From positions 310,001 to 374,000 of the forward strand of contig JAPLAU010000008.1 in NCBI GenBank assembly GCA_026393115.1: 64,000 nt of DNA, given 5' to 3'. Positions 1-64,000 of the stretch are shown one piece after another. Numbering within the stretch: the first letter of the stretch is position 1; the number at the start of each line of letters is the position of its first letter. A program made the position numbers and the translations under genes. The notes beneath the pieces are model-generated. The model did no database searches and was not told the origin of the DNA. It saw only the letters and a program-made list of their open reading frames with translations. Source of the stretch: Actinomycetota bacterium (lineage in GTDB: Bacteria > Actinomycetota > Actinomycetes > S36-B12 > CAIYMF01).

Positions 1-2
1 TC

Positions 3-2009
3 GACGCCGTCATGGACGCCAAGAAGGCCATGGACCCGGGCGCTCCCGTCATCCGCGACGACAAGGGTCAGACCGACAACAGCATCACTGACGTTCACGG
101 CAACCAGTCGTGGGAGTCAGGTAACGCCGAAGCGACCGCGGCTGCGATTGCCGCTGCTGAGGCCGACCCCAACTGTGTCGTCGTGACCGAGCAGATTCCC
201 TACCCGCGCGTGCACCCGGCGCCCATGGAGACCTGTGGTTCGGTTGCCGAACTCAACCCGGTGACCGGTCAGCTCACGTTGTACACGACCAGCCAGGCAC
301 CGCACGCACACCGCACGGTGTACGCGATGGTGGCCGGTCTGCCCGAGCAGAAGATCCGGGTCATTAGCCCCGACATCGGTGGCGGTTTCGGCAACAAGGT
401 CGGCGTCTACCCCGGATACGTTCTCTCGATCGTCGGAAGTCTGCTGACCGGCAAGCCGGTGAAGTGGATGGAAGACCGCAGCGAGAACTTGATGTCGACG
501 TCGTTCGCTCGCGACTACCACATGAAGGCCACCATCGCGGCGACCAGGGAAGGCAAGATCCTCGCGGTTGACGTTGACGTTCTCGCCGACCACGGTGCGT
601 TCAACGGTGTGGCACAGCCGACCAACTACCCGGCCGGTTTCTTCCACATTTTCTCGGGTTCGTACGACTACCCGAACGCGCACTGCAAGGTCACGCCGGT
701 GTACACCAACAAGGCACCTGGTGGCGTTGCGTACGCATGTTCGTTCCGCATCACCGAGGCCGCGTACGTGATTGAGCGCGTCGTCGACTGCCTCGCGGCC
801 GAACTGCAGATGGACCCGGCTGAGTTGCGGTTGAAGAACCTCATCGCTGCTGACAAGTTCCCCTACATGTCGCCCACTGGCTGGGAGTACGACTCGGGCG
901 AATACGAGAAGACGATGCGACTGGCCATGGAAATCGCTGGCTACGACGAACTCCGCCGCGAGCAGGCAGAGAAGCGTGCCAAGGGCGAGTACATGGGAAT
1001 CGGCATCTCGTTCTTCACCGAAGGTGTGGGCGCCGGACCCCGCAAGACGATGGACATTCTCGGCCTCGGTATGGCTGACGGTATTGAACTGCGCGTGCAC
1101 CCCACGGGCAAGGCAGTGCTGCGTCTGTCGGTGCAGTCACAGGGTCAGGCACACGAGACCACCTTCGCGCAGATTGTGAGCCACGAGCTCGGCATTCCGC
1201 CGGAGGACATCGACGTCGTGCACGGTGACACTGACCAGACTCCGTTCGGCCTCGGAACCTACGGTTCGCGGTCGACTCCGGTGTCGGGTGCTGCCGCGTC
1301 GGTCGTTGCACGCAAGGTGCGCGAGCGGGCCAAGATCGTTGCTGCGGCAGCGCTCGAGTGCTCGCCCGACGACCTTGAGTGGGAACTTGGTCGCTGGTAC
1401 GTGAAGGGTGACAAGGAGCGCGGCAAGACGATCCAAGAGATCGCCCTGCTCTCGCACAGTTCGCTCGAACTGCCCGAAGGTATCGAGGGTCACCTTGACG
1501 CCACAGCCGTCTACAACCCGCCGAACCTCACCTACCCTTACGGTTGCTACATCTGCGTCGTTGACGTTGATGTGCTCACCGGCCAGGTCAAGGTGCGTCG
1601 CTTCATCGCCGTCGACGACTGCGGTGTGCGTATCAACCCGATGGTCGTCGAAGGCCAGGTTCACGGTGGTCTTGCTGACGGAATCGGTATGGCGCTGATG
1701 GAACTCATCGCGTTCGACGAAGACGGAAACTGCCTCGGCGGTTCTTTCATGGACTACCTGTTGCCCACGGCAATGGAATGTCCTGACTACGAACTCGGCG
1801 AGACCGTCACGCCTTCCCCTCACCACCCCATTGGTGCAAAGGGTGTCGGCGAGTCGGCAACGGTGGGTTCACCTGCTGCTGTCGTGAACGCCGTGATCGA
1901 CGCGATCAGCCCGTTCGGAGTGCGTCACGCCGACATGCCGCTCACCCCGGCAAACGTGTGGCGTGCCATTCAGGGCCGGCCGATGCGTACGGACATGGCC
2001 GTAGAGTAA
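3..2009 (+). CDS. coxL: Aerobic CO dehydrogenase large subunit, form I (5' end outside window)
   Basis: This is the molybdenum-binding subunit of aerobic carbon monoxide dehydrogenase, which oxidises CO to CO2 at a Mo-S-Cu site. The reading frame is already open at the window edge. About 668 residues are visible and roughly 135 N-terminal residues are missing compared with the ~800-residue family. The active-site loop at 729-749 reads AYACSFR, which fits the form I signature AYxCSFR; the Cys codon at 738-740 would be the copper ligand. Form II enzymes have AYRGAGR instead. A C-terminal GVGES motif supplies the conserved Glu near molybdenum. Small and medium subunits are not in view and presumably lie upstream. 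The gene is followed after 4 bases by the XdhC-YHS gene, so it belongs to the same operon as coxD, coxE and the cofactor genes. Confidence 0.95.
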   Translation, partial: DAVMDAKKAMDPGAPVIRDDKGQTDNSITDVHGNQSWESGNAEATAAAIAAAEADPNCVVVTEQIPYPRVHPAPMETCGSVAELNPVTGQLTLYTTSQAPHAHRTVYAMVAGLPEQKIRVISPDIGGGFGNKVGVYPGYVLSIVGSLLTGKPVKWMEDRSENLMSTSFARDYHMKATIAATREGKILAVDVDVLADHGAFNGVAQPTNYPAGFFHIFSGSYDYPNAHCKVTPVYTNKAPGGVAYACSFRITEAAYVIERVVDCLAAELQMDPAELRLKNLIAADKFPYMSPTGWEYDSGEYEKTMRLAMEIAGYDELRREQAEKRAKGEYMGIGISFFTEGVGAGPRKTMDILGLGMADGIELRVHPTGKAVLRLSVQSQGQAHETTFAQIVSHELGIPPEDIDVVHGDTDQTPFGLGTYGSRSTPVSGAAASVVARKVRERAKIVAAAALECSPDDLEWELGRWYVKGDKERGKTIQEIALLSHSSLELPEGIEGHLDATAVYNPPNLTYPYGCYICVVDVDVLTGQVKVRRFIAVDDCGVRINPMVVEGQVHGGLADGIGMALMELIAFDEDGNCLGGSFMDYLLPTAMECPDYELGETVTPSPHHPIGAKGVGESATVGSPAAVVNAVIDAISPFGVRHADMPLTPANVWRAIQGRPMRTDMAVE

Positions 2010-2013
2010 AACG

Positions 2014-3021
2014 ATGACCACCATGGCGCTGCACGAACGGGCCGAGGCGTTGAAGACGCGTCGCGTTCCGTTTGTGCACGCCCGGGTGGTGCTCGCAGAA
2101 CGTCCGACATCGGCCAAGCCCGGCGATGAGGCGCTCGTACTCCCGGACGGAAGTATTGAAGGATTCGTTGGCGGAACATGCGCCGAATCCACCGTTCGGT
2201 TGCAAGGACTCTCGCTTCTTGCCTCGGGTGATTCGATGCTGTTGCGCATCGCACCGAATCCCGAAAGTGACCAACCCGGTAAGACTGTGGTGCATAACCC
2301 GTGCCTATCGGGAGGCACCTTGGAAATCTTCCTTGAGCCGGTGTTGCCTTCCCCGCTTGTCGGAGTGCTGGGCGATACGCCGATGGCTCAGGCCATGATT
2401 CGCATTGGATCGGCGCTTGGCTATGAAGTGCGCGTGTTCGACGACATTGATGTGACGGTCGCCGACGTGGTCATCGTCGCGACGCACGGCAAGCGTGAGG
2501 AAGAGACTCTCACCGCAGCCGTTCGCGCCGGCGTTCCGTACATTGGTCTCATCGCCAGCCCCAAGCGTGGAAGCGCGGTCCTCGCGTTCCTCGAACTCAG
2601 CGATGATGAGAAGGCGCAGATTCACACACCCGCAGGTCTGAACATCGGCGCACGCACGCCGAATGAGATCGCGCTATCGGTGTTCGCACAGGTGATTGAG
2701 AAGCGGACGTCGTCGACTGTGTCGCGGTCGGTGGGTTCGGCTGAATCAATGGGTTCATCGGAATCAACGGGCGCGGCAGATGCTTCGGCCACTGCTTTCG
2801 CTGACGTTCCCTTCGCATCCGCCGAGCCCGTTTCAACCTCAGTCACCTTCGAAGTCGCTGCGTCCGTCGTGCCCACTTCCATTGATCCTGTATGCGGTAT
2901 GACGGTCTTCGAGGCGACCGATGGGTTGTACGCCGACGTTGATGGTGCGCGCGTGTGGTTCTGCTGCCCGGGTTGCCGTCGCGAGTTCTTGAAAAATCCC
3001 GGGAAGTACCCGCGGTCGTGA
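2014..3021 (+). CDS. XdhC/CoxI-family maturation protein fused to a C-terminal YHS domain
   Basis: The N-terminal half (about residues 1-230) resembles the XdhC/CoxI family, proteins that bind and sulfurate or insert molybdenum cofactor for xanthine and CO dehydrogenases (CoxF type). It includes the GFVGGTCAES segment and a later Rossmann-like part ending NIGARTPNEIALSV. A Ser/Thr/Ala-rich linker (about 230-288) leads to a C-terminal YHS domain (about 289-335) with DPVCGMTV and a CCPGC cysteine pair, a fold usually linked to metal binding. The gene starts 4 bases after coxL and its stop overlaps the GTG of coxD. Inferred role: maturation of the Mo/Cu site, with YHS possibly handling copper or another metal. 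The exact job is not known from sequence. Confidence 0.85.
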   Translation: MTTMALHERAEALKTRRVPFVHARVVLAERPTSAKPGDEALVLPDGSIEGFVGGTCAESTVRLQGLSLLASGDSMLLRIAPNPESDQPGKTVVHNPCLSGGTLEIFLEPVLPSPLVGVLGDTPMAQAMIRIGSALGYEVRVFDDIDVTVADVVIVATHGKREEETLTAAVRAGVPYIGLIASPKRGSAVLAFLELSDDEKAQIHTPAGLNIGARTPNEIALSVFAQVIEKRTSSTVSRSVGSAESMGSSESTGAADASATAFADVPFASAEPVSTSVTFEVAASVVPTSIDPVCGMTVFEATDGLYADVDGARVWFCCPGCRREFLKNPGKYPRS

Positions 3022-3902
3022 GCGTCGCCGACCTTATTCCAGATATCGCTGCGCTGACCGATCGGCTTGCAGAGGCGGGTTATCTCGCTGATCCAGGTTT
3101 GGCCACCGCGCTGTTCTGCGCTGTGAGGTTGCCTCAACCGCTGCTGCTGGAAGGTGAAGCAGGCGTCGGAAAGACGCAGGCCGCCAAGTCGCTGGCCACA
3201 CTGCTTGACACTCCGCTCATCCGCTTGCAGTGCTTCGAAGGAATCGATGCTGCCGAAGCGCTGTATGAGTGGAACTATCCGCGGCAGCTGCTCGGAATTC
3301 GGCTGGCCGAAGCGCGCGGTTCCGACCTTGTCGAGGAATCACTGTTTGGCCCGGGCTACCTCATTCGTCGTCCGTTGCTTGCGGCTCTTGAACACCCTGG
3401 CCCGCGTCCTGCAGTACTACTCATTGATGAAGTCGATCGCGCTGACGAAGAGTTCGAAGCGTTCTTGTTTGAGTTACTCGCTGAGTCGTCGGTGACGATC
3501 CCCGAGATCGGAACGCTGCACGCTGAGTACCCTCCAATCGTAATTCTCACGTCGAATCGCACGCGTGATTTGCACGACGCCCTCAAGCGTCGTTGCCTCT
3601 ACCACTGGATTGACTACCCGCCCCTTGCGCAGGCAACCGCCATCGTTGCGGCGCGCGTTCCGGAAGCCGACGCGGTGCTGGTGAGCCAGGTAGCGGTTGC
3701 GGTGCAGCGTTTGCGTTCACTTGATGTGCAAAAGCCGCCAGGTGTCGCCGAGGCAATCGACTGGGTGCACGCCGCTAACTTGATGGGGCTCGCACGACTG
3801 GATGAGTCGGGTGTCGAGTCGACGCTCGGTTCTGTGTTGAAGTACCGCGAAGACCACGACGTTGCTCGGGCGAAGGGATTCGCCTGGGTCGCTAATGGCT
3901 GA
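3018..3902 (+). CDS. coxD: CoxD, MoxR-type AAA+ ATPase for CO dehydrogenase maturation
   Basis: A 294-residue AAA+ ATPase of the MoxR group. CoxD of Oligotropha is needed to build the CuSMo cluster, together with CoxE. The Walker A motif GEAGVGKT is at residues 46-53, and Walker B is LLIDEVDRAD. A sensor segment LTSNRTRDLHDALKRR follows. I choose GTG at 3018 because it forms a GTGA overlap with the preceding stop and leaves a protein starting directly before the ATPase fold. An upstream ATG at 2955 would give a longer overlap and an N-terminus encoded inside the YHS domain. The end overlaps coxE by 8 bases, indicating translational coupling. Confidence 0.92.
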   Translation: MSVADLIPDIAALTDRLAEAGYLADPGLATALFCAVRLPQPLLLEGEAGVGKTQAAKSLATLLDTPLIRLQCFEGIDAAEALYEWNYPRQLLGIRLAEARGSDLVEESLFGPGYLIRRPLLAALEHPGPRPAVLLIDEVDRADEEFEAFLFELLAESSVTIPEIGTLHAEYPPIVILTSNRTRDLHDALKRRCLYHWIDYPPLAQATAIVAARVPEADAVLVSQVAVAVQRLRSLDVQKPPGVAEAIDWVHAANLMGLARLDESGVESTLGSVLKYREDHDVARAKGFAWVANG

Positions 3903-5211
3903 GGTACCTGCCGCGCCGGACATCCGGCTCTCGGAGGTCATCGCCGCCTTCGGCCACCTGCTGCATGCCGCTGGTGTTCCCGTAACTCCCGAACGCAGCG
4001 CGCGCTTTGCTGAAGTTGTCATGTTGGTGCAGCCGCAGTCGCTCACTGAACTCGCGGCTCTGGGTCGCGTCACTTTGTTGAGTACCCACGATCAAATCGA
4101 GATTTTTGATCGTGTCTTCGGCGAAGTGTTCCGCGGCTTGGTCGACATCACTGATTCGCGGGGTGATTCCAATAATCCTGCGCCTGCCTCAGTACTGCCG
4201 TCAGAGGAGAAGTCTGAGGGCGAAGGCGAGCGCGAAGGTAAGGAGGCCGAACAGCCGCGCGGTACCAGTGGGCTCCCGGGCGAAGGCTCAGGCGATGGCG
4301 ATGATGAGGCAGAACAGGAGTCGGTACTTGCAGCCGTCAGTGCCGAAGAGCGCCTGGGGCAAAAGGACTTTGCGGCCTGTACACCCGATGAGTTAGCGCT
4401 GCTGAACGCACTTGTCGAACGACTCGCTTTCGTTCCACCCCCGCGTCAAGGACGGCGAAAGCGTCGCCATCACCGTGGTACCGCGCTCGATGTGCGAGCG
4501 ACATTGCGTGAATCGCATCGCACGCAGGGTGATCCGGTGAAGCGTATTTATCGCAAGGCAATGGAGCGCCCGCGACGCGTGGTGTTGATCGCTGACGTGT
4601 CGGGTTCGATGGAACCGTACGCGCGCGTGTATTTGCATCTCATGCGCGGTGCAGTGCGTGCGCTGCACTCCGAAGCGTTTGTATTTGCCACGCGACTGAC
4701 GCGCCTGACTCGACAGTTGAGTCATACGCACCCTGATGTTGCGTATCGCAAAGCGACTGAAGCGGCACCGGACTGGTCGGGTGGCACACGTATCGGTTCG
4801 GCGCTCAAATCATTCATCGACGACTACGGGCGCCGCGGCATGGCGCGTGGTGCGGTGGTCGTGATCGTGTCCGATGGTTGGGAGATCGACGACCCGACGT
4901 TGGTGGGTGAGATGATGCAGCAGTTGTCGCGTCTGGCCTTTCACATTGTGTGGGTTAATCCGCGCAAGGCGGCACGTGACTACCGACCTGTCGTCGGTGG
5001 CATGGCGGCGGCAATGCCGTACGTCGACACGTTTTTCAGCGGGCACTCATTGCGATCGTTGGAAGAAGTAATGCGCGCGATTCATTCAGTTGCCGAAGGT
5101 GGACGGCGTCGTGCCGAGACGCGCCCGTTGCATTTGCCGCAGACGGTGGCCGAGGCGGTTCCGGTCGGGGCCGAGGAACCGAAGCCTGCCTTCTGGGGAC
5201 TAGGGCTCTAA
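3895..5211 (+). CDS. coxE: CoxE, VWA-domain protein for CO dehydrogenase maturation
   Basis: A 438-residue protein with a von Willebrand factor A domain in its C-terminal half. The MIDAS motif DVSGS begins at about residue 234, and a further TRIGSALKSF segment follows. The middle (about residues 100-150) is acidic and Gly/Glu-rich, probably a linker. CoxE works with the MoxR ATPase CoxD in inserting copper and sulfur into CoxL; this pairing of MoxR ATPase with VWA protein is a known chaperone arrangement. The ATG at 3895 overlaps the coxD stop by 8 bases and is preferred to the in-frame upstream ATG at 3862. moeA begins 10 bases after the stop. Confidence 0.92.
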   Translation: MAEVPAAPDIRLSEVIAAFGHLLHAAGVPVTPERSARFAEVVMLVQPQSLTELAALGRVTLLSTHDQIEIFDRVFGEVFRGLVDITDSRGDSNNPAPASVLPSEEKSEGEGEREGKEAEQPRGTSGLPGEGSGDGDDEAEQESVLAAVSAEERLGQKDFAACTPDELALLNALVERLAFVPPPRQGRRKRRHHRGTALDVRATLRESHRTQGDPVKRIYRKAMERPRRVVLIADVSGSMEPYARVYLHLMRGAVRALHSEAFVFATRLTRLTRQLSHTHPDVAYRKATEAAPDWSGGTRIGSALKSFIDDYGRRGMARGAVVVIVSDGWEIDDPTLVGEMMQQLSRLAFHIVWVNPRKAARDYRPVVGGMAAAMPYVDTFFSGHSLRSLEEVMRAIHSVAEGGRRRAETRPLHLPQTVAEAVPVGAEEPKPAFWGLGL

Positions 5212-5220
5212 GGTCATGAC

Positions 5221-6447
5221 ATGAGAACGGTCGAAGAGCACCAAGCAATCGTCCTCGCGGATGTCGAGCCGCTTGAGGTCATCGAGGTTCCACTTCTCGA
5301 CGCAATCGGGCAGGTTCTGGCGCGCGACGTGGTGGCGCCGTGGCCACTTCCGTCATTCGACAACAGTTCCATGGATGGCTACGCGTTGGTGGCCGCCGAT
5401 CTCGCAGGGGCCTCTGTTGGCGCGCCGGTGGTGTTGAACGTGCTGGGTGATATCGCTGCGGGTGGTGATTTCTCGGCGGTTGTTTCACCGGGCACGGCCG
5501 TGCGCATCATGACCGGTGCCCCGATGCCGGCGGGTGCCGATGCGGTGGTGCCGGTCGAGGCAACTGATGGGGGGGCCGAGCGCGTGACGTTCACCGCGCC
5601 AGTGTCGGAGGGGGCGTGCATTCGGCGGGCCGGTGAAGACGTGCTCACGGGTGACACGGTGGCGCGTGCGGGTGATGTGGTGAGTGAGCGCACGATTCCG
5701 GTTCTCGCGTCAGTGGGGCTCGGTGAGCTTCCAGTGCATCGCCGACCGCGGGTGATTGTGATTTCGACCGGTGACGAGTTGGTTGAGCCGGGTACGCCAC
5801 TCACACACGGGCTCATCAGTGATTCCAATGGCTACATGCTGACAGCGTGTGCCGCCGCGGCTGGTGCCGATGCGGTGCGTGCGCCGCGAGTGCGCGATGA
5901 GGCCGAGGCGTTCCGTGCCGCGTTGGATGCGGCCGCTGCGGAGGCCGACATCATCGTCACAAGCGGCGGGGTGAGTATGGGCGAGTATGACACGGTGAAG
6001 GCGGTGTTGCGCGCGAGTGGTGAGGTCGAATTCGCGAAGGTAGCGATGCACCCTGGCATGCCGCAGGGTAGTGGGCACGTGGGCGAGCGGCGGGTTCCGA
6101 TCATCACGCTTCCCGGAAATCCGGTCAGCTCGTTCATTTCTTTCGAGTTGTTCGTGCGGCCGGTGATTCGGCGCATGCTGGGTTTCGAGTCGTTGTTCCG
6201 TGCGACTGAGCCGGCGGTAGCGCTTGAGGAATGGCATTCCAGCGCGATGAAGGCGCAGTATGCGCGCGCGGTGTTGGAGGTTGACGCTGACGGGGTGCGA
6301 CGCGTGCGGCCGGTGGGCGGTCAGGGTTCGCACATGATGGGCGGACTCGCGCAAGCGAACGCGCTGGTGGTTGTGCCCGTTGGTGCTGAGCGCGTTGAGG
6401 CCGGGCAGACTGTCACCGTGATCGATCTGAACCGGGAGACGCCATGA
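5221..6447 (+). CDS. moeA: Molybdopterin molybdenumtransferase MoeA
   Basis: MoeA inserts molybdate into adenylylated molybdopterin, the final common step of molybdenum cofactor synthesis in the cytoplasm. The 408-residue length fits the family. Visible family segments are DNSSMDGYAL near the N-terminus, MTGAPMPAGADAVVPVE, STGDELVEPG, SDSNGYML, TSGGVSMGEYD (the molybdopterin-binding core) and LPGNPVSSF. The gene is cotranscribed with coxDE (10-base gap) and overlaps moaC by 4 bases. Placement inside the cox operon suggests a copy dedicated to supplying CO dehydrogenase, although it could also be the genome's only one. Confidence 0.96.
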   Translation: MRTVEEHQAIVLADVEPLEVIEVPLLDAIGQVLARDVVAPWPLPSFDNSSMDGYALVAADLAGASVGAPVVLNVLGDIAAGGDFSAVVSPGTAVRIMTGAPMPAGADAVVPVEATDGGAERVTFTAPVSEGACIRRAGEDVLTGDTVARAGDVVSERTIPVLASVGLGELPVHRRPRVIVISTGDELVEPGTPLTHGLISDSNGYMLTACAAAAGADAVRAPRVRDEAEAFRAALDAAAAEADIIVTSGGVSMGEYDTVKAVLRASGEVEFAKVAMHPGMPQGSGHVGERRVPIITLPGNPVSSFISFELFVRPVIRRMLGFESLFRATEPAVALEEWHSSAMKAQYARAVLEVDADGVRRVRPVGGQGSHMMGGLAQANALVVVPVGAERVEAGQTVTVIDLNRETP

Positions 6448-6929
6448 GCGAAAAGCGATTCACGCATGTCAATGAGTCGGGTGCAGCGCGCATGGTCGAC
6501 GTGAGCGGCAAGGACATTTCCGTGCGTACTGCCACGGCATCAGGTCGCGTCGAGGTGTCGACTGAGGTGGTGGCGTTGTTGCGCGGTGCCGGTGTTCCGA
6601 AGGGTGACGCGCTCGCAGTCGCGCGCATCGCCGGAATTCAGGCAGCCAAGCGCACGCCTGATCTCGTTCCGCTCTGTCATCCCATTGCTATTCACGGTGT
6701 CGAGATCGAGTTGGTCGTTCACGATGATCACGTGTCGATCGAGGCGGTCGTGCGTACTGCTGATCGCACCGGCGTTGAGATGGAAGCGCTCACGGTGGTG
6801 GCGGTTGCGGGGCTTGCGCTGATCGACATGGTGAAGGCTGTTGATCCTTCGGCAGTCATCAATGACGTGAAGGTGTTGGAGAAGACCGGTGGCAAGACCG
6901 GTCACTGGACACGACCCGCGGATCGTTGA
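6444..6929 (+). CDS. moaC: Cyclic pyranopterin monophosphate synthase MoaC
   Basis: MoaC completes the first step of molybdopterin synthesis, converting the MoaA product 3',8-cyclo-GTP to cyclic pyranopterin monophosphate. At 161 residues it has the usual length. It contains the conserved FTHVNESGAARMVDVS start, the LCHPI segment, the VRTADRTGVEMEAL catalytic region and DMVKAVD near the C-terminus. It starts within the moeA stop (ATGA) and is followed after one base by the mog/moaB gene. No moaA, moaD or moaE is in the window, so the pathway must be completed by genes elsewhere. Confidence 0.96.
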   Translation: MSEKRFTHVNESGAARMVDVSGKDISVRTATASGRVEVSTEVVALLRGAGVPKGDALAVARIAGIQAAKRTPDLVPLCHPIAIHGVEIELVVHDDHVSIEAVVRTADRTGVEMEALTVVAVAGLALIDMVKAVDPSAVINDVKVLEKTGGKTGHWTRPADR

Positions 6930-6930
6930 C

Positions 6931-7410
6931 ATGGCCGATTTCCGCGCGCTAGTGATCACGGTGTCGACGCGTGCTGCGGCGGGAGTGTGGGACGACCGTT
7001 CGGGGCCGATTCTGCGCGATGGGTTGGTGGCGTTGGGTCTTGACGTTGACGGCCCGGTTGTGGTGGCCGACGGTGACGCAGTGGAGCTGGCACTGCGTGA
7101 GGGAGTGGCTGAGGGGTTCCACGCGATCGTGACGACGGGTGGTACCGGGCTCACGCCGACCGACCTGACTCCGGAAATGACGGCGCGCGTCGTTGATCGC
7201 GCGATTCCGGGCATCGCTGAAGCGTTGCGTTCAGGTGGAGTGGCGGCGGGTGTTCCGACCGCGATCCTTTCCCGTGGCATTGCAGGAACGGCGGGGCAGA
7301 CGCTGATCGTGAATCTGCCGGGTTCACCGGGCGGGGTGCGTGACGGACTCGCGACGCTGGGGCCGATCCTCATCCACGCGCTTGAACAGATCCCCGGCTC
7401 CGACCACTAA
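6931..7410 (+). CDS. Molybdopterin adenylyltransferase-family protein (MogA/MoaB)
   Basis: A 159-residue protein of the MogA/MoaB family, which adenylylates molybdopterin before metal insertion by MoeA. Conserved features are VSTRAAAGVWDDRSG near the start, TTGGTGLTPTDLTPE in the middle and LPGSPGGVRDGL near the C-terminus. I use ATG at 6931, one base after the moaC stop, instead of an in-frame start at 6889 inside moaC. It is the last gene of the operon. Downstream lies a 317-base convergent gap holding repeats and the convergent end of fhs. Confidence 0.93.
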   Translation: MADFRALVITVSTRAAAGVWDDRSGPILRDGLVALGLDVDGPVVVADGDAVELALREGVAEGFHAIVTTGGTGLTPTDLTPEMTARVVDRAIPGIAEALRSGGVAAGVPTAILSRGIAGTAGQTLIVNLPGSPGGVRDGLATLGPILIHALEQIPGSDH

Positions 7411-7439
7411 ACCACTTACCCCCTGACCCCCCTCTCTCT

Positions 7440-7522
7440 TTTCCGCACTTTCCCGCACTTTCCGCACTTCCCCGCACTTTCCGCACTTTCCCGCACTTTT
7501 CCGCACTTCCCCGCACTTTCCC
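7440..7522. repeat. Short tandem repeat, unit CCGCACTTTC (9-10 bp), about nine copies
   Basis: About nine imperfect head-to-tail copies of CCGCACTTTC, differing mainly in the number of T and C residues (CCGCACTTTC, CCGCACTTCC and CCGCACTTTT forms). It sits in the convergent gap between mog (plus) and fhs (minus) and runs directly into the first 48-50 bp dispersed element. Read on the minus strand the unit is GAAAGTGCGG, which resembles the GGGGAAAGT block of the repeat at 16570. Length variation between units suggests slippage. It does not have CRISPR architecture. Confidence 0.9.
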
Positions 7523-7570
7523 GCATGGGGGGACATTAGGCACGCATAGGCGCAGTTCTCGGTACACCCA
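7521..7570 (+). repeat. Dispersed 48-50 bp element, copy A
   Basis: First of four near-identical copies in this window. The blocks CGCATGGGGGGACA, GCACGCATAG and GCAGTT are shared with copies at 7669-7716, 14406-14453 and 35556-35603. The outer ends TGGGG and (weaker here) CACCCA can pair. Copy A lies 110 bases downstream of mog, in the same orientation as that gene, and faces copy B as an inverted pair with 98 bases between them. Confidence 0.9.
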
Positions 7571-7646
7571 TGGAATTGGGTTGAGTTGTGACTCCCCTGA
7601 TGATGAGCGGAAATCAGACAAGCGCGCACTGCATTCTCCCTCGGAC

Positions 7647-7674
7647 ACCCCAGCGCTCGGAATCTCCTTGGGGT
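7647..7674 (-). terminator. Possible hairpin between convergent operons
   Basis: ACCCCA (7647-7652) and TGGGGT (7669-7674) can pair around a 16-base loop, about 55 bases beyond the fhs stop. The right arm is also the outer arm of dispersed copy B, so two alternative pairings exist. There is no long T tract, so an intrinsic terminator role is only a possibility. Confidence 0.35.
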
Positions 7675-7716
7675 AGAAAAACTGCCTCTATGCGTGCTGA
7701 GTGTCCCCCCATGCGG
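7669..7716 (-). repeat. Dispersed 48-50 bp element, copy B
   Basis: Second copy, on the minus strand, starting 11 bases after the fhs stop codon and in the same direction as fhs. It is 48 bp and ends with TACCCCA when read on the minus strand, pairing with the internal TGGGG. It carries all shared blocks of the family and forms an inverted pair with copy A. Confidence 0.92.
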
Positions 7717-7727
7717 AAGGTTGTTGG

Positions 7728-9395
7728 TTAGGCGAGGCCCACAATGCGTCCGTCGATCACGTCGATCGTGAGTGACGCAGGTTTCGCCGGAAGCCCGGGC
7801 ATCGTCATGATGTCGCCGCACACCATCACGATGAACTCGGCGCCGGCCGACAGTCGCACCTCGCGAATCGCGATCGTGTGGCCACTGGGCGCCCCACGAA
7901 GGGTAGCGTCGGTCGAGAACGACGACTGCGTCTTGGCGATGCATACCGGGAACGACCCGTAACCTGATGCTTCGAGTTCGGCGATGCGGGTGAGAATCGC
8001 AGACGACGCGGAAACGTCTGCCGCGCCGTAGACGCGAGTGGCGATCGCCCGCACCTTGTCGAGCAGGCCCATCTCGTCGGGGTACACGAACTGCATCTCG
8101 GAAGGTGCCTCACATACTTCGACAATCGCCTCAGCCAGTGTCACGGCTCCGGCGCCGCCGTCACCCCAGTGCGTTGCGATGACAGCGCGTGCTCCGGTTT
8201 CTTCGACCAAGGTGCGCACGAGTTCAAGCTCGGCCGCGGAGTCAGCGCCGAACTTGTTGATTCCGACCACAGTGCGAATGCCGTAGACCTCGCTGACATT
8301 GTGGATGTGTCGCTCAAGGTTGACGAATCCGGCGCGCACGGCATCGAGGTTCTCGCTGCCAAGGTCGGCCAGTGCAACTCCACCGTGGTACTTCAACGCT
8401 CGCACGGTCGCGACGATGACGGCAGCCGACGGACGTAACCCCGACTTGCGGCACTTAATGTCGACGAACTTTTCGGCGCCGAGATCCGCGCCGAAACCGG
8501 CCTCAGTGACGACGTAATCGGCCAACTTCATCGCCGACGTCGTTGCGATGACGGAGTTGCACCCGTGCGCGATGTTCGCGAACGGACCGCCGTGTACGAA
8601 CGCGGGGGTTCCTTCGAGTGTCTGCACGAGGTTGGGGGCAAACGCATCACGCAGCAGCGCGGTCATGGCGCCGTCAGCCTTCAGATCGCGAGCGGTCACC
8701 GCCACCTTGTCGCGGGTGTAGCCGACAACGATGTTGCCGAGTCGGCGCTTGAGGTCATCCAGTGAGGTGGCGAGGCAGAAGATAGCCATCACTTCACTGG
8801 CGACGACGATGTCGAAGCCGTCTTCGCGCGGGTATCCGTTCGCAGGACCACCGAGTGACACCACGATGTCGCGCAATGCGCGATCGTTCATGTCGACAAC
8901 GCGCTTCCACGTGATGCGGCGCACGTCGATGCCGAGTTCGTTGCCGTGGTGGATGTGGTTATCGAGCAACGCGGCGAGCAAGTTGTTCGCCAAGCCGATT
9001 GCGCTGAAGTCGCCGGTGAAGTGCAGGTTGATGTCTTCCATTGGAACAACCTGCGCGTAGCCGCCGCCTGCAGCGCCACCCTTGATTCCGAATACTGGGC
9101 CGAGTGAGGGCTCGCGCAAGCAGATCATCGCGTGCTTGCCGATGCGACGCAGGCCGTCGCCTAAGCCCACCGTGGTTGTGGTCTTACCTTCGCCTGCGGG
9201 CGTGGGACTGATCGCGGTGACGAGCACGAGGTGCCCGCCCTCGCGAGGCGGAAGTGAACTCAGGAAATCGAGTGACACCTTGGCCTTGTAGTGGCCGTAT
9301 GGCTCAAGCGCTTCGTCGGGGATGGAGATGGTTTCGGCGATCTTCCCAATGCGCTGCAGTGTTGCGGCCTGGGCAATATCGATGTCACTAGGCAC
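7728..9395 (-). CDS. fhs: Formate-tetrahydrofolate ligase (formyl-THF synthetase)
   Basis: Interconverts formate, ATP and THF with 10-formyl-THF, ADP and phosphate. It is 555 residues, the usual length. The P-loop-like [15 protein letters not shown] segment is near residue 70, followed by [23 protein letters not shown] and the NLHFTGD region typical of the family. It is the last gene of the minus-strand operon gntR, dimethylglycine dehydrogenase-like gene, etfB, etfA, fhs and starts 3 bases after etfA. In this setting it most likely works in the direction that releases formate and makes ATP from C1 units produced by demethylation, although the reverse cannot be excluded from sequence. Confidence 0.97.
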
Positions 9396-9398
9396 GGT

Positions 9399-10358
9399 TT
9401 ATCCCTTTGCTGCTCGGGTTGCTTCGACAAGTGCGGGCATAACAGCGTGCAGATCACCGATCACCGCGTAGTGCGCAAACCCCATGATGGGAGCATCCTT
9501 ATCGGTATTGATCGCGATGATCGTCTTGGCGCTACGGCACCCAGCAATGTGCTGTGTTGCGCCGCTGATTCCACAAGCAATGTAGAGGTCAGGAGCGACT
9601 TTGGTGCCGGTTTGGCCAACTTGCTCGCTGTGTGGGCGCCACCCGGCGCTCGTCACCACGCGCGAACAACCGATTGCGCCACCGAGAAGCTCGGCGAGTT
9701 GCTCAAGCGATTCGAATCCCTCGGCGCTACCAACACCACGTCCACCGGAAACGATGACGCGCGCGTCGGCAAGACCGATTCCGCCACCGCCAGCACCCGT
9801 GCGTTCGATGACGCGCACTGCCGTGTCGATGGGATCGAGTGCGGGCGTGAACTCGCGCACAGAGACGGACTCGGGTGACTCGAGGGCCGTCACCGTGTGC
9901 GGTGCAATGGTTGCCAGCAGCACCGGCGAGTGAACAATGGCCGTCTCGAGCAGGTTGCCGCCCCACCGGTTGCGCACCACTTCGTGGTTGCCGGTGCCCG
10001 ACAACGTGATCGACACCGTGTCAGCCGACATCGGAACATCCATCAGAGCGCCCAGATGCGCGAGCACCTCGTTGCCGCGCGGTGTTCCAGCGGAAATGAC
10101 TGCCCGTGGCGACAACTCGTTTACCAACTGCTGTGCTGCCCGTGCTGCGGCCAGCGGCGTGTAGTCGGTGAGCGCGTCGTGCACGGCGAGGTGGGCAGTC
10201 GTCGCGCCGTGCGCTGCGAGTTCGTCTGCAGTACCGCGACCATCGGCGCCTACGACCAGCACCTGCACATCGGTGTCGAGCGCCTTGGCGGCGGTGACGG
10301 CTTGCAGCGAGAGCGGATCGAGAACTCCGAGATCGTGATCGGCGTATACGAGAATCAT
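9399..10358 (-). CDS. etfA: Electron transfer flavoprotein, alpha subunit
   Basis: FAD-binding alpha subunit of electron transfer flavoprotein, 319 residues. The C-terminal FAD domain is clear: KVAPDLYIACGISGATQHIAG followed by TIIAINTDKDAPIMGFAHYAVIGDL. The start codon shares one base with the etfB stop, so translation is coupled. With EtfB it should accept electrons from the flavin dehydrogenase encoded just upstream and pass them to the respiratory chain through an ETF:quinone oxidoreductase not in the window. Confidence 0.95.
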   Translation of the reverse strand: MILVYADHDLGVLDPLSLQAVTAAKALDTDVQVLVVGADGRGTADELAAHGATTAHLAVHDALTDYTPLAAARAAQQLVNELSPRAVISAGTPRGNEVLAHLGALMDVPMSADTVSITLSGTGNHEVVRNRWGGNLLETAIVHSPVLLATIAPHTVTALESPESVSVREFTPALDPIDTAVRVIERTGAGGGGIGLADARVIVSGGRGVGSAEGFESLEQLAELLGGAIGCSRVVTSAGWRPHSEQVGQTGTKVAPDLYIACGISGATQHIAGCRSAKTIIAINTDKDAPIMGFAHYAVIGDLHAVMPALVEATRAAKG

Positions 10359-11128
10359 CAGATAACTCCGATCTGTCGGAACACGTCGACCAAAGCAGGA
10401 ACCGCATCGGCACCTGTTCCGAGCACGGTGGCGCTGCGCTCTTCCACTTCGGGAAGATCAAGACGCAGCTTCTCAAGTCGTGGTGCGGGACGTTCGCCGG
10501 TGACGGTGTCGAGTGGCTTCTTGCGCGCCTTGATGCGACCAGGCACTGAGGGATAACGCGGAATGTTGATGCCATCCTTCACCGTGATCACCGCGGGCAA
10601 CGCCACTTCGTACACCTCGCGGTGCGATCCGACTGCGCGCTCGCAACGTGCCACACCCTCGGAAATGGTGAGGCCCTTGACGTTGGTGACAACCGGCCAA
10701 CCGAGAGCGTGTGCCATGCGAATGCCGACCTGGTAGTCGGCGGTGTCGGCGGCTTCGGTGCCGAGCAACACCAGATCGAAGGCGCCAACATCGGGAACCC
10801 CGGCGCGTACCTGCTCGGTGAGGGCAGCGGCGGTTGCCTGCGGATCCCACTCGGTGCCATCGGTCTCGACCACAACACCGCGGTCGATGCCGACGGCCAG
10901 CAGGTCACGAATCTGCTCGGCTGATTCGGCAACACCGAGTGAGATCACCGTGCTGCTGCCACCGTTCGCTTCGACCAACTGCACCGCGGCTTCGGCCGCA
11001 CACTCCTCATGCGGTGAGAGTGTGAATCCAAGAAAACTGCTCTCGGTATCGATGTCGGTGCTGTCGGCATTGAGAACCCAACGCCCGCCGCTGAGCGGAA
11101 CGCGCTTCACACACACTGCGATGTTCAT
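10358..11128 (-). CDS. etfB: Electron transfer flavoprotein, beta subunit
   Basis: Beta subunit of electron transfer flavoprotein, 256 residues, starting MNIAVCVKRVP as usual for the family and containing LLGTEAADTADYQVGIRMAHALGWP. The beta subunit normally holds AMP and forms the heterodimer with EtfA. It overlaps the upstream dehydrogenase gene by 4 bases and the downstream etfA by one base. Proximity to the dehydrogenase argues for an ETF devoted to N-methyl oxidation instead of fatty-acid oxidation. Confidence 0.94.
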   Translation of the reverse strand: MNIAVCVKRVPLSGGRWVLNADSTDIDTESSFLGFTLSPHEECAAEAAVQLVEANGGSSTVISLGVAESAEQIRDLLAVGIDRGVVVETDGTEWDPQATAAALTEQVRAGVPDVGAFDLVLLGTEAADTADYQVGIRMAHALGWPVVTNVKGLTISEGVARCERAVGSHREVYEVALPAVITVKDGINIPRYPSVPGRIKARKKPLDTVTGERPAPRLEKLRLDLPEVEERSATVLGTGADAVPALVDVFRQIGVI

Positions 11129-13644
11129 CCCATGATCCGTTCGTTGGCCGGGTCGAACAACGCCGTGTTTCCGACGACCGCGACGGTGACCGGGTACTGC
11201 TCGCCAAGGTATTCAACAAGCAACTTCGTTCCTTCAACAGCGTGCTCGGGCGGCAGGTAGGTCATCAGCACGTGCTTGCCGAGGCTGGGGGCCGAACCCG
11301 CGCTGGTGACGTAGGAGCGGCGGCCCTTGGCGTCGGCGATGGTCTGGCCATCGAGCGTCAGGATGGGCTCGCGGCCGAGCATGTAGCGCTTCTCACCGGT
11401 GCTTGACGTGTGGTCGTCGACGGTGAGCGAACACAGCGTGGTGATGAGAACGTCATCGCGGTGCTGCAAGTGCGCTTCTTTACCGATGAAGTCGGCAGCC
11501 TTCACTTTGTTGGTCTGCATGCCGGCTTCCATCACCGTGTATTCGGTTTCGAGTTCAGTGCCGAAGGCGCGGTACGACTTCTCGAGGCGACCGGTCGTTC
11601 CGTACACGCCGATGCCAACGGGAATGAGGCCACTGGGCTGGCCGGCTTCAAACACCATGTCCCAGAGGCGAGCGCCCTGCTCGAACGGAACGTACAGTTC
11701 CCACCCAAGATCGCCGACGTACGAGATGCGTGATGCGAGTACGCGCAACGGACCCATTTCTATTACACGGCAGGTTCCGAACGGGAACGCCTCGTTGCGC
11801 ATGTCAGCTTTCGTGAGTGACTGCACGATGTCGCGCGCCTTCGGTCCCCAGATTCCGAGTGTGGTCATTGACGACGTGAGGTCGGTGACCTGCGCCGAAC
11901 CGTCTTCGGGGCACTGGTCGCGGAACCACTTGAGGTCACCCATTCCGTGTGCGCCACCGGTGACAACGCGGAAGTGCTCGTCACCCAGACGCATGATGGT
12001 GAGGTCGCTCTTGAAGCCACCCTTGGGGCTGAGCACCGGGGTGTAGACGACCCTGCCGACCGCAACGTCCATCTGTCGCATCGCGGTGCGCTGTACGACG
12101 TCGAGGGCCGACGGTCCAGTGACATCGAAGATGGCGAAGGCGGTGAGGTCGACCATGCCTGCGGTCTCACGCATCTGTAGGTGCTCAGCGTTGATGATCG
12201 GCGACCACCAGCGCGATTCCCATTCAGCGGTGCGCGGCATCACGGCGTCACCGAACTTCTCAATAAGGCCCTCGTTGCTTGCGTACCACCAGGGGCGTTC
12301 CCAGCCAACGGTCTCGTAGAACTCGGCTCCGAGTGCTTTCTCGCGCTCGTAGTAGGGCGACAGGCGTACGTTGCGGTTACTGCTCCACTGCTCGGCCGGA
12401 TGCACGATTCCGTAGGTCTTGTTGAAGCCTTCGCTAGTGCGCGCGGTGATGTGCTCGCGGGTCTTGTGGTGGTCGTGGAAGCGGGCGATGTCGCTTGCGT
12501 GCAAGTCGATTTCGCTCTCACCCAAGACGATCCATTCGGCTACCGATTTACCGGTTCCGGGGCCTTCCTTGATCCACACTGCGGCCACCGACCATAGACC
12601 GCGCACTTCCGGGGTCTCGCCGAGAATCGGCATGCCGTCGGGAGTGAGCGAGAGGATTCCGTTGATGGCGTACTTCTCGCCCACACTTTCGTCGCCCACA
12701 ATTTCGGGCATGAGCTCGAGTGCATGTTCGTCTTGCAGATCGAAGTCGGCCTGGGTGAACGGGAATTCCGTGGGGCTGAGCGCGGCCTGTGCGTTCGACG
12801 GAATCTCGTCAACCTCGTGCAGGATGGGGCGGTGTGCGTACGAGCCCACTTCGAGGCCACTTCCGTGCTGGCGCTCGTACATGTTGGTGTCCATGTCGCG
12901 CACGATGGGCCACTCGATGTCGCCCTTGGCGTCAGCGAAGCGCGGAACTGGACCGATGTCCTTCATCTGGTGAACAGCGGGAGTCAACGGAATGTTGGCA
13001 CCGGCCATCTTCGCGATCTTCGGGCTCCAGCAACCGCACGCGATGACGACGAGGTCGGCTTCAATGCGGCCCTTGTCAGTGATGACTGCGGTGACGCGGC
13101 CGTTCACGACTTCGATGTCGAGTACCTCGGTGTTGGCCGACACAGTGAGGGCGTCGAGTTCCTGTGCGCGCTCGCGCATGATCGTGCCTGCGCGCAACGA
13201 GTCGACGACGCCGACGCTTGGCGTGTAGAAGCCGCCGAGAATGACGTCCTTGTCGAGGAACGGCACGAGTTCCTCGACCTCGTCGGGGGTGAGGATGCGC
13301 GTGTCGTCAATGTCGAACGATTTGGCCGATGACATGCGGCGGTGCAGTTCTTGCATGCGCTCGGGGGTGCGGGCGACTTCGATTCCGCCGCACTCGGTGA
13401 ACACTCCCATCTCCTTGTACTGACGCATGCTCTCGTGTGTGAGTTCAGTCATTTCCTTGGTGTGGTCAACTGGGAAGATGAAGTTCGACGCGTGACCCGT
13501 CGAACCGCCAGGGTTGGGCAGCGATCCCTTGTCGACCTGCACAATGTCGCGCATGCCGAGGCGCGCGAGGTGGTACGCGATGCTGTTGCCCACAATTCCC
13601 GCGCCGATGACAACGCAGGTGGCCTTACTGGGGAGGGTGGTCAT
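11125..13644 (-). CDS. Dimethylglycine/sarcosine dehydrogenase-like flavoprotein with GcvT domain
   Basis: An 839-residue two-part enzyme. Residues about 1-390 form a DAO-type FAD domain (VVIGAGIVGNSIAYHL dinucleotide motif). The His in STGHAS (about residue 51) is at the position of the covalent flavin attachment in dimethylglycine and sarcosine dehydrogenases. Residues about 430-839 are a GcvT-like folate-binding aminomethyltransferase domain. The expected reaction removes an N-methyl group, passes two electrons to ETF and traps the C1 unit as 5,10-methylene-THF. EtfBA and fhs follow in the operon. Substrate (dimethylglycine, sarcosine or both) cannot be decided by reading the sequence. The betaine genes nearby favour dimethylglycine. 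Confidence 0.9.
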   Translation of the reverse strand: MTTLPSKATCVVIGAGIVGNSIAYHLARLGMRDIVQVDKGSLPNPGGSTGHASNFIFPVDHTKEMTELTHESMRQYKEMGVFTECGGIEVARTPERMQELHRRMSSAKSFDIDDTRILTPDEVEELVPFLDKDVILGGFYTPSVGVVDSLRAGTIMRERAQELDALTVSANTEVLDIEVVNGRVTAVITDKGRIEADLVVIACGCWSPKIAKMAGANIPLTPAVHQMKDIGPVPRFADAKGDIEWPIVRDMDTNMYERQHGSGLEVGSYAHRPILHEVDEIPSNAQAALSPTEFPFTQADFDLQDEHALELMPEIVGDESVGEKYAINGILSLTPDGMPILGETPEVRGLWSVAAVWIKEGPGTGKSVAEWIVLGESEIDLHASDIARFHDHHKTREHITARTSEGFNKTYGIVHPAEQWSSNRNVRLSPYYEREKALGAEFYETVGWERPWWYASNEGLIEKFGDAVMPRTAEWESRWWSPIINAEHLQMRETAGMVDLTAFAIFDVTGPSALDVVQRTAMRQMDVAVGRVVYTPVLSPKGGFKSDLTIMRLGDEHFRVVTGGAHGMGDLKWFRDQCPEDGSAQVTDLTSSMTTLGIWGPKARDIVQSLTKADMRNEAFPFGTCRVIEMGPLRVLASRISYVGDLGWELYVPFEQGARLWDMVFEAGQPSGLIPVGIGVYGTTGRLEKSYRAFGTELETEYTVMEAGMQTNKVKAADFIGKEAHLQHRDDVLITTLCSLTVDDHTSSTGEKRYMLGREPILTLDGQTIADAKGRRSYVTSAGSAPSLGKHVLMTYLPPEHAVEGTKLLVEYLGEQYPVTVAVVGNTALFDPANERIMG

Positions 13645-13697
13645 GGTGTGTCCCTTTCGCTTGGTGCGGATCTGTGGGTGAGCGATGTGCGTGTGAG

Positions 13698-14354
13698 TTA
13701 CAGGGCTCTGCGGATTGCTGTTTCAAAGCCGCCAATGTGAGCGGCCATGGTGTCGGCGGCGCGTTGTTCATCGCCGTCGCGCACCGCTTCGAGAATGGCG
13801 CGGTGTTCGAGCACAGCGTCGTTGAGATGCTCGAGGCGATCGAGTGCGAGGAACCAGATGCGCAATGCGTGGGTGTAGTAGTCGTCGAGTACACCTTCGA
13901 GGAATGGGTTGCGCGCACAGCGGTAGATGAAGCGGTGCAGACGCTGATCGAGTGCCATCAGATCGCGACCCTGCGGTTGACCAGCGATCGTGTCGAGGGC
14001 GTGCAGCAGGTGGTCGAGTTCGAGTCGGTCATCGTCGGCGAGGCGCTGTGCGGCGAGGCGGGCGGCCGCGGGTTCGAGCATTTCGCGGGCTTCCGACAGC
14101 GAGGCGAGATCGCGCGCATCGATTCCGGCGACGAACATGCCGCGGCGGGGGTAGACGTCGACGAGCCGTTCGTGGGCTAGGGCGCGCAGGGCTTCGCGCA
14201 CGGGGGTGCGGCCCATATGCAGGCGCTTCATCAGGTCGGCTTCGCTGATCACCGCACCGGGTGGAAGTTCGAGCGTGACGATGAGGTCGCGGATTTCAAG
14301 GCGTGCCTGCTCGGAGAGCAGGAGAGGCTCAGATTCGGACGGGACGGCGACCAC
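13698..14354 (-). CDS. GntR/FCD-family transcriptional regulator
   Basis: A 218-residue regulator with an N-terminal winged helix (residues about 15-75, with MKRLHMGRTPVREALRAL as the recognition region) and a C-terminal all-helical FCD domain, which usually binds a small acid or metal ion. I use GTG at 14354 because the open frame further upstream runs through dispersed repeat copy C and a palindrome, which look like non-coding DNA. The gene is first in the operon with the dimethylglycine dehydrogenase-like gene, etfBA and fhs (53-base gap to the next gene). It is divergent from the VOC-sdaA unit and probably controls both. Confidence 0.9.
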   Translation of the reverse strand: MVAVPSESEPLLLSEQARLEIRDLIVTLELPPGAVISEADLMKRLHMGRTPVREALRALAHERLVDVYPRRGMFVAGIDARDLASLSEAREMLEPAAARLAAQRLADDDRLELDHLLHALDTIAGQPQGRDLMALDQRLHRFIYRCARNPFLEGVLDDYYTHALRIWFLALDRLEHLNDAVLEHRAILEAVRDGDEQRAADTMAAHIGGFETAIRRAL

Positions 14355-14361
14355 TCGGCTA

Positions 14362-14389
14362 CGATACAGCAGATATATCAGTCTGCATA
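14362..14389. promoter_or_regulatory. Probable GntR-type operator
   Basis: An imperfect palindrome just upstream of the chosen gntR start: GCAGA (14369-14373) and TCTGC (14382-14386) around an A/T-rich centre, with flanking GATACA and GCATAC extending the symmetry. It is unusually AT-rich for this genome and lies in the divergent gap between gntR and the VOC gene. Its position suits autoregulation by the GntR protein. Confidence 0.5.
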
Positions 14390-14405
14390 CCAGTTGCACA
14401 CAATC

Positions 14406-14453
14406 CCGCATGGGGGGACACTCAGCACGCATAGACGCAGTTTTCCTGCCCCA
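14406..14453 (+). repeat. Dispersed 48-50 bp element, copy C
   Basis: Third copy, 48 bp, plus strand, in the divergent gtnR/VOC gap, ending 33 bases before the VOC start codon. It has CGCATGGGGGGACA, GCACGCATAG, GCAGTT and terminal GCCCCA. Unlike the other copies it sits at the 5' side of genes, so it would be in the leader of VOC-sdaA or antisense to the gntR promoter region. Confidence 0.92.
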
Positions 14454-14486
14454 GCAATCTGTTGTTACCTCCCAGATGGGTGTCTC

Positions 14487-15152
14487 ATGGCCGCTCAGCC
14501 CGTGCTCGTGGATCACGTCGTGATTGTGAGCCTCGACGTCGACGACACCTGTCAACGGCTGTACGACGCGACGGGATTAGCGAGCATTGCTGGTGGTGTT
14601 CACGAAGGATTTGGTACCGCGAACCGCATTGTTCCCCTTGGAACCGGCTACCTCGAGATTCTCGCCGTCGACGACGCGACCCTCGCCGCACTTAACCCTT
14701 TCGGGCAACTGGCCCTCGCGGGGGCGGCTACGGCGCGGGATTCGGGCCAGGTCGAGCATCTCGCTGCGTGGAGTGCCTGCGTGCCCTCGGTAGAGCGCGC
14801 GGCCGAAGCGACTGGCGGTGAGGTGATGGCGCTGTCGCGAGCAGGGGTCAGTGTGCGCTTGACGGGCATTGCGGAAGCAACAGTCAATCCGTCGCTGCCG
14901 TTCATGTTGCAGCGTGCCGAAGGCCAGGTGAGCCCGGAATCGCGCAACGCTGATCATCGAGTGCAGCCGACGGGAGTCGCGCGACTCATCGCCTCGAGCC
15001 CGACGTCCAATCGTTGGGCGGAACACCTGCCATTGGGTGCTACTGAATTCGACGTCACTACGGGTGACGCCGCGCTGCTTTCTGTCGAAATCGCGTTCGC
15101 CGACGGAACGCTCACGTGTCTCACGGCGCAGTCGCCAACCGGCGAGGTCTGA
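14487..15152 (+). CDS. VOC/glyoxalase-like domain protein of unknown function
   Basis: A 221-residue protein that looks like the Glyoxalase_3-like branch of the vicinal oxygen chelate fold: the start [18 protein letters not shown], then [21 protein letters not shown] is typical of these families. Start ATG 14487 gives the family-like N-terminus. The frame continues upstream through the dispersed repeat and is not taken as coding. It ends 1 base before sdaA, so the two are coexpressed. No substrate can be named. Context suggests a compound in betaine or serine breakdown. Confidence 0.75.
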
Positions 15153-15153
15153 C

Positions 15154-16518
15154 ATGGCCGTCAGCGTCTTCGAGTTGTTCTCGATCGGAATCGGACCTTC
15201 GAGTTCGCATACCGTGGGTCCGATGCGTGCGGCGAATGCATTTGCGCACGCTCTTGAGGCCGAAGGCACTATCGCCGCTACCCGGCGTGTGTGCGTCGAA
15301 CTTCTTGGATCACTCGGAGCTACCGGGCGTGGACACCATTCCGATCGCGCGGTGATGCTCGGGCTGATGGGACACGCGCCCGAGACGGTTGACCCTCGTG
15401 CGGTGGATTCCCTGCTTGAACGCGTTCGTCAATCGCATCGACTTGATCTGATTGGTCAGTGGCCGATCGAATTCGACGAACACGATGACCTCTCGTTAAT
15501 CGGAGCGGTGGTGCTACCCAGGCATCCCAATGCCATGGTGTTCAGGGCTTTTGATGGAGGGGGGACGTTGCTGCGAAAGGGCACGTACTACTCCGTGGGT
15601 GGTGGTTTCGTACTTGACGATGCCGACCATGAAGTGGTGCCGGCCGCGCACGTCGAACCGCTGCCACTTCCTTTCAGTACCGGGGCTCAACTCTTGGCGC
15701 GGTGCAGTGAGTCGGGCCGCGGTGTCAGTGGCGTCATGCGTGCAAATGAGGAAGTGCTGCGAACGCCCGAGGAAATCGAATCGGGGCTGCTCGAAATCTG
15801 GAGAGTGATGCAGGACTGCGTTCGTGCGGGGTGCGAGACTCCTGGCATACTGCCGGGTGGGTTGTCGGTCAGACGTCGAGCTTCCGAACTTCGCACGCAG
15901 CTCGACAAGGGTTCCGACGACCCGTTGCATGTGCTTGATTGGGTGTCGCTCTATGCGCTCGCGGTGAATGAGGAAAACGCAGCTGGTGGGCGTGTGGTCA
16001 CTGCGCCAACCAATGGAGCCGCAGGCATCATTCCGGCCGTGCTGCACTACTACCGCCACTGGGTTCCTGAAGCGACGGATGAGGGAGTGGTGCGTTTTCT
16101 TCTCACCGCCGGCGCGATCGCTTTGATCGTGAAGGAGAACGCATCAATCTCTGGTGCCGAGGTGGGGTGTCAGGGTGAAGTCGGCTCGGCGTGTGCGATG
16201 GCTGCCGCGGGGTTGACCGAGGTGATGGGTGGAAGTCCTGAGCAGGTCGAAAATGCTGCCGAGATTGCGATGGAGCACAACCTCGGACTTACCTGCGATC
16301 CGATTGGCGGGCTGGTGCAGATTCCGTGTATTGAGCGGAATGCCGTGGCTGCGGTGAAGGCGATTGCGGCATCCCGCACTGCGCTCAATGGTGACGGAGT
16401 TCATGTGGTGTCGCTAGATCAGGTCATCCGCACGATGAGGCAAACGGGCGCCGACATGATGAGCATCTACAAGGAAACCTCACTCGGAGGACTCGCCGTC
16501 AATGTCATTGAGTGCTGA
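15154..16518 (+). CDS. sdaA: L-serine ammonia-lyase (iron-sulfur, single chain)
   Basis: Converts L-serine to pyruvate and ammonia with a [4Fe-4S] cluster. The 454-residue length matches the single-chain form with fused beta and alpha parts. The N-terminal [18 protein letters not shown] segment, the central [22 protein letters not shown] region and the C-terminal [18 protein letters not shown] supply the cluster cysteines. It follows the VOC gene with a one-base gap and ends at a G-rich repeat before a convergent gene. In the locus it provides the exit from glycine/serine to central metabolism, since methylene-THF plus glycine yields serine through GlyA, which is not in the window. Confidence 0.96.
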
Positions 16519-16569
16519 GGTGGGGCGCCGGAACGCGCTAGGTGCGCGCTTGGGTGCCCCCGATGTTAA

Positions 16570-16680
16570 GGGGGGAAAGTAACGGGGGGAGGGGGAAAGT
16601 AACGGGGGAAAGTAACGGGGGAAAGTCAAGGGGGAGGGGAAGGGGGGTGGGATCAGCGGGGAGTTGGAGGGGGGAGCAAG
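16570..16680. repeat. G-rich tandem repeat, unit GGGGGAAAGTAAC, then further G tracts
   Basis: Four units of GGGGGAAAGTAAC-like sequence between 16570 and 16630, followed by runs of four to six G up to about 16675. It lies in the convergent gap between sdaA and the DUF1638 gene and reaches into the 3' end of the latter, encoding its Leu/Pro-rich tail. The GGGGAAAGT block resembles the reverse complement of the repeat at 7440. Many G runs close together could form G-quadruplexes on the plus strand. Confidence 0.85.
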
Positions 16681-17273
16681 AGGGTGGCAAGTTCGGCTTC
16701 GAGGCCGGTGAGTCCGACATCGATGATCTCCAGCGGAAGCCCGATGCGATGGGCCGCTGCGTACGCTGCGGCTTCCACCGCGGGGGTGCGATGCCCGGCA
16801 AGCCACACGACGCGCGTGTAGTGCGCGAAGTAGTCATCGCGTAATTGCGGGTAGCGATCGAGTCCGAGCTCGGCGATCACCGTGCGCGTGAACGACGATG
16901 CGAGGAAGTCGGTGAGTACGTACGTTCCGGGTTCGTCCTCGAACACCGCACGCAGTCGCTCAACTCCCGCGTACACGTCGTAGCAGTGATCACCACCGAG
17001 GCGGCGCACCCCATGACGTTCACACACCCCATCAATCGCACCGCGCGAACCACAGTCGGAGTACGCAACAGCGAGGGTGGCGTAACGAGGTGTGAGCTCA
17101 GTCAGTAGTCGATCAACCTCGCCGGCAATACGTTCGGGATGGTTGTGCAGCAGCGGTGGTAGCGGATGCACCGACACTTCCCAGCCACGTGCCGCGGTGA
17201 TGCGTGCGATATCGGTACTGAGCGCACCGCAGGCAACAACGCCGACGCTAGGAAGAGGGGAAGGCGAGTTCAT
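16653..17273 (-). CDS. DUF1638-family protein linked to corrinoid methyltransferase genes
   Basis: A 206-residue protein resembling the DUF1638 family, which has no proven activity but is repeatedly found next to MttB-type and corrinoid methyltransferase genes. Visible features are GVVACGALSTDI near the start, YSDCGSRGAIDGVC and GGDHCYDVYAG in the middle (several Cys and His that could bind metal) and FLASSFTRTV. Start ATG 17273 overlaps the RACE gene by 26 bases. The last residues are encoded by a G-rich repeat, giving a tail LLLPPPTPR. It is the last gene of the iclR operon. Confidence 0.8.
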   Translation of the reverse strand: MNSPSPLPSVGVVACGALSTDIARITAARGWEVSVHPLPPLLHNHPERIAGEVDRLLTELTPRYATLAVAYSDCGSRGAIDGVCERHGVRRLGGDHCYDVYAGVERLRAVFEDEPGTYVLTDFLASSFTRTVIAELGLDRYPQLRDDYFAHYTRVVWLAGHRTPAVEAAAYAAAHRIGLPLEIIDVGLTGLEAELATLLLPPPTPR

Positions 17274-19110
17274 CGACGAAACGATCGTTGAAGTCAGTGC
17301 GGTCGCTGAGTTCCATGTACTCGATCTCATCGAGCAAGGCAGTCGCGCCGTGACGTTCGGGGAGGCTCAGTAGCACCATCTTCGCGCCTTCGCCGGCAAC
17401 GTTTCCGGCGCTCACAATGCGCAGCACCGGAAGCGCCGGAACCAGTCCGATGCGGATGGCGCTGCGTGCCGACAAGTACGTCCCGAACGATCCGGCGAGC
17501 AACACCTGCTGCACATCGGATTCTTTGGCGCCGAACTCTTCAAGCAGCAAACGCCAGCCGGTACTGATGGCCGCCTTCGCGAACTGCAACTCGCGCACAT
17601 CGCGCTGCGTCAACACCACCGGATCGCCCCCCGACTCAACTGCGGTCGCCAATTCAAAGCGGCGCTCGCCGTCGACTTCCGTGAATCGTGCAGCAAGTTC
17701 GGGTCGCGCATCAGCGATCGACTCGGGTGGCAGAAACCGCCCCGACGTATCGATGAGACCAACGCGCACCAACTCGGCCACAGCATCGACCAGCCCTGAG
17801 CCGCACAATCCCACCGGTGCGACTTCGCCAATTACTCCGCACTTAATGCCGTCGTCGGTGATGGCTACCGTTTCGATAGCACCAGGTGCGGCACGCATTC
17901 CGTTGCGAATCGATGCCGCCTCGAAGGCGGGGCCTGCTGGTGCCGCAGTCGCCATGATGCGTTCGCCGTCGCCCACAACGATCTCGCAGTTGGTGCCCAC
18001 GTCGATGAACAGCCGTAGCCGCTTGTCACGATCCATGCCCGACGCCAATGCCCCCGCGATGATGTCTCCGCCCACGTAGGCGCCGAGGGCGGGAAGTACG
18101 GCTGCGCGTGCGCTCGGGTGCAGATGCAGCCCGAGGTCAGTGGCCCGCAGACCTGAATAGCTTGCGCTCGCCATGATGAATGGCGCGACACCCAGCGGTT
18201 CGGGGTCGATACCCAACGCCAACTGCACCATCGTGGCGTTACCGGCGAGTGTTACTTCGTACACTGCCGCCGGATCGACGCCACCTTCCTCGCACACCTC
18301 AGCGGCGAGTTCGGCAAGAGTCTCGTGGGCTAACGACTGAAGGCGAGGCAGCGCTTCGGGATCGAGCATCGTCGCGCTGATGCGACTGATGACATCGGCA
18401 CCGAATGGCTGCTGCTTGTTGAGCATGGAGCGAACCGCAACCGGGGTTCCGGTCGTGATGTCCATGAGCGTCGCCACGACGGTGGTCGTGCCGAGGTCGA
18501 TCGCGATTCCGTGCGCCGTTGACGTGGTGTCGCCGGCTTCGATTCCGATGAGGTCCTCGTCGACGACAACGACGGTGACCTTCCACTGTGCCGCGCGCAG
18601 CTCACGTCCGAGCGTGGCAAGCACTCGGGGCTCAACGCGCAGCTCGAGATCGTCAACGGCATCGAGAACTCGCACGACGTCAGTGCGCTGATCAGTGAGC
18701 GTCGGCTCTTCTAGTTCGATGTACCGCTTCTGAACGGCCGGACGCAAGATTACCTGCCGACCGACACCGACAGTTGCAGCCTTGGGGCGCGTCGTCAGGG
18801 GTGGCACCTCGATACGCAGGTCGCCGTTGGCCGTGGCCAAGCACGCGAGCCGCCACCCATCGCGTACTCGCTCCTCGCCCAGAGCGCGCACGTCAAGACG
18901 CGACACCGGAATCGATCCGTCGAGCACGCGAATTCCACACTTCTTGCACGTGCCATGACCACCGCACGTTGAATCAATGGCGATTCCATTCCAACTGGCA
19001 GCGTCGAAAACCGACACTCCAGTTGGAACGCGTACCGACTTGGCCGCAGGTTCGAACGAAAGTGTCACTCGCGACGGTGCCGCTGCGTCGTCGGCAGGTG
19101 CGTCGGTCAT
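17248..19110 (-). CDS. RACE-type reductive activator of corrinoid protein (2Fe-2S, ASKHA ATPase)
   Basis: A 620-residue protein of the RACE group (DUF4445/COG3894), which reduces inactive Co(II) corrinoid back to Co(I) with ATP. The N-terminus is a plant-type [2Fe-2S] domain with Cys at 49, 55, 58 and 90. A middle linker region leads to a C-terminal ASKHA-like domain with GIAIDLGTTTVVATLMD, LAGNATMVQLALGI, FIDVGTNCEIVVGD and LAGSFGTYLSARSA. Methanogen RamA has instead a C-terminal ferredoxin with two [4Fe-4S] clusters. ATG 19110 forms a 4-base overlap with the methyltransferase gene. Its presence shows that the corrinoid protein encoded in the same operon is expected to undergo adventitious oxidation. 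Confidence 0.92.
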   Translation of the reverse strand: MTDAPADDAAAPSRVTLSFEPAAKSVRVPTGVSVFDAASWNGIAIDSTCGGHGTCKKCGIRVLDGSIPVSRLDVRALGEERVRDGWRLACLATANGDLRIEVPPLTTRPKAATVGVGRQVILRPAVQKRYIELEEPTLTDQRTDVVRVLDAVDDLELRVEPRVLATLGRELRAAQWKVTVVVVDEDLIGIEAGDTTSTAHGIAIDLGTTTVVATLMDITTGTPVAVRSMLNKQQPFGADVISRISATMLDPEALPRLQSLAHETLAELAAEVCEEGGVDPAAVYEVTLAGNATMVQLALGIDPEPLGVAPFIMASASYSGLRATDLGLHLHPSARAAVLPALGAYVGGDIIAGALASGMDRDKRLRLFIDVGTNCEIVVGDGERIMATAAPAGPAFEAASIRNGMRAAPGAIETVAITDDGIKCGVIGEVAPVGLCGSGLVDAVAELVRVGLIDTSGRFLPPESIADARPELAARFTEVDGERRFELATAVESGGDPVVLTQRDVRELQFAKAAISTGWRLLLEEFGAKESDVQQVLLAGSFGTYLSARSAIRIGLVPALPVLRIVSAGNVAGEGAKMVLLSLPERHGATALLDEIEYMELSDRTDFNDRFVDELAFPSS

Positions 19111-19970
19111 GCGGTGCCCGCGGCTTGACGTGCGCGGTGTGCGGCGATCCAGCTGGCGCCCCACTCGTCATTGCCGAGCATCAAGTCGCCCGCGCGCACG
19201 GAGCGCACCATCTGCTCGGTGCGGCAGTCCATAATCGCGCTGGTGAGACCAACGGTCATGGCCATGGGCAGGAACACCGAACCGATGGTGTGCCGGTCGG
19301 GCATGCCGAACGAGACGTTTGAAGCACCGAGAGTCATGTTCAGTCCGAACTCGTCGCGAATGAGGCGAATGGTTTCGAGTGTCTTGAACACGAGAGTCGA
19401 GTCGGCACCGATCGGCATTGCCAGCGGGTCAATCACGATGTCTTCAATTGCGATGCCGTATTCCTGCGTGGCGACGGTCACGATCTTGCGCACGAGTTCT
19501 AAGCGAGCGTGCGGGTCGTCGGGAATCTCTTCCTCATCGTTGGGCAGCGCAACAACAGCTGCGCCGTAACGCTTAACGAGCGGGAGGATCTGCTCCATGC
19601 GCTCGTCTTCAGCGGTAATCGAGTTGACCAACGCCTTGCCCTGGTACACCGCGAGTCCGGCTTCGAGAGCTTCGACCACCGACGAATCGATACACAGCGG
19701 AAGGTCAGTGAGACTCTGGGCAAGAATCACCGACTTCGCCAGCATGTCGGCTTCGTCGACGAGCGGCGCACCCATATTGATGTCAAGCATCGTCGCGCCA
19801 CCAGCAACCTGGCTCAGCACATCGGCCTTAACGGAACTGAGGTCACCTGCGCGAAGCTCGTCTTGAAACTTCTTGCGGCCGGTGGGGTTGATGCGCTCAC
19901 CGATGATGCAGAACGGCTGGTCGTGACCGATCGTCACAGTGCGGGTCGCGGAACTCACAACGGTGTGCAT
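19107..19970 (-). CDS. Methyl-THF:corrinoid protein methyltransferase (pterin-binding domain)
   Basis: A 287-residue pterin-binding TIM-barrel protein of the MtgA/AcsE type, moving methyl groups between a corrinoid protein and THF. Features are FCIIGERINPTGRKKF at the start, MLDINMGAPLVDEA, PLCIDSS, GKALVNSITAEDERM and NMTLGASNVSFGMPDR, matching the pterin-binding family and also seen in MetH. In this operon it should accept methyl from the corrinoid protein to give 5-methyl-THF, as MtgA does in glycine betaine demethylation of Desulfitobacterium. It overlaps the RACE gene by 4 bases and follows metF after a 32-base gap. Confidence 0.93.
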   Translation of the reverse strand: MHTVVSSATRTVTIGHDQPFCIIGERINPTGRKKFQDELRAGDLSSVKADVLSQVAGGATMLDINMGAPLVDEADMLAKSVILAQSLTDLPLCIDSSVVEALEAGLAVYQGKALVNSITAEDERMEQILPLVKRYGAAVVALPNDEEEIPDDPHARLELVRKIVTVATQEYGIAIEDIVIDPLAMPIGADSTLVFKTLETIRLIRDEFGLNMTLGASNVSFGMPDRHTIGSVFLPMAMTVGLTSAIMDCRTEQMVRSVRAGDLMLGNDEWGASWIAAHRARQAAGTA

Positions 19971-20002
19971 GGTTCTCCTTGTAACAGCGGGTGGTGCGTG
20001 GA

Positions 20003-20899
20003 CTAGGGGCGCAAACCAAGATCGCCGACGAGGCGAGCAAGTGATCCGTCGTGTCGGAAGTCGGTGATGTGCAGACCGGCGACTCCGCGCAGCGACAGCG
20101 CATGCTGCGCAATTTCACGAGTCACTTGGTACGACTCTTCAGCGGGGTTCGCTGCTGAAGCAACGCGACGACGAATGTCGTCGGGAACATCGATGCCAGG
20201 CACGTTGTCATGCATGAACGTCAGTGCTCGCGCCGATTTGGTGAGGCACACCGTCGGAAGAAGCGCTGTGGGCACATCAATGCCTTCAGCAACGCAGCCA
20301 GTGATGAACTTCTCCAGTCGGTCGGGGTAGTAGCAAATCTGAAGTTGCAGGAAGCGAGCTCCCTCGTTGCTCTTGAGAGCCGCCCGCTTCACGCGATAGT
20401 CAAGTGGCGGTGCACTCGGATTCTCGACTGCGCCGATGAACAGACGGGGCGGATTAGCAATGGGACGTCCGGAAAGGTAACGACCTTCGGCCAGGCCCCT
20501 CGCCACTCGAATCAACTGAGGGCTGTCAAGATCGAAGACGCGGCGCGCCTCGGGTTCGTCTCCCGCGGTGACGTCGTCACCGGTGAGTGCGCAGATGTTT
20601 TCGACACCAAAGAGAGCTGCGCCCATGATGTCGGCCTGCTGCGCAATGCGATTACGGTCGCGGCAGACCACTTGCAAGATCGGCTCCGCCCCGAGCGTTG
20701 CCAAAGCGATGGCAATCGACACGTTGGACGCATGCGCGTGGGCTGCCGGATTGTCGGTGGCATTGATCGCGTCGACATACGGAAGAAGTGGGTCGAGTTT
20801 TGAGCGAACGGCGTCGAGTCCACCGCCATCAATCGACGGAAACTCAGCGGTGACGATGTGTCGCTCGCGTGACTCGACCAACTCCGAGAGGCGACTCAT
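20003..20899 (-). CDS. metF: Methylenetetrahydrofolate reductase, MetF type
   Basis: A 298-residue MetF-family flavoprotein barrel acting on methylene-THF and methyl-THF. Visible features are ERHIVTAEFPSIDGGG with the catalytic Glu, VDAINATDNPAAHAHASN, LQVVCRDRNR and ENICALTGDD, followed by LQLQICYYPDRLEKF. It overlaps the MetV-like gene by 4 bases. A MetF with a MetV partner is the arrangement known from acetogens and some other bacteria. Here, beside a methyl-forming corrinoid system, oxidation of methyl-THF to methylene-THF is the more likely direction. The electron acceptor is not evident. Confidence 0.93.
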   Translation of the reverse strand: MSRLSELVESRERHIVTAEFPSIDGGGLDAVRSKLDPLLPYVDAINATDNPAAHAHASNVSIAIALATLGAEPILQVVCRDRNRIAQQADIMGAALFGVENICALTGDDVTAGDEPEARRVFDLDSPQLIRVARGLAEGRYLSGRPIANPPRLFIGAVENPSAPPLDYRVKRAALKSNEGARFLQLQICYYPDRLEKFITGCVAEGIDVPTALLPTVCLTKSARALTFMHDNVPGIDVPDDIRRRVASAANPAEESYQVTREIAQHALSLRGVAGLHITDFRHDGSLARLVGDLGLRP

Positions 20900-21354
20900 G
20901 GCAGCGGGTTCCGTTCATGGAATCCGGCATCGAGAGAGTCAATGTCGTCGACTTCGCCGAGCGATGACTCGACCGTGAGGTCAGGAGAGTAGGTCGCGCC
21001 ATCCCAACCGAGCGGTGTTTGTCGGTCGCGACCCGAGAATAGGTTGCTCCACGAAGCGGTACCGCGCAGTCGGTTATCGACCGGCGGACGCAAGTGGTCG
21101 AACTCGCGCTCCCATGCGTTCGGGTTGATGACCGATCGCGAACGCCGTTCCGCGACGGTCCAGACGCATTCCATCTCTGGCGTCACTTCACAATGACCGT
21201 CTTCGCGCACCCCGCCGCACGGACCATTGCGCAGCGTCTTGGGACACGTCATCGGGCACGTCATTCCGGTGGAATGCAGCACGCATTGCCCACACATGCG
21301 GCAGTCCCACACGCGGCCCTTGACCGCGTGCTCGACGATCGGAAGAAGACGCAT
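20896..21354 (-). CDS. MetV-like cysteine-rich methylenetetrahydrofolate reductase subunit
   Basis: A 152-residue protein with the methylenetetrahydrofolate reductase C-terminal (MetV) domain. Cys residues at about 18, 21, 24, 33, 37, 46, 55 and 63 form the family's metal/cluster-binding pattern (WDCRMCGQC, TCPMTCPKTLRNGPCGG). The remaining C-terminal half contains conserved-looking WEREFDHLRPP and TASWSNLFSGRD. It overlaps metF by 4 bases and begins 2 bases after the corrinoid protein gene. In acetogens MetV connects MetF to its electron partners. The same role is inferred here. Confidence 0.88.
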   Translation of the reverse strand: MRLLPIVEHAVKGRVWDCRMCGQCVLHSTGMTCPMTCPKTLRNGPCGGVREDGHCEVTPEMECVWTVAERRSRSVINPNAWEREFDHLRPPVDNRLRGTASWSNLFSGRDRQTPLGWDGATYSPDLTVESSLGEVDDIDSLDAGFHERNPLP

Positions 21355-21356
21355 GG

Positions 21357-22022
21357 TCAGACGGAGGCTCGTGCGCGCTTCGCTGCCAAGAGGTCCTTGG
21401 CCCGGCGAACCGCTGTTGCCGCGTCGGCCGCGTAGCCGTCAGCACCACACACGTCGGCGTACTCCTGCGTGACAGGTGCACCGCCCACCATGATGATCAC
21501 CTTGTCGCGCAAGCCGGCCTTCTCGATGGCATTGATGTTGGCCTTGAACATCGGCATCGTGGTGGTGAGGAACGCAGACATTCCAACGATGTCGGGCTTG
21601 TGCTCTTCAATCGCGGCGATGAACTTGTCGGGCGGAACCTGAACCCCGAGATCGATCACGGTGAAGCCTGCGCCCTCAAGCATGATGTTGACGAGGTTCT
21701 TACCGATGTCGTGCACATCGCCCTTGACGGTGCCCATGAGGAAGGTGCCAACGCTCTCGGCACCGGTCGCTGCGAGCAAGGGCCTGAGCACCTCAAGTGC
21801 ACCGGCCATCGCGCGTCCGGCGATCAGCATCTCGGGCACGAACCAGTCGCCGCGCTCGAACCGGGCGCCGACCTCTTCCAATGACGGAATGAGAGCATCG
21901 AAGAGCAGTTGGCTCGGCGTGAGTCCGTCGGCGAGTCCCTGATTGGTCAACTCCAGCACTGCCGGAGCGTTTCCAATCATCGTCTCGTCGTACAGGGCCT
22001 TGAGGATCTCGTCGTGCGTCAT
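21357..22022 (-). CDS. Methyl-carrying corrinoid protein (MtgC/MtbC-like)
   Basis: A 221-residue B12-binding protein with a helical cap domain (about 1-88) and a Rossmann-like cobalamin domain. The DVHDIGKN motif starts near residue 102, with His104 as the lower cobalt ligand. GTVKGDVHD, IDLGVQVPPDKF and the C-terminal GGAPVT segment are typical. The upper cap contains FVPEMLIAGRAM, usual for methyltransferase corrinoid proteins. It should receive the methyl group from the MttB-family enzyme encoded divergently and hand it to the pterin-binding methyltransferase. The start overlaps the iclR stop by 4 bases. Confidence 0.95.
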   Translation of the reverse strand: MTHDEILKALYDETMIGNAPAVLELTNQGLADGLTPSQLLFDALIPSLEEVGARFERGDWFVPEMLIAGRAMAGALEVLRPLLAATGAESVGTFLMGTVKGDVHDIGKNLVNIMLEGAGFTVIDLGVQVPPDKFIAAIEEHKPDIVGMSAFLTTTMPMFKANINAIEKAGLRDKVIIMVGGAPVTQEYADVCGADGYAADAATAVRRAKDLLAAKRARASV

Positions 22023-22819
22023 GCGGCACCGGCCTTTCTGGGGGAAGAAAGCCGGTCGGTGGTCGAGCCGGCGGTGGACGTGAGTTGAGCGGACAGGTTA
22101 CGTGCCTCGGCGACAAGTGAAGTGCCAATGCGATGTATTTCAGCAGAAGTGATGCGCGTATCTGGTCCTGAAACTGAGAGTGCGGCGACGGCGCGCCCGT
22201 CAACGAGTACCGGCGCCGCGATCGCGATGAGGCCTTCTTCAAGTTCACCGTCGGCAATGGCGTAGCCGCGATCACGGGTTAGGCGCAGATCGGAGTCGAG
22301 TTCGTCGCGAGTCGTGATGGTGCGCGCCGTGAGCCGGCTCAGGCGCCCCGTCGGAAGTGGGTGACCGAAGGCGAGCACGGCCTTTCCGAGTGCCGAGCAG
22401 TGGAAGGGTACCTCGCGATCGACCCAATTGATGGCCCCGAGCATGAACCGCGGATCGACCTGATCAATTTGCACCACGCCGTGGGGCGACGTGACGGCAA
22501 CGTTGATGGTTTCGCCAGTGGCCGCACCCAGACGCTCAAGCGCGGGACGAGCCAGCAATCGCAGTCGGTCATCGTCAGAATGTGCACGGGCGAACTTCGT
22601 CAGCACCGGGCCAGGCTCGGCAGCGCCCTCATCAGTGCGGCCGATGAGTCCGCCTCGCTCAAGGCTGGCGAGCAGACGAGACACCGTGCTCTTGGGCAGG
22701 CCCGTGTCGAGAACGAGTTCGGTGAAAGGAACAGGGGACTCAGAACTGACGATGCGCGCCAACAGATCGGCAGCGCGGTCGACGGCACGCGCTCCGGTTG
22801 CTGTGCTTGAGGCGGTCAC
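22019..22819 (-). CDS. IclR-family transcriptional regulator
   Basis: A 266-residue IclR-family regulator: N-terminal winged helix (about residues 12-75, with TGLPKSTVSRLLASLERGGLI) and a C-terminal effector domain containing HCSALGKAVLAF and GYAIADGELEEGLIAIAAPV. GTG at 22819 is preceded by GGAGGT. It is the first gene of the corrinoid/methyl-THF operon and is divergent from mttB. A perfect inverted repeat in the shared gap fits its operator, so it probably controls both operons and senses a methylamine or betaine-related compound. Confidence 0.92.
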   Translation of the reverse strand: MTASSTATGARAVDRAADLLARIVSSESPVPFTELVLDTGLPKSTVSRLLASLERGGLIGRTDEGAAEPGPVLTKFARAHSDDDRLRLLARPALERLGAATGETINVAVTSPHGVVQIDQVDPRFMLGAINWVDREVPFHCSALGKAVLAFGHPLPTGRLSRLTARTITTRDELDSDLRLTRDRGYAIADGELEEGLIAIAAPVLVDGRAVAALSVSGPDTRITSAEIHRIGTSLVAEARNLSAQLTSTAGSTTDRLSSPRKAGAA

Positions 22820-22893
22820 CGGACCTCCGAGGGGAGGGCAGACGTGATGTCTGCGTTATATGTCTGCTTCTGCATCTGCGTTTGATTCAAACT

Positions 22894-22920
22894 GTTTCAC
22901 CATATGGAACCACTGTTCCA
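22894..22920. promoter_or_regulatory. IclR-type operator in the divergent promoter region
   Basis: A perfect inverted repeat TGGAAC-CACT-GTTCCA lies at 22905-22920, overlapped on its left by a second half-site GTTTC (22894-22898) facing the GGAAC. A further GTTCCA occurs at 22966-22971, directly before the mttB start. IclR-family operators commonly contain TGGAA...TTCCA arms, which matches. The site sits centrally between iclR and mttB. Confidence 0.7.
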
Positions 22921-22972
22921 CGCTTGAGTGTAGGATCCCTCTCACCAGCGGTCAAGCGAAGGGACGTTCCAC

Positions 22973-24412
22973 GTGTTCATCAACACCATGCCCCGGTACG
23001 AGATCCTCTCCCAAGATGCGATGGCGGTGCTGGAAAAGGGCTGGCGGCGACTCGTCAGCGAGATCGGCATTGAGTTCCTCAAGCCCGAAGCGCTCGACCT
23101 CTTCCGTGCGGCTGGAATGAAGGTTGAGGGCGACAACGTCTTCCTCGATCCCGACTTCATCCTTGAGCAGGTTGCGAAGGCGCCGCGCGAGTTCGACATG
23201 CAGGCGCGCAACCACGAGAACGATGTGCACATCGGTGGCGACCACATGGTGTTCTCGAGCGTTTACGGACCGCCATTTGTCCAACGCAATGGTGTGCGAC
23301 GCGAGGCAACGCTGACCGACTACCGCAACTTCGCGATGCTCGCACAGTCATTCGAAGCAATCGACAGTGTCGGCGGGGTCGTGTGCGAGCCCAATGATTC
23401 GCCGCTCGACTCTCGTCACCTCGACATGCTCTACGCGACCTTGACCCTCACCGACAAGATCTTCCAGGGCAATGTCGTCACGGGTGGCAACGCTCGTGAC
23501 ACCATCGCCATGAGTGAGATCGTCTTCGGCGGTCGCGACTCGATCGAAGCGAAGCCGGCAAGCATTTCGTTGATTAACTGCAATTCGCCGCTGCGCTGGG
23601 ACGACCGCATGCTCGACTCGCAGTTCGAGTACACCGCCGCCAACCAGCCCGTCATCCTCACACCGTTCCTGTTGATGGGCGCCATGTCGCCAGTGTCGAT
23701 TCCTGCAGCCCTCGTGCAGCAGATTGCCGAGGCGCTCAGCGGAATTGCGTTGTCGCAGCTCATTCGCCCTGGTGCACCCGTGGTCTTCGGATCATTCCTG
23801 TCGAACATCGACATGCAGTCGGGCTCGCCGCAGTTCGGAACTCCCGAGTCAGCCATCGGACTGCTGTGCACCGGCCAGATCGCACGCCGCTTCGGACTGC
23901 CATTCCGCACGGGTGGTGGCCTCAACTCATCACAAAGCCCCGATGCGCAGTCGGCCTACGAGTCGCTCATGACCATGCTGCCAACGTTCCTCGCCGGAAC
24001 CAACTTCGTGATGCACTCAGCGGGCTGGCTTGAGGGCGGACTCGTTGCCGGTTACGAGAAGTACGCCATCGACGTTCAGGTACTTGAGAGCTTGATTCGC
24101 GAGTTCACTCCGCTCGAGATCACCGAGGAGTCACTCGCTTTCGGCGCCCACGAAGAGGTTGGTCACGGCGGTCACTTCCTCGGCGCTGCTCACACAATGG
24201 AACGCTTCCGTACCTGCTTCTACCGCCCATTCCTGTCGAGCTCGGATAACTACGAGCGATGGACTCGACTCGGTGCGCGGGATACCGCCACTCGAGCTGG
24301 CGAGATCGTCGACAAGAAGCTTGAGGAGTATGAAGCTCCTGCGATTGACGAGACGATTCGCGAGGAACTCGAGGACTTCGTGATTCGCCGTCGGGCCGAA
24401 CTGGGCGACTAG
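22973..24412 (+). CDS. MttB-family methyltransferase, non-pyrrolysine; probable glycine betaine:corrinoid methyltransferase
   Basis: A 479-residue member of the MttB/trimethylamine methyltransferase superfamily. The frame has no in-frame amber codon, so this is a non-pyrrolysine member, like MtgB (glycine betaine) or MtpB/MtqB (proline betaine). Family segments include [38 protein letters not shown] and [18 protein letters not shown], and a C-terminal [23 protein letters not shown] 22973 is chosen because GAAGGGA lies 8 bases upstream; ATG 22988 is possible. It heads the operon with betA, betB and proVWX and faces the corrinoid/MtgA operon. Glycine betaine is the most likely methyl donor from this context. 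Confidence 0.88.
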
Positions 24413-24494
24413 CTCGGTCGATCGTGTGAATCCCGCGCGGCGGAACCCTCTCGTGCCTCAGGATGGGGACGGGCGACCGGAGGAGAGGGCACGC

Positions 24495-26171
24495 ATGACG
24501 GACTCGTACGACGTGATCATCGTCGGAGGTGGCTCGGCGGGATGCGCTCTCGCGAACCGACTTTCGGCTGATCCGTCAACCTCCGTGCTGGTGATCGAAG
24601 CTGGTCGCAAAGACTGGAAAGCCGACGTTTACGTGCACATGCCGGCGGCGCTGACCTTCCCGATCGGCAATCCCCTGTACGACTGGATGTACTCCACCGA
24701 TCCCGAGCCCTTCATGAACGACCGCCGTGTTACCGCCGGTCGCGGAAAGATTCTGGGTGGTTCGAGCAGCATCAACGGAATGATCTTCCAGCGTGGCAAC
24801 CCGCTCGATTACGAGCGTTGGGCCGCCGACCCTGGCATGCAGGAGTGGGATTACGCGCACTGCCTTCCGTACTTCAAGAAGATGGAGAACTGCCTCGCGG
24901 GCGAAGACCCGTGGCGCGGTGGCAGTGGACCGCTGGAAGTTGAGCGCGCCCCGGTGCGTAACCCGCTGTTCGGCGCTTTCTTCAACGCTGTGCAGCAGGC
25001 GGGATATCCGCTGACGCCCGACGTCAACGGATATCGCCAGGAAGGCTTCGCGGCGTTTGATCAGAACCTGCGCAATGGACGGCGACTGTCAGCAGCGCGT
25101 GCGTACTTGCATCCGGTACTGCACCGACGCAATCTCACGGTGCGCACCAGTACCCAAGTGGCGCGCGTGGTGTTCGACCGAACGCGCGCTGTGGGTGTCG
25201 AGGTACTCGGCCGTGGTGGCTCGCTCGAACGCATCAATGCCGGTGAAGTGATTCTCAGTGGTGGTGCGTTCAACTCACCGGCACTGCTGCAGTTTTCAGG
25301 GGTTGGTGATGCCGCGCACCTCGAGTCAGTTGGCGTGAAGCCGATACACCACTTGCCTGGTGTTGGAGCCAATCTCCAGGATCACCTTGAGGTGTACGTG
25401 CAACACGCGTGTACTCAGCCGGTATCTCTCAACCCGAGTTTGGCGATGTGGAAGCGACCCATCATCGGCGCACAGTGGTTGTTCCTGCGTTCTGGTCCTG
25501 GCGCGTCGAACCACTTTGAAGGCGGCGGATTCGCGCGCAGTAATGACGAGGTTGCCTACCCCAACCTCATGTTCCACTTCCTACCCATCGCGGTGCGCTA
25601 CGACGGAACAGCGCCAACGGGCGGGCACGGATACCAGGTGCACATCGGTCCGATGTACTCCGATGCACGCGGTCGCGTGCGCATCACCTCACCTGATCCG
25701 ACGACCGCCCCAAGCATTGCCTTCAACTACCTGAGCACCGATCAAGACCGTCGCGAATGGGTTGAAGCAGTGAAGGTCGCTCGCGACATTCTGAGCCAGC
25801 ACGCCTTCGCCGAATTCAGTGGTGGTGAAATCTCTCCCGGATCTGAGGTCAGCACTGACGAACAGGTTCTGGAATGGGTGCGACGCGACGGTGAGACGGC
25901 GTACCACCCGTCATGTACCTGTCGAATGGGAACCGACGACATGTCAGTCATCGACCCCGCAACCATGCGTGTTCATGGTCTAGACGGAGTCCGCGTGGTC
26001 GATGCATCCGTGTTCCCATACATCACGAACGCGAATCTGTACGCGCCCACAATGATGGTGGCCGAGAAGGCCGCCGACATCATTCTCGGACGCGCACCGA
26101 TTCCGGCGGAACGACGTGAGTTCTACCGACATGCAACGGGTATGCCCCTCGAGGAGGCTGTTGATGCCTGA
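24495..26171 (+). CDS. betA: GMC-family choline dehydrogenase
   Basis: A 558-residue FAD-dependent GMC oxidoreductase oxidising choline to betaine aldehyde, acting at the membrane or with a quinone. The FAD motif [18 protein letters not shown] is at the start, the GMC signature [15 protein letters not shown] at about residues 78-92, [16 protein letters not shown] in the middle, and the C-terminal [11 protein letters not shown] (catalytic His) and [19 protein letters not shown] segments. ATG 24495 follows AGGAGAGG. It overlaps betB by 8 bases. Other GMC alcohol dehydrogenases are similar, but the betaine aldehyde dehydrogenase downstream supports choline. Confidence 0.9.
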
Positions 26172-27651
26172 ACTGTTTATCGACGGTGAATGGCAGTCGG
26201 CCGCGCAAGGTAAGACGCGAGAGATTCGTTGCCCCGCTGACGGAACTCTCGTCGCCACAGTGGATGAAGCGACGCGCGAAGATACCGACCGTGCGATTGC
26301 GGCCGCACGCCGCGCGTTCGATGATGACCGCTGGTCGTCGGTCAGCCCGACCGAGCGTGGGCGCTTCCTTGAACGAGTGGCCGACTTACTCGAGCGCGAT
26401 GCCGAGGAAATCGCACGGGCCGAGTCACTCGATACGGGCAAGCGCATGGTCGAATCGCGTTACGACGTGGCAGATGTGGTGCGCGCCTTCCGATACACCG
26501 CGGGCCTCGCCGACAAGAATCTCGGCCGTGTGATCGATGCCGGAGTCGACGGTTCGTCGTCGCGCGTCGTGTACGAACCAGTGGGCGTGTGCGGTCTCAT
26601 CACGCCGTGGAATTACCCGCTACTGCAGACATCGTGGAAAGTGGCGCCTGCGCTCGCGGCTGGAAACACGTTTGTACTCAAGCCCAGCGAACTCACTCCT
26701 TCGACCGCGATCATCCTCATGCGCTTGCTGGCCGAAGCCGGACTTCCCGCAGGTGTTGGAAACCTCGTGCTGGGCGCTGGCGCTGAGGCCGGCGCCCCAC
26801 TTTCCGATCATCCCGATGTCGACATGGTGTCGTTCACAGGTGGCCTCGTGACCGGTCGTCGGGTGATGGCTGCTGCGGCTGCCACGGTGAAGAAGGTCGC
26901 GCTCGAACTCGGTGGCAAGAACCCGAACATCATCTTCGCTGACGCCGACCTCGACGCAGCGGTCGACAACGCACTCACCGCGGTGTTCTTGCACTCCGGT
27001 CAGGTGTGTTCTGCAGGGGCGCGTCTAATCGTGCACGAGTCGATTCACGATTCGTTCGTTGATCGTGTGGTCGAGGGTGCTCGCCGCATTCGTTTGGGTG
27101 GACCTTTCGATCCGATGGCCGAAACCGGCTCGTTGATTTCCGCTGCTCATCGCGACAAGGTGGCCGCCTACGTTGCGGGCGCACTCGCCGAAGGTGCGGT
27201 GCTGCGCTGCGGTGGGGGCATTCCAACAGATTCCGCACTTGCCAACGGTTTCTTCTTTGAGCCCACGGTGCTCGACGGTTGCACCACCGCCATGACATGC
27301 GTGCAAGACGAATCGTTCGGCCCAGTGTTGACGGTCGAGACCTTCACCGACGAGACAGAGGCGGTGCGCCTTGGCAACGACACGATCTACGGCCTCGCCG
27401 GTGCCGTCTGGACCAGCGACGGTGCTCGCGCGCACCGCGTAGCGTCGGCCTTGCGCCACGGAACTGTGTGGATTAACGACTATCACCCGTACCAACCGCA
27501 AGCCGAGTGGGGCGGATTCAAGCAGTCGGGCGTTGGCCGCGAACTCGGCCTGGCAGGTTTAGCAGAGTACGTCGAACCCAAGCACATTCATGAGAGTCTG
27601 GCCCCGGCGCCGAGTGGATGGTTCGGTTCGAAGGAGGCGAGCAACGGATGA
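26164..27651 (+). CDS. betB: Betaine aldehyde dehydrogenase
   Basis: A 495-residue NAD(P)-dependent aldehyde dehydrogenase converting betaine aldehyde to glycine betaine in the cytoplasm. Visible motifs are [30 protein letters not shown], the FTGG loop, catalytic ELGGKNPNI (Glu) and [10 protein letters not shown] (catalytic Cys). ATG 26164 is preceded by GAGGAGG and overlaps the betA stop by 8 bases. proV begins inside its stop codon. The enzyme assignment as BetB rests on BetA next door; closely related aldehyde dehydrogenases can have other substrates. Confidence 0.9.
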
Positions 27652-28721
27652 CGCAGTCAGCTGATCCGGACGCTTCCGCGGAGGCAGCTATCTCGGTGCG
27701 TTCGCTCTGGAAGGTGTTCGGCCCCAAGGCGGACAGCATCGTTGGTACGCCTCTTGCTGGCCTGAGTCGCGCTGAGCTGCTTGAGCAAACTGGCTGTGTC
27801 GCAGCAGTTCGAGATGTCAGTTTTGATGTGGCCCCCGGCGAGGTCTTCGTTGTGATGGGTCTGTCGGGGTCAGGCAAGTCAACACTCGTGCGGTGCCTCA
27901 CGAGATTGATTGAGCCGACTGCGGGAAGTGTGCTTGTCAGTGGTGAAGACATCCTGAAAGCGTCACCTGCCCGCCTGCGCGAGCTTCGCCGGACGCGATT
28001 TTCAATGGTGTTCCAACACTTCGGGCTTCTGCCGCATCGCCGCGTCATCGATAACATCGCGTACAGCCTTGAGGTGAATGGCGTCAAGAAGGAAATGAGG
28101 CATAAGCGGGCTCACGAGGTCATCGAGCTCGTCGGTCTCCACGGCTACGCCAACCACTACCCCGAGCAACTCTCAGGGGGTATGCAGCAACGCGTGGGCC
28201 TAGCCCGTGCCTTAGCGGTCGATCCAGAGGTAATGCTTCTTGACGAGCCATTTAGTGCGCTCGACCCGTTGATCAGGCGAGACATGCAGAACGAGGTCAA
28301 ACGGTTACACCGCGATCTGGGCAAGACGATGGTCTTCATTACGCACGACCTTGCGGAGGCACTGAAACTCGGCGACCGCATCGCCATCATGCGAGATGGT
28401 GCTGTCGTGCAGATGGGAACACCTGCCGAAGTTGTCGCCAATCCGGCCGACGAGTACGTTGCCGACTTCGTTCGCGACGTGCCGAAGTCACACGTACTCA
28501 CCTTGGGCGCGATCGCGAGACCTGCCGAACCGGGTGAGTACCTCGACGGCCCGAGACTTGATGTGACGACCCTGATCCGAGACGCGAGCCCGGTCATCGC
28601 CGATGCCAGCGGACCGATCGTTGTAATCGCAAACGGTGAGGCGGTGGGAGTGGTCACCAGCGACGATGTCTTGCGGCTCATTGCCAGTGAGCCGACTGCA
28701 AGCGAACACGAAGCACGATGA
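27648..28721 (+). CDS. proV: Glycine betaine/proline-type ABC transporter ATP-binding protein
   Basis: A 357-residue ABC ATPase of the ProV/OpuAA quaternary amine group. The Walker A motif is GLSGSGKST, the signature LSGGMQQRV and Walker [13 protein letters not shown]. The N-terminal [13 protein letters not shown] and the [16 protein letters not shown] segment are typical of this subfamily. A C-terminal stretch (about residues 280-350) resembles a single CBS-like unit, which in OpuA senses ionic strength. It starts with an ATGA overlap to betB and is followed with another 4-base overlap by the permease. Confidence 0.94.
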
Positions 28722-30676
28722 CGACCGTTCGAGGGCTCCTGTCGAGGCGATGGGTCCTCGTTCTGATCGTTGTGATCACGTGGGTCATCTTGGCTGCTGC
28801 CCTCAAGGGCGTTTCTACCTTGGAGTTATCGACCGCGGCCGACACTCCGTTTACTGCATGGTTGCGCGATCTCGCGGCCTCGATTCGGGGCAATCGAACC
28901 AAGAGCCCCGCCTTCCTCTATTTCTTTAACCCGATTCGGCTCGGAGTCCAAGGGTTCATCGAACCCATTCGCAGCGTGATCGCCGTGCCCGCAGAAGGTG
29001 ACCTCATTCCCCTGTTCGGCTGGCTAGGTGTCGTCGCGCTGATCGGCTACATCGTCTACGCGACATCAAACCTGCGTACCTCCGTGCTATCAATGGCTCT
29101 CGTTTTCGGCTGTGGGGTGCTGGGTGTCTGGGCCGACAGCATGGACACGCTCGCACTTACGCTGGGGGCGGTTTTCCTCTCCCTTCTGATCGGCTTTCCA
29201 CTCGGCGTATGGGCCGGGCTGAACGATCGCGTGATGGCCGTCATTCGACCAGTTCTTGACCTTGCTCAGATTCTTCCGACGCTGGTGTATCTGGCGCCTC
29301 TGGCTCTTGTCTTTCTCATCGGTATTGCATCGGCAACGATTGCAACCTTGATCTACAGCATTCCAATCTGCATTCGGATAACCGCACACGCTGTGCGTAG
29401 CCTTAAAGCCGGGCCCGTCGAGGCAGCGCAATCGATGGGCTCAACGCGTTGGCAATTACTCACCAAAGTGCAACTACCAATGGCCCGGCAAACTCTCATT
29501 CTCGGTGTCAACCAGACGACCTTGGCAGCGCTTTCTTTCGTAGTGATTGCGGCCCTGATCGGCGCTCCGGGACTCGGCAAGCCGGTGATCGATGCCCTCA
29601 CGATCCGCAACGTCGGTGACGGACTCACCGCAGGGTTGGCCGTGGTGTTGCTCGCAGTCATGCTCGATCGAGCCACTACTGCGGCAGTCTTGCGCAGCCA
29701 GTCCTACGTACCGGTCGCCGGCCCGGCTCTCATCCGCCGTCGCATCGGTCTGATCGGGGGGGGAATCGCCACGGTGGTGGCGATCGTGCTCTCGCGCAAT
29801 CAGTTGTGGGCTGCGGTGTTCCCGCCGCAACTCAATTTCGGTGAAGAAATCTCGGCCTTCTTCGACACGATCGTTTCTTGGGTCACCAGCACTTTCGACT
29901 TCCTGACTACGGGGCTCAATACCGCCTTCACCACGATCATGCTTAATCCGTTAGAAGGCCTGCTGGCCAACTCGCCCTGGTACCTGACGATCACAGCCAT
30001 CTCACTAGTAGCCCTCATCGTGGGTGGCCGCAACGTTGCGGTGCTCTCTGTGTTCTTAATGTTGGCGGTTGTGGCAATCGGTCTATGGCACGACACGATG
30101 ATCACCCTCTCGCAGGTGTTGCTAGCAACGGCTGTAGTCATGGTGGTGGGGGTGGTTCTCGGCGTCATCGCCGGCCGTAGCGAACGGGCTGAGCGCTTTC
30201 TCAAGCCGGTGTTAGACGCAGGTCAGACTCTGCCAGCTTTCGTCTATTTGGTGCCGGTTCTGGCTCTATTCGGCCCCACCCGATTCGCTGCCATCGTGTG
30301 TGGTGTTTTCTACGCGGCCCCTGTGGTGGTGCGAGTGGTCGCAGACGGGGTGAAGGGCGTTCCCTCAGACATGGTGGAAGCGGCTGTGGCGTCAGGATCG
30401 ACAACCACCCAGGTCATCACCAAAGTGCAGTTACCGGCCTCCAAGAAGTCGTTGCTGCTCGGTGCGAATCAGGGTCTGATCTTCGTATTAGCGGTCATCG
30501 TGATCGGAGGGCTCGTGGGGGCGGGCGGTCTGGGGTACCTCGTACTTGTGGGCCAATCCAAGCCCGAGCTCACCGGTAAGGGGCTTGCTGCAGGGCTCGC
30601 GATCGTGCTTTTGGGAATTATGCTCGACCGAATCGCGCATGCAAGTGCGCAGCGATCGGACAGGTCGTCCTCATGA
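28718..30676 (+). CDS. proW: ProW-type permease with two tandem transmembrane domains in one chain
   Basis: A 652-residue membrane protein holding two complete BPD-type permease domains. Each has an EAA coupling loop: [20 protein letters not shown] at about residue 235 and [20 protein letters not shown] at about 554, and each half repeats the LDxxQxLPxxVYLxP motif. Usual ProW proteins contain one domain and act as homodimers; here a gene duplication-fusion replaces the dimer with one chain. It overlaps proV by 4 bases. Transport of glycine betaine or related compounds is inferred from the operon. Confidence 0.93.
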
Positions 30677-30786
30677 AAGGCCGCTTCTACCGGGTCGAGA
30701 TACAAATGCAATCAAGATAAGTGCTGCAACCACATGGTTTCAGCCTAGGATCACGCTATTCAATGCATCAGCCGAAGGGATGGCAC

Positions 30787-31803
30787 ATGACGAACACACG
30801 GGGCACGACGGTCATACTGGCCACCGCATTCGCAGCCACGAGCCTGCTGCTCGCCGCCTGCGGAAGCACCGTCAACAGCGCAACGTCGTCGAGTGCGGCA
30901 GCAGCATCGCCTTCGACCTCCGTTTCGGGCTCTGCCTCGACCTCTGCCTCAGGTGAAGCATCGAAGGCGTGCGGTAAATGGGGCATGGCGATGAATGCCT
31001 GGGTTGGATACACCGCATCCGCGCAGGTGGTGAGCAACGTCGCCAAGTCACTGGGCTGCACCATCACGCAGACCAAGCTTGACGAGGCAGCTACAACCTA
31101 CGACGCGATGGAAGCTGGCTCGGTCGACGTCGTGATCGAGGACTGGGGCGGTGGCCGCTGGAAAGAATGGGTAGACCGCGGCGCCATTAAGGAGCTAGGC
31201 GAGAACGGTAACGTCGGCCTCATTGGAATGTTTGTTCCGCAGTGGATGTGTGACAAGTACCCGGACATCGCCGACAGCGCCAATCTCAACAAGTACGCCG
31301 ACATGTTCAAGACAGCTGAGTCCGGAGACAAGGGCGCCTGGTACGAGGGCCCTCCCGGTTACACCACCATCGGCGAGAAGATGGTCAGCGCCAACAAACT
31401 CAATTACAAGGTCATCAACACCGGCTCCGAGGCTGCTCTGATCGACCTGTTTACCAAGGCCGACAAGAACCAGACTCCAGTGCTGGCGTACTGGTACACG
31501 CCGCAGTACTTCAACGCCAAAGTCAAGCTTTGCCGGGTGAACTTCCCGAAGAGCGACTGGACTGACGCTGCGAAGGCCTCGGGGCTGACGGACTACCCCG
31601 AGACCACCTTGGTCAAGTTGGCGACCACCAAGCTTGTGGAGTCAGGTGACCCGTTCGCCAACTTGGTGGCTAACTTCAAGTGGACAAACGCTGATCAAGA
31701 CTCCGTTGCGGCAGACATTGAAGGCGGCATGACTCCTGAGGCCGCCGCACAGAAGTGGATTGACGCTAACCCCGACAAGGTCAAGGCGTGGACGGGCCAG
31801 TAG
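30787..31803 (+). CDS. proX: Glycine betaine-type ABC transporter substrate-binding lipoprotein
   Basis: A 338-residue OpuAC/ProX-family binding protein. The N-terminal signal ends in a lipobox LAAC, so the mature protein is a lipoprotein anchored outside the membrane, followed by a Ser/Ala-rich linker (about 28-60). The binding domain begins at KWGMAMNAWVGYTASAQVVSNVA. It is rich in Trp and Tyr, suited to a cation cage. ATG 30787 has AAGGGA ten bases upstream. A 110-base gap separates it from proW, and a strong hairpin follows the stop. Confidence 0.93.
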   Translation: MTNTRGTTVILATAFAATSLLLAACGSTVNSATSSSAAAASPSTSVSGSASTSASGEASKACGKWGMAMNAWVGYTASAQVVSNVAKSLGCTITQTKLDEAATTYDAMEAGSVDVVIEDWGGGRWKEWVDRGAIKELGENGNVGLIGMFVPQWMCDKYPDIADSANLNKYADMFKTAESGDKGAWYEGPPGYTTIGEKMVSANKLNYKVINTGSEAALIDLFTKADKNQTPVLAYWYTPQYFNAKVKLCRVNFPKSDWTDAAKASGLTDYPETTLVKLATTKLVESGDPFANLVANFKWTNADQDSVAADIEGGMTPEAAAQKWIDANPDKVKAWTGQ

Positions 31804-31822
31804 CTGCGTTGCTTGGAATGTG

Positions 31823-31865
31823 AAAGTGAGGGGTCCGGTCCGAAAGGGTCGGGCCCCTCACTTTT
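31823..31865 (+). terminator. Intrinsic terminator after proX
   Basis: Arms AAAGTGAGGGG (31823-31833) and CCCCTCACTTT (about 31854-31864) form a long GC-rich stem closed by an internal GGTCC/GGGTC part and a GAAA loop, ending in TTTT. It lies 20 bases after the proX stop and ends 12 bases before the convergent amidohydrolase gene, so it may serve both. Confidence 0.85.
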
Positions 31866-31876
31866 CGCCTCACCCC

Positions 31877-33187
31877 TCACACGGAGTGGGCGACGCGGCC
31901 CCGCAGAAGAGTGGCAAGGCAGTGGCCGCTGAGCACCACCGCATCGACCGGCGAACCGATTGCGGAGTCGACTGCCATGAGCGCGATGTCCGCCTGTGCT
32001 CCCGGGTAGAGCGCACCGTATGGCGTGCGCCCCTGAGCGTCGGAGCCACGAACGTGGCGCCCCATGGCACGAGCACCGCCGTACGTTGCGGCGTATAGCA
32101 ATCGCGCTCCGAGATCGGGTGCGGCGTATCCCTGGTATCGCGCCACATCGAAGGCCGTGCGCACCTCGTCGAGCAAATCCAGACTCGGACTCGACGCGAG
32201 CGAGTCTGTTCCAAGAGCGATAGGCGACCCTTCGCGCAAGTAGTCGGCGATGGGCGGCGTTCCAGCTTGCAGGATCCGATTGCTGCGCGGGCACAGCGCA
32301 ACTACGGTGCCGTTCACGCGCAGCAACGCGCGGTCGTCTGCGTTGCAATGAACACCGTGGGCAGCGTGAGTGTGCGTCGACAAGCAGCCAAGGTCGGCCA
32401 GGAACCGCGTCGGGCTGACTCCGGCCCCACCTTCGCGAAGTAGTCGTAGATCCCACCCGGCCGCCCGCGCGCTATCGGCGCACGCGCCGATTCCCGACGA
32501 CACGAAGGTGCCTTCGGCGGCGGGCTCATCGAGGTGGAACTGTGAGCGCATGCCACGCTGACGACCGAGAGCGAGGATGTCGGCGAAGGGTTCTGGATCG
32601 AGGGTGTAGAGCGCGTGTGCCATCGTTCCGATCTCGCGTGACGGTGGTGCGGAATCAAGGCGCTCGACCAAATGCGCGCGACCGGAGGAATTCCAATTCG
32701 CTGCGTCGTAGCCGAACTCTTCCAAGTACGAGATACCACCGAGGCCCGTCCCACCTACGGGCGCGAGCGCGGAGGAGTCGGTGACGTCGTCTGCCGCGCT
32801 GGTGGTGCCCGTCTGCAGGAGCATGCGTGCACCGTTGGCTGCTGACTGCGCCCAATCGTCGTCGGTGGTCGATTCGCGCCGCCGGATGAGTTCCGTGATC
32901 CATTCGGTGAACGGCATTCCTGTGCCGGCCATGTCGCCGTATGACGTGTATTGCAGGTGGGTGTGCGCGTTGACCAGACCCGGCATGAGAACGCCCGACC
33001 ATTCGCGTACAGGCACCTGTGAATCGAAAGCCGCGAGTATGGCTGTGGCAGGTCCCACACCGACGATCTGTTCTCCGTCAACGGCGACGGCGCCTTCACG
33101 GATGGGCTCGACTGGCCGCCCGAATTCATCGGCGATCGGAAGAACCCAGTCAGCGCGATGGATAACCAGTGAGTTGTCGGCAGGCAC
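31877..33187 (-). CDS. Amidohydrolase-superfamily deaminase (MTA/SAH/aminofutalosine deaminase-like)
   Basis: A 436-residue cytosolic metal-dependent hydrolase. Metal ligands are visible: HxH in NAHTHLQY (about residue 74), His in SQFHLDEPA, His in HAAHGVHC and Asp in ALGTDSLASSPSLDLL. The arrangement and the LCPRSNRILQAGTPP segment resemble 5-methylthioadenosine/S-adenosylhomocysteine and aminofutalosine deaminases. The specific substrate is not decidable. It is convergent with the proX operon and separated by the terminator. A link to methyl-group metabolism (SAH recycling) is possible but only inferred from neighbourhood. Confidence 0.8.
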   Translation of the reverse strand: MPADNSLVIHRADWVLPIADEFGRPVEPIREGAVAVDGEQIVGVGPATAILAAFDSQVPVREWSGVLMPGLVNAHTHLQYTSYGDMAGTGMPFTEWITELIRRRESTTDDDWAQSAANGARMLLQTGTTSAADDVTDSSALAPVGGTGLGGISYLEEFGYDAANWNSSGRAHLVERLDSAPPSREIGTMAHALYTLDPEPFADILALGRQRGMRSQFHLDEPAAEGTFVSSGIGACADSARAAGWDLRLLREGGAGVSPTRFLADLGCLSTHTHAAHGVHCNADDRALLRVNGTVVALCPRSNRILQAGTPPIADYLREGSPIALGTDSLASSPSLDLLDEVRTAFDVARYQGYAAPDLGARLLYAATYGGARAMGRHVRGSDAQGRTPYGALYPGAQADIALMAVDSAIGSPVDAVVLSGHCLATLLRGRVAHSV

Positions 33188-33320
33188 GGTCAGACTCTAG
33201 GGGACGCCGACCGTATGCACCTCGGTTGGCTCTGCCAGCGCAGTTCCCACGACAACGGGATCGTGCGGCGCTTTTCGCCCCGAATCGCAAAGCCCCGCCT
33301 ACGGCGCACGTAATGCAGGG

Positions 33321-33464
33321 ATGGCGAAGACGTTGGTGGTCGAAGGCATCTCGGGAGAGAGGGCGTACTACCCGGATGACCCGGATGCCACAGTGCCCTG
33401 TCCTCGGTGGGGCGCCGTAGTTAGCGTTGGTGAGGGAGACGCGTCAGGCCCCGCGGATGCGTAA
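33321..33464 (+). CDS. Small open frame, 47 codons, upstream of the GGDEF-EAL gene
   Basis: ATG 33321 opens a 47-residue frame starting MAKTLVVEGISGERAYYPDD and ending 8 bases before the GTG of the PAS-GGDEF-EAL gene. It has no homologue that I recognise. The tight spacing could mean a leader peptide or a small partner protein. It may equally be chance in GC-rich DNA. The rest of the 33188-33320 gap shows nothing that I can name. Confidence 0.3.
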   Translation: MAKTLVVEGISGERAYYPDDPDATVPCPRWGAVVSVGEGDASGPADA

Positions 33465-33472
33465 CCGGGGCG

Positions 33473-35563
33473 GTGGTAATCGTGCAGAGCCGGTATGAAG
33501 CCGTTCTCGACACTCTCGAGGCCGGCGTTGTGATTCACGCTGCCGACACGTCGATTCTTGAGGCCAATGAGCGCGCTCGCGTCCTTCTTGGGCTCAACGA
33601 TCTAGAAGGCCGACTCGCGACCGACCCCGAGTGGGAGTTCCTCGAAGCCGATCGCTCACCTATGGCCCTAGATCGTTTCCCGGTGATGCAGGTGATCGCA
33701 TCAGGAAAACCACTCAATGGCCTGGTGTTGATTATTCGACCACCTGGGAAGTCAGACGTCTGGTGCGAAGTTAGTGCGGTTCCCGTTGTTGACGATGTCG
33801 GACAGTTGCGGGAAGTCGTCGTGACGTTCATCGATATCACCGAGCGCAAGCGCGTAGAGGAAGAGTTGATCGCGAGCGAAGAACTGCTGCGGGTGGTCCT
33901 CGACACGTCATCAGACGCCACGTTCCGCACCGGACCTGACCATCGAATTGAGTATGTGAACCAGCGGGTTGCGCAGATTTCCGGTATTCCAGCTAGCCAG
34001 TGGATTGGCAAGAGGATCACCGACATGGGCCTACCAGCCGAACTCGCACGCGTCTGGGAGGCGCGTCGTAGCAGTGTCTTCTCCACGGGTGAGTCGGTCA
34101 CGTTCGAGTTCGAAATCGACAACATCGAGGGTCATCGCTGGTATGAGACGACCATTGCCCCCGGGTTTGATCCTGACGGCATGGTGGTGCGCACCATCGA
34201 GACGAGTAGAGACTTCACCGATCGCAAAGCCGCGAGCGACGCGCTGCAGGAGTTGGCCACCCATGACCCTTTGACCGGGCTGGCCAATCGAACCGAACTG
34301 CTAAACGAGATCACTCGCGCATTGGGTGCGGGGCATCGTTTGGGTCGCGCGATCGGGGTCGTGCTGATGGACCTCGACCGGTTCAAGGACGTGAACGACA
34401 CCTTGGGGCACGCTGCCGGTGACGAGTTGCTGATCGCCGCAGCCACGCGCGTCGAGAGCGTGGCACGCGATGGTGACCTTGTGGCACGACTTGGCGGTGA
34501 CGAATTCGTGGTCGTGATGCGCGACCTCGAGGATCCTTCAGAAGCGCTGGCAGTTGCCATGCAACTTTTGCAGGCATTCCGGACCCCTTTCATGGTGCGC
34601 GAGGTTGAGTTGTATTCGCCCACCAGCATCGGGGTGGCAATCACGACCGATGGTGAGGACGCCGACGACCTCATGCGTGAAGCGGACACGGCGCTCTACT
34701 CTGCGAAGGAGGCGGGTCGCGATCGGGTGGCGGTGTTCAATGAAGAACTGCGCGCCGCAATCACCGGCCAGTTGGCTGTCGAGGCTGACCTGAGGCATGC
34801 ACTGACGCGGGGCCAACTCGACGTGTGGTACCAGCCTGAGATCGACCTCGAGACCGGGTTTGTGATCGCACTAGAAGCGCTGCTGCGCTGGCACCATCCC
34901 GACGGATCGGTGTGGACTGCCGACCGGTTCGTCGATGTAGCTGAGCAAACGGGACAGATACAAGAGATCGGCGATTGGGTTCTGAATCAGGCGTGCCAGC
35001 AGGCTGCCGACTGGGCCGCCAAGCGACCCGGCCAGCGAGCGACGGTGCGGGTGAACATGTCCACGCTTCAGATCGCTATGCCCGGACTCTTGTCGACTCT
35101 TGACCGGGCTTTGGCCGCGAGCGGGCTGGATCCTGGCTTGTTGTGTATCGAGATCACTGAAACGGTGTTGCTACGACAGAGCGCGATCGCTCGTGACAAC
35201 ATTGCCGGAATTCATGAGCGAGGGGCCAGCATCGCTATCGATGATTTCGGCACCGGTTACGCATCCTTGACCTACCTGAACCACTACCCCATCGATGTCA
35301 TCAAGATCGACCGTAGTTTCATCGCTGACATCACGTTGCTCGGACATAACCACCGGCTCGTGGCCGGCATCATCGCCTTGGCGACGATGCTGGGAATCAC
35401 CGTGACGGCCGAAGGGGTTGAGCGGCCGGCGCAGGTTGATCTCCTGCGCCAAATGGGATGTCCTTCAGCGCAGGGCTTTCTGTTCTCGCGGGCTCTGCCC
35501 GCGGACGAGATTACGCCGCTTCTCAACCGCAGTTACTACACAAATTCACCGGCGCTGGGGTAA
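33473..35563 (+). CDS. Sensor with two PAS domains, GGDEF and EAL domains
   Basis: A 696-residue protein for cyclic-di-GMP turnover. PAS1 is about residues 5-125 (ending TFIDITERKRVEEEL), PAS2 about 130-255 (ending SRDFTDRKAASDAL), GGDEF about 258-425 with the motif GGDEF intact at 341-345, and EAL about 440-690 with the motif EAL intact at 468-470 and DFGTGYASL downstream. Both diguanylate cyclase and phosphodiesterase activities are therefore possible. No transmembrane segment is seen, so sensing is cytoplasmic. Start GTG 33473 (or GTG 33482). The stop codon lies inside dispersed repeat copy D, which has formed the last few codons. Confidence 0.93.
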   Translation: MVIVQSRYEAVLDTLEAGVVIHAADTSILEANERARVLLGLNDLEGRLATDPEWEFLEADRSPMALDRFPVMQVIASGKPLNGLVLIIRPPGKSDVWCEVSAVPVVDDVGQLREVVVTFIDITERKRVEEELIASEELLRVVLDTSSDATFRTGPDHRIEYVNQRVAQISGIPASQWIGKRITDMGLPAELARVWEARRSSVFSTGESVTFEFEIDNIEGHRWYETTIAPGFDPDGMVVRTIETSRDFTDRKAASDALQELATHDPLTGLANRTELLNEITRALGAGHRLGRAIGVVLMDLDRFKDVNDTLGHAAGDELLIAAATRVESVARDGDLVARLGGDEFVVVMRDLEDPSEALAVAMQLLQAFRTPFMVREVELYSPTSIGVAITTDGEDADDLMREADTALYSAKEAGRDRVAVFNEELRAAITGQLAVEADLRHALTRGQLDVWYQPEIDLETGFVIALEALLRWHHPDGSVWTADRFVDVAEQTGQIQEIGDWVLNQACQQAADWAAKRPGQRATVRVNMSTLQIAMPGLLSTLDRALAASGLDPGLLCIEITETVLLRQSAIARDNIAGIHERGASIAIDDFGTGYASLTYLNHYPIDVIKIDRSFIADITLLGHNHRLVAGIIALATMLGITVTAEGVERPAQVDLLRQMGCPSAQGFLFSRALPADEITPLLNRSYYTNSPALG

Positions 35564-35603
35564 GAAAACTGCGCCTATGCGTGCTGGATGTCCCCCCATG
35601 CGT
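35556..35603 (-). repeat. Dispersed 48-50 bp element, copy D
   Basis: Fourth copy, 48 bp on the minus strand. Its terminal CCCCA overlaps the last codons and stop of the GGDEF-EAL gene. Read on the minus strand it follows the HisA-like gene by about 50 bases. All shared blocks are present. On the plus-strand right side it is followed by a long purine/G-rich run. Confidence 0.92.
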
Positions 35604-35650
35604 AAAAAGGGGGGGAGCAAGAAGGGGGAGAGGGGGAGGGAGAGGGCGGA
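35604..35650. repeat. Purine-rich G-tract region
   Basis: A run of AAAAAGGGGGGG, then GGGGG, GGGGG, GGG and GGG tracts separated by A, GA or CAAGAA, in the convergent gap between the GGDEF-EAL gene and the HisA-like gene. It abuts dispersed copy D, as the repeat at 7440 abuts copy A. G-quadruplex formation on the plus strand is possible. Confidence 0.75.
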
Positions 35651-35653
35651 AGT

Positions 35654-36433
35654 TCAGCCGATCGGTGGGCCCCAGAAGAACAGGTCGTAGCGCTCCTCAA
35701 GCGCGGCTACTGCCTCGGCGAAGGTGAAGCCGCCGGTGTAGAGCGCCGCATCGATGACGGCGCCATCGAGTCCGTGTGGGATGAGTTCGGTGAGGGCGTG
35801 CAAGTCACCCAAGCGGAACACGCCGCCGCCGCTGACGGCGTGGCCGTGCACCGAACGAATGACGGTTTCGAGTGCGTTGCGCTCGTGCGACTTACGGATA
35901 CCGCGCGAATCGACATCGGTGATGAGGTAGGCGTGGGCCTTAGTGTCGCGCGCTTGCAGGAGTAGTGCCTCAAGGTCGGTCTCGTGAAGCCCTGATCGCG
36001 GCGCGAATACGCGCTTACCTTCTGAGGAGATTCCGACGACAACGCGATCGCCATACGTAGCGACCAGAGCAGCAACGGCCTCAGGGTCGTCGAGTGCTTC
36101 GGTGTCGAGCACCACACGCGCAGCACCCATCGCCAGTGCAGCGTCGACGTTGGCCGCCGTGGTGTAGCCACCTGCCACCTGAACATGTGCGCGTGCGCGA
36201 CTCTCGCGAATGATCGATGCAACCATCGTGGAGTTACTGCCGGTTCCGGCGTAGCCGTCGAGGTCGGCCACGTGCAGCCACCGTGCGCCTTGGCTCACGA
36301 AGTGCCGCGCCGCCTCGACCGGGTCACCGAAGGTGTGGGCGCTGTCGATCTCGCCGTGATGCAGGGTGCTGAGGGCGCCCTGGGAGATCTCGACTCCGGC
36401 GAACAGGGTGAATGGGGGGCGGTGAGGGGTCAT
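35654..36433 (-). CDS. HisA/PriA-like barrel protein lacking catalytic aspartates
   Basis: A 259-residue TIM-barrel protein resembling HisA/PriA (phosphoribosylformimino-5-aminoimidazole carboxamide ribotide isomerase): FTLFAGVEISQG, WLHVADLDGYAGTGSN, VQVAGGYTTAANVDAALAMGAARVVLDTEAL, and the C-terminal AVSGGGVFRLGDLHAL ... GAVIDAALYTGGFTFAEAV follow that fold. The catalytic Asp of strand 1 is Glu15, and the second catalytic Asp, usually in LDxR, is replaced in VVVGISSEG. It is therefore probably a paralogue with changed activity. ATG 36433 overlaps the YihY stop by 4 bases; the longer upstream frame is not accepted because it lies inside yihY. Confidence 0.8.
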   Translation of the reverse strand: MTPHRPPFTLFAGVEISQGALSTLHHGEIDSAHTFGDPVEAARHFVSQGARWLHVADLDGYAGTGSNSTMVASIIRESRARAHVQVAGGYTTAANVDAALAMGAARVVLDTEALDDPEAVAALVATYGDRVVVGISSEGKRVFAPRSGLHETDLEALLLQARDTKAHAYLITDVDSRGIRKSHERNALETVIRSVHGHAVSGGGVFRLGDLHALTELIPHGLDGAVIDAALYTGGFTFAEAVAALEERYDLFFWGPPIG

Positions 36434-37263
36434 GATCGCACTGTAGGCGACGCCGAGCGATTCGTCAGGATGCGGGTGGCCAATGAGGCGAGTAGCACGG
36501 CAAAAGCGCCAAGATAAGCCGCGAGCATCGCGGCCATTACTCCTGCCGCCGTGCCGTAGATGCGCGACATGTTGGGCGCAAAGGTGATGTAAACCGTCAA
36601 GCCGCGGCCGATGAGATACAGGATGAGCGTCACCGAGATTCCGGGAATGATGACCGATGTCACCGGGACGGTTCGCTGCGCTCCGATCAGTAGCAGGGCC
36701 CCGGCCATGATCGTCACGAGGGCGCCTTCGATCACCTTTGCCGGGATCGGACCTGTTGAACGGTCGGCCGCAATGATCCACACGGCCGAAGCGCCGATCG
36801 CGATGATTCCGATCAGCCCCACGCCCAGTGCTACGAGGCGCCGCGTCACGAAGGAACCTCGAGGCAGTTGATGAACGCGGCCCATGGCCCCGAGTAGCTC
36901 GTGCATCGCCGTTGAGATGGTCCAAAGACACACGACGACGAGCACGGTATCGGTGACCCCCGTACCCGCGCTGGGCGCTGCAATCGTCTGAAGGCGCTCG
37001 ACTAATAGTTGACCCGAAGTGCCGGGAAAGACCTCGGCGAGATTGCCCAGCGAATCGGCGACGTCCTGTTGATCAAGCACGAGACCGAGCACGTTGACGA
37101 TGGCGATCGCGGCCGGGACGATCGACAGAAAGAGCCAGAATCCTGCGCTGGCGGCTGAACTTGAAAGGTGCAATTCCCGCTGAGCGTCAAACATGGCTCG
37201 CACAAATGAACGAATTCCGATGGGGTGTCCGCGACTCTCCCTCGCGGCTGAACTGGAATCCAT
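36430..37263 (-). CDS. YihY/virulence factor BrkB family membrane protein
   Basis: A 277-residue inner-membrane protein with about six hydrophobic segments, matching the YihY/BrkB (UPF0761) family. The start SFVRAMFDAQRELHLSSSAASAGFWLFLSIVPAAIAI is characteristic, and IPGISVTLILYLIGRGLTVYITF and IYGTAAGVMAAMLAAYLGAFAVLL follow. Function in the family is unknown (transport or envelope role suggested). ATG 37263 is used because the upstream frame to 37521 lacks family-like residues. It is coupled to the HisA-like gene by a 4-base overlap. Confidence 0.88.
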   Translation of the reverse strand: MDSSSAARESRGHPIGIRSFVRAMFDAQRELHLSSSAASAGFWLFLSIVPAAIAIVNVLGLVLDQQDVADSLGNLAEVFPGTSGQLLVERLQTIAAPSAGTGVTDTVLVVVCLWTISTAMHELLGAMGRVHQLPRGSFVTRRLVALGVGLIGIIAIGASAVWIIAADRSTGPIPAKVIEGALVTIMAGALLLIGAQRTVPVTSVIIPGISVTLILYLIGRGLTVYITFAPNMSRIYGTAAGVMAAMLAAYLGAFAVLLASLATRILTNRSASPTVRS

Positions 37264-37386
37264 GGCCCGACAGTAGCGCCGCCGTCGCTTGACCGACGCA
37301 TTGAGATATCCCTGAGTGAACCGGTTCTGGTGGGAGGTGTGGCTGGGATTTGGTGACGATGTCGAGATGATCCGGCGGCCATTCGC

Positions 37387-37587
37387 TTGGTGCGTCGCCG
37401 CGCGCGGGAAGTCCTTGTTCAGGTCGGCAACGTGGCGTCGGAGGGGCGTCGAGTTCCGCTTCGTAACCTCGGCCCATTCGTCACCGACGCGTTCGATCGT
37501 GTCACGGGTGAACATCCGCACATTGAAGGCAACGAGTTAGCGCTTGTTCCGTACGCCGCACTCTGGTTGACGAATGCAGGAGAGTGA
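37387..37587 (+). CDS. Small hypothetical protein or gene remnant
   Basis: A 66-codon frame starting TTG 37387 that reads like real protein (VRRRAREVLVQVGNVASEG, then PLRNLGPFVTDAFDRVTGEH and LALVPYAALWLTNAGE). It is bounded upstream by a stop at 37354 and has no clear ribosome-binding site. I do not recognise it. It could be the tail of a decayed gene or a small gene convergent to ybjQ. Confidence 0.3.
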   Translation: MVRRRAREVLVQVGNVASEGRRVPLRNLGPFVTDAFDRVTGEHPHIEGNELALVPYAALWLTNAGE

Positions 37588-37590
37588 CCG

Positions 37591-37935
37591 TTAAGCCTTT
37601 GCTGAGACTACGACGGCCGTGCCGTAGGCGAGGATCTCGGCCATCGACCCGTCCGAACCCATTTCGCTGGAGTCAAAGCGCACGCCAAGCACCGCGTTTC
37701 CGCCGAGTGCGCGAGCGTGCTCCATCAGTCGCTCGACGGCAGTTTCGCGCGCCTTGTTCACGACGTCGGTGTATTGCGGCACTTCGCCGGCCGACAGCGC
37801 CTTGAATCCGCCGGTGAATCCCTTGGCGAATCCGACACTTCGTACGAGAGTTCCCCAGCACAGCCCCAACTGTCGATCGATTTGGTAGCCGGGGATGTCG
37901 AAGGTGGTGGACATGAAGACTTCGTCAGTGGTCAT
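37591..37935 (-). CDS. YbjQ family protein (heavy-metal-binding domain superfamily)
   Basis: A 114-residue (ATG 37935) or 107-residue (ATG 37914) protein of the YbjQ/UPF0145 family. Typical features are TTFDIPGYQIDRQLGLCWGTLV near the start, VVNKARETAVERLMEHARALGGNAVLGVRFD in the middle and EILAYGTAVVV at the end. The family forms pentamers; its function is unknown. It stands alone between a small plus-strand frame and a pseudogene on the same strand. Confidence 0.88.
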   Translation of the reverse strand: MTTDEVFMSTTFDIPGYQIDRQLGLCWGTLVRSVGFAKGFTGGFKALSAGEVPQYTDVVNKARETAVERLMEHARALGGNAVLGVRFDSSEMGSDGSMAEILAYGTAVVVSAKA

Positions 37936-37961
37936 GGTCGGATCGTAGCGCCGCGAAACGC

Positions 37962-38811
37962 CTAGGCGAGGCATGTGAGCGGATGGCCTCCGTTGAATTC
38001 CACCATCTGGCCGAGGATCGTCGCGGCGTCGAGAACCGTTCCGGGGGCGGCGCCCCCAATCTCGGAGTAGGCGCGATGCAGGTTGCCCACGATGCGTTCG
38101 GAGTCACTCAGTGCGGAGAATTCGCCGAGATCGAGTTGGTATGCGAGTTCGAGTGGAGTGAGTCCATCCGCGTGACCTGCCCGAGCTGATTGCTGAACAA
38201 ACGCGAGATACGCGTCGACAGATTCGATGAGGTCGGGCCCGCCGATGGGCCCATGTCCAGGCACGATCGTCTCGGCGTCGAATGCGCGGAGTGTGGTCAA
38301 AGCAGCGCGGGCGCCACTGAGTGATCCCTGCACGAGAAATGGTGTACCACCGTTGAATAGCAAGTCACCCGAGAACAACAGGCGCCGTTCTGGAATCCAC
38401 ACGATCGAATCATTGGTCGTGTGCGCAGGAGTCCCGATGTACTGCACCTCGCATACGACGTCGTCGACGTACACGCGCACCGAGTCGGTATACGTCAGAA
38501 AGGGTGGCGCGAGTTCGACAGGTCCCCACTCGACGTCCGTCCAGTACGGAGCGGACTTCGGCGATCCCTAGGCGCGCATTCCAGCGCGCACTCCCTCGTG
38601 GCCGACGATGGTGGCCTGAGGGAAGAGGTAGTTGCCGCGTGCGGATCGGCTGATCGCTTACCGCTGCGATGGTGTTCAGTAGCGCCGTCGTGCGCGCGGT
38701 CGTCGCACACGAATCAATCGCCACAACGCCGCTGGAGCCGACGAGAAACCCGGTGTTGTTGATCCACCACGTTCCATCGCTCTGGATATAGGCGAAGATG
38801 CCTTCCGACAT
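37962..38811 (-). pseudogene. Metallo-beta-lactamase-fold hydrolase, broken by deletion and stop codon
   Basis: The N-terminal part starts at ATG 38811 (MSEGIFAYIQSDGTWWINNTGFLVG) and runs to SDQPIR. Near 38636 it is joined out of frame to GNYLFPQATIVGHEGVRAGMRA. The stretch between, which in intact relatives holds the HxHxDH zinc site, is missing; about 38 bases appear lost. The second part then hits TAG at 38568-38570 but continues in the same frame as GSPKSAPYWTDVEWGPVEL through YIGTPAHTTNDSIVWIPERRLLFSGDLLF to a normal C-terminus at 37962. Frame loss, motif loss and a stop codon together make it a pseudogene, probably recent because the rest is well kept. Confidence 0.88.
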
Positions 38812-39097
38812 TTCCGTTCAAGTCGGGGCAGTTGTCTGCGGGAGTTCCACCGGTCCACGGACAGAGTCCGCGACAAAACTGAGGTGCCAATGTCAGCAGG
38901 TGCCGGTCTGCGGCATTATCGGAACTGACGAGCATGCCGACGCCCTCGGGCCTCCTAACTCTTGGACGCCGCAAACGCGCGACGCGTTCCACCCGTGACT
39001 AAACGGTAACACATCAGTGATCGGCCTAACCCCCACAACGCCAAGACCAACGTCACCAGTTCGGACTACCGCAGTAGCCTTGGATCAAGAGCCAACC

Positions 39098-40243
39098 ATG
39101 GAGCGGGACCTCTTCAGCCAGGAGCACGACGAATACCGCGCGGTTTTGCGCGACTTTCTTGCTAAGGAAGTTGAGCCGCACATGTCCGCGTGGGAGCAGG
39201 CTGGCATCGTTCCGCGCGATCTCTATCGGCAGCTCGGTGAGCTCGGCACGATGGGAATTCAGTTTCCTGAGGAATTCGGCGGCGCGGGTGAAACGACGTT
39301 CCTCTATAACGTTGTTCTAGCCGAAGAACTGTCTCGTCTTTCGGTGCACTTCGGCGGCATCGGCCTGCACCTTGACATCGTGGTTCCGTACTTCCTTGAC
39401 CTCGCCAACGACGAGCAACGGCAACGGTGGTTCCCGGGGTTGGCGAGTGGTGACCTGGTGACGTGTATTGGAATGACCGAGCCGGGTACCGGATCAGACC
39501 TTGCTGGTATCTCGACGACCGCCGTTCGCGACGGTGATCACTACGTGGTGAATGGTTCGAAGACATTCATTACCGGTGGCGTCAACGCCGAACTCGCCGT
39601 AGTGGTGGTGCGCACCGGACGGGCCGACGATCGGCGTGGGGGCTTGAGCCTGCTCGTCGTTGAAGACGGAACTCCCGGATACGACCACAGCCACAAACTC
39701 GACAAGCTCGGAATGCGCGCTACCGACACAGCCGAACTGTTCTTCGATTCGGTGCGCGTTCCCGTTGCCAACCTGCTGGGCGAAGAAGGCAAAGGGTTCG
39801 ACTACCTCACCCGCAATCTGCCGCAGGAGCGCCTGTCGATTGGCGTGGGTGCGATCGCCGCTTGTGAGGCAGCACTTGAGCGCACCATCGCGTACGTGCA
39901 CGAGCGCAGTGCTTTCGGAAAGACCATCGGAACGTTCCAGAACACCAAGTTCGAACTCGCCGACATGGCGTCCGACATTGAAGCCGGTCGCGCCATGGTT
40001 GACCGCGCCATCCTTGCCCTCGACAAGGGCCGGTTGTCGGTGGCCGATGCTGCCAAGGTGAAGTTGTTCACCACCGATCTGCAGGGTGAAGTGATGGACC
40101 GCTGCCTTCAACTATTCGGCGGCTACGGGTTCATGCGCGAGTACCCCATTGCACAGATGTACGCCGACTCACGCGTGTCTCGCATTTACGGTGGTACCAA
40201 CGAGATTATGAAGGTGATCGTGGCTCAGTCGCTGGGTCTGTAG
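39098..40243 (+). CDS. Acyl-CoA dehydrogenase
   Basis: A 381-residue FAD-dependent acyl-CoA dehydrogenase, which introduces a trans-2 double bond into acyl-CoA and passes electrons to ETF. Features are IGMTEPGTGSDLAG, NGSKTFITGG, RSAFGKTIGTFQNTKFELADMASDI, QLFGGYGFMREYPIAQMYADSRV and YGGTNEIMK. The catalytic base region (YADSRVSRIYGGTNEI) is as in the short/medium-chain or isovaleryl group. ATG 39098 gives the standard N-terminus (ERDLFSQEHDEYRAVLRDFL). It stands alone; substrate is undecided. The gap 38812-39097 upstream shows no other gene that I can support. Confidence 0.93.
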   Translation: MERDLFSQEHDEYRAVLRDFLAKEVEPHMSAWEQAGIVPRDLYRQLGELGTMGIQFPEEFGGAGETTFLYNVVLAEELSRLSVHFGGIGLHLDIVVPYFLDLANDEQRQRWFPGLASGDLVTCIGMTEPGTGSDLAGISTTAVRDGDHYVVNGSKTFITGGVNAELAVVVVRTGRADDRRGGLSLLVVEDGTPGYDHSHKLDKLGMRATDTAELFFDSVRVPVANLLGEEGKGFDYLTRNLPQERLSIGVGAIAACEAALERTIAYVHERSAFGKTIGTFQNTKFELADMASDIEAGRAMVDRAILALDKGRLSVADAAKVKLFTTDLQGEVMDRCLQLFGGYGFMREYPIAQMYADSRVSRIYGGTNEIMKVIVAQSLGL

Positions 40244-40249
40244 CGGCGA

Positions 40250-40792
40250 CTACTGCGATTCACTGCGTCGTCGCCACGCCACCGCGACCCCCAGTGTGAG
40301 TATCACTGCCGCACCCACCACTACCCACACCACGATGGGAGAACCACGGCTACTGGACGTGGGGGTTGGAGTTGGCGACGGTGTGGGGTCGGTCTTCTGA
40401 AGGTAGTAGAACGACAACGCCCGTTCGACCGGATGGCCGTCGGCCGAAACAACGCGGTACGACACGGCATAGCGACCGGGAACCGTGAGTGGTGTGAGTT
40501 TTTGAGTCACGGTGTCGTCGAGCACGACGGGTGCTCCTTCAGTCACCGATGCTCCATTGGGATCAGTCACGAGCACTGCGTCACCGACTGCCTGAATGAC
40601 ATTGTCGAACGTCAGCACCACCTGCTCCGGAGCGACTGTGACCAGCGATCCGTCGGCAGGTGACATCGACACCAGGGTGGTGTGCGCGTTGGCAGCAGTG
40701 GCGACGAGCAACAGACCAACCAAGCAGAGCAACGCTGCGGTGGTGACCCGACGCAGGAGTCGAGTCACCACCAGTGCGGGTGAGTTGCTCAT
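40250..40792 (-). CDS. CopC-domain copper-binding protein, membrane anchored
   Basis: A 180-residue exported protein. A signal peptide ends ANA, so the mature chain would begin with His (HTTLVSMSPADGSLV), the Cu(II) ligand of CopC proteins, and a second ligand His sits in SADGHPVERALSF. A Thr/Pro-rich linker and a C-terminal transmembrane helix (about 150-172) with Arg-rich tail anchor it. It overlaps the YcnI-like gene by 4 bases. Role: extracytoplasmic copper handling. Confidence 0.88.
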   Translation of the reverse strand: MSNSPALVVTRLLRRVTTAALLCLVGLLLVATAANAHTTLVSMSPADGSLVTVAPEQVVLTFDNVIQAVGDAVLVTDPNGASVTEGAPVVLDDTVTQKLTPLTVPGRYAVSYRVVSADGHPVERALSFYYLQKTDPTPSPTPTPTSSSRGSPIVVWVVVGAAVILTLGVAVAWRRRSESQ

Positions 40793-41559
40793 GAGCGTGA
40801 GCGTCGCGCGCCAAGTGCGACTGCGAATCCGGCGATCGCGATGAGCAGCGCGGCAATCGACAAAATCGTCGGAAGTGACGATCCGCTGGATGACGAGTCG
40901 GTAGGCATGGCCATGGATGAGGCCGTCGGTGACATTGATGCCGTCATGGTGTCACTCGGTGATGAACTCGGACTGGGACTCGAACCTGCCGAGTGATCCA
41001 TCGAATCACCGGTCATGCTCAGCACGGGCGCGGGGTGTTCGGCCTCGCTGCCGTCAGCGGGTTCGGGTTCGTTCCACTTCACGACGGTGCCGTCGCTGTA
41101 GGTCTGCGTGGCCTCGAAAGTCACCGTGGTGGTTTCGGGAACCGGATCGAGCGTGATGCTGAAGATTTGGAACTCATCTTGGCCGATCGATGTTCCGGAA
41201 GTAGCGGTCCAGGTCACTGACGCTGGCACCTTTGACACATTGAACGCGCCGATCTTAATCGGCGCCGGTAACGTGCGCTCGGTGGTGCTCACGGTCCACC
41301 CCGGGAGTGGCTGCACTGCCACCGTCGCGACCGGTGTTTCAGTAGGAAGGTCAATCGTCACTTTGACGGTGTCGGCGGTGGGTGACTCATTGGGGATTCG
41401 GAACGAGACGAGGGCCATTTCGCCGCCGGGTTCTGCGTCTGGTGATGTGACAGCGACGTGTGCCCATGCTGTGCCGGCAGCAACGAGAACACTTGCCACG
41501 GTAAGCGCGGAAGCTGCCGCCATCCGTCGCCGAGAAGTACGAGTGAGAACGCGATTCAT
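40789..41559 (-). CDS. YcnI-like copper-binding protein (DUF1775)
   Basis: A 256-residue exported protein with a signal peptide ending AWA and a mature N-terminus HVAVTSPDAEPGGEM. YcnI proteins bind Cu(II) through the N-terminal His and a Glu in this region, and have Trp in the site. The domain runs to about residue 160, followed by a Ser/Met/Thr-rich linker with repeated SPS motifs and a C-terminal transmembrane helix with RRSRS. It is paired with the CopC gene by a 4-base overlap, as in other actinobacteria and Bacillus ycn loci. Confidence 0.9.
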   Translation of the reverse strand: MNRVLTRTSRRRMAAASALTVASVLVAAGTAWAHVAVTSPDAEPGGEMALVSFRIPNESPTADTVKVTIDLPTETPVATVAVQPLPGWTVSTTERTLPAPIKIGAFNVSKVPASVTWTATSGTSIGQDEFQIFSITLDPVPETTTVTFEATQTYSDGTVVKWNEPEPADGSEAEHPAPVLSMTGDSMDHSAGSSPSPSSSPSDTMTASMSPTASSMAMPTDSSSSGSSLPTILSIAALLIAIAGFAVALGARRSRS

Positions 41560-41671
41560 GGTGTGCCTTTCAAAGAGTGAGTTCGTAGACCTCGCGTGGG
41601 AGGTTCACTAGGTGTGTATGACAGGGAGCGCGCCCGTTGCCGGGTGCGTTAAGTGACGTGGGTGGTGCGGC

Positions 41672-42235
41672 TTATGGCGTGTGGGGAAGCGGCGGCCCTC
41701 GGCGGCTGGGCAACGCGTGTGAGCAACGCGCAACCACCGCCCACACTTCAGCCGTGAACCTCACATCGGAAATCTGTTGGAGCGCGACCAGAGTCGTCGG
41801 CCGCGAACTGAGTGCGCGGGCCATGATGTGCATGAGGGCCTGCCAGCGCACCTGAGTCCATGCAGCCGCTTCGCGTCGACGCAACCAGAGCGCAACGACG
41901 ACCACCGCGACGCCGTGCAGAAGGGTCATTCGCTGCGCGTCACTGGTGCTCGGCATGACCGACGTTCGGCACGTGGCCACGAACATCGTGTGAACGAACC
42001 ATTGCCCGGCTACCAGTAGCGCCAGCATTGGCAGCAGACGCAATTCAGTGAGAGCGAGAACGCGTGACACCACCACCAGCACAATGACGCTGGCGAGCAA
42101 TGCATCAATAGCGAATCCGCCGCCACCTGCGAGGTGTGCCGTGAGGCCCAGAGCAAGCGACGCACCGGCCCACGTCCACGCACGAGACCACGCGGCGGGC
42201 TTTGCCACCTTCACGCGGTGGAGGGCGACTGGCAC
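41672..42235 (-). CDS. Hypothetical membrane protein next to copper genes
   Basis: A 187-residue protein with about four hydrophobic segments: WTWAGASLALGLTAHLA, ALLASVIVLVVVSRVLAL, LLPMLALLVAGQWFVHTMFVA and LLHGVAVVVVALWL, plus an amphipathic C-terminal region. A His and several Met/Cys lie near the membrane face (FVHTMFVATC), which could bind copper. I do not recognise a named family with confidence. It lies upstream of ycnI and copC on the same strand after a 112-base gap. Confidence 0.65.
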   Translation of the reverse strand: MPVALHRVKVAKPAAWSRAWTWAGASLALGLTAHLAGGGGFAIDALLASVIVLVVVSRVLALTELRLLPMLALLVAGQWFVHTMFVATCRTSVMPSTSDAQRMTLLHGVAVVVVALWLRRREAAAWTQVRWQALMHIMARALSSRPTTLVALQQISDVRFTAEVWAVVARCSHALPSRRGPPLPHTP

Positions 42236-42265
42236 GACTCAGAGTGTAGGGCGATCACGGGCTGG

Positions 42266-42976
42266 CTACAGGTGGATGCCGCACTCGGTTTTGTCGAAGC
42301 CGCTCCATCGGCCCGCGCGCTGGTCTTCCCCGGGATTGACCTGCCGTGTACAGGGCGCACACCCGATCGAGGGGTAACCCGAATCGAGTAGGGGATTGGT
42401 GATGACGTCGTGCTCGGATGTGAAGGCAGCAAGATCGCCGTCGGTCCAGAGTAGAAGCGGGGAAATCTTGACGACGCCCTTGGCTTCGTCGTAGGCGATG
42501 GGCTGCCAGTCAACGCGCGTTGTCGCAGTCGCTCGGCGTAGGCCACTGATCCACGCTTCCTTGCCAATGAGCAGATCGGTGAGGGGCGCCACTTTGCGCA
42601 TCGCGCAGCAGCGATCGGGGTCAGTGCTCCAGAGATCGGCGCCGTAACGCTCGGCCTGCTCGGCAACAGTGAGCGCACTCGAAATGGTCACCACCTCAAC
42701 CCGGGCGGCGATCCGATCGCGAGTCTCGAGGGTTTCCTCGAAGTGGTAGCCCGTGTCGACGAAGACGATGGGAATCTGCGGTGCGAAGGACTCAATGAGG
42801 GTCGTCAGCGCCGTGTTGGCCATCGACTGAGTGGCGACGACGCTTCCGGGGAATGTCTGAGTCGACCATTCAAGGAGTTCGACGGCGCTCGCACCCGCGA
42901 GCTCGTGGGAGGCGCGGTCGGCGAGGGCGCGCAGAATCTCGGGCGATCGTTTGCCCGTGCGTGCCTCGGCGAGCAC
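42266..42976 (-). CDS. cysH: Adenylyl-sulfate / phosphoadenylyl-sulfate reductase CysH
   Basis: A 236-residue assimilatory sulfonucleotide reductase producing sulfite from APS or PAPS. The [4Fe-4S] pattern CC (DRCCAMRK) plus CxxC (GCAPCTRQ) is present, which points to APS reductase type. The catalytic C-terminal segment TECGIHL is the family's conserved end, and SGLRRATATTR and FVDTGYHFEETLETRD are also typical. GTG 42976 is preceded by AGGAGG at proper distance, better than upstream frames. It lies 30 bases before the membrane protein gene on the same strand. Confidence 0.94.
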   Translation of the reverse strand: MLAEARTGKRSPEILRALADRASHELAGASAVELLEWSTQTFPGSVVATQSMANTALTTLIESFAPQIPIVFVDTGYHFEETLETRDRIAARVEVVTISSALTVAEQAERYGADLWSTDPDRCCAMRKVAPLTDLLIGKEAWISGLRRATATTRVDWQPIAYDEAKGVVKISPLLLWTDGDLAAFTSEHDVITNPLLDSGYPSIGCAPCTRQVNPGEDQRAGRWSGFDKTECGIHL

Positions 42977-43140
42977 ATCTACCTCCTGTGATCCCTCCCT
43001 TGGGAACCTACGGGGCGCTCGTCGCAGCACCCATGGCCTCGGGAGACGAAGTGAGGCCAATTCTTGCCCTCTCAGGACGGTGGGCTATTCGGGTGGCCGT
43101 CAATTGTCCATCGGGGGCCCTGATGGAGGACGATGAACCC

Positions 43141-43584
43141 ATGGCCGACCGAGACCGAGTGACGTTGCGGGTCTTAACGCCCATGAACACCCTCATTCCC
43201 TTCCTGGTCCTCGTGCTGGCTGTGCTGGTGGCGTGGCAGGGCTCCGTGGTGTTGCCGCCACTGGTCGTAGGCCTGCTGTGCCTCGTTCTCCTCGGAATCG
43301 CCGTGCACCTCCTGCGTTCGGGTGTGGCGGTGGTGTCCCGCGACACGCTCGACCTTCGCGGCAGTATGCGCTCGGTTTCCTTCCCTCTCGTCGACGTCAC
43401 CGCACTTGAAGTGGCCGGAACCCAGCAGTCGCGCTCCCTCGTTCATTCCGACTCGCTGGTGGTGGTGACGAGCGATGGTGAGCGTCATCCCCGGCCCGAC
43501 TTTGCACAGAGTTCCTATGCTCGCGGCCACGGCCGTGCGCTGGTGTGGCTGTGCGAAGAGGTCAACGGCAGACTGTCCGCATGA
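43141..43584 (+). CDS. Small membrane protein with PH-like C-terminal region
   Basis: A 147-residue protein with two transmembrane segments near the N-terminus (LIPFLVLVLAVLVAW and PPLVVGLLCLVLLGIAVHLL), then a soluble region (SRDTLDLRGSMRSVSFPLVDVTALEVAG) that resembles the bacterial PH-like DUF3093/bPH2 type. Assignment is by resemblance only. ATG 43141 fits a start before the first helix. The end overlaps the deiminase gene by 4 bases, so they are coupled. Confidence 0.6.
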   Translation: MADRDRVTLRVLTPMNTLIPFLVLVLAVLVAWQGSVVLPPLVVGLLCLVLLGIAVHLLRSGVAVVSRDTLDLRGSMRSVSFPLVDVTALEVAGTQQSRSLVHSDSLVVVTSDGERHPRPDFAQSSYARGHGRALVWLCEEVNGRLSA

Positions 43585-44585
43585 CCTACACGATGCCGCC
43601 CGAATGGGCGCCGCACGAGCGAACCTGGATGGCATGGCCAACGAGTGGGTACACACTCGGTGCCGATTCGACCGAGGCTGATAAGGCGTTCGGAGCGTGG
43701 TCGGCCGTCGCCAATGCCGTCGTGCGGTTTGAGCCGGTGTCAGTGCTGGTCAACCCGGGTGACGTCGACATCGCGCGCGCGTGGCTTGATGAGGCCGTTC
43801 AACTCGTGCCGGCGCCTCTCGACGATGCATGGATGCGCGACATCGGCCCGACGTTTGTCATCGCAGATGATGGTTCGGTCGCCGGTGTCGACTGGATCTT
43901 CAACGGCTGGGGCGCAGCATCGTGGGCGACGTGGGAGAACGACGCAACCGCCGCACGCAGTGTGTGTGAGTCTGCGGGTATTCCCATCGTTTCTTCGACG
44001 ATGATCAACGAAGGCGGTGGTATTCACGTCGACGGTGAAGGCACGGTGTTAGTGACGCGCACCGTGCAACTGGGCGAAGGACGCAACGCGCACTGGACTC
44101 AGCAGCAGGTTGAAGACGAACTACGTCGCACCCTCGGTGTTGAGAACATCGTGTGGCTTGAGCGCGGCCTCACCCGTGACTACGACGAATTCGGAACCCG
44201 TGGCCACGTCGACATCGTCGCGTGTTTCAGTGATTCACAGACCCTACTTTTTCATGACCAGCGCAATCCCGAACACCCCGATTTTGAGGTGAGCGCTCAA
44301 GTCCGGACGCTTCTTGAAACCCTTCCTGGGCTTCGAGTGATCCCCGTTCCAGCTCCTGACACGGTGCGCGATGAAGACGGTTGGGTCGACTACAGCTACA
44401 TCAACCACTACATCTGCAACGACGCCGTGATTCTGTGCTCCTTTGATGATGCCGGTGATGAACGCGCGGCAGCGATTCTTCGTGAGGTATACCCCGATCG
44501 CGAAATCGTGCTCGTCGACGCCCGCGAAATCTTCGCGCGAGGTGGCGGCATCCACTGCATCACGCAGCAGCAGCCCAAGGTCTAG
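43581..44585 (+). CDS. aguA: Peptidylarginine deiminase / agmatine deiminase family protein
   Basis: A 334-residue hydrolase of the agmatine deiminase (PAD_porph) family, converting agmatine to N-carbamoylputrescine. The catalytic Cys is in GGGIHCIT near the C-terminus. MPPEWAPHERTWMAWP at the N-terminus, DDAWMRDIGPTFV, EGGGIHVDGEGT and RGHVDIVACF are typical with the conserved Asp and His. ATG 43581 overlaps the preceding stop by 4 bases. It ends against the DUF385 gene (convergent, 4 bases overlap). Confidence 0.9.
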   Translation: MTYTMPPEWAPHERTWMAWPTSGYTLGADSTEADKAFGAWSAVANAVVRFEPVSVLVNPGDVDIARAWLDEAVQLVPAPLDDAWMRDIGPTFVIADDGSVAGVDWIFNGWGAASWATWENDATAARSVCESAGIPIVSSTMINEGGGIHVDGEGTVLVTRTVQLGEGRNAHWTQQQVEDELRRTLGVENIVWLERGLTRDYDEFGTRGHVDIVACFSDSQTLLFHDQRNPEHPDFEVSAQVRTLLETLPGLRVIPVPAPDTVRDEDGWVDYSYINHYICNDAVILCSFDDAGDERAAAILREVYPDREIVLVDAREIFARGGGIHCITQQQPKV

Positions 44586-45127
44586 ATCGGTTCATCCGGC
44601 GCCGTAGTGGCGGCTGGCTCCAAGATGAAGGCGTGTACGTCGCGTGAGTCGGCGATGCGGGTGCGGTATTTCGGGAAGCCTGAGTAGACGACGGCGCTTG
44701 CGTCCCACACGGCATCCATCTCGTTGGGTGTTACGGCACGAGCGAGCACGGCAGCGCTCTGTGAACGCCACGCGACCGTTGCGTGCGGGTTCTTGGTGAG
44801 GTTGAAGACCCAACCCGGGGTCTTCGCCTGCGCGAAGTTGGTTCCGAGAATTACGAAGTTGCCGTCGTAAGGAATTCCAGCGACGGGCATCGTGCGGGGT
44901 TCGCCCGACTTTGCTCCGGTGGTGGTGAGCATGATGACCGGGAGTCCGGTGAGCAGGCCTGGCACGGTGAGCTTGCCGTCACTCCAGCGGTGCAGAGGCC
45001 GGTCGACTCGGTAGAGGGTGCGCTGGAAGACCCATGCGCCGGCCGTACTTGCGCCCACGTACTGCATCCCTCGCTGGGCGGCGTTGGGCGGGCTGAAGCT
45101 GAAACCAAGTTCGTCCTGAAGTCCCAT
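44582..45127 (-). CDS. Deazaflavin (F420)-dependent nitroreductase family protein (DUF385)
   Basis: A 181-residue protein of the DUF385/Ddn-like family (nitroreductase/deazaflavin-dependent oxidoreductase). The central [61 protein letters not shown] is the conserved core that binds F420 or flavin. ATG 45127 follows GGTGGAG. The family is mainly found in Actinomycetota, supporting the taxonomic guess. It is convergent with the deiminase gene. Confidence 0.9.
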
Positions 45128-45360
45128 GGCTCCACCCTGCCCGAGATCCGCGGCCCGCGCCACGGGTCCCGTGCGGTCCGCCGGGGCCCTTTGGCCGTAG
45201 CCGGTTCAGCGGAGGTGACAAGACTCACGGCCCATCTGGTAATCAAAGGACCGAAGACTGCAGGGAATGGGCCCCTCCGCACGGCAGAATAAGTCACAGT
45301 CGGCTGCGGTCCGTTCCCATGGGGTACGGGCCGTGCTGTCCGCTCAACAGAGAGGTTGCC

Positions 45361-46881
45361 ATGATTATCGGAGTTGTCCGCGAGTCGAACCCGGGCGAGA
45401 CGCGAGTGGCAGCCACGCCTGCCACCGTGACTCAACTGATCAAACTCGGTTACGACGTTGTGGTGCAGCCGGGTGCGGGCCAAGCGGCGAATTTCACCGA
45501 TGAGGCGTTTGCTGAGGTAGGCGCGACTCTTGGTGACCCGCTCGGTGCCGACATTGTGTTCGGCGTCAACGCCCCGTCGAACGAGCAGCTCGATGGGCTC
45601 AAGTCAGGCGCCACCCTCGTCAGCATTCTGAGCCCGATGCTCAAGCCCGAACTGGTCGAGGATCTCAGCCGCCGACCCATCACCGCACTTGCGATGGATG
45701 CTGTACCGCGCATCTCGCGCGCGCAGTCACTTGACGTTCTCAGTTCAATGGCGAACATCGCTGGCTACCGTGCGGTGATTGAAGCCGCCAACGTATTCGG
45801 GCGCTTCTTCACCGGACAGGTGACAGCGGCTGGAAAGGTGCCCCCGGCCAAGGTGCTCGTCTGTGGAGCCGGTGTCGCCGGCCTTGCAGCGATCGGAGCC
45901 GCAGGAAGTATGGGCGCGATCGTGTACGCCACAGACCCGCGTCCTGAAGTTGCCGACCAGGTGAAGTCGCTGGGCGGTGAGTACTTGGCGGTTGAGGCGG
46001 CCGATGTTGAGGTCAGCGCCACCGGATACGCGAAGGAAATGTCAGACGACTACAACACGCGGGCCGAAGCCCTGTACCGCGACACGGCCAAAGACGTCGA
46101 CATCATCATCACCACGGCCCTCATCCCTGGGCGGCCAGCTCCGCGACTGATCACCGCCGACATGGTGGCCAGCATGAAGTCCGGCAGCGTCATCGTCGAC
46201 ATGGCGGCGTCGAATGGTGGCAACGTTGAAGGAACGGTGGCTGGCGAAGCCGTCGTGACTCCCAACGGAGTCACGATCATCGGCTACACCGACCTTGCTG
46301 GTCGGCTCGCGACGCAGGCCTCGCAGCTGTACGGAACGAACCTCGTCAACTTGATGAAGCTCATGACCCCTGAGAAGGACGGCCAACTCGTTCTTGACTG
46401 GGACGACGTCGTACAGCGCGGCATCACGGTGGTGCGCAACGGTGAAAACGCGTGGCCGCCGCCCGCAGTTCAGGTGTCGGCAGCCCCCGCGGCCGCGGCT
46501 GCGGTGGTTGCCGTCAGCCCGGTGAAAGAACCACCACCGCCAAGTCGAAGATGGACGATGATCGGGGTAGGCGCACTCGTGCTGTTCTTGCTGGTGGCAG
46601 CGGCTCCGCCGGCTCTACGAGTTCACCTCACGGTGTTCGCGCTGGCCATTGTCATCGGGTACTACGTGATCGGTAACGTGCACCACGCCCTACACACGCC
46701 GCTGATGTCAGTCACGAACGCGATCTCGGGAATCATCGTGGTCGGTGCCTTGCTACAGATCGGTCACGGTGACCCCGTGATCACGGTCTTGTCGTTCATA
46801 GCCATTCTGTTGGCCAGCATCAACGTGTTCGGTGGTTTCGCCGTCACACGCCGAATGCTCTCGATGTTCTCGAGGAGCTGA
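45361..46881 (+). CDS. pntA: Proton-translocating NAD(P) transhydrogenase, alpha subunit
   Basis: A 506-residue subunit coupling proton flow to hydride transfer between NADH and NADP. The NAD-binding domain I (about 1-370) starts with [22 protein letters not shown] and contains [23 protein letters not shown] Pro/Ala linker precedes about four membrane helices at the C-terminus, so this is the E. coli-like fused form. ATG 45361 follows GAGAGG. pntB starts 5 bases after the stop. Confidence 0.95.
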
Positions 46882-46886
46882 CTGAC

Positions 46887-48305
46887 ATGACTATCGAATC
46901 CATCGCCCAGTCGGCGTACCTCGTCGCTGCACTGCTGTTCATTCTGGCTCTCGCCGGACTGTCGAAGCATGAGAGCGCCAAGTCAGGTAACACCCTCGGT
47001 ATGGCCGGTATGGCCATCGCACTCGTCGCCACTGTCGCACTGGCCATTGACCGCAAGATCGAACCGATGGGCCTAGGACTGCTCGCCGTTGCCATGGTGA
47101 TCGGTGCACTCATCGGACTTCAACGAGCGCGTCGAGTCGAGATGACCGGCATGCCCGAACTCATCGCGCTGCTGCACTCGTTCGTGGGTCTGGCTGCGGT
47201 ACTTGTCGGCTGGAATGGCTACCTTCTGGTTGAAGGCGGTGCCAGTCCGGCCGAGTCTCTTGCACTTTCAGCGCAAGGAACTCTTGGCATTCACCACGCC
47301 GAGGTGTTCATCGGCGTATTCATCGGTGCGGTGACCTTCACCGGATCGATCGTCGCGTACTTGAAGTTGTCGGGCCGTGCTTCCTCGAGCCCGCTGATGT
47401 TGCCTGGTAAGAATTTCCTCAACGTGGGCGCGCTTGTTGTGTTCGCAGGGCTCACGGTGTGGTTCGTTATTTCGCCCACGCTGTGGTTGCTGATCGTGGT
47501 TACGGTCATTGCACTGCTCCTCGGTATTCACCTGGTGGCATCCATCGGCGGTGGCGATATGCCTGTCGTGGTGTCGATGCTCAACAGCTACTCCGGTTGG
47601 GCCGCGGCCGCATCAGGCTTCCTGCTCGAGAACGACCTGCTGATCGTCACGGGTGCACTCGTGGGCTCCTCCGGTGCCTACCTGTCGTACATCATGTGTC
47701 GCGCGATGAACCGTTCGTTCATTTCGGTGATCGCCGGCGGCTTCGGAATTGAAGCGGGCCCGGCCGAGGATAAGGACTACGGCGAGCACCGTGAAGTCAC
47801 TGCTGAGCAGGTCGCAGAAATGCTCAATGGCGCCGATTCGGTGATCATCACCCCCGGTTATGGAATGGCCGTCGCGCAGGCGCAGTACGGCGTTGCCGAG
47901 CTCACCCGCAAGTTGCGCGACAATGGCGTCAAGGTGCGCTTCGGAATTCACCCTGTTGCAGGACGATTGCCTGGTCACATGAACGTGTTGTTGGCCGAGG
48001 CCAAGGTTCCGTACGACATCGTGCTCGAGATGGATGAGATCAATGACGACTTCCCAGACACATCAGTGGTTCTCGTCATTGGCGCCAATGACACTGTGAA
48101 TCCGGCGGCGATGGACGACCCGTCAAGTCCGATCGCTGGAATGCCGGTGCTCAAAGTGTGGGAATCGCAGAACGTCATCATCTTCAAGCGGTCGATGGCA
48201 TCGGGCTACGCCGGCGTGCAGAACCCGCTGTTCTTCCGCGAGAACAGCGCCATGCTCTTCGGTGACGCCAAGGATCGGGTCGAGGACATCCTGCAGGCGT
48301 TGTGA
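46887..48305 (+). CDS. pntB: NAD(P) transhydrogenase, beta subunit
   Basis: A 472-residue membrane protein with about eight N-terminal transmembrane helices (residues 5-270) followed by the NADP-binding domain III (from about 290), which contains [78 protein letters not shown] and [19 protein letters not shown]. It forms the functional enzyme with PntA and runs to a normal C-terminus. Confidence 0.96.
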
Positions 48306-48336
48306 GTGACCGCGCTTTCTATCGCACTGTGTCGTT

Positions 48337-48435
48337 CTAGCCGCGGTAGGCATCGCGACGGTGTGCGATGCGCAGCACCGTCACAGTGACGACTGTTTCA
48401 CGGATTTCGTAGACGACCCGGTACTCGCCGCGTCG
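48337..48435 (-). pseudogene. RelE-type toxin remnant (C-terminal part only)
   Basis: About 33 codons reading RRGEYRVVYEIRE...VTVLRIAHRRDAYRG and ending in TAG (48337-48339), the C-terminal strand-and-helix end of RelE/ParE toxins. The N-terminal two-thirds is missing; the piece overlaps the antitoxin gene's 3' end in another frame, as if a deletion had joined the two genes. No functional toxin can be encoded here. Confidence 0.75.
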
Positions 48436-48671
48436 TGCCGGGCGGCGATGGCCGCACGCGCCTCTGCGATCTCAGTCATGGCCTCGGGGTCAGATAGCAG
48501 CATCACCGTTTCTTCGAGGGATGCGAGGTCGTCGGGGGAAATCAATATCGCGGCCGGCGTTCCGTTTCGGGTAATCACCACTCGCTCGTGAGTGGCTTCG
48601 ACTGCGTCGACGTAGGCCGAGAGGCGGGCCTTGACGTGGGCAAGCGAATTCGTTGTGATGACCATAATCAT
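48381..48671 (-). CDS. Phd/YefM-family antitoxin with altered C-terminus
   Basis: A 96-residue protein of the Phd/YefM antitoxin group: VITTNSLAHVKARLSAYVDAVEATHERVVITRNGTPAAILISPDDLASLEETVMLL matches the DNA-binding and dimerisation core. From about residue 78 the frame continues past the normal end into a short tail (DAASTGSSTKSVKQSSL) translated from former toxin DNA. Toxin neutralisation is thus unlikely to be needed, since the toxin is only a fragment. DNA binding at its own promoter may persist. Confidence 0.8.
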   Translation of the reverse strand: MIMVITTNSLAHVKARLSAYVDAVEATHERVVITRNGTPAAILISPDDLASLEETVMLLSDPEAMTEIAEARAAIAARHDAASTGSSTKSVKQSSL

Positions 48672-48705
48672 GGTCTTGTGCCTCGTCGTGTAAAGGCAAA
48701 GTGCG

Positions 48706-49260
48706 TCAGCTGGGAGTTTCTGCGATTCGTGCGGTCACCATGTCGCAGAGCAACTTCGCGTCGGGCTTCCAGTCGCTGGGAACTTGGATCGTCTTCTTGT
48801 TGACCTTGTAGTCGGTCAAGCGAGGAACGAACGCTTCCAGCACGTCCTTGCTCCACGGTGCCATCAGGATGTAGTTCTTTTGAACGCTGACTCCGAACAC
48901 GTATTGCTCGTTGAAGCGCAACATCGGCTGATTCCATGCGATGACCAATTCGCTCTTCGGAAACTTCTTCGTGATGGCAGCGAAGATCGCGTGCACAGTC
49001 TTTTGCTGCTCATCGGTGCAGGGCTTGAGGTAGTCATCTACCGTGCTCACGCGGTGTGCGCTCTTTGAACCGCGGCAGTACATCACCAACGCATTGGCGT
49101 GCGTCTGGCTGAATCCGTGATTCTCACGCAGATAGGCGATCTGCTCGGGGTACTTCGCGTCCTTGAGTTCGTCCATCTGATCGAACCAGTACGACATGGG
49201 CTGCCCGTATTTCTTTTCAATCGCGGGGAAGTAACTTGAGCGATCGGGGTTGGTGGCCAT
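48706..49260 (-). CDS. DUF4287 / YdhG-like (DUF1801) domain protein
   Basis: A 184-residue cytosolic protein. The N-terminal YFPAIEKKYGQPMSYWFDQMDELKDAKYPEQIAYLRENHGFSQTHANALVMYCRG corresponds to DUF4287, and the C-terminal half (DEQQKTVHAIFAAITKKFPKSELVIAWNQPMLRF...YILMAPWS) to the YdhG/DUF1801 fold. No activity is established. It is upstream of the antitoxin on the same strand (34-base gap), but probably unrelated. Confidence 0.8.
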   Translation of the reverse strand: MATNPDRSSYFPAIEKKYGQPMSYWFDQMDELKDAKYPEQIAYLRENHGFSQTHANALVMYCRGSKSAHRVSTVDDYLKPCTDEQQKTVHAIFAAITKKFPKSELVIAWNQPMLRFNEQYVFGVSVQKNYILMAPWSKDVLEAFVPRLTDYKVNKKTIQVPSDWKPDAKLLCDMVTARIAETPS

Positions 49261-49317
49261 GTGGGGAATCCTAAGTGACGGATTGATGGAGTAGACATAG
49301 CGGTGAAGGGAGTCTTC

Positions 49318-49746
49318 ATGGCAGACGATTCAGAGCAGACCGGCGCGATCGACGCAGGCCCGTTCTACCACGGCACGAGAGCTGACCTAGTAGTTGGCGA
49401 TCGACTCGAGCCCGGTAAGAACTCCAACTTTGGCGCGGGGCACGCGGCGAACTTCGTCTATCTCACCGCCACTCTCGACGCGGCTACCTGGGGTGCGGAG
49501 TTGGCGCTCGGCGACGGGCTTGGCCGCATTTACATCGTGGAGCCGACCGGTGTCATCGAGGACGATCCGAATCTGACCGACAAGAAGTTTCCCGGTAACC
49601 CGACCCGCTCGTACCGCACGCGCGACCCACTGATGGTCGTTGGCGAGATTGAGGAATGGCAGGGTCATCCGCCGGAGGTGCTTCAGGCCATGCGCGACAT
49701 GGTGGCCCAAGCGAAAAACAGCGGTGTGGAAGCGATCAACGACTGA
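49318..49746 (+). CDS. arr: Rifampin ADP-ribosyltransferase-like protein
   Basis: A 142-residue protein of the Arr family, which ADP-ribosylates rifamycins using NAD. The start GPFYHGTRADLVVGDRLEPG and the segments FVYLTATLDAATWGAELALGDGLGRIYIVEPTG and NPTRSYRTRDPLMVVGEIEEW are characteristic, including the His-Tyr region of the NAD site. ATG 49318 follows GAAGGGAG. Environmental Arr proteins are common in actinobacteria and need not reflect clinical resistance. It is a single gene between the DUF4287 gene and the two-component pair. Confidence 0.9.
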   Translation: MADDSEQTGAIDAGPFYHGTRADLVVGDRLEPGKNSNFGAGHAANFVYLTATLDAATWGAELALGDGLGRIYIVEPTGVIEDDPNLTDKKFPGNPTRSYRTRDPLMVVGEIEEWQGHPPEVLQAMRDMVAQAKNSGVEAIND

Positions 49747-50382
49747 TCAGATGAGTTTGCGGTCGGAAGCCCACCGGGCGAGTTCGCGCCGGTTCGACAA
49801 CTGCAGTTTGCGTAGCACTGCCGATACGTGTGTCTCGACGGTCTTGATCGACAGCACCAATTCCGTCGCAACTTCGCGGTAGGTGTAGCCGCGAGCGATG
49901 AGTCTCATCACTTCGCGCTCGCGTGGTGTAAGTCGATCGATCTCATCGTCGTGTTCGGCGGCACCGCCCGCGAACGCATCGAGAACAAATCCGGCAAGCC
50001 GCGGTGAGAAGACCGCGTCGCCGTCAGCAGTGCGTTGGATCGCCTCTCGAAGTTCGGGACCCGAGATGGCCTTCGTGACGTAACCGCGCGCGCCACCGCG
50101 CACCGTGGCAACCACGTCGTCAGATGCGTCGCTGACAGAGAGCGCAAGGAATCTGGTTGCCGGTACGTGGGGAAGGCATCCGTCGAGCACCGCACGTGCG
50201 TCGCCTCCGGGCAGGTGTACATCGAGGAGAACCACGTCGGGGATGGTGGCGCGAATCACCCGAATGGCCTCATCAACGTCGGCGGCTTCACCGACGATAT
50301 CGAAGTCGTTACCGAGTTCAGCGCGAACTCCCGCGCGAAACATCGCGTGATCGTCGACGAGCACGAGACGTAGTTGTGTCAC
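49747..50382 (-). CDS. NarL/LuxR-family response regulator
   Basis: A 211-residue response regulator. The receiver domain (about 1-120) has acidic residues in LVDDHAMFRAG, phosphoacceptor Asp in DVVLLDVHLPGG and Lys in GYVTKAIS. The C-terminal LuxR helix-turn-helix (about 145-205) reads LTPREREVMRLIARGYTYREVATELVLSIKTVETHVSAVLRKL. It overlaps its kinase gene by 4 bases and is divergent-linked through the kinase to a PspC protein, similar to LiaRS-type envelope-stress systems. Confidence 0.93.
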   Translation of the reverse strand: MTQLRLVLVDDHAMFRAGVRAELGNDFDIVGEAADVDEAIRVIRATIPDVVLLDVHLPGGDARAVLDGCLPHVPATRFLALSVSDASDDVVATVRGGARGYVTKAISGPELREAIQRTADGDAVFSPRLAGFVLDAFAGGAAEHDDEIDRLTPREREVMRLIARGYTYREVATELVLSIKTVETHVSAVLRKLQLSNRRELARWASDRKLI

Positions 50383-51632
50383 GGGGTCACGTCGGAATCG
50401 CGTGGCAGGCGCAACTGAATCTCAGTGCCGGTTTCTGGTGAGCTTCGAACAGTCGCGCTCCCTCCGTTGCGTTCCATTCTCCTGATGATCGACTCGCGTA
50501 CGCCATGGCGGTCGGCGGGAATGGATTCCAAATCAAAGCCGGAACCGTGATCGCGAATGAATACCTCGGCCATGTGTTCGTCAACTTCGGCGTAGACGGA
50601 CGCTTCATGTCCACCGTGGCGAGCCGCATTCACCATTGCTTCGCGGGCCGCTGCAACCAGTGCGGAGAGTGCAGGATCGAGATCGGTATCGCCGACGGTC
50701 ACGAGTTCGATCGTGGCGTCGTAGGAGGATTCAATGTCGGCAGCGTCGCGTTTGAGAGCGGCCGCGAAAGTGCGTTCTGGATCGCCATCGGGAGCGTACA
50801 GCCACGAGCGCAGTGCGCGTTCTTCGGTTCGCGCGAGGCGGGCGACTTCCTGTGGGTCGTCACTGGCGCGTTGAATCAGCGTGAGCGTTTGGAGTACGGA
50901 GTCGTGCACGTGTGCGGCAATGTCGGCGCGTTCCTCCGCGCGAATGAGTGCGCGTCGTTGCTGACTTTGCTCGCGCAACAGGCGGTAGATCCACGGAAAT
51001 GTCACGAGGGCCACGCCGCCCAGAATGAGCAGCGCCGCCGACAGTCCTTGAAGGGCCGCGGCCGGGCCCGTTTGGCTCAGGAGAAGAGCAACGAGGGCGA
51101 ACACCACGAGCACGATTCCAACAGCGATGCGCCAACGGCCGGCGGCTGCGGACGTGTCGACTGTCTGCTGGGCCGCCTTGCTCGCCGCCGCCGACCACGT
51201 GTCGCGTTGTTCATCGTCGGTCTGACGCCAAATGAGTGCTGCTCCCACGATGGCAATGAGCAGGGGAAGGACGGCCCCGCGCGCGAAGTCAACTCCCAGG
51301 GCAGCGAGCGAGAGTCCGATGCCGACGACAATCACGATGAGAGACAGCAGCCGCGTGGTGTCTGAACTGCGCGCAACCGTTGGGTCAGTGGCCGCCTGGG
51401 TGTTGAGGGGCAGCGCTGCCCAGAAAGCGACGTACAGCACCAGGCCAATGCCCCCGGCGAACGTCAGTACGACGAATGCGACGCGCACGGCCCACACGCG
51501 CACGTGCAAGTGTTCGGCGAGGCCGATGGCAACACCGGCCACGACGCGACCAGTCATCGGACGGGTAGCTCGTGGGGTTGTCACGTCGGTGCTCACGTAC
51601 TCATCTTCGCGTGAGTGGGCGGCTCGTGGCAT
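50379..51632 (-). CDS. PspC-domain histidine kinase
   Basis: A 417-residue membrane sensor kinase. An N-terminal PspC domain (about 20-80: RVVAGVAIGLAEHLHVRVWAVRVAFVVLTFAGGIGLVLYVAFW), three or four more membrane segments to about 215, then a HisKA_3-type dimerisation helix (RADIAAHVHDSVLQTLTLIQRASDDPQEV; HDSVLQTL contains the phosphorylated His) and an HATPase domain with AAREAMVNAARHGG and DHGSGFD. This architecture is widespread in actinobacteria as envelope-stress sensor. ATG 51632 is the family-like start. Confidence 0.93.
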   Translation of the reverse strand: MPRAAHSREDEYVSTDVTTPRATRPMTGRVVAGVAIGLAEHLHVRVWAVRVAFVVLTFAGGIGLVLYVAFWAALPLNTQAATDPTVARSSDTTRLLSLIVIVVGIGLSLAALGVDFARGAVLPLLIAIVGAALIWRQTDDEQRDTWSAAASKAAQQTVDTSAAAGRWRIAVGIVLVVFALVALLLSQTGPAAALQGLSAALLILGGVALVTFPWIYRLLREQSQQRRALIRAEERADIAAHVHDSVLQTLTLIQRASDDPQEVARLARTEERALRSWLYAPDGDPERTFAAALKRDAADIESSYDATIELVTVGDTDLDPALSALVAAAREAMVNAARHGGHEASVYAEVDEHMAEVFIRDHGSGFDLESIPADRHGVRESIIRRMERNGGSATVRSSPETGTEIQLRLPRDSDVTP

Positions 51633-51727
51633 CAGGGTCTAACCCCTAGATTTCGGTGTGCAAGATCAGGGGTGAATGGGTGACTCTCCCCGATGTGCCG
51701 CGTGCGGTTGGGGAGGATGGTGAAGAC

Positions 51728-52963
51728 ATGACCACACAATTCGAGCAGCCCGCCCCTCCCACTGCCGCACCGCGCCCCTTGCTTCGTCGAAGTCGGTCGG
51801 ACAACGTCATCGCCGGAGTCTGCGGTGGTTTTGCCCGGTGGCTCGCCATTGATCCCGTCATCGTTCGGGTCGTTCTTGTTGTTCTCGCAGTGTTCGGGGG
51901 ATCGGGCCTCGTGCTGTACGCCGTCGGATGGTTGTTCATTCCGATGGAAGGTTCGACGATGTCGGTTGCGGAGGACTTCTTTCGTGACCCCCGGCAAGCA
52001 GACTCTAAGTGGCGCACGTTCTTCATCATCACTGGCGCAGTCATTGCGGTGATCATCGCCGGAAACCTGATGGGCGCGGCCTTTGGCGGCTGGGGTAATG
52101 GTGGATCGATCCTGCTGTTGCTTGCCGCTGGCGGCGTGGTGCTGTACCTAATGAAGTACCAGTCAACCGGAAACTCGGCGGCTCCCACGGCGGGTTCTGC
52201 TGTAGCCGAGCAGCCGCTTGCCAGCGGTGACGCCCTCGCGGAGACGACCCCCTACGCGTATGGCGGTGCCGGCCAGTACCCCGGTTATGTCGCACCGCCG
52301 GCGACTGCCGTTGCGGTGCGCCCACCTCGGCCACGGTCGTACCTCGGCCTCGTCGCCTTGAGCGCGGCGATCGTCGCTGTTGGTGCGTTGCTCGCGGCTG
52401 AGGCGAGCGGACTCATTTCTGTTCCGGTGGTGGTGATTCCTGCGGTCGCGCTCGCGATTCTGGGCCTCGGGATTCTCGCCGGTGCGTGGTTCGGCCGCGC
52501 CCGCTGGCTGCTGTGGTTCGCGATTCCGACTCTGCTTGTGACCGTTCTCGTTTCGTTCATTCCCGCGAGTTTTGGCAACAACGTGCAACGCGTCGTTGAG
52601 GCCGGAATCGGTGAGCGGGTGTGGACACCGACGAACGTGGTGCAGGCCAGTGTTCCTCACACGCTGGGTGTGGGCTCGGCTCAACTCGATCTCACCACCC
52701 TCAGCATTCCCCCGAACGCGACCTCTGTTCCAGTGAATGCGTCGGTTGTGGTGGGTGAGTTGCTAGTTACCGTGCCTGCAGCTGTGCGTGTGCATGTGAC
52801 TGCTCTGGTGAACACAGGAAACCTCAGCATCAACGGTGTGACCTCTGACAAGACGCGCAACGTATCGTTCGCGGGCGATCTTCCTGGTGGCCCGTCGACT
52901 GGGCCTGTTCTCGACCTGACCCTTACCACCGAAGTTGGCAACCTGGAGGTGTCCCGTGCGTAA
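51728..52963 (+). CDS. PspC-domain membrane protein with C-terminal LiaF-like region
   Basis: A 411-residue membrane protein divergent from the PspC kinase. The N-terminal PspC domain (about 20-85: RSRSDNVIAGVCGGFARWLAIDPVIVRVVLVVLAVFGGSGLVLYAVGWLFIPME) is followed by several transmembrane helices and, from about residue 290, a soluble beta-rich part (VWTPTNVVQASVPHTLGVGSAQLDLTTL..GNLSINGVTSDK) like the LiaF/toastrack domain. It probably modulates the kinase-regulator pair. ATG 51728 follows GGGGAGG and fits the domain start. It overlaps a small membrane gene by 8 bases. Confidence 0.85.
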   Translation: MTTQFEQPAPPTAAPRPLLRRSRSDNVIAGVCGGFARWLAIDPVIVRVVLVVLAVFGGSGLVLYAVGWLFIPMEGSTMSVAEDFFRDPRQADSKWRTFFIITGAVIAVIIAGNLMGAAFGGWGNGGSILLLLAAGGVVLYLMKYQSTGNSAAPTAGSAVAEQPLASGDALAETTPYAYGGAGQYPGYVAPPATAVAVRPPRPRSYLGLVALSAAIVAVGALLAAEASGLISVPVVVIPAVALAILGLGILAGAWFGRARWLLWFAIPTLLVTVLVSFIPASFGNNVQRVVEAGIGERVWTPTNVVQASVPHTLGVGSAQLDLTTLSIPPNATSVPVNASVVVGELLVTVPAAVRVHVTALVNTGNLSINGVTSDKTRNVSFAGDLPGGPSTGPVLDLTLTTEVGNLEVSRA

Positions 52964-53183
52964 GCACCCACTCGACGTGTTCTCACTGCTCGCAGGGCTG
53001 ATCGTTCTGGGCTTCGCGATCGCGTATCTCATTGGTGCCTACAGTTCGTATCGCCTTGATGAACGCGTGGTACTTCCGCTGCTGCTGGTGGGCCTCGGTG
53101 GCGCGGGACTGATCGTCGCCATCACCGGCCAACGTCGCGCCCATCGTCTCGTGGCGACCAGCGACGAAACCATCGGCGACTGA
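52956..53183 (+). CDS. Small membrane protein coupled to the PspC gene
   Basis: A 75-residue protein with two hydrophobic segments (VFSLLAGLIVLGFAIAYLIGAY and VVLPLLLVGLGGAGLIVAIT). GTG 52956 follows TGGAGG and overlaps the end of the PspC gene by 8 bases. Such small two-helix proteins commonly sit downstream of PspC/toastrack genes in actinobacteria. Function unknown. Confidence 0.7.
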   Translation: MRKHPLDVFSLLAGLIVLGFAIAYLIGAYSSYRLDERVVLPLLLVGLGGAGLIVAITGQRRAHRLVATSDETIGD

Positions 53184-53258
53184 CTGAACATCGCAATTGT
53201 TGCCGCGGACGGACGTAGACTTCAACAGTCGGGCCTCCCACTCACCAAGGAGTTCGCC

Positions 53259-54056
53259 ATGTCGGCAGTCGTCGCACAGCGCATTGGTCACGGTCCCCAG
53301 CGGGTTCTCGTTCTGCACGGTTGGTTTGGGCCGTCGGTCTTCGACGGGTTCTTCGATTCATTCGACCCTGACCAATTCGATATCGCGATCGTGCACAACT
53401 CCGGGTACGGCGCTGCGCGCGGTCAGACGCCGGCACTCGACATCACCGAACTCGCCGAGCAGCAGATGGCCGTCGCCGACGAACTCGGCTGGGAGGCCTT
53501 CGACATCATCGGTCACAGCTACGGCGGAGCAGCGGGTCTTCGTATCGCGTCGCTGGCACCGCAGCGAGTCGGATCGCTGGTAGCAATCTGTCCGGTGATG
53601 CCGTCGGGATTCGATGACATTGCGGTCGCAAACTGCGGTGCAACTGCAGAAACTGGGCCTGCCTACTTGGCGTCGTACGCGAAGGGCCCTGACGCCGCTG
53701 ACGGCCCGGGAATGATCATCGCGGGACTCGACCCGGTGTTGGCCAAAGACCCCGTCGCCTACCGCGAACTTATTGACGCCACCTACGCAGCGATGAACGA
53801 AGAGGCTTTCCAGCAGTACTTCGCAGTCTGGACGGGTGCTTCATTCGTTGACGACGTCGTCGGTCTCAACACGCGCTCACTGTTTATCGTTGCCGAGTCC
53901 GACCCATTCGCGGCGGTGAATTACGTAACGCCGACAGCGGAAATTATGGCCCCCGGGGCAGTGCGCGTCGAGGTACTTCCCGGTGGTCACTTCTTGACGG
54001 TGAGTGGAGATCGCGCCGAAGTCGCGACCATGATCACCGATTTCCTAACGCCGTAA
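53259..54056 (+). CDS. Alpha/beta hydrolase
   Basis: A 265-residue alpha/beta-hydrolase fold protein. The oxyanion region LVLHGWFGPSVF, nucleophile elbow GHSYGG (Ser), an acidic residue in VAESDPF and His in LPGGHFL make the triad. AAGGAG precedes ATG 53259 at proper distance. The substrate is unknown. It is convergent with the aldo/keto reductase gene, with a 4-base gap. Confidence 0.88.
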   Translation: MSAVVAQRIGHGPQRVLVLHGWFGPSVFDGFFDSFDPDQFDIAIVHNSGYGAARGQTPALDITELAEQQMAVADELGWEAFDIIGHSYGGAAGLRIASLAPQRVGSLVAICPVMPSGFDDIAVANCGATAETGPAYLASYAKGPDAADGPGMIIAGLDPVLAKDPVAYRELIDATYAAMNEEAFQQYFAVWTGASFVDDVVGLNTRSLFIVAESDPFAAVNYVTPTAEIMAPGAVRVEVLPGGHFLTVSGDRAEVATMITDFLTP

Positions 54057-54060
54057 GCGG

Positions 54061-55035
<975 letters not shown>

Positions 55036-55081
55036 GCGACCATTGTGCAGGAGAAGAAGACTTGTCTGCGAGGGGGAATTA

Positions 55082-55501
55082 ATGCGCGAAATGTTTGTGG
55101 CCGCGCTCGTCGCGGTCTCACTTGCTGCGTGTTCGTCGTCGACGCCGACTCAACCGCCGACGTCTGGCGGAGCCCTCCTGTCATTCGTGCCGACGACTCC
55201 CACCGTGTGCGATGGTCCGACAGAGAACAACACTCGTACCTGCGTTGGGTGGGGTGAGCCCGGGCAACTCGTTGTCGTGGTGCTCGGTAGCAGTTCGTGC
55301 CCGAGTGTGGCCCAGTCGGCAACCGTTACCGGAACGCAAGCGGTCACGGTAGTGGTTGAGCCCACGGGTGGTCCGTCCTGCACCGCCGATGCCGTTGAGA
55401 CAGCAAGCGAGATCGCCATCCCCTCGGGCGTCGACTCGTCGAAGTTGACCTCCGTCACGGTGGGCGGGATCAGCATCACCCTTTCGCCGCGATCAGGCTG
55501 A
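55082..55501 (+). CDS. Small secreted lipoprotein of unknown function
   Basis: A 139-residue protein with a short signal peptide and lipobox LAAC near residue 16-19 ([11 protein letters not shown]). The mature part is Thr/Val/Ser-rich with four Cys (TVCDG, RTCVG, SSCPS, PSCTA), which could form two disulfides. No family is recognised. It precedes the heliorhodopsin gene by 129 bases on the same strand. Confidence 0.75.
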
Positions 55502-55630
55502 GCCCTCACCGCTCACGCCAACGCTGCGGTCGCGGCACCGCCAATTCCGTGATAGTGAAGTAGTGCCCACCACGTGCACAAGGGTGACGTGTCAAACGCC
55601 AAGAGCGCGCCTACTCGGAAGGTTCACCAG

Positions 55631-56428
55631 ATGACAGTTCCCGTAGCAGTAGCGGAAGACAGTGCCGCGACCAGCCAACTTGGAGGGATCCGGCGGTGGA
55701 ACCTCATCGCGGGATTTGCTCACCTCGCGCAGTTAATCGCGATCCTCGCACTAGCCAACAACTTCTCGTTGCCGGTCACCGCGACCTACATGGCAGGGCC
55801 GCCTGGCACTCCGCCGTCGCAGCCGGTGGTGTTGTTCGATTCACGCATCGCGTGGGGCGTGGCGCTGTTCTTCGGACTGTGCGCGCTGTTCCATTTCATG
55901 GTGTGTCTGCCGCCGTTCAACCGGCGGTATGTGGCAGGGCTCGTGGCCCAGCACAACTACTTCCGGTGGGTCGAATACTCGCTGAGCTCGTCGATCATGA
56001 TGGTGCTCATCGCGCAGATCGTCGGAATCTCAGACGCTGCGGCGCTGATCGCCATCTTCGGCGTCAACGCCTCAATGATCCTCTTCGGCTGGCTGCAAGA
56101 AAAGTACGAGACTCCCGGAAGCGGCGGGTGGGTTCCGTTCATCTTCGGCTGCATCGCCGGCATCGTTCCGTGGCTTGCAGTGCTGCTTTATGTTGTCGCA
56201 CCCGGCGCGGCAACCGATGTCGAGCCGCCCGCGTTCGTGTACGGCATCATCATCTCGCTCTTCCTCTTCTTCAACTGTTTCGCGGTTGTGCAGGTGCTGC
56301 AGTACAAGCGAGTCGGCAAATGGTCGAACTACCTCAACGGTGAGCGCACCTACATCACTCTCAGTTTGATCGCCAAGTCGCTACTCGCTTGGCAGATCTT
56401 CGCCGGAACGCTGGCACCGGGATCGTAG
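55631..56428 (+). CDS. Heliorhodopsin
   Basis: A 265-residue seven-helix microbial rhodopsin of the heliorhodopsin class. Retinal-binding Lys is at 249 (SLIAKSLLAWQIF), and the Glu counterion at 115 (WVEYSLSSS). In the reference HeR 48C12 these are K241 and E107, the same spacing of 134. His31 and His88 match H23 and H80 there, and Ser245 matches S237. ATG 55631 gives the usual short soluble N-terminus, which faces the cytoplasm in this inverted-topology family. Heliorhodopsins do not pump; a sensory or regulatory role has been proposed. Adjacent genes are a lipoprotein and a convergent pair of DUF202 proteins. Confidence 0.97.
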   Translation: MTVPVAVAEDSAATSQLGGIRRWNLIAGFAHLAQLIAILALANNFSLPVTATYMAGPPGTPPSQPVVLFDSRIAWGVALFFGLCALFHFMVCLPPFNRRYVAGLVAQHNYFRWVEYSLSSSIMMVLIAQIVGISDAAALIAIFGVNASMILFGWLQEKYETPGSGGWVPFIFGCIAGIVPWLAVLLYVVAPGAATDVEPPAFVYGIIISLFLFFNCFAVVQVLQYKRVGKWSNYLNGERTYITLSLIAKSLLAWQIFAGTLAPGS

Positions 56429-56478
56429 GTGCAGCAAGGTTCGGCGGTGGGGCGCTGAGTCGTCGCTGCTCGACAGCC

Positions 56479-56781
56479 TCAGGGCTGAGATACGGCGAAG
56501 GCGATCCACACCACCGCGAGCGACGCGATGCGCAGCAAGTTCAGCAGCAGTAGGACTGCAGGTGAGCGGGGAACGTCGGCAGATGAGCTGTACGCGAGTT
56601 GCGACTCGAGTGCGGTGGCCAACCCGAACCCCACGCAGACGAATGCCGCCACGATTGCGTTGACGCTTCCCTGGGTGATGGCCAGATGTAGTGCCACCAA
56701 TGAAGTGCCCACGAGGGCGAGCGAGGTTCGCCGCCAGGCCAGCAGGTTTCGCTCCTGCTGGCCGGCGGGCGGGCCGCTCAT
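56479..56781 (-). CDS. DUF202 family membrane protein
   Basis: A 100-residue membrane protein: the start QQERNLLAWRRTSLALVGTSL with Arg-Thr motif is typical of the DUF202/YidH group, with three predicted helices. ATG 56781 overlaps the end of the upstream DUF202 gene by 4 bases. The pair would form a small membrane complex. Function unknown. Confidence 0.85.
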   Translation of the reverse strand: MSGPPAGQQERNLLAWRRTSLALVGTSLVALHLAITQGSVNAIVAAFVCVGFGLATALESQLAYSSSADVPRSPAVLLLLNLLRIASLAVVWIAFAVSQP

Positions 56782-57176
56782 GTGAGCCTCCACAGTTCAA
56801 CCACGACCACGAGCGCAACGAGAACGATGACGGCTGCGATGAACAACATGGTCGACGGCGCTGGCAGTGGTGCCCGCATTCGCACCGCCCGCTCGACACG
56901 AGCCCAGCGCACGATTCCGGCGACGGCGAGAAAGGCACCGGAGAGGCAAATGACGACCGGCAGCCACGTGACAGATCGCCACTCCGGCAGTGCACCTTCG
57001 AGCAAGACGAGCGCGATGCCACCTGCGACGACGGCGAGTGCAGTGCGCATCCATGCCAGTGCGGTGCGCTCATTGGCCAAGCTCACGCGCGGGTCGGGCT
57101 CATTGCCTACGCTATACACGCTGCGTGGCCTGCGGCGGTCAACAGCGTCGTCGGGCTCTTCCATGGGCGCCATCAT
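56778..57176 (-). CDS. DUF202/YidH family membrane protein
   Basis: A 132-residue (ATG 57176; ATG 57164 also possible) membrane protein. SLANERTALAWMRTALAVVAGGIALVLLEG is the conserved DUF202 start and two more helices follow. A hydrophilic N-terminus of about 30 residues precedes it. It is coupled to the second DUF202 gene and both are convergent with heliorhodopsin. Confidence 0.88.
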   Translation of the reverse strand: MMAPMEEPDDAVDRRRPRSVYSVGNEPDPRVSLANERTALAWMRTALAVVAGGIALVLLEGALPEWRSVTWLPVVICLSGAFLAVAGIVRWARVERAVRMRAPLPAPSTMLFIAAVIVLVALVVVVELWRLT

Positions 57177-57252
57177 GACACTTAACGAGGGTGAGAAGTC
57201 GAGCCTGCTGCTTATCGGTCTGGATGGACGCTTGGGGCAGCCTGCCTAAGTT

Positions 57253-57287
57253 GAGGGTGGCATGGTCGGAGGGTGGCATGGTCGGAG
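57253..57287. repeat. Two direct copies of a 16-bp unit
   Basis: GAGGGTGGCATGGTCG is repeated twice in tandem upstream of the fic gene, at 57253 and 57269. It lies in the same gap as the palindrome at 57309 and a nearby CTAAGTTGA (57246-57254), similar to the palindrome's arm. It may be part of the regulatory region or a simple duplication. Confidence 0.75.
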
Positions 57288-57308
57288 TAAGGATGTCGGA
57301 ATCGCGCT

Positions 57309-57352
57309 TAAGTTGATATGTTTAATTAGTAATTGCTAGCCATATCAACTTA
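57309..57352. promoter_or_regulatory. Large AT-rich palindrome before fic
   Basis: A perfect 12-bp inverted repeat: TAAGTTGATATG (57309-57320) and CATATCAACTTA (57341-57352), with a 20-base AT-rich centre. It ends 9 bases before the fic ATG. It is much richer in A/T than the genome and resembles an operator, most likely for the Fic protein's C-terminal winged helix acting on its own promoter. Confidence 0.7.
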
Positions 57353-57361
57353 GGGGGGACG

Positions 57362-58378
57362 ATGCCTCGAGGTCGGCCATCGAGGGAGACCGTCTACCGG
57401 CGCCTCGACGGCTCGGTAGCCGAATTACATGCCCGCTTTGGCGGTCTCCCAACCCCAGAGGAGGCCAGCGGCATCTGGTCAGACATCTGGCACCTAGAAG
57501 CACACCACTCCACTGCACTTGAGGGGAACACCCTCGTCCTCAGACAGGTAGAAGTGCTGCTTGACGAAGGAAGGACCGTTGGCGCCAAGCCCTTGAAGGA
57601 CTACCTAGAAGTTAAGGGTTACGGACAGGCGGCCGAGTGGGTCTACGGCCATGCACTTCGGCCAGGAGACTGGGGAGTCGATGATCTCCTCACATTGCGT
57701 GAGATCAAGCTGATTCACGAACTAGCGATGACTCCTGTGTGGGATGTGGCGCCGCACTCCGAAGCAACGGAACGAGAGGCGCCGGGGAGGTTTCGTGAGC
57801 ACGACCTGCATCCCCTCGGCTCAGGCATCACCCCTTTGAGTTGGCCGCTTGTACCGAGCGCGATGCAGGATTGGCTCGATCAGGTGGGCGAAGTGGCGCC
57901 GCGATTGAGAGGGGCTGCGAACTCGGATACGCCGCTGCCCGAGATGCTTGCGAGACTGCACAACGGGTTCGAGCGTGTTCATCCGTTCATTGACGGCAAT
58001 GGCCGCGCAGGTCGCCTGGCGTTGAACCTCATGCTCGTCCGCCTGGGCTACCCGCCGGCCATCATCGTGAAGTCACGGCGTCAGCGTTACCTCGACGCGA
58101 TGCAGAAAGCAGACGCTGAAGACTTTGCTCCGCTGGGTGAGATGATCGCCAAAGCCATATACGACAACATCAACCGCTTCATCCTCCCTGCGATCGCGGG
58201 GGAATCTAGACTCGTTCCTCTTGCTGCTTTGGTCTCGCACGACTTCACGCTTGCGGCGCTACGGCAGGCAGCGCAACGTGGCAAGCTCAGCGCGATTCAA
58301 GCGCCAGATGGAACGTGGCAGTCAACCAAGCACGATGTCGCGCACTATCGTCGCAACCGAGGCAAGCATCGCTCCTAG
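57362..58378 (+). CDS. Fic-domain protein (AMP transferase type) with N-terminal inhibitory motif
   Basis: A 338-residue Fic protein. The Fic motif HPFIDGNGRAGR is at 207-218 with catalytic His. An inhibitory helix motif STALEGN is at 50-56, the class II position before the Fic core, so activity is self-repressed. The C-terminal part (about 285-330, DFTLAALRQAAQRGKLSAIQAPDGTW) resembles a winged helix. ATG 57362 follows a GGGGGG run. Fic enzymes transfer AMP or other groups to protein hydroxyls. The AT-rich palindrome just upstream suggests autoregulation and a history of transfer. Confidence 0.9.
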   Translation: MPRGRPSRETVYRRLDGSVAELHARFGGLPTPEEASGIWSDIWHLEAHHSTALEGNTLVLRQVEVLLDEGRTVGAKPLKDYLEVKGYGQAAEWVYGHALRPGDWGVDDLLTLREIKLIHELAMTPVWDVAPHSEATEREAPGRFREHDLHPLGSGITPLSWPLVPSAMQDWLDQVGEVAPRLRGAANSDTPLPEMLARLHNGFERVHPFIDGNGRAGRLALNLMLVRLGYPPAIIVKSRRQRYLDAMQKADAEDFAPLGEMIAKAIYDNINRFILPAIAGESRLVPLAALVSHDFTLAALRQAAQRGKLSAIQAPDGTWQSTKHDVAHYRRNRGKHRS

Positions 58379-59148
58379 CGTGAGTCACGCACCGCGCGGT
58401 ACGCGACAGTGACGTACGGCATCGGGAAACGTTCTCGGCCCGCAAGATCAGGATGAGTGATCGCGAGTTCTCGCACTGACGCGAGCACATCGGCTGCATC
58501 CGCGCGCAACCGCACGTACGAGTAGGTGCCGATGAGTCCGACCAAGTCATCAGGGTTCATGACGACGTCATGATGAACATGGAACGATTCCACTCCGCTC
58601 CACTGGCTTCCCAGTTGAATCAATGAGCGATGAACTTCGTCGTTCCCGTCACTGAGCATCACCATCCTGTCTTCCCCTCCGATGAGTTGCGCAAGGTCAC
58701 GCATCCAGTCGGCTTCGAGATAGCGCAGGTTCCACAGCAACCCAAGAACGCCACCGGGTCGAACCACTCGGGCGAACTCGTCGGCCGCCACCGGGTGGTC
58801 TAGCCAATGCCAGGCTTGAGCGACAAATACCGCGTCAACGGACGCAGCGTCCAGCGGTAGGTGTTCGGCCGGTGCCTGATGAGCAGTGACACCTGGCAGC
58901 GAACTGGTGAGAGTTTCGAGCATGCCCGCGTCGGGCTCTACTGCGTCGACTCGTAGACCGCGCTGAATGAGTTGCTCGGTGAGGGCTCCTGTTCCGGCTC
59001 CCACGTCGGCCACGTGCGACACGGGTGTGGTCGCGGCGGCGATCACCCAATCAATGGCCTGCGAAGGGTAGGTGGGTCGGAACCGGCGATACGCATCAGC
59101 GCTCGCGCCGAACGAGAGCTGGCGCTCTTCGAAAGACGGTTGAGACAT
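58375..59148 (-). CDS. SAM-dependent methyltransferase (class I)
   Basis: A 257-residue methyltransferase. The SAM motif VADVGAGTGALTEQL is at about residue 46, followed by the acidic VDAVEPDAGML and a post-motif VDAVFVAQAWHWLDHP, VVRPGGVLGLLWNLR. It matches the class I group often annotated as ubiquinone/menaquinone-type or trans-aconitate-type. Substrate unknown. It overlaps the fic end by 4 bases (convergent). Confidence 0.88.
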   Translation of the reverse strand: MSQPSFEERQLSFGASADAYRRFRPTYPSQAIDWVIAAATTPVSHVADVGAGTGALTEQLIQRGLRVDAVEPDAGMLETLTSSLPGVTAHQAPAEHLPLDAASVDAVFVAQAWHWLDHPVAADEFARVVRPGGVLGLLWNLRYLEADWMRDLAQLIGGEDRMVMLSDGNDEVHRSLIQLGSQWSGVESFHVHHDVVMNPDDLVGLIGTYSYVRLRADAADVLASVRELAITHPDLAGRERFPMPYVTVAYRAVRDSR

Positions 59149-59486
59149 GGTCTGACGGTAGTCGACTGGAGGGGGCGGCGAAGAGCTCCCCGTGAGGCGT
59201 ACTTCGCGCTCTTGGCCGACCGGGCATCCGGAGCGTCAACTGTGACCCCAGACGAATGGGTGCAGATCTGCGCGCAGCACGACCAGTTCTACCCGCACTA
59301 GGGAAAACGACGGGCAGTACTAGAGGTATGGCGTCGGGGCCTGTGACCGGGTATCGCTTGCCTTGGTATGACGATCACGGCTTGGCCGTCAATCTCCTCA
59401 TCGCAAAGGGGGTGCGTTCCACGAATTGCCTTTCCCGCCGCGAGTTCCGGTGCTAGCGTCGATTGATACGACGTCATGGAGGAAAC
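59149..59486. other. Divergent gap of 338 bases with small open frames
   Basis: This gap contains no gene that I can support with confidence. Two short frames on the plus strand look protein-like: a tail AYFALLADRASGASTVTPDEWVQICAQHDQFYPH ending at 59301 and a 42-codon frame at 59328-59456 beginning MASGPVTGYRLPWYDDHGLA. Both could be remnants of decayed genes. The gap also holds the promoters of the methyltransferase and guaD. Confidence 0.4.
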
Positions 59487-60944
59487 ATGGCTACCACGCA
59501 TCGCGGTCACGTCTTTCACATCGCGGGTTCGCCGCTGGTGACTCAGGCGGCAGAACACCTCGTGGCTTTTCCCGATGGCGCTCTGGTTGTCGATGACGAG
59601 GGCATCATCCTGTGGTGCGGTGACTGGAAGGACCTGCCAGCCGAACACGTCAACGAAACGGTCGTAGACCATCACGGGGCCTTTATAGTGCCGGGGTTTG
59701 TCGATACTCATATGCACTTTCCGCAGGTCTGGTGCGGAGACTCCTACGGTGGTGGACAACTGCTGGAGTGGCTCAACAGTTGCATCTTCCCGTCGGAATC
59801 GAAGTTTGAAGATCCCGACTACGCACACAATGCTGCAGTCGAATGGATCGACCGCCTCGTGACTGCGGGAACCACGAATGCTCTTGTTTTCGGTTCCGCA
59901 TTTCCACACGCTCAGGACTTCCTCTTCCAGGAAGCACGCGATCGCGGAATTCGTCTGGTCTCAGGTACAGGTATTCAGACAGTTGGTCCAGAGTCCGCGA
60001 GTCGGCTGATCGTCAGCGAAGAAGTCGCAGTAGAGCGGGTCCGTTCCGAGATTGAGAAATGGCATCCGCTTGACCCTGACGTCCGTCGCCAGTCGTTGCA
60101 GTCGGTTGCGGTCGTGCCCCGGTTCAGTCTGTCCGTCACTCGCACGACCCTGGCCGCGTTGGGCGAGGTCTATGACCACTACCGCGATGCTGGTGTCTAC
60201 TTCACCTCCCATCTCAATGAGAATGCGCGTACCGGCACTGGTGAGATCGATAGCGTCAAGGCCGCGTACCAAGTCACTGACTACCTCGACACCTACGACG
60301 GACGATTCCTGCCAGGTTCGCAGGTGGGTGGCAAGAGTTTCCTGGGGCCACGAAGCGTGATGGCACATGCCGTGCACTGCTCCGACGCCGAATTGGCGCG
60401 GATGGCTGAGACAAGGACCTCCATCGCCCACTGCCCTGTCTCGCAACTCTTCCTCGGTTCGGGCACGATGCCCTGGAAGAGAACGGTCGCAGCGGGAGTC
60501 AACATCGCCATCGGCAGCGACTTCGGCGGAGGAGATGAGTGGTTCGTTCCGCAAATGTTGAACGCGTGTTTCAAAGTGCACATCTCCGAGCGCACGCCGG
60601 TTGGTATCGACCCCTACCCAGTCAACGATGAGTCACTCTCGCTGCATCCGGCTGAACTGCTGTTCACGGGCACTCTCGCTGGTGCGCGAGCGCTCGATCT
60701 TGAAGACCGCACCGGTAACTTCGACGTTGGTAAGGAAGCAGATTTCGTCATCATCGACCCCACCGAGTGGGACATGTTTGATAAGACACTCAAGGGTCGT
60801 TACGTGCCTGAAGACCCGATCAAAGCGCGAGATGAATGTTTGTTCACTGTGATCATGCTTGCTCGCGAGAAGGCGCTGACCGGCACGTATGTCAGGGGGC
60901 GCAAACTCGAAACGTCGACCGGTGCCTCACGGAAGGGAGCCTGA
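59487..60944 (+). CDS. guaD: Guanine deaminase
   Basis: A 485-residue zinc amidohydrolase converting guanine to xanthine. Motifs are PGFVDTHMHFPQ (HxH), FTSHLNENARTGTGEIDSVK, MAHAVHCSDAELARM and IGSDFGGGDEWFVPQML (Asp), with the family features VFGSAFP and LLFTGTLAGARAL. ATG 59487 follows GGAGGAA. The overlapping gene downstream (GTG 60922) probably shares the operon. Xanthine is an expected substrate for molybdenum hydroxylases, but none is in view besides CoxL. Confidence 0.94.
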   Translation: MATTHRGHVFHIAGSPLVTQAAEHLVAFPDGALVVDDEGIILWCGDWKDLPAEHVNETVVDHHGAFIVPGFVDTHMHFPQVWCGDSYGGGQLLEWLNSCIFPSESKFEDPDYAHNAAVEWIDRLVTAGTTNALVFGSAFPHAQDFLFQEARDRGIRLVSGTGIQTVGPESASRLIVSEEVAVERVRSEIEKWHPLDPDVRRQSLQSVAVVPRFSLSVTRTTLAALGEVYDHYRDAGVYFTSHLNENARTGTGEIDSVKAAYQVTDYLDTYDGRFLPGSQVGGKSFLGPRSVMAHAVHCSDAELARMAETRTSIAHCPVSQLFLGSGTMPWKRTVAAGVNIAIGSDFGGGDEWFVPQMLNACFKVHISERTPVGIDPYPVNDESLSLHPAELLFTGTLAGARALDLEDRTGNFDVGKEADFVIIDPTEWDMFDKTLKGRYVPEDPIKARDECLFTVIMLAREKALTGTYVRGRKLETSTGASRKGA

Positions 60945-61905
60945 GATCGGTCACGACGCGTCAGCCATCGCCATCTTCTCAGCTGACCCTTCCCGGCATG
61001 AGGAAGTCGCGGCATGGCAGACGAGAATCGATGCTGCGGCTGCTACGTTTCCGCGATTTGTCGACTCACAAGTGACCCCTCCAGTGGCCACCGGCAGCGA
61101 CTGGGCTGGCGTCATCATCTTCGCGTCATCGGAAGATCTTCAAACGTGGCTTGACTCCGACGTGCGGCAGTCGCTCTTGGTCGAGGGAGAGCAGTTCGGC
61201 GTGGTGACTACGGTACCGACGATTGTCTTGGTCGAGGGGCAATCCCCTCCTCCGGGAATCGCTGTCATCATGCATCGAGTGGCGCCTGACCATGAGGCTG
61301 CTTTCACAGCGGCGCAGGCTGACCTACTCAACGCCTCGAAAGCGTTCCCGGGCTTCACGTCAGCGGTTCTCGTTCGCCCCACGAGCAGTGACGGTGAATG
61401 GGTGTCAGCGACCATCTTTGACTCGGAGGCAAACCTGCAGAGATGGATGAAGTCCTCGGAACGTGCGGTGCTGCTCCCGGAATTGCGCGAACAGTTGTCG
61501 ACTGAATTCGTGACGTACACGCGTCACACCCCGTTTGGTTCGATCGTGCGGTTTGACGGGGAGTCTGCCAAGGTCACGCCGGACTGGAAGACGGCCATGA
61601 TCGTCTTGCTCGTGCTGTTTCCCATTGTGATGCTGCTGACGCGCTTCTTCGGGCCTGCTGTCGAGGCACTGGGATTAAATCCTGGACTGGCCACCTGGCT
61701 GAGCAATGGAGTGAGCGTCGTACTGCTGACCTGGGTCGTGATGCCGTGGGCCACGAAGGTGTTTGCCTGGTGGCTTGATCCCGTTGAAGGCGCCGCGATG
61801 GGGCCGACGATCAAGGGCGTTGTCATCATCGTGATTCTGTACGCAATCACGCTGGCAATCTTCCTCGCTTTCAGGTCCCTGCAGTTCTGGGACTACAGCA
61901 GCTGA
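60922..61905 (+). CDS. Protein with two antibiotic-biosynthesis-monooxygenase domains and membrane helices
   Basis: A 327-residue (GTG 60922) protein. Two ABM-like ferredoxin-fold domains: about 10-95 (AIAIFSADPSRHEEVAAW ... GVIIFASSEDLQTWLDSDVRQSL) and about 108-200 (IAVIMHRVAPDHEAAFTAAQADLL ... SATIFDSEANLQRWMKSSER), then three hydrophobic helices (TAMIVLLVLFPIVMLLTRFF; LSNGVSVVLLTWVVMPW; GVVIIVILYAITLAIFLAF). Such antibiotic-biosynthesis-monooxygenase-type membrane proteins occur in actinobacteria. It overlaps guaD by 23 bases; an ATG at 60889 is an alternative start. Function unknown. Confidence 0.75.
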   Translation: MPHGREPEIGHDASAIAIFSADPSRHEEVAAWQTRIDAAAATFPRFVDSQVTPPVATGSDWAGVIIFASSEDLQTWLDSDVRQSLLVEGEQFGVVTTVPTIVLVEGQSPPPGIAVIMHRVAPDHEAAFTAAQADLLNASKAFPGFTSAVLVRPTSSDGEWVSATIFDSEANLQRWMKSSERAVLLPELREQLSTEFVTYTRHTPFGSIVRFDGESAKVTPDWKTAMIVLLVLFPIVMLLTRFFGPAVEALGLNPGLATWLSNGVSVVLLTWVVMPWATKVFAWWLDPVEGAAMGPTIKGVVIIVILYAITLAIFLAFRSLQFWDYSS

Positions 61906-62007
61906 CTACGTCGCCCAGCATCTGCACGGGTTGACTTCTGTGTGGTCTTTGCCAGAAAGTCAGCGGGCCCCGCGTTCATCGCGCGGGTTTGCATTCACAA
62001 TGGGAGG

Positions 62008-62679
62008 GTGACCGAAGCCCACTCCCATAGCCCTCGCGCGAAAAGGGCAGGCGAGCGACGCTGGCCGATGGCGGTCGCGGTCATTGCAACAGGCGTCCTC
62101 CATGAACTACTGCCCACAGACTTTGTACTTTCTTCGCGCTGGGTGTACCTAGCGTTTCTTGGGGTGTTCCTCGTTGTGCTCATCGTCGGTGATCCGGGTC
62201 GAATCGATCGGCAGCGTCGATGGTTGCGACTTACGACCGGAGCCATGCTCGGGCTGATCACCCTTGTGACGGCATTCTCAGCGGCCCGCTTGGTGGTTGG
62301 AATCGTCACCAGTCAACAATTCACCGACGCCAGCCAACTCCTCACCATTGGCGCCATCATCTGGATGACCAATGTGATCGCATTCGCCCTGTGGTTCTGG
62401 GATCTTGACGCGGGCGGTGCCAGTGCTCGCGCCGCGGGATCGGGGGTCGTCGCACCCGCATTCGTGTTCCCCGAGATGCATCTCACGCAGTACGTTTCGG
62501 CCGATTGGTACCCCAAGTTCGTTGACTACCTAGTTCTTTCCTTCAACACCGCGCTGGCGTTTAGCCCAACAGATGTCTCGGCCGTTCGACCATGGGCCAA
62601 GTTGATGATGGTGTGCGAGTCGATCGTTTCATTGGCGCTTGCCGCTCTGGTGATCGCTCGGGCCATCAACATTCTGTAG
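62008..62679 (+). CDS. Hypothetical integral membrane protein
   Basis: A 223-residue (GTG 62008, with GGGAGG just before it) membrane protein with about six helices. The C-terminal part DWYPKFVDYLVLSFNTALAFSPTDVSAVRPWAKLMMVCESIVSLALAALVIARAINIL resembles the tail of DUF1345-like or two-helix channel-like proteins. The name is by likeness only. Neighbours give no functional clue. Confidence 0.65.
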   Translation: MTEAHSHSPRAKRAGERRWPMAVAVIATGVLHELLPTDFVLSSRWVYLAFLGVFLVVLIVGDPGRIDRQRRWLRLTTGAMLGLITLVTAFSAARLVVGIVTSQQFTDASQLLTIGAIIWMTNVIAFALWFWDLDAGGASARAAGSGVVAPAFVFPEMHLTQYVSADWYPKFVDYLVLSFNTALAFSPTDVSAVRPWAKLMMVCESIVSLALAALVIARAINIL

Positions 62680-62861
62680 CGCTGTGCCCGGTCGAACCGC
62701 TGTCGCTACCGGGTCAGGCGCTCGGGAATCCGCACATAGTCACCCCACGATGAGCGCTCGGGCCTATCGTCGGGTCATGCACACGGCCTCTCACCGGTAC
62801 AGGTTCGGCCGCGTCCGGGCGCTCACTGGTTGCCCCTCACTTGTTCAGACAGGCGGTTCCC

Positions 62862-63689
62862 ATGGCTGAGGTTCTGGCCCTGATGAGCAGCCTGCTCTAC
62901 GGCGCGAGTGACTTCACGTCCGGTTTGATGAGCCGGCGTACGTCGGCCTACGCGATCACCGGCATCGCTGCCGCGGTCAGCGGCGTGCTCTTCCTGATCA
63001 ACGCGCTGAACAACGGCAATGTGGCGTTCGACCAAACGTCGGTCACCTCGGGGATCTTCACCGGCATCTTCCTGCTTGGAGGGAACCTCACCTTCCTGTG
63101 GGCGATCAAGGGAGCCCCCATGGGTGTGGTGGGAGGTATCTGCACCCTCAGCACGCTGGTTCCAGTCGCCTTCGCCAGCGCGCATGGTGAGGCCCTCTCC
63201 TCGGCGAGCATGGTGGGGGTGGTTGTCGTCATCGTCGGTGTGATCATGCTGGGCGTGCCAGATATGCGCGGGCGATCCTCGCTCGGTTCTCTCGGCCTGG
63301 CGCTAATCAGCGCCGTGCTCTTCGGGTTGAGGAGCGTCTCGGTTAACAACGGCAGTCAGGACAGCAGCTTTGCGGTGCTGTTCATCGCCGAGGTGGTAGG
63401 GGTAGTGATTCTCGGCTCCGGTGCGCTGGTCACCCGGTCGTGGGGCGGTGTCGGTCGCCGTGACCTGCTGCCCATCGCTTGCATTGGGGTGCTGAACGCG
63501 CTCGCATTCGCCGCGTACTCGGTGGCCACCCGTGAGGGCAACCTCGCCGTGGTGTCGGTGCTGGCCGGGCTGGCACCCATCGCGCTCGCTGTGCTGGCGT
63601 GGCTGATAGCCAAGGAAAAGCTGGCCAAGGTTCAGGTACTGGCACTGGTTGTCGTGGTAGTCGGCAGCATGCTCGTCGCGGTGGGCTAA
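62862..63689 (+). CDS. EamA/DMT-superfamily transporter
   Basis: A 275-residue membrane protein with ten predicted helices in two repeats, starting MAEVLALMSSLLYGASDFTSGLMSRRT as in the EamA/DMT group. The second half repeats the pattern (GLALISAVLFGLRSVSVNNGS ... LAPIALAVLAWLIAKEKLAKVQVLALVVVVVGSML). Small-molecule export or import; substrate unknown. ATG 62862 is preceded by no strong ribosome-binding site. The next gene on the minus strand is convergent. Confidence 0.88.
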   Translation: MAEVLALMSSLLYGASDFTSGLMSRRTSAYAITGIAAAVSGVLFLINALNNGNVAFDQTSVTSGIFTGIFLLGGNLTFLWAIKGAPMGVVGGICTLSTLVPVAFASAHGEALSSASMVGVVVVIVGVIMLGVPDMRGRSSLGSLGLALISAVLFGLRSVSVNNGSQDSSFAVLFIAEVVGVVILGSGALVTRSWGGVGRRDLLPIACIGVLNALAFAAYSVATREGNLAVVSVLAGLAPIALAVLAWLIAKEKLAKVQVLALVVVVVGSMLVAVG

Positions 63690-63742
63690 TGGCGTGGGCC
63701 CCGCAACGCCCGAGCCTTCGCACGTCACTATCGAAAGTGGCA

Positions 63743-64000
63743 CTACGGCGCTGGAACTGCCACCACGCGGTTACGGCCCGCTCGCTTTGCTTCGTAGAGG
63801 GCCCGGTCGGCGCGACCGATCACTGACTCCACGTCCTCACCGGCGGCGCGGATCGTCACTCCGAGACTCAGGCTCGTCGTGATGCTCCTCGAACTCGTCA
63901 CGACGGGAGTCTCGGCGGCGCGGCGCACTTTCTGGGCAATTGCTTCGGCCTCGTCTAGACCGGGCGGTCTCAAGCGGCTGTTGCACGTAGGACCTCGTCG
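63743..64000 (-). pseudogene. GGDEF-domain protein fragment with the GGDEF motif deleted (runs off window)
   Basis: The end LDEAEAIAQKVRRAAETPVVTSSRSITTSLSLGVTIRAAGEDVESVIGRADRALYEAKRAGRNRVVAV is the C-terminal half of a GGDEF domain. Upstream the frame is open to the window edge, but the residues do not fit. A different frame reads DEVLRATAA, matching the helix before the GGDEF motif in intact proteins. About 25 residues, including the active GGDEF site, are absent between the two parts, and the reading frame changes. The gene is therefore probably dead. Only sequence beyond the window can confirm. Confidence 0.6.

Follow-up and report, generated by a model that had tools for sequence, protein, structure and literature searches.

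A dispersed 46-bp intergenic element that looks like a selected DNA site with a length-unstable C-rich flank in one genus of Actinomycetota

A short sequence upstream of a VOC-sdaA gene pair recurs within the window (the whole stretch of 64,000 nucleotides analysed here), and the question is what holds such copies in a genome: the sequence-only reading had left the choice between a REP-like element (whether mobile or selected), a structured RNA and a protein-binding site. The four copies it reported are real, the exact 23-base core being matched four times in the window (at 7523+, 7688-, 14408+ and 35575-) against zero matches in 100 shuffles. The sequences and positions first given stand, except that the conserved unit is 46 bp (GCATGGGGGGACAYTNRGCACGCATAGRSGCAGTTTTNNNNCCCCA) and that the earlier length of 48 bp adds two bases of a TTTCC that usually precedes it directly. 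In this family, called F1, the conserved unit starts with GCATGGGGGG (consensus start TTTCCGCATGGGG) and ends with CCCCA; the pairing ends TGGGG and CCCCA are kept in most copies but missing from some. A second family, F2 (GCATCGGGGGCACCCAAGCGCGCACCTAGCGCGTTCRGGCGCCCCA), was found by 12-mer counts in 824 kb, namely the rebuilt contigs C23, C5 and C2 of the window's own genome, of which 12.2% is intergenic. The copies of both families in the window and their adjoining genes are as follows.

6931-7410, + strand: MoCF gene, upstream of the F1 copy at 7523
7438..7522, + strand: C-rich tandem-repeat tail, about nine copies of CTTTCCCGCA (Tandem Repeats Finder), abutting the 7523 core
7523..7570, + strand: F1 core with a 3' arm two bases longer (GGTACACCCA); orthologue in the second species
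7669..7714, - strand: F1 core, convergent pair with the 7523 copy, 13 nt past the FTHFS stop codon
7728-9395, - strand: FTHFS gene
13698-14354, - strand: GntR gene, divergent, beside the F1 copy at 14408
14408..14453, + strand: F1 core without C-rich tail, intergenic between GntR (-) and VOC-sdaA (+)
16521..16566, - strand: F2 core, between a DUF1638 gene (-) and the end of sdaA (+)
16567..16652, - strand: C-rich tandem-repeat tail of this F2 copy, repeats of CCCCCGTTACTTT
33473-35563, + strand: EAL/GGDEF gene, converging on the F1 copy at 35556
35556..35601, - strand: F1 core containing the TAA stop of the EAL/GGDEF gene
35602..35653, - strand: pyrimidine-rich tail belonging to the 35556 core, which it separates from the HisA/F-like gene
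35654-36433, - strand: HisA/F-like gene

Three of the F1 copies, as previously noticed, follow a gene that points the same way as the element (MoCF, FTHFS and the HisA/F-like gene), and the copy at 14408 indeed stands upstream of VOC-sdaA, with Glyoxalase_3/VOC at 14487+ and then SdaA at 15154+; these two genes thus have an F1 copy before them and an F2 copy after them. The copy at 7669 has no clear tail. Gene calls were made with a simple codon-usage script, with a Pfam check at the window copies. The TAA of the EAL/GGDEF gene (35561-35563) lies inside the 35556 copy and, by gene calls, this stop codon is supplied by the TGGGGTAA end of F1 (window 35556-35563) in both species.

In the window's own genome (G000; 3.51 Mb, 34 contigs, 95% complete), 36 exact F1 cores are found, or 45 with up to three mismatches, and 41 of these 45 stand outside called genes although only 12.2% of the DNA is intergenic (p ~3e-33). 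F2 counts 46 copies in G000 and 47 in the other genome of the genus, a second species (G001), and both families together amount to about 90 copies. Aligned without gaps over 50 columns, F1 and F2 have in common GCAT, GGGG, AGC.CGCA and a CCCA end, and they would best be explained as two subfamilies of one 46-bp polar DNA element, a view that forms part of the overall reading weighed below. The basis is two metagenome-type assemblies of one genus, both 95-98% complete. Among 166 genomes of the order that were searched, the 164 others carry neither F1 nor F2, and a sequence profile run over 395 genomes of the class returned only G000 and G001 plus one weak partial match (G223; 18 bits, E=0.005), regarded as chance and not as a member. 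A scan of 84,980 GTDB genomes, which may leave out the window's own record, found F1 only in CAIYMF01 'uncultured bacterium LJ_bin-5001', whose matches have the same contig numbers and positions as G001 and whose bin name probably links it to a stratified-lake data set (PMC8121793). Viral contigs gave no match, and a virus origin was discarded. No similar C-tract elements appear in two other genera of the family (about 190 kb each). A genome of another genus (G002, L178-L187) has abundant intergenic repeats of its own, of GGTCTCGACTACGCTCGACCACC and CGTGAAAGACCGGGCGAGTAC types, which bear no sequence relationship to F1 and F2. The earlier statement that the element matches no known family thus holds for every collection searched, Rfam giving no match at the element and the literature searched containing neither sequence. 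F1 and F2 have the look of an undescribed, genus-specific DNA site under selection, not of a jumping repeat.

By their flanks, 44 of the 45 F1 copies of G000 have a G001 counterpart that is oriented alike, with 43 one-to-one pairs; the 14408 copy has its orthologue, with an identical 46-bp core, at G001:C78:34333 (L136/L135). F2 sites were common to both species in 20 of 20 cases with both loci available, four copies that were not covered and two with a single matching flank being left out. For the unpaired F1 locus of G000 (L008), G001 lacks the right flank. Four G001 copies are partnerless: at one of them the G000 site (C5:259605) retains the right half of the core, one is rearranged and two have no usable match in the G000 data. 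None of the sites that could be compared in both genomes proved to be cleanly empty in one of them. Within orthologous pairs, 30 positions of the F1 core differ at 7/1260 (0.6%) and ten interspersed variable positions at 76/420 (18%), and adjacent flanks are about 82% identical when aligned. Conservation in place, together with the contrast of 0.6% against 18% and about 82% flank identity, argues for purifying selection on the core and not for recent spread. Thus, of the "mobile or selected" element first suggested, selection is borne out by a core kept in place in two species, whereas mobility is not, for the present. Several orthologous F1 pairs differ by whole blocks (L019/L065, L018/L049, L061/L062), and rare core types (for example TCCA, at L028/L032) are still in place though the tail has changed.

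At three loci (L106/L126, L107/L125 and L053/L052) the identity of the two species reaches about 99% or more, most flanks being at about 85-92%, which suggests recent exchange or unusual constraint. At the start of G000:C11 (L054:1-172), a contig end, an F1 core breaks off after CATAGGCGC and gives way to different sequence, which may be an insertion sequence; its G001 orthologue (L113) has an intact core.

Most cores have directly on their 5' side a C-rich, G-poor tract of about 20-50 nt, often of short tandem repeats, and then TTTCC. Such tracts are nearly confined to the two families, as 20 of the 30 intergenic ones in the 824 kb lie directly at F1 or F2; of the remainder, one forms the outer stretch of an F1 tail and the others look unlike F1/F2 tails. 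Repeat units vary by site (CCCCTAA, CACCTCC, CTTTCCCGCA, ACCGCT), and at L227 and L205 the duplications take in part of the core start. Tail composition is constant between species while tail sequence changes: the G001 orthologue of the 7523 copy has a shorter, different tract, and that of the 35556 copy (L028/L032) a pyrimidine tract with different wording. The distance that separates the core from the first anchor common to both species has changed on the tail side in 29/40 pairs, against 12/40 on the other side (Fisher p=0.0003), and tails differ even at L106/L126, where the flanks are at least 99.5% alike, and at L273/L203, where the right flank is 99.9% alike. By aligned identity, substitution in the tail is not clearly faster than in the right flank (p=0.056), and because this measure alone does not separate the two, the claim of instability concerns length. 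At L061/L062 the C-rich tract enters the 3' end of a thioesterase-like gene (L061:1863-2327, L062:2832-3281), whose protein C-terminus reads PTATATATATATATA or STATATTATT, depending on the species. This C-terminus is a Thr-Ala repeat of unequal length in the two species.

Placement is also uneven. Counted by unique site, F1 occupies 16 convergent, 12 divergent and 21 tandem spacers, against a background (spacers of at least 70 bp) of 39, 90 and 157, respectively; convergent spacers are enriched for F1 (p=0.003) and for F2 (p=0.0005), and F2 avoids divergent ones. In tandem spacers F2 is mostly sense (15 v 4, p=0.02), whereas F1 is sense in 10 cases and antisense in 11. The pattern of following genes, drawn from the window, therefore extends genome-wide to F2 but not to F1, and the lack of orientation preference in F1 argues against a transcript-level signal. 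F1 is over-represented on the contig carrying dnaA (14/45 copies on 11% of the genome, p=0.0002; 11/39 with neighbours merged, p=0.002), and replication-strand bias by GC skew is not significant (F1 18 v 27, F2 17 v 21). At four sites or more, an F2 core is turned towards an F1 core, the gap from CCCCA to TGGGG being 23 bp (22-25 depending on the arm cut). The spacers of these pairs are unrelated in sequence, and in one pair the spacer is wholly different between species with a length of 23 bp in both. Single cases of an F1-F1 pair at 12 bp and an F2-F2 pair at 34 bp complete a series in steps of 11, one helical turn, which for so few pairs is suggestive only of helical phasing. A full transposon with F1 ends was rejected, as ordinary conserved genes and no transposases lie between inverted F1 pairs.

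The leading reading, with a probability of about 0.45, is that F1 and F2 are a selected, polar, putative protein-binding DNA site with a mutation-prone flank; the binding site among the original proposals would thus come to the fore, binding itself being putative. F1 is conserved in place with an orientation independent of transcription, as expected of a DNA site, and F2 prefers the sense side. The reading is further supported because paired positions do not covary while the sequence itself is fixed. A sequence-specific protein or complex would bind the core as double-stranded DNA and may act as a chromosome landmark, an insulator or a transcription roadblock, and facing cores at 12, 23 and 34 bp would reflect helical phasing. 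The tail would arise by repeated local tandem duplication beside a bound, stalling or nicked core, its C-rich bias perhaps being maintained by mutation or by selection. A bolder version appears rather doubtful: about 90 selected sites in two families of one genus, set in helically phased pairs and putatively bound by a complex, with a core that provokes continuous one-sided tandem duplication and a C-rich tract that can rewrite neighbouring gene ends.

Against a selected site it can be argued that holding more than 40 separate sites requires a local benefit at each, that whole-block differences in orthologous pairs such as L019/L065 could be copying between sites, and that F2 favours the sense side of gene ends; moreover, we know of no site of such length with about 90 copies of such kind. 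The block differences would suit a REP/MITE-like mobile family in which copying from site to site, or homing into existing sites, renews the copies and leaves the tail as a scar. Such a family would also account for dispersed, near-identical, intergenic copies enriched in convergent spacers, for the tandem duplication of a whole F2 unit at L221 and for a one-sided, length-unstable simple-repeat tail of the sort carried by eukaryotic retroposed elements. It is nevertheless rather improbable, since essentially all sites are common to two species about 12-18% diverged (44/45 for F1 and 20/20 testable for F2, instead of the variable insertion sites of MITEs), rare core types stay put while the tail changes, and no target-site duplication is evident, no constant repeat flanking the core as judged by eye. 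The RAYT-type transposase for which a check had been proposed is absent: PF01797 (Y1_Tnp) matches neither G000 nor G001 (95-98% complete), and control genomes match, on which ground a REP/RAYT identity was rejected. REP/REPIN elements with RAYT (PMC3733652, PMC3116915) resemble F1/F2 in being short, dispersed, intergenic and present in tens of copies, with several families per genome and inverted-orientation pairs. F1/F2 differ from them by sites fixed between species, a one-sided C-rich tail, a fixed 46 bp, a weak palindrome and an F1 consensus with neither GTAG nor CGTC at one end; the paired-change stem-loop of REPs is likewise not found, no pair changing on both sides and the score equalling that of shuffles. 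MITEs are, like F1/F2, short and non-coding with inverted end pieces (here TGGGG/CCCCA), and a facing F2-F1 pair resembles a 115-bp MITE-like element with inverted ends; unlike in MITEs, no related transposase was found and the spacers between paired cores are unrelated.

A terminator would explain other features. In a Rho-type module, the tail would be a rut-like Rho-loading RNA and the G-run core a pause or end-point, ending transcripts or suppressing antisense transcription. The C-rich, G-poor composition surviving sequence change, its near-confinement to F1/F2, the convergent enrichment and the mostly sense placement of F2 are all in its favour; Rho-dependent terminators likewise have such a tract of free sequence, often past a stop codon, as is the case for F2 especially. 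However, known rut sites have no fixed 46-bp core, F1 lies in 12 divergent spacers and without orientation preference, some copies lack a tail (14408 and 7669 among them), tails enter coding ends (L061), and the tract at L008 comes after a GC-rich hairpin of intrinsic-terminator type. A simple terminator was rejected for F1, whose orientation is random; the terminator reading fits the tail and F2, not F1 orientation, and is doubtful as a whole. Far less probable is a role at the RNA level, as a structured non-coding RNA or a signal, that depends on a hairpin with a TGGGG/CCCCA outer stem and a small inner stem. The outer stem pairs in most copies, the C/T change at column 18 still pairs with G and CGCGC/GCGCG can form in F2, but no pair shows a compensatory change, the consensus fold is weak, the F2 variants CGCCT and CACCT break the stem, and the element occurs in both orientations. 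The RNA structure initially put forward is thus unlikely, with neither covariation nor an Rfam match behind it.

For a selected DNA site, a close comparison is with the chromosome-organising sites parS, matS and Noc-binding sites, which are 13-16 bp long and have known proteins. They too are conserved, intergenic and number in the tens, and what keeps them in place acts at the DNA level; F1 is like them in being over-represented on the dnaA-carrying contig; F1/F2 differ by their 46 bp, their tails, their two families and a partner protein that is putative only. Short dispersed bacterial repeats are mostly read as mobile debris, whereas here function and local mutation are separable at more than 40 natural replicates, where sites stay fixed and one flank undergoes remodelling. 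Should a protein be found, these would be a new kind of chromosomal site; if there is none, they would offer a natural test of how a population of short repeats persists in bacterial genomes.

A third dispersed intergenic family resembles a MITE or REP: its members are inverted repeats of about 62 bp, CGCGAGTCCATC...GATGGACTCGCG, whose inner arms vary. Copies lie at:

L149:10029-10091 (G000:C23:230029), C5:156582, C5:188773, C5:196806 and C2:164108

What the first reader, a model, noticed from the sequence alone, without database searches (positions are those of the whole stretch)
55631..56428. Heliorhodopsin with all signature residues
Lys249, Glu115, His31, His88 and Ser245 match K241, E107, H23, H80 and S237 of HeR 48C12 with a constant offset of 8. 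It implies light sensing in this CO- and methyl-oxidising organism. Neighbours (lipoprotein, two DUF202 proteins) may be partners.
Basis: partly seen in the sequence, partly recalled or inferred. Interest (0 to 1): 0.6.

Follow-up and report, generated by a model that had tools for sequence, protein, structure and literature searches.

The report
Ordinary heliorhodopsin in a planktonic actinobacterium
The gene is a normal, intact heliorhodopsin (a light-receptor membrane protein that needs retinal) of a kind common in this bacterial order; its neighbours look like bystanders, and the genome shows no known enzyme for making the retinal it needs.

Summary
ORF 55631-56428 (+) encodes a 265-aa heliorhodopsin (HeR): Pfam PF18761 326 bits, NCBIfam equivalog NF038020 333 bits (cut-off 100), 64% gapless identity with the solved HeR 48C12. 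HeR is common in the order: 70 of 99 genomes. This is a new member of a known family.

The partner idea is not supported. The lipoprotein has no match in the 98 other genomes. The DUF202 pair converges on HeR only in this genus (2 of 2 genomes); in the other 22 genomes with both families they lie on different contigs or 624 kb apart, and co-occurrence is at chance (Fisher p 0.50).

Retinal supply: the genome has crtE/I/B-like genes, a two-part lycopene-cyclase match and a type-1 rhodopsin, but no Brp/Blh or RPE65-family match, as published for several acI genomes. Trees suggest, without proving, that this copy came from another family of the order. Light sensing remains inferred.

The parts
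55631..56428 (+). heliorhodopsin, 265 aa (ATG start; GGAAG about 9 nt upstream by eye; an in-frame GTG at 55574 is an alternative start)
56479..56793 (-). DUF202 membrane protein b, 104 aa; converges on HeR (50-bp gap); judged not part of the HeR unit
56778..57176 (-). DUF202 membrane protein a, 132 aa; overlaps DUF202b by 16 bp; judged not part of the HeR unit
55082..55501 (+). putative lipoprotein, 139 aa, lipobox-like LAAC (recalled motif); no relative found in the order; 129 bp upstream of HeR on the same strand

Best explanation
A bona fide actinobacterial heliorhodopsin of the 48C12 type. Retinal is expected to bind Lys249, with Glu115 as counterion and His31/His88 in the cytoplasmic-side network. 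Green-yellow light (predicted maximum about 550 nm or slightly above) isomerises retinal and drives a slow cycle without ion transport; the changed cytoplasmic face would then act on a protein encoded elsewhere in the genome. Shown here: family membership, conserved residues, no conserved neighbour. Inferred: pigment formation, colour, slow cycle, lack of transport, signalling; the partner is unknown. The retinal must be taken up or made by an enzyme outside the two families searched.
For: Family scores and 161 of 250 identical residues to 48C12 without gaps. The K241, S237, A240 and F206 positions are identical in 69 of 69 HeR sequences of the order (the window's included), E107 and R104 positions in 68 of the 68 that have a letter there. 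Q148, Q213 and A240 equivalents are kept, which the colour-tuning paper links to maxima above 550 nm (PMC7807009, passages read). The position equivalent to V2HeR3 E191 is Leu210 and to W195 is Phe214, against proton transport (PMC9448325, passages read). 48C12 itself showed no pump or channel activity (PMC6951262, part 1 of 2 read).
Against: No PF15461 or PF03055 match in the genome, so the protein may be short of retinal. HeR is patchy: 29 of 99 genomes have no match, some of them incomplete. Regulation of a partner has been shown only for a few HeRs with operon neighbours, and this one has no conserved neighbour. The hydropathy scan resolved only 6 of 7 helices, so topology rests on homology.
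Confidence: 0.8

Rival explanations
1. HeR works with the flanking DUF202 pair and/or the lipoprotein as a light-signalling unit.
For: The convergent HeR-DUF202 layout is kept in the one same-genus genome G001, where HeR is 99.2% identical over the 128 residues present.
Against: Convergent, not co-directional. Of 24 genomes with both families, only the 2 of this genus have them adjacent; in the other 22 they are on different contigs, or 624 kb apart in G090. HeR x DUF202 co-occurrence Fisher p 0.50. 12 of 36 genomes with DUF202 have no HeR match. tblastn at E 1e-6 found no DUF202 or lipoprotein relative in any of the 110 HeR loci among 113 searched. No lipoprotein match in 98 other genomes. 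Caveat: several HeR genes sit at contig ends.
Confidence: 0.04
2. HeR signals to the two-component system at 49747-51632 (-), about 4 kb away, next to a PspC-like protein.
For: Kinase- and regulator-like ORFs lie within 6 kb (recognised by eye); histidine kinases have been reported near HeRs (PMC8612252, passages).
Against: Of the 110 HeR loci, a relative of the regulator was found near HeR only in L032 (34% identity) and of the PspC-like ORF only in L055, about 10 kb away. At least four genes lie between.
Confidence: 0.05
3. The gene is a relic or a dark protein: without retinal it stays an unpigmented apoprotein.
For: No known retinal-forming enzyme found; 56 of 70 HeR genomes of the order lack a PF15461 match.
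Against: All retinal-site residues checked are kept, also in genomes with no phytoene synthase match (G025, G062), which argues for use with retinal. Blh-lacking actinobacteria can take up retinal or make it by an unknown route (PMC7734400, passages).
Confidence: 0.1
4. It is a proton transporter like the viral V2HeR3.
For: Same family; Schiff-base Lys and counterion Glu present.
Against: Leu and Phe at the E191 and W195 positions, and 48C12, 64% identical, does not transport (PMC6951262).
Confidence: 0.02

Closest known systems
HeR 48C12 (actinobacterial; PDB 6su3, 6uh3, 9ljj)
   Same: 64.4% identical over 250 residues without a gap, including the long first extracellular loop; 25 of 26 checked positions identical
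   Different: Trp163 is Ile171 here. In print the 48C12 gene lies beside glutamine synthetase (PMC9529153, passages); here it does not.
AbHeR of IMCC26103 (regulates glutamine synthetase)
   Same: Same family; both organisms actinobacterial
   Different: No glutamine synthetase neighbour here; in the reported organism crtEBIY and blh are both present (PMC9529153, passages), here no Blh was found
OcHeR (regulates an ABC transporter)
   Same: Same family; sequences not compared here
   Different: None of the ten reported operon neighbour groups directly flanks HeR here (list in PMC11109279, passages); an alpha/beta hydrolase is 1.6 kb away behind two other genes
V2HeR3 (viral proton transporter)
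   Same: Schiff-base Lys and counterion Glu by homology
   Different: E191 and W195 positions are Leu210 and Phe214 here

Membership tests
Heliorhodopsin (PF18761 / NF038020) | score above curated family cut-offs, full length | tested here: met
   325.9 bits vs 26.7, profile 1-242 of 242; 333.1 vs 100, 1-244 of 244
Heliorhodopsin (PF18761 / NF038020) | Schiff-base Lys in TM7 and Ser four before it (SxxxK) | tested here: met
   S245, K249; motif as given in PMC9601134 (passages)
Heliorhodopsin (PF18761 / NF038020) | ESL motif in TM3 with counterion Glu | tested here: met
   E115, S119, L126
Heliorhodopsin (PF18761 / NF038020) | long extracellular loop 1 | tested here: met
   gapless alignment through 48C12 residues 38-63; loop span from PMC6951262
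Heliorhodopsin (PF18761 / NF038020) | inverted topology, N-terminus in the cytoplasm | tested here: inconclusive
   simple hydropathy found 6 segments only; Lys/Arg counts agree weakly; otherwise by homology
Heliorhodopsin (PF18761 / NF038020) | forms a retinal pigment with a slow photocycle | not testable with these tools
   needs expression with retinal
Proton-transporting HeR (V2HeR3 group) | Glu at the E191 position (with Trp195) | tested here: not met
   Leu210 and Phe214
HeR with operon partner (ten groups of PMC11109279) | one of the ten neighbour families in the same operon | tested here: not met
   adjacent genes are a lipoprotein-like ORF and a convergent DUF202 pair

The most novel reading that the evidence does not exclude
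The bacterium, like many HeR carriers of its order, makes retinal with a carotenoid-cleaving enzyme that is neither Brp/Blh nor RPE65-like, feeding both the heliorhodopsin and the type-1 rhodopsin.
Probability: 0.15. Interest if true: 0.55.

Novelty: new member of a known kind. Interest (0 to 1): 0.17.

Why it matters
On its own it matters little: HeRs are widespread in these actinobacteria. The useful by-products are a negative test of the DUF202/lipoprotein idea and a count for the order: 56 of 70 HeR-bearing genomes have no PF15461 match, all 16 genomes with one also have a type-1 rhodopsin, and none of the 17 with HeR but no type-1 rhodopsin has it. That makes HeR chromophore supply a testable question in this group.

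Tried and rejected
DUF202 or lipoprotein as partner: rejected by distribution and position. A nearby two-component system: no recurrence around HeR. Proton-transporter reading: hallmark Glu absent. A Blh gene beside the type-1 rhodopsin, as in G011 (contig C235, about 560 bp apart): not seen among ORFs of 150 aa or more in L120 7000-15000 (by eye). PF05834 lycopene cyclase in the own genome: six matches at low scores, four of them short N-terminal ones of about 36 positions, read as nucleotide-binding motifs; TIGR03462 gave two neighbouring matches instead. Neighbour clustering around HeR gave no family relevant to this locus; its clearest operon-like group (12 loci, adjacent in 11) looks like glutamine synthetase by eye, not checked by a call. 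The consensus promoter scan found nothing and the terminator-like hits lie inside genes. Transfer of HeR into this genus: the HeR tree groups G000 with G040 and G028 of another family (100/96) and one clade for all six family-f1 rows is rejected (p-AU 0.001), but G000 with G009 alone is not rejected (p-AU 0.146), G012 carries two copies, and the grouping of family f1 in the phytoene-synthase tree is weakly supported (80/91), so it stays a suggestion. Rows dropped: G001 (partial) and the second copy of G074 from the HeR tree; G015, G027 and G087 (partial HeR matches) and the fragmentary extra matches of G033, G059 and G087 were not fetched for the HeR set; the phytoene-synthase set holds 40 of the 90 genomes with a match. 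No structure was predicted, since solved structures 64% identical exist.

Full report
What is there. The ORF at 55631-56428 (+) encodes 265 residues. It matches the heliorhodopsin models of Pfam (325.9 bits, cut-off 26.7) and NCBIfam (333.1 bits, cut-off 100, equivalog) over their whole length. Its nearest solved relatives are the 48C12 chains (E about 1e-103), to which it aligns without a gap over 250 residues with 161 identical, 64.4%. Of 26 positions checked, chosen from the papers read and from recall, 25 are identical, the exception being Trp163, here Ile171.

Expected properties. The three residues linked in print to absorption above 550 nm (Gln148, Gln213, Ala240 of 48C12; PMC7807009, passages) are kept. 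The position of the Glu that marks ion-transporting HeRs (E191 of V2HeR3; PMC9448325, passages) is Leu210, placed four residues before the Phe206/Trp195 position as in the TaHeR comparison given there (I199/F203). A non-transporting, sensory-type HeR is therefore the best reading. None of this was measured.

Setting. The window lies in G000:C23, a 3.51-Mb genome in 34 contigs, 95.3% complete. Same-order genomes share contig lengths with records titled Candidatus Nanopelagicales (G090 C3 1,422,538 bases with JAGYJJ010000004.1; G096 C4 193,107 with JAGYKV010000010.1; G036 C194 72,380 with JAQTXL010000001.1), so the order is probably Nanopelagicales; this is an inference from lengths. HeR was found in 70 of 99 genomes (49 of 65 good-quality ones). 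HeR is thus ordinary in this group. Published work likewise reports HeR as widely distributed in freshwater habitats and freshwater Actinobacteria (PMC8612252, passages and one section).

Neighbours. The lipoprotein-like ORF (55082-55501) matched nothing in the other 98 genomes, the same-genus G001 (98% complete) included. The DUF202 pair (56479-57176, minus strand) converges on HeR. PF02656 matches occur in 36 of 99 genomes, 24 of which have HeR and 12 not; co-occurrence is not above chance (Fisher p 0.50, genomes not independent). Only in G000 and G001 are they adjacent; in the other 22 they are on different contigs, or 624 kb apart in G090. Some HeR matches lie at contig ends, so a few adjacencies could be missed. 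tblastn with the window's neighbours found no DUF202 or lipoprotein relative in 110 HeR loci (113 loci searched, three of them fetched for another family; flanks from under 1 kb to 10 kb; partly the same genomes twice). No paper in the library holds both 'heliorhodopsin' and 'DUF202'.

Retinal supply. In G000 no match to PF15461 (Brp/Blh) was found; the same search rang in 16 of 99 genomes, two of them in the same family (G006, G011), so it works in this group although none of the 14 standard control genomes rang. PF03055 (RPE65-like) was also silent, with controls ringing in 2 of 14. The genome does hold a phytoene synthase (C6:4452-5222) with ORFs that look like a phytoene desaturase and a polyprenyl synthase near it (by eye), two neighbouring TIGR03462 lycopene-cyclase matches at C6:625-1181, and one type-1 rhodopsin at C1:14241-14921 whose TM3 reads as D-T-E by eye. 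The pattern crtEBIY without blh is published for acI strains and called widespread in that lineage (PMC5301498, passages), and reliance on outside retinal or an unknown route is discussed in print (PMC7734400; PMC12422013; passages). Across the 99 genomes, 56 of 70 with HeR have no PF15461 match; all 16 with one have a type-1 rhodopsin; none of the 17 with HeR but no type-1 rhodopsin has one. Fisher p for type-1 x PF15461 is 0.00013 and for HeR x PF15461 is 0.14, genomes not independent. Blh thus follows the type-1 rhodopsin more than HeR. Missing genes in incomplete genomes cannot be ruled out one by one.

Origin of this copy. Outside its genus the protein is closest to G040 (86.4%) and G028 (81.5%) of another family, against 57.5-76.0% for full-length copies of its own family (G009 76.0, G011 60.9, G010 57.9, G012 57.5; a second, partial copy of G012 67.6), whereas the phytoene synthase is closer to its own family (80.2-82.3% in those four) than to G040 (76.9%) or G028 (66.8%). 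The tree agrees (p-AU 0.001 against one clade for family f1), but a pairing with G009 alone is not rejected (p-AU 0.146). Transfer between families is likely but not shown.

Verdict.

Noticed in passing
L158 (G038), L172 (G019), L162 (G043): A three-genome HeR clade has Leu in place of His80 and Thr in place of Ser111; His23 is Leu in two, the third is cut there. Lys and counterion Glu are kept. Natural variants without the cytoplasmic-side histidines.
   Followed up: partly
L174 / L123 (G009, same family): A bacterial HeR with Glu at the position of V2HeR3 E191, hallmark of ion-transporting viral HeRs; Phe, not Trp, at the W195 position. One genome only.
   Followed up: partly
G025 and G062 (L166, L164): Both genomes of one genus have HeR with intact retinal site but no match for phytoene synthase, type-1 rhodopsin or Brp/Blh.
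   Followed up: partly
window 57362-59148: A Fic-domain protein and a methyltransferase-like protein lie between the DUF202 pair and the amidohydrolase-like ORF; in G001 (L122) the two flanking units are next to each other without them.
   Followed up: partly
G074 C9:14084-14815 (L169): A second HeR in one genome, only 37% identical to the window's, with Met at both Gln colour-tuning positions.
   Followed up: no
window 3-2009: ORF with AYACSFR, a form-I CoxL-type motif (motif recalled).
   Followed up: no
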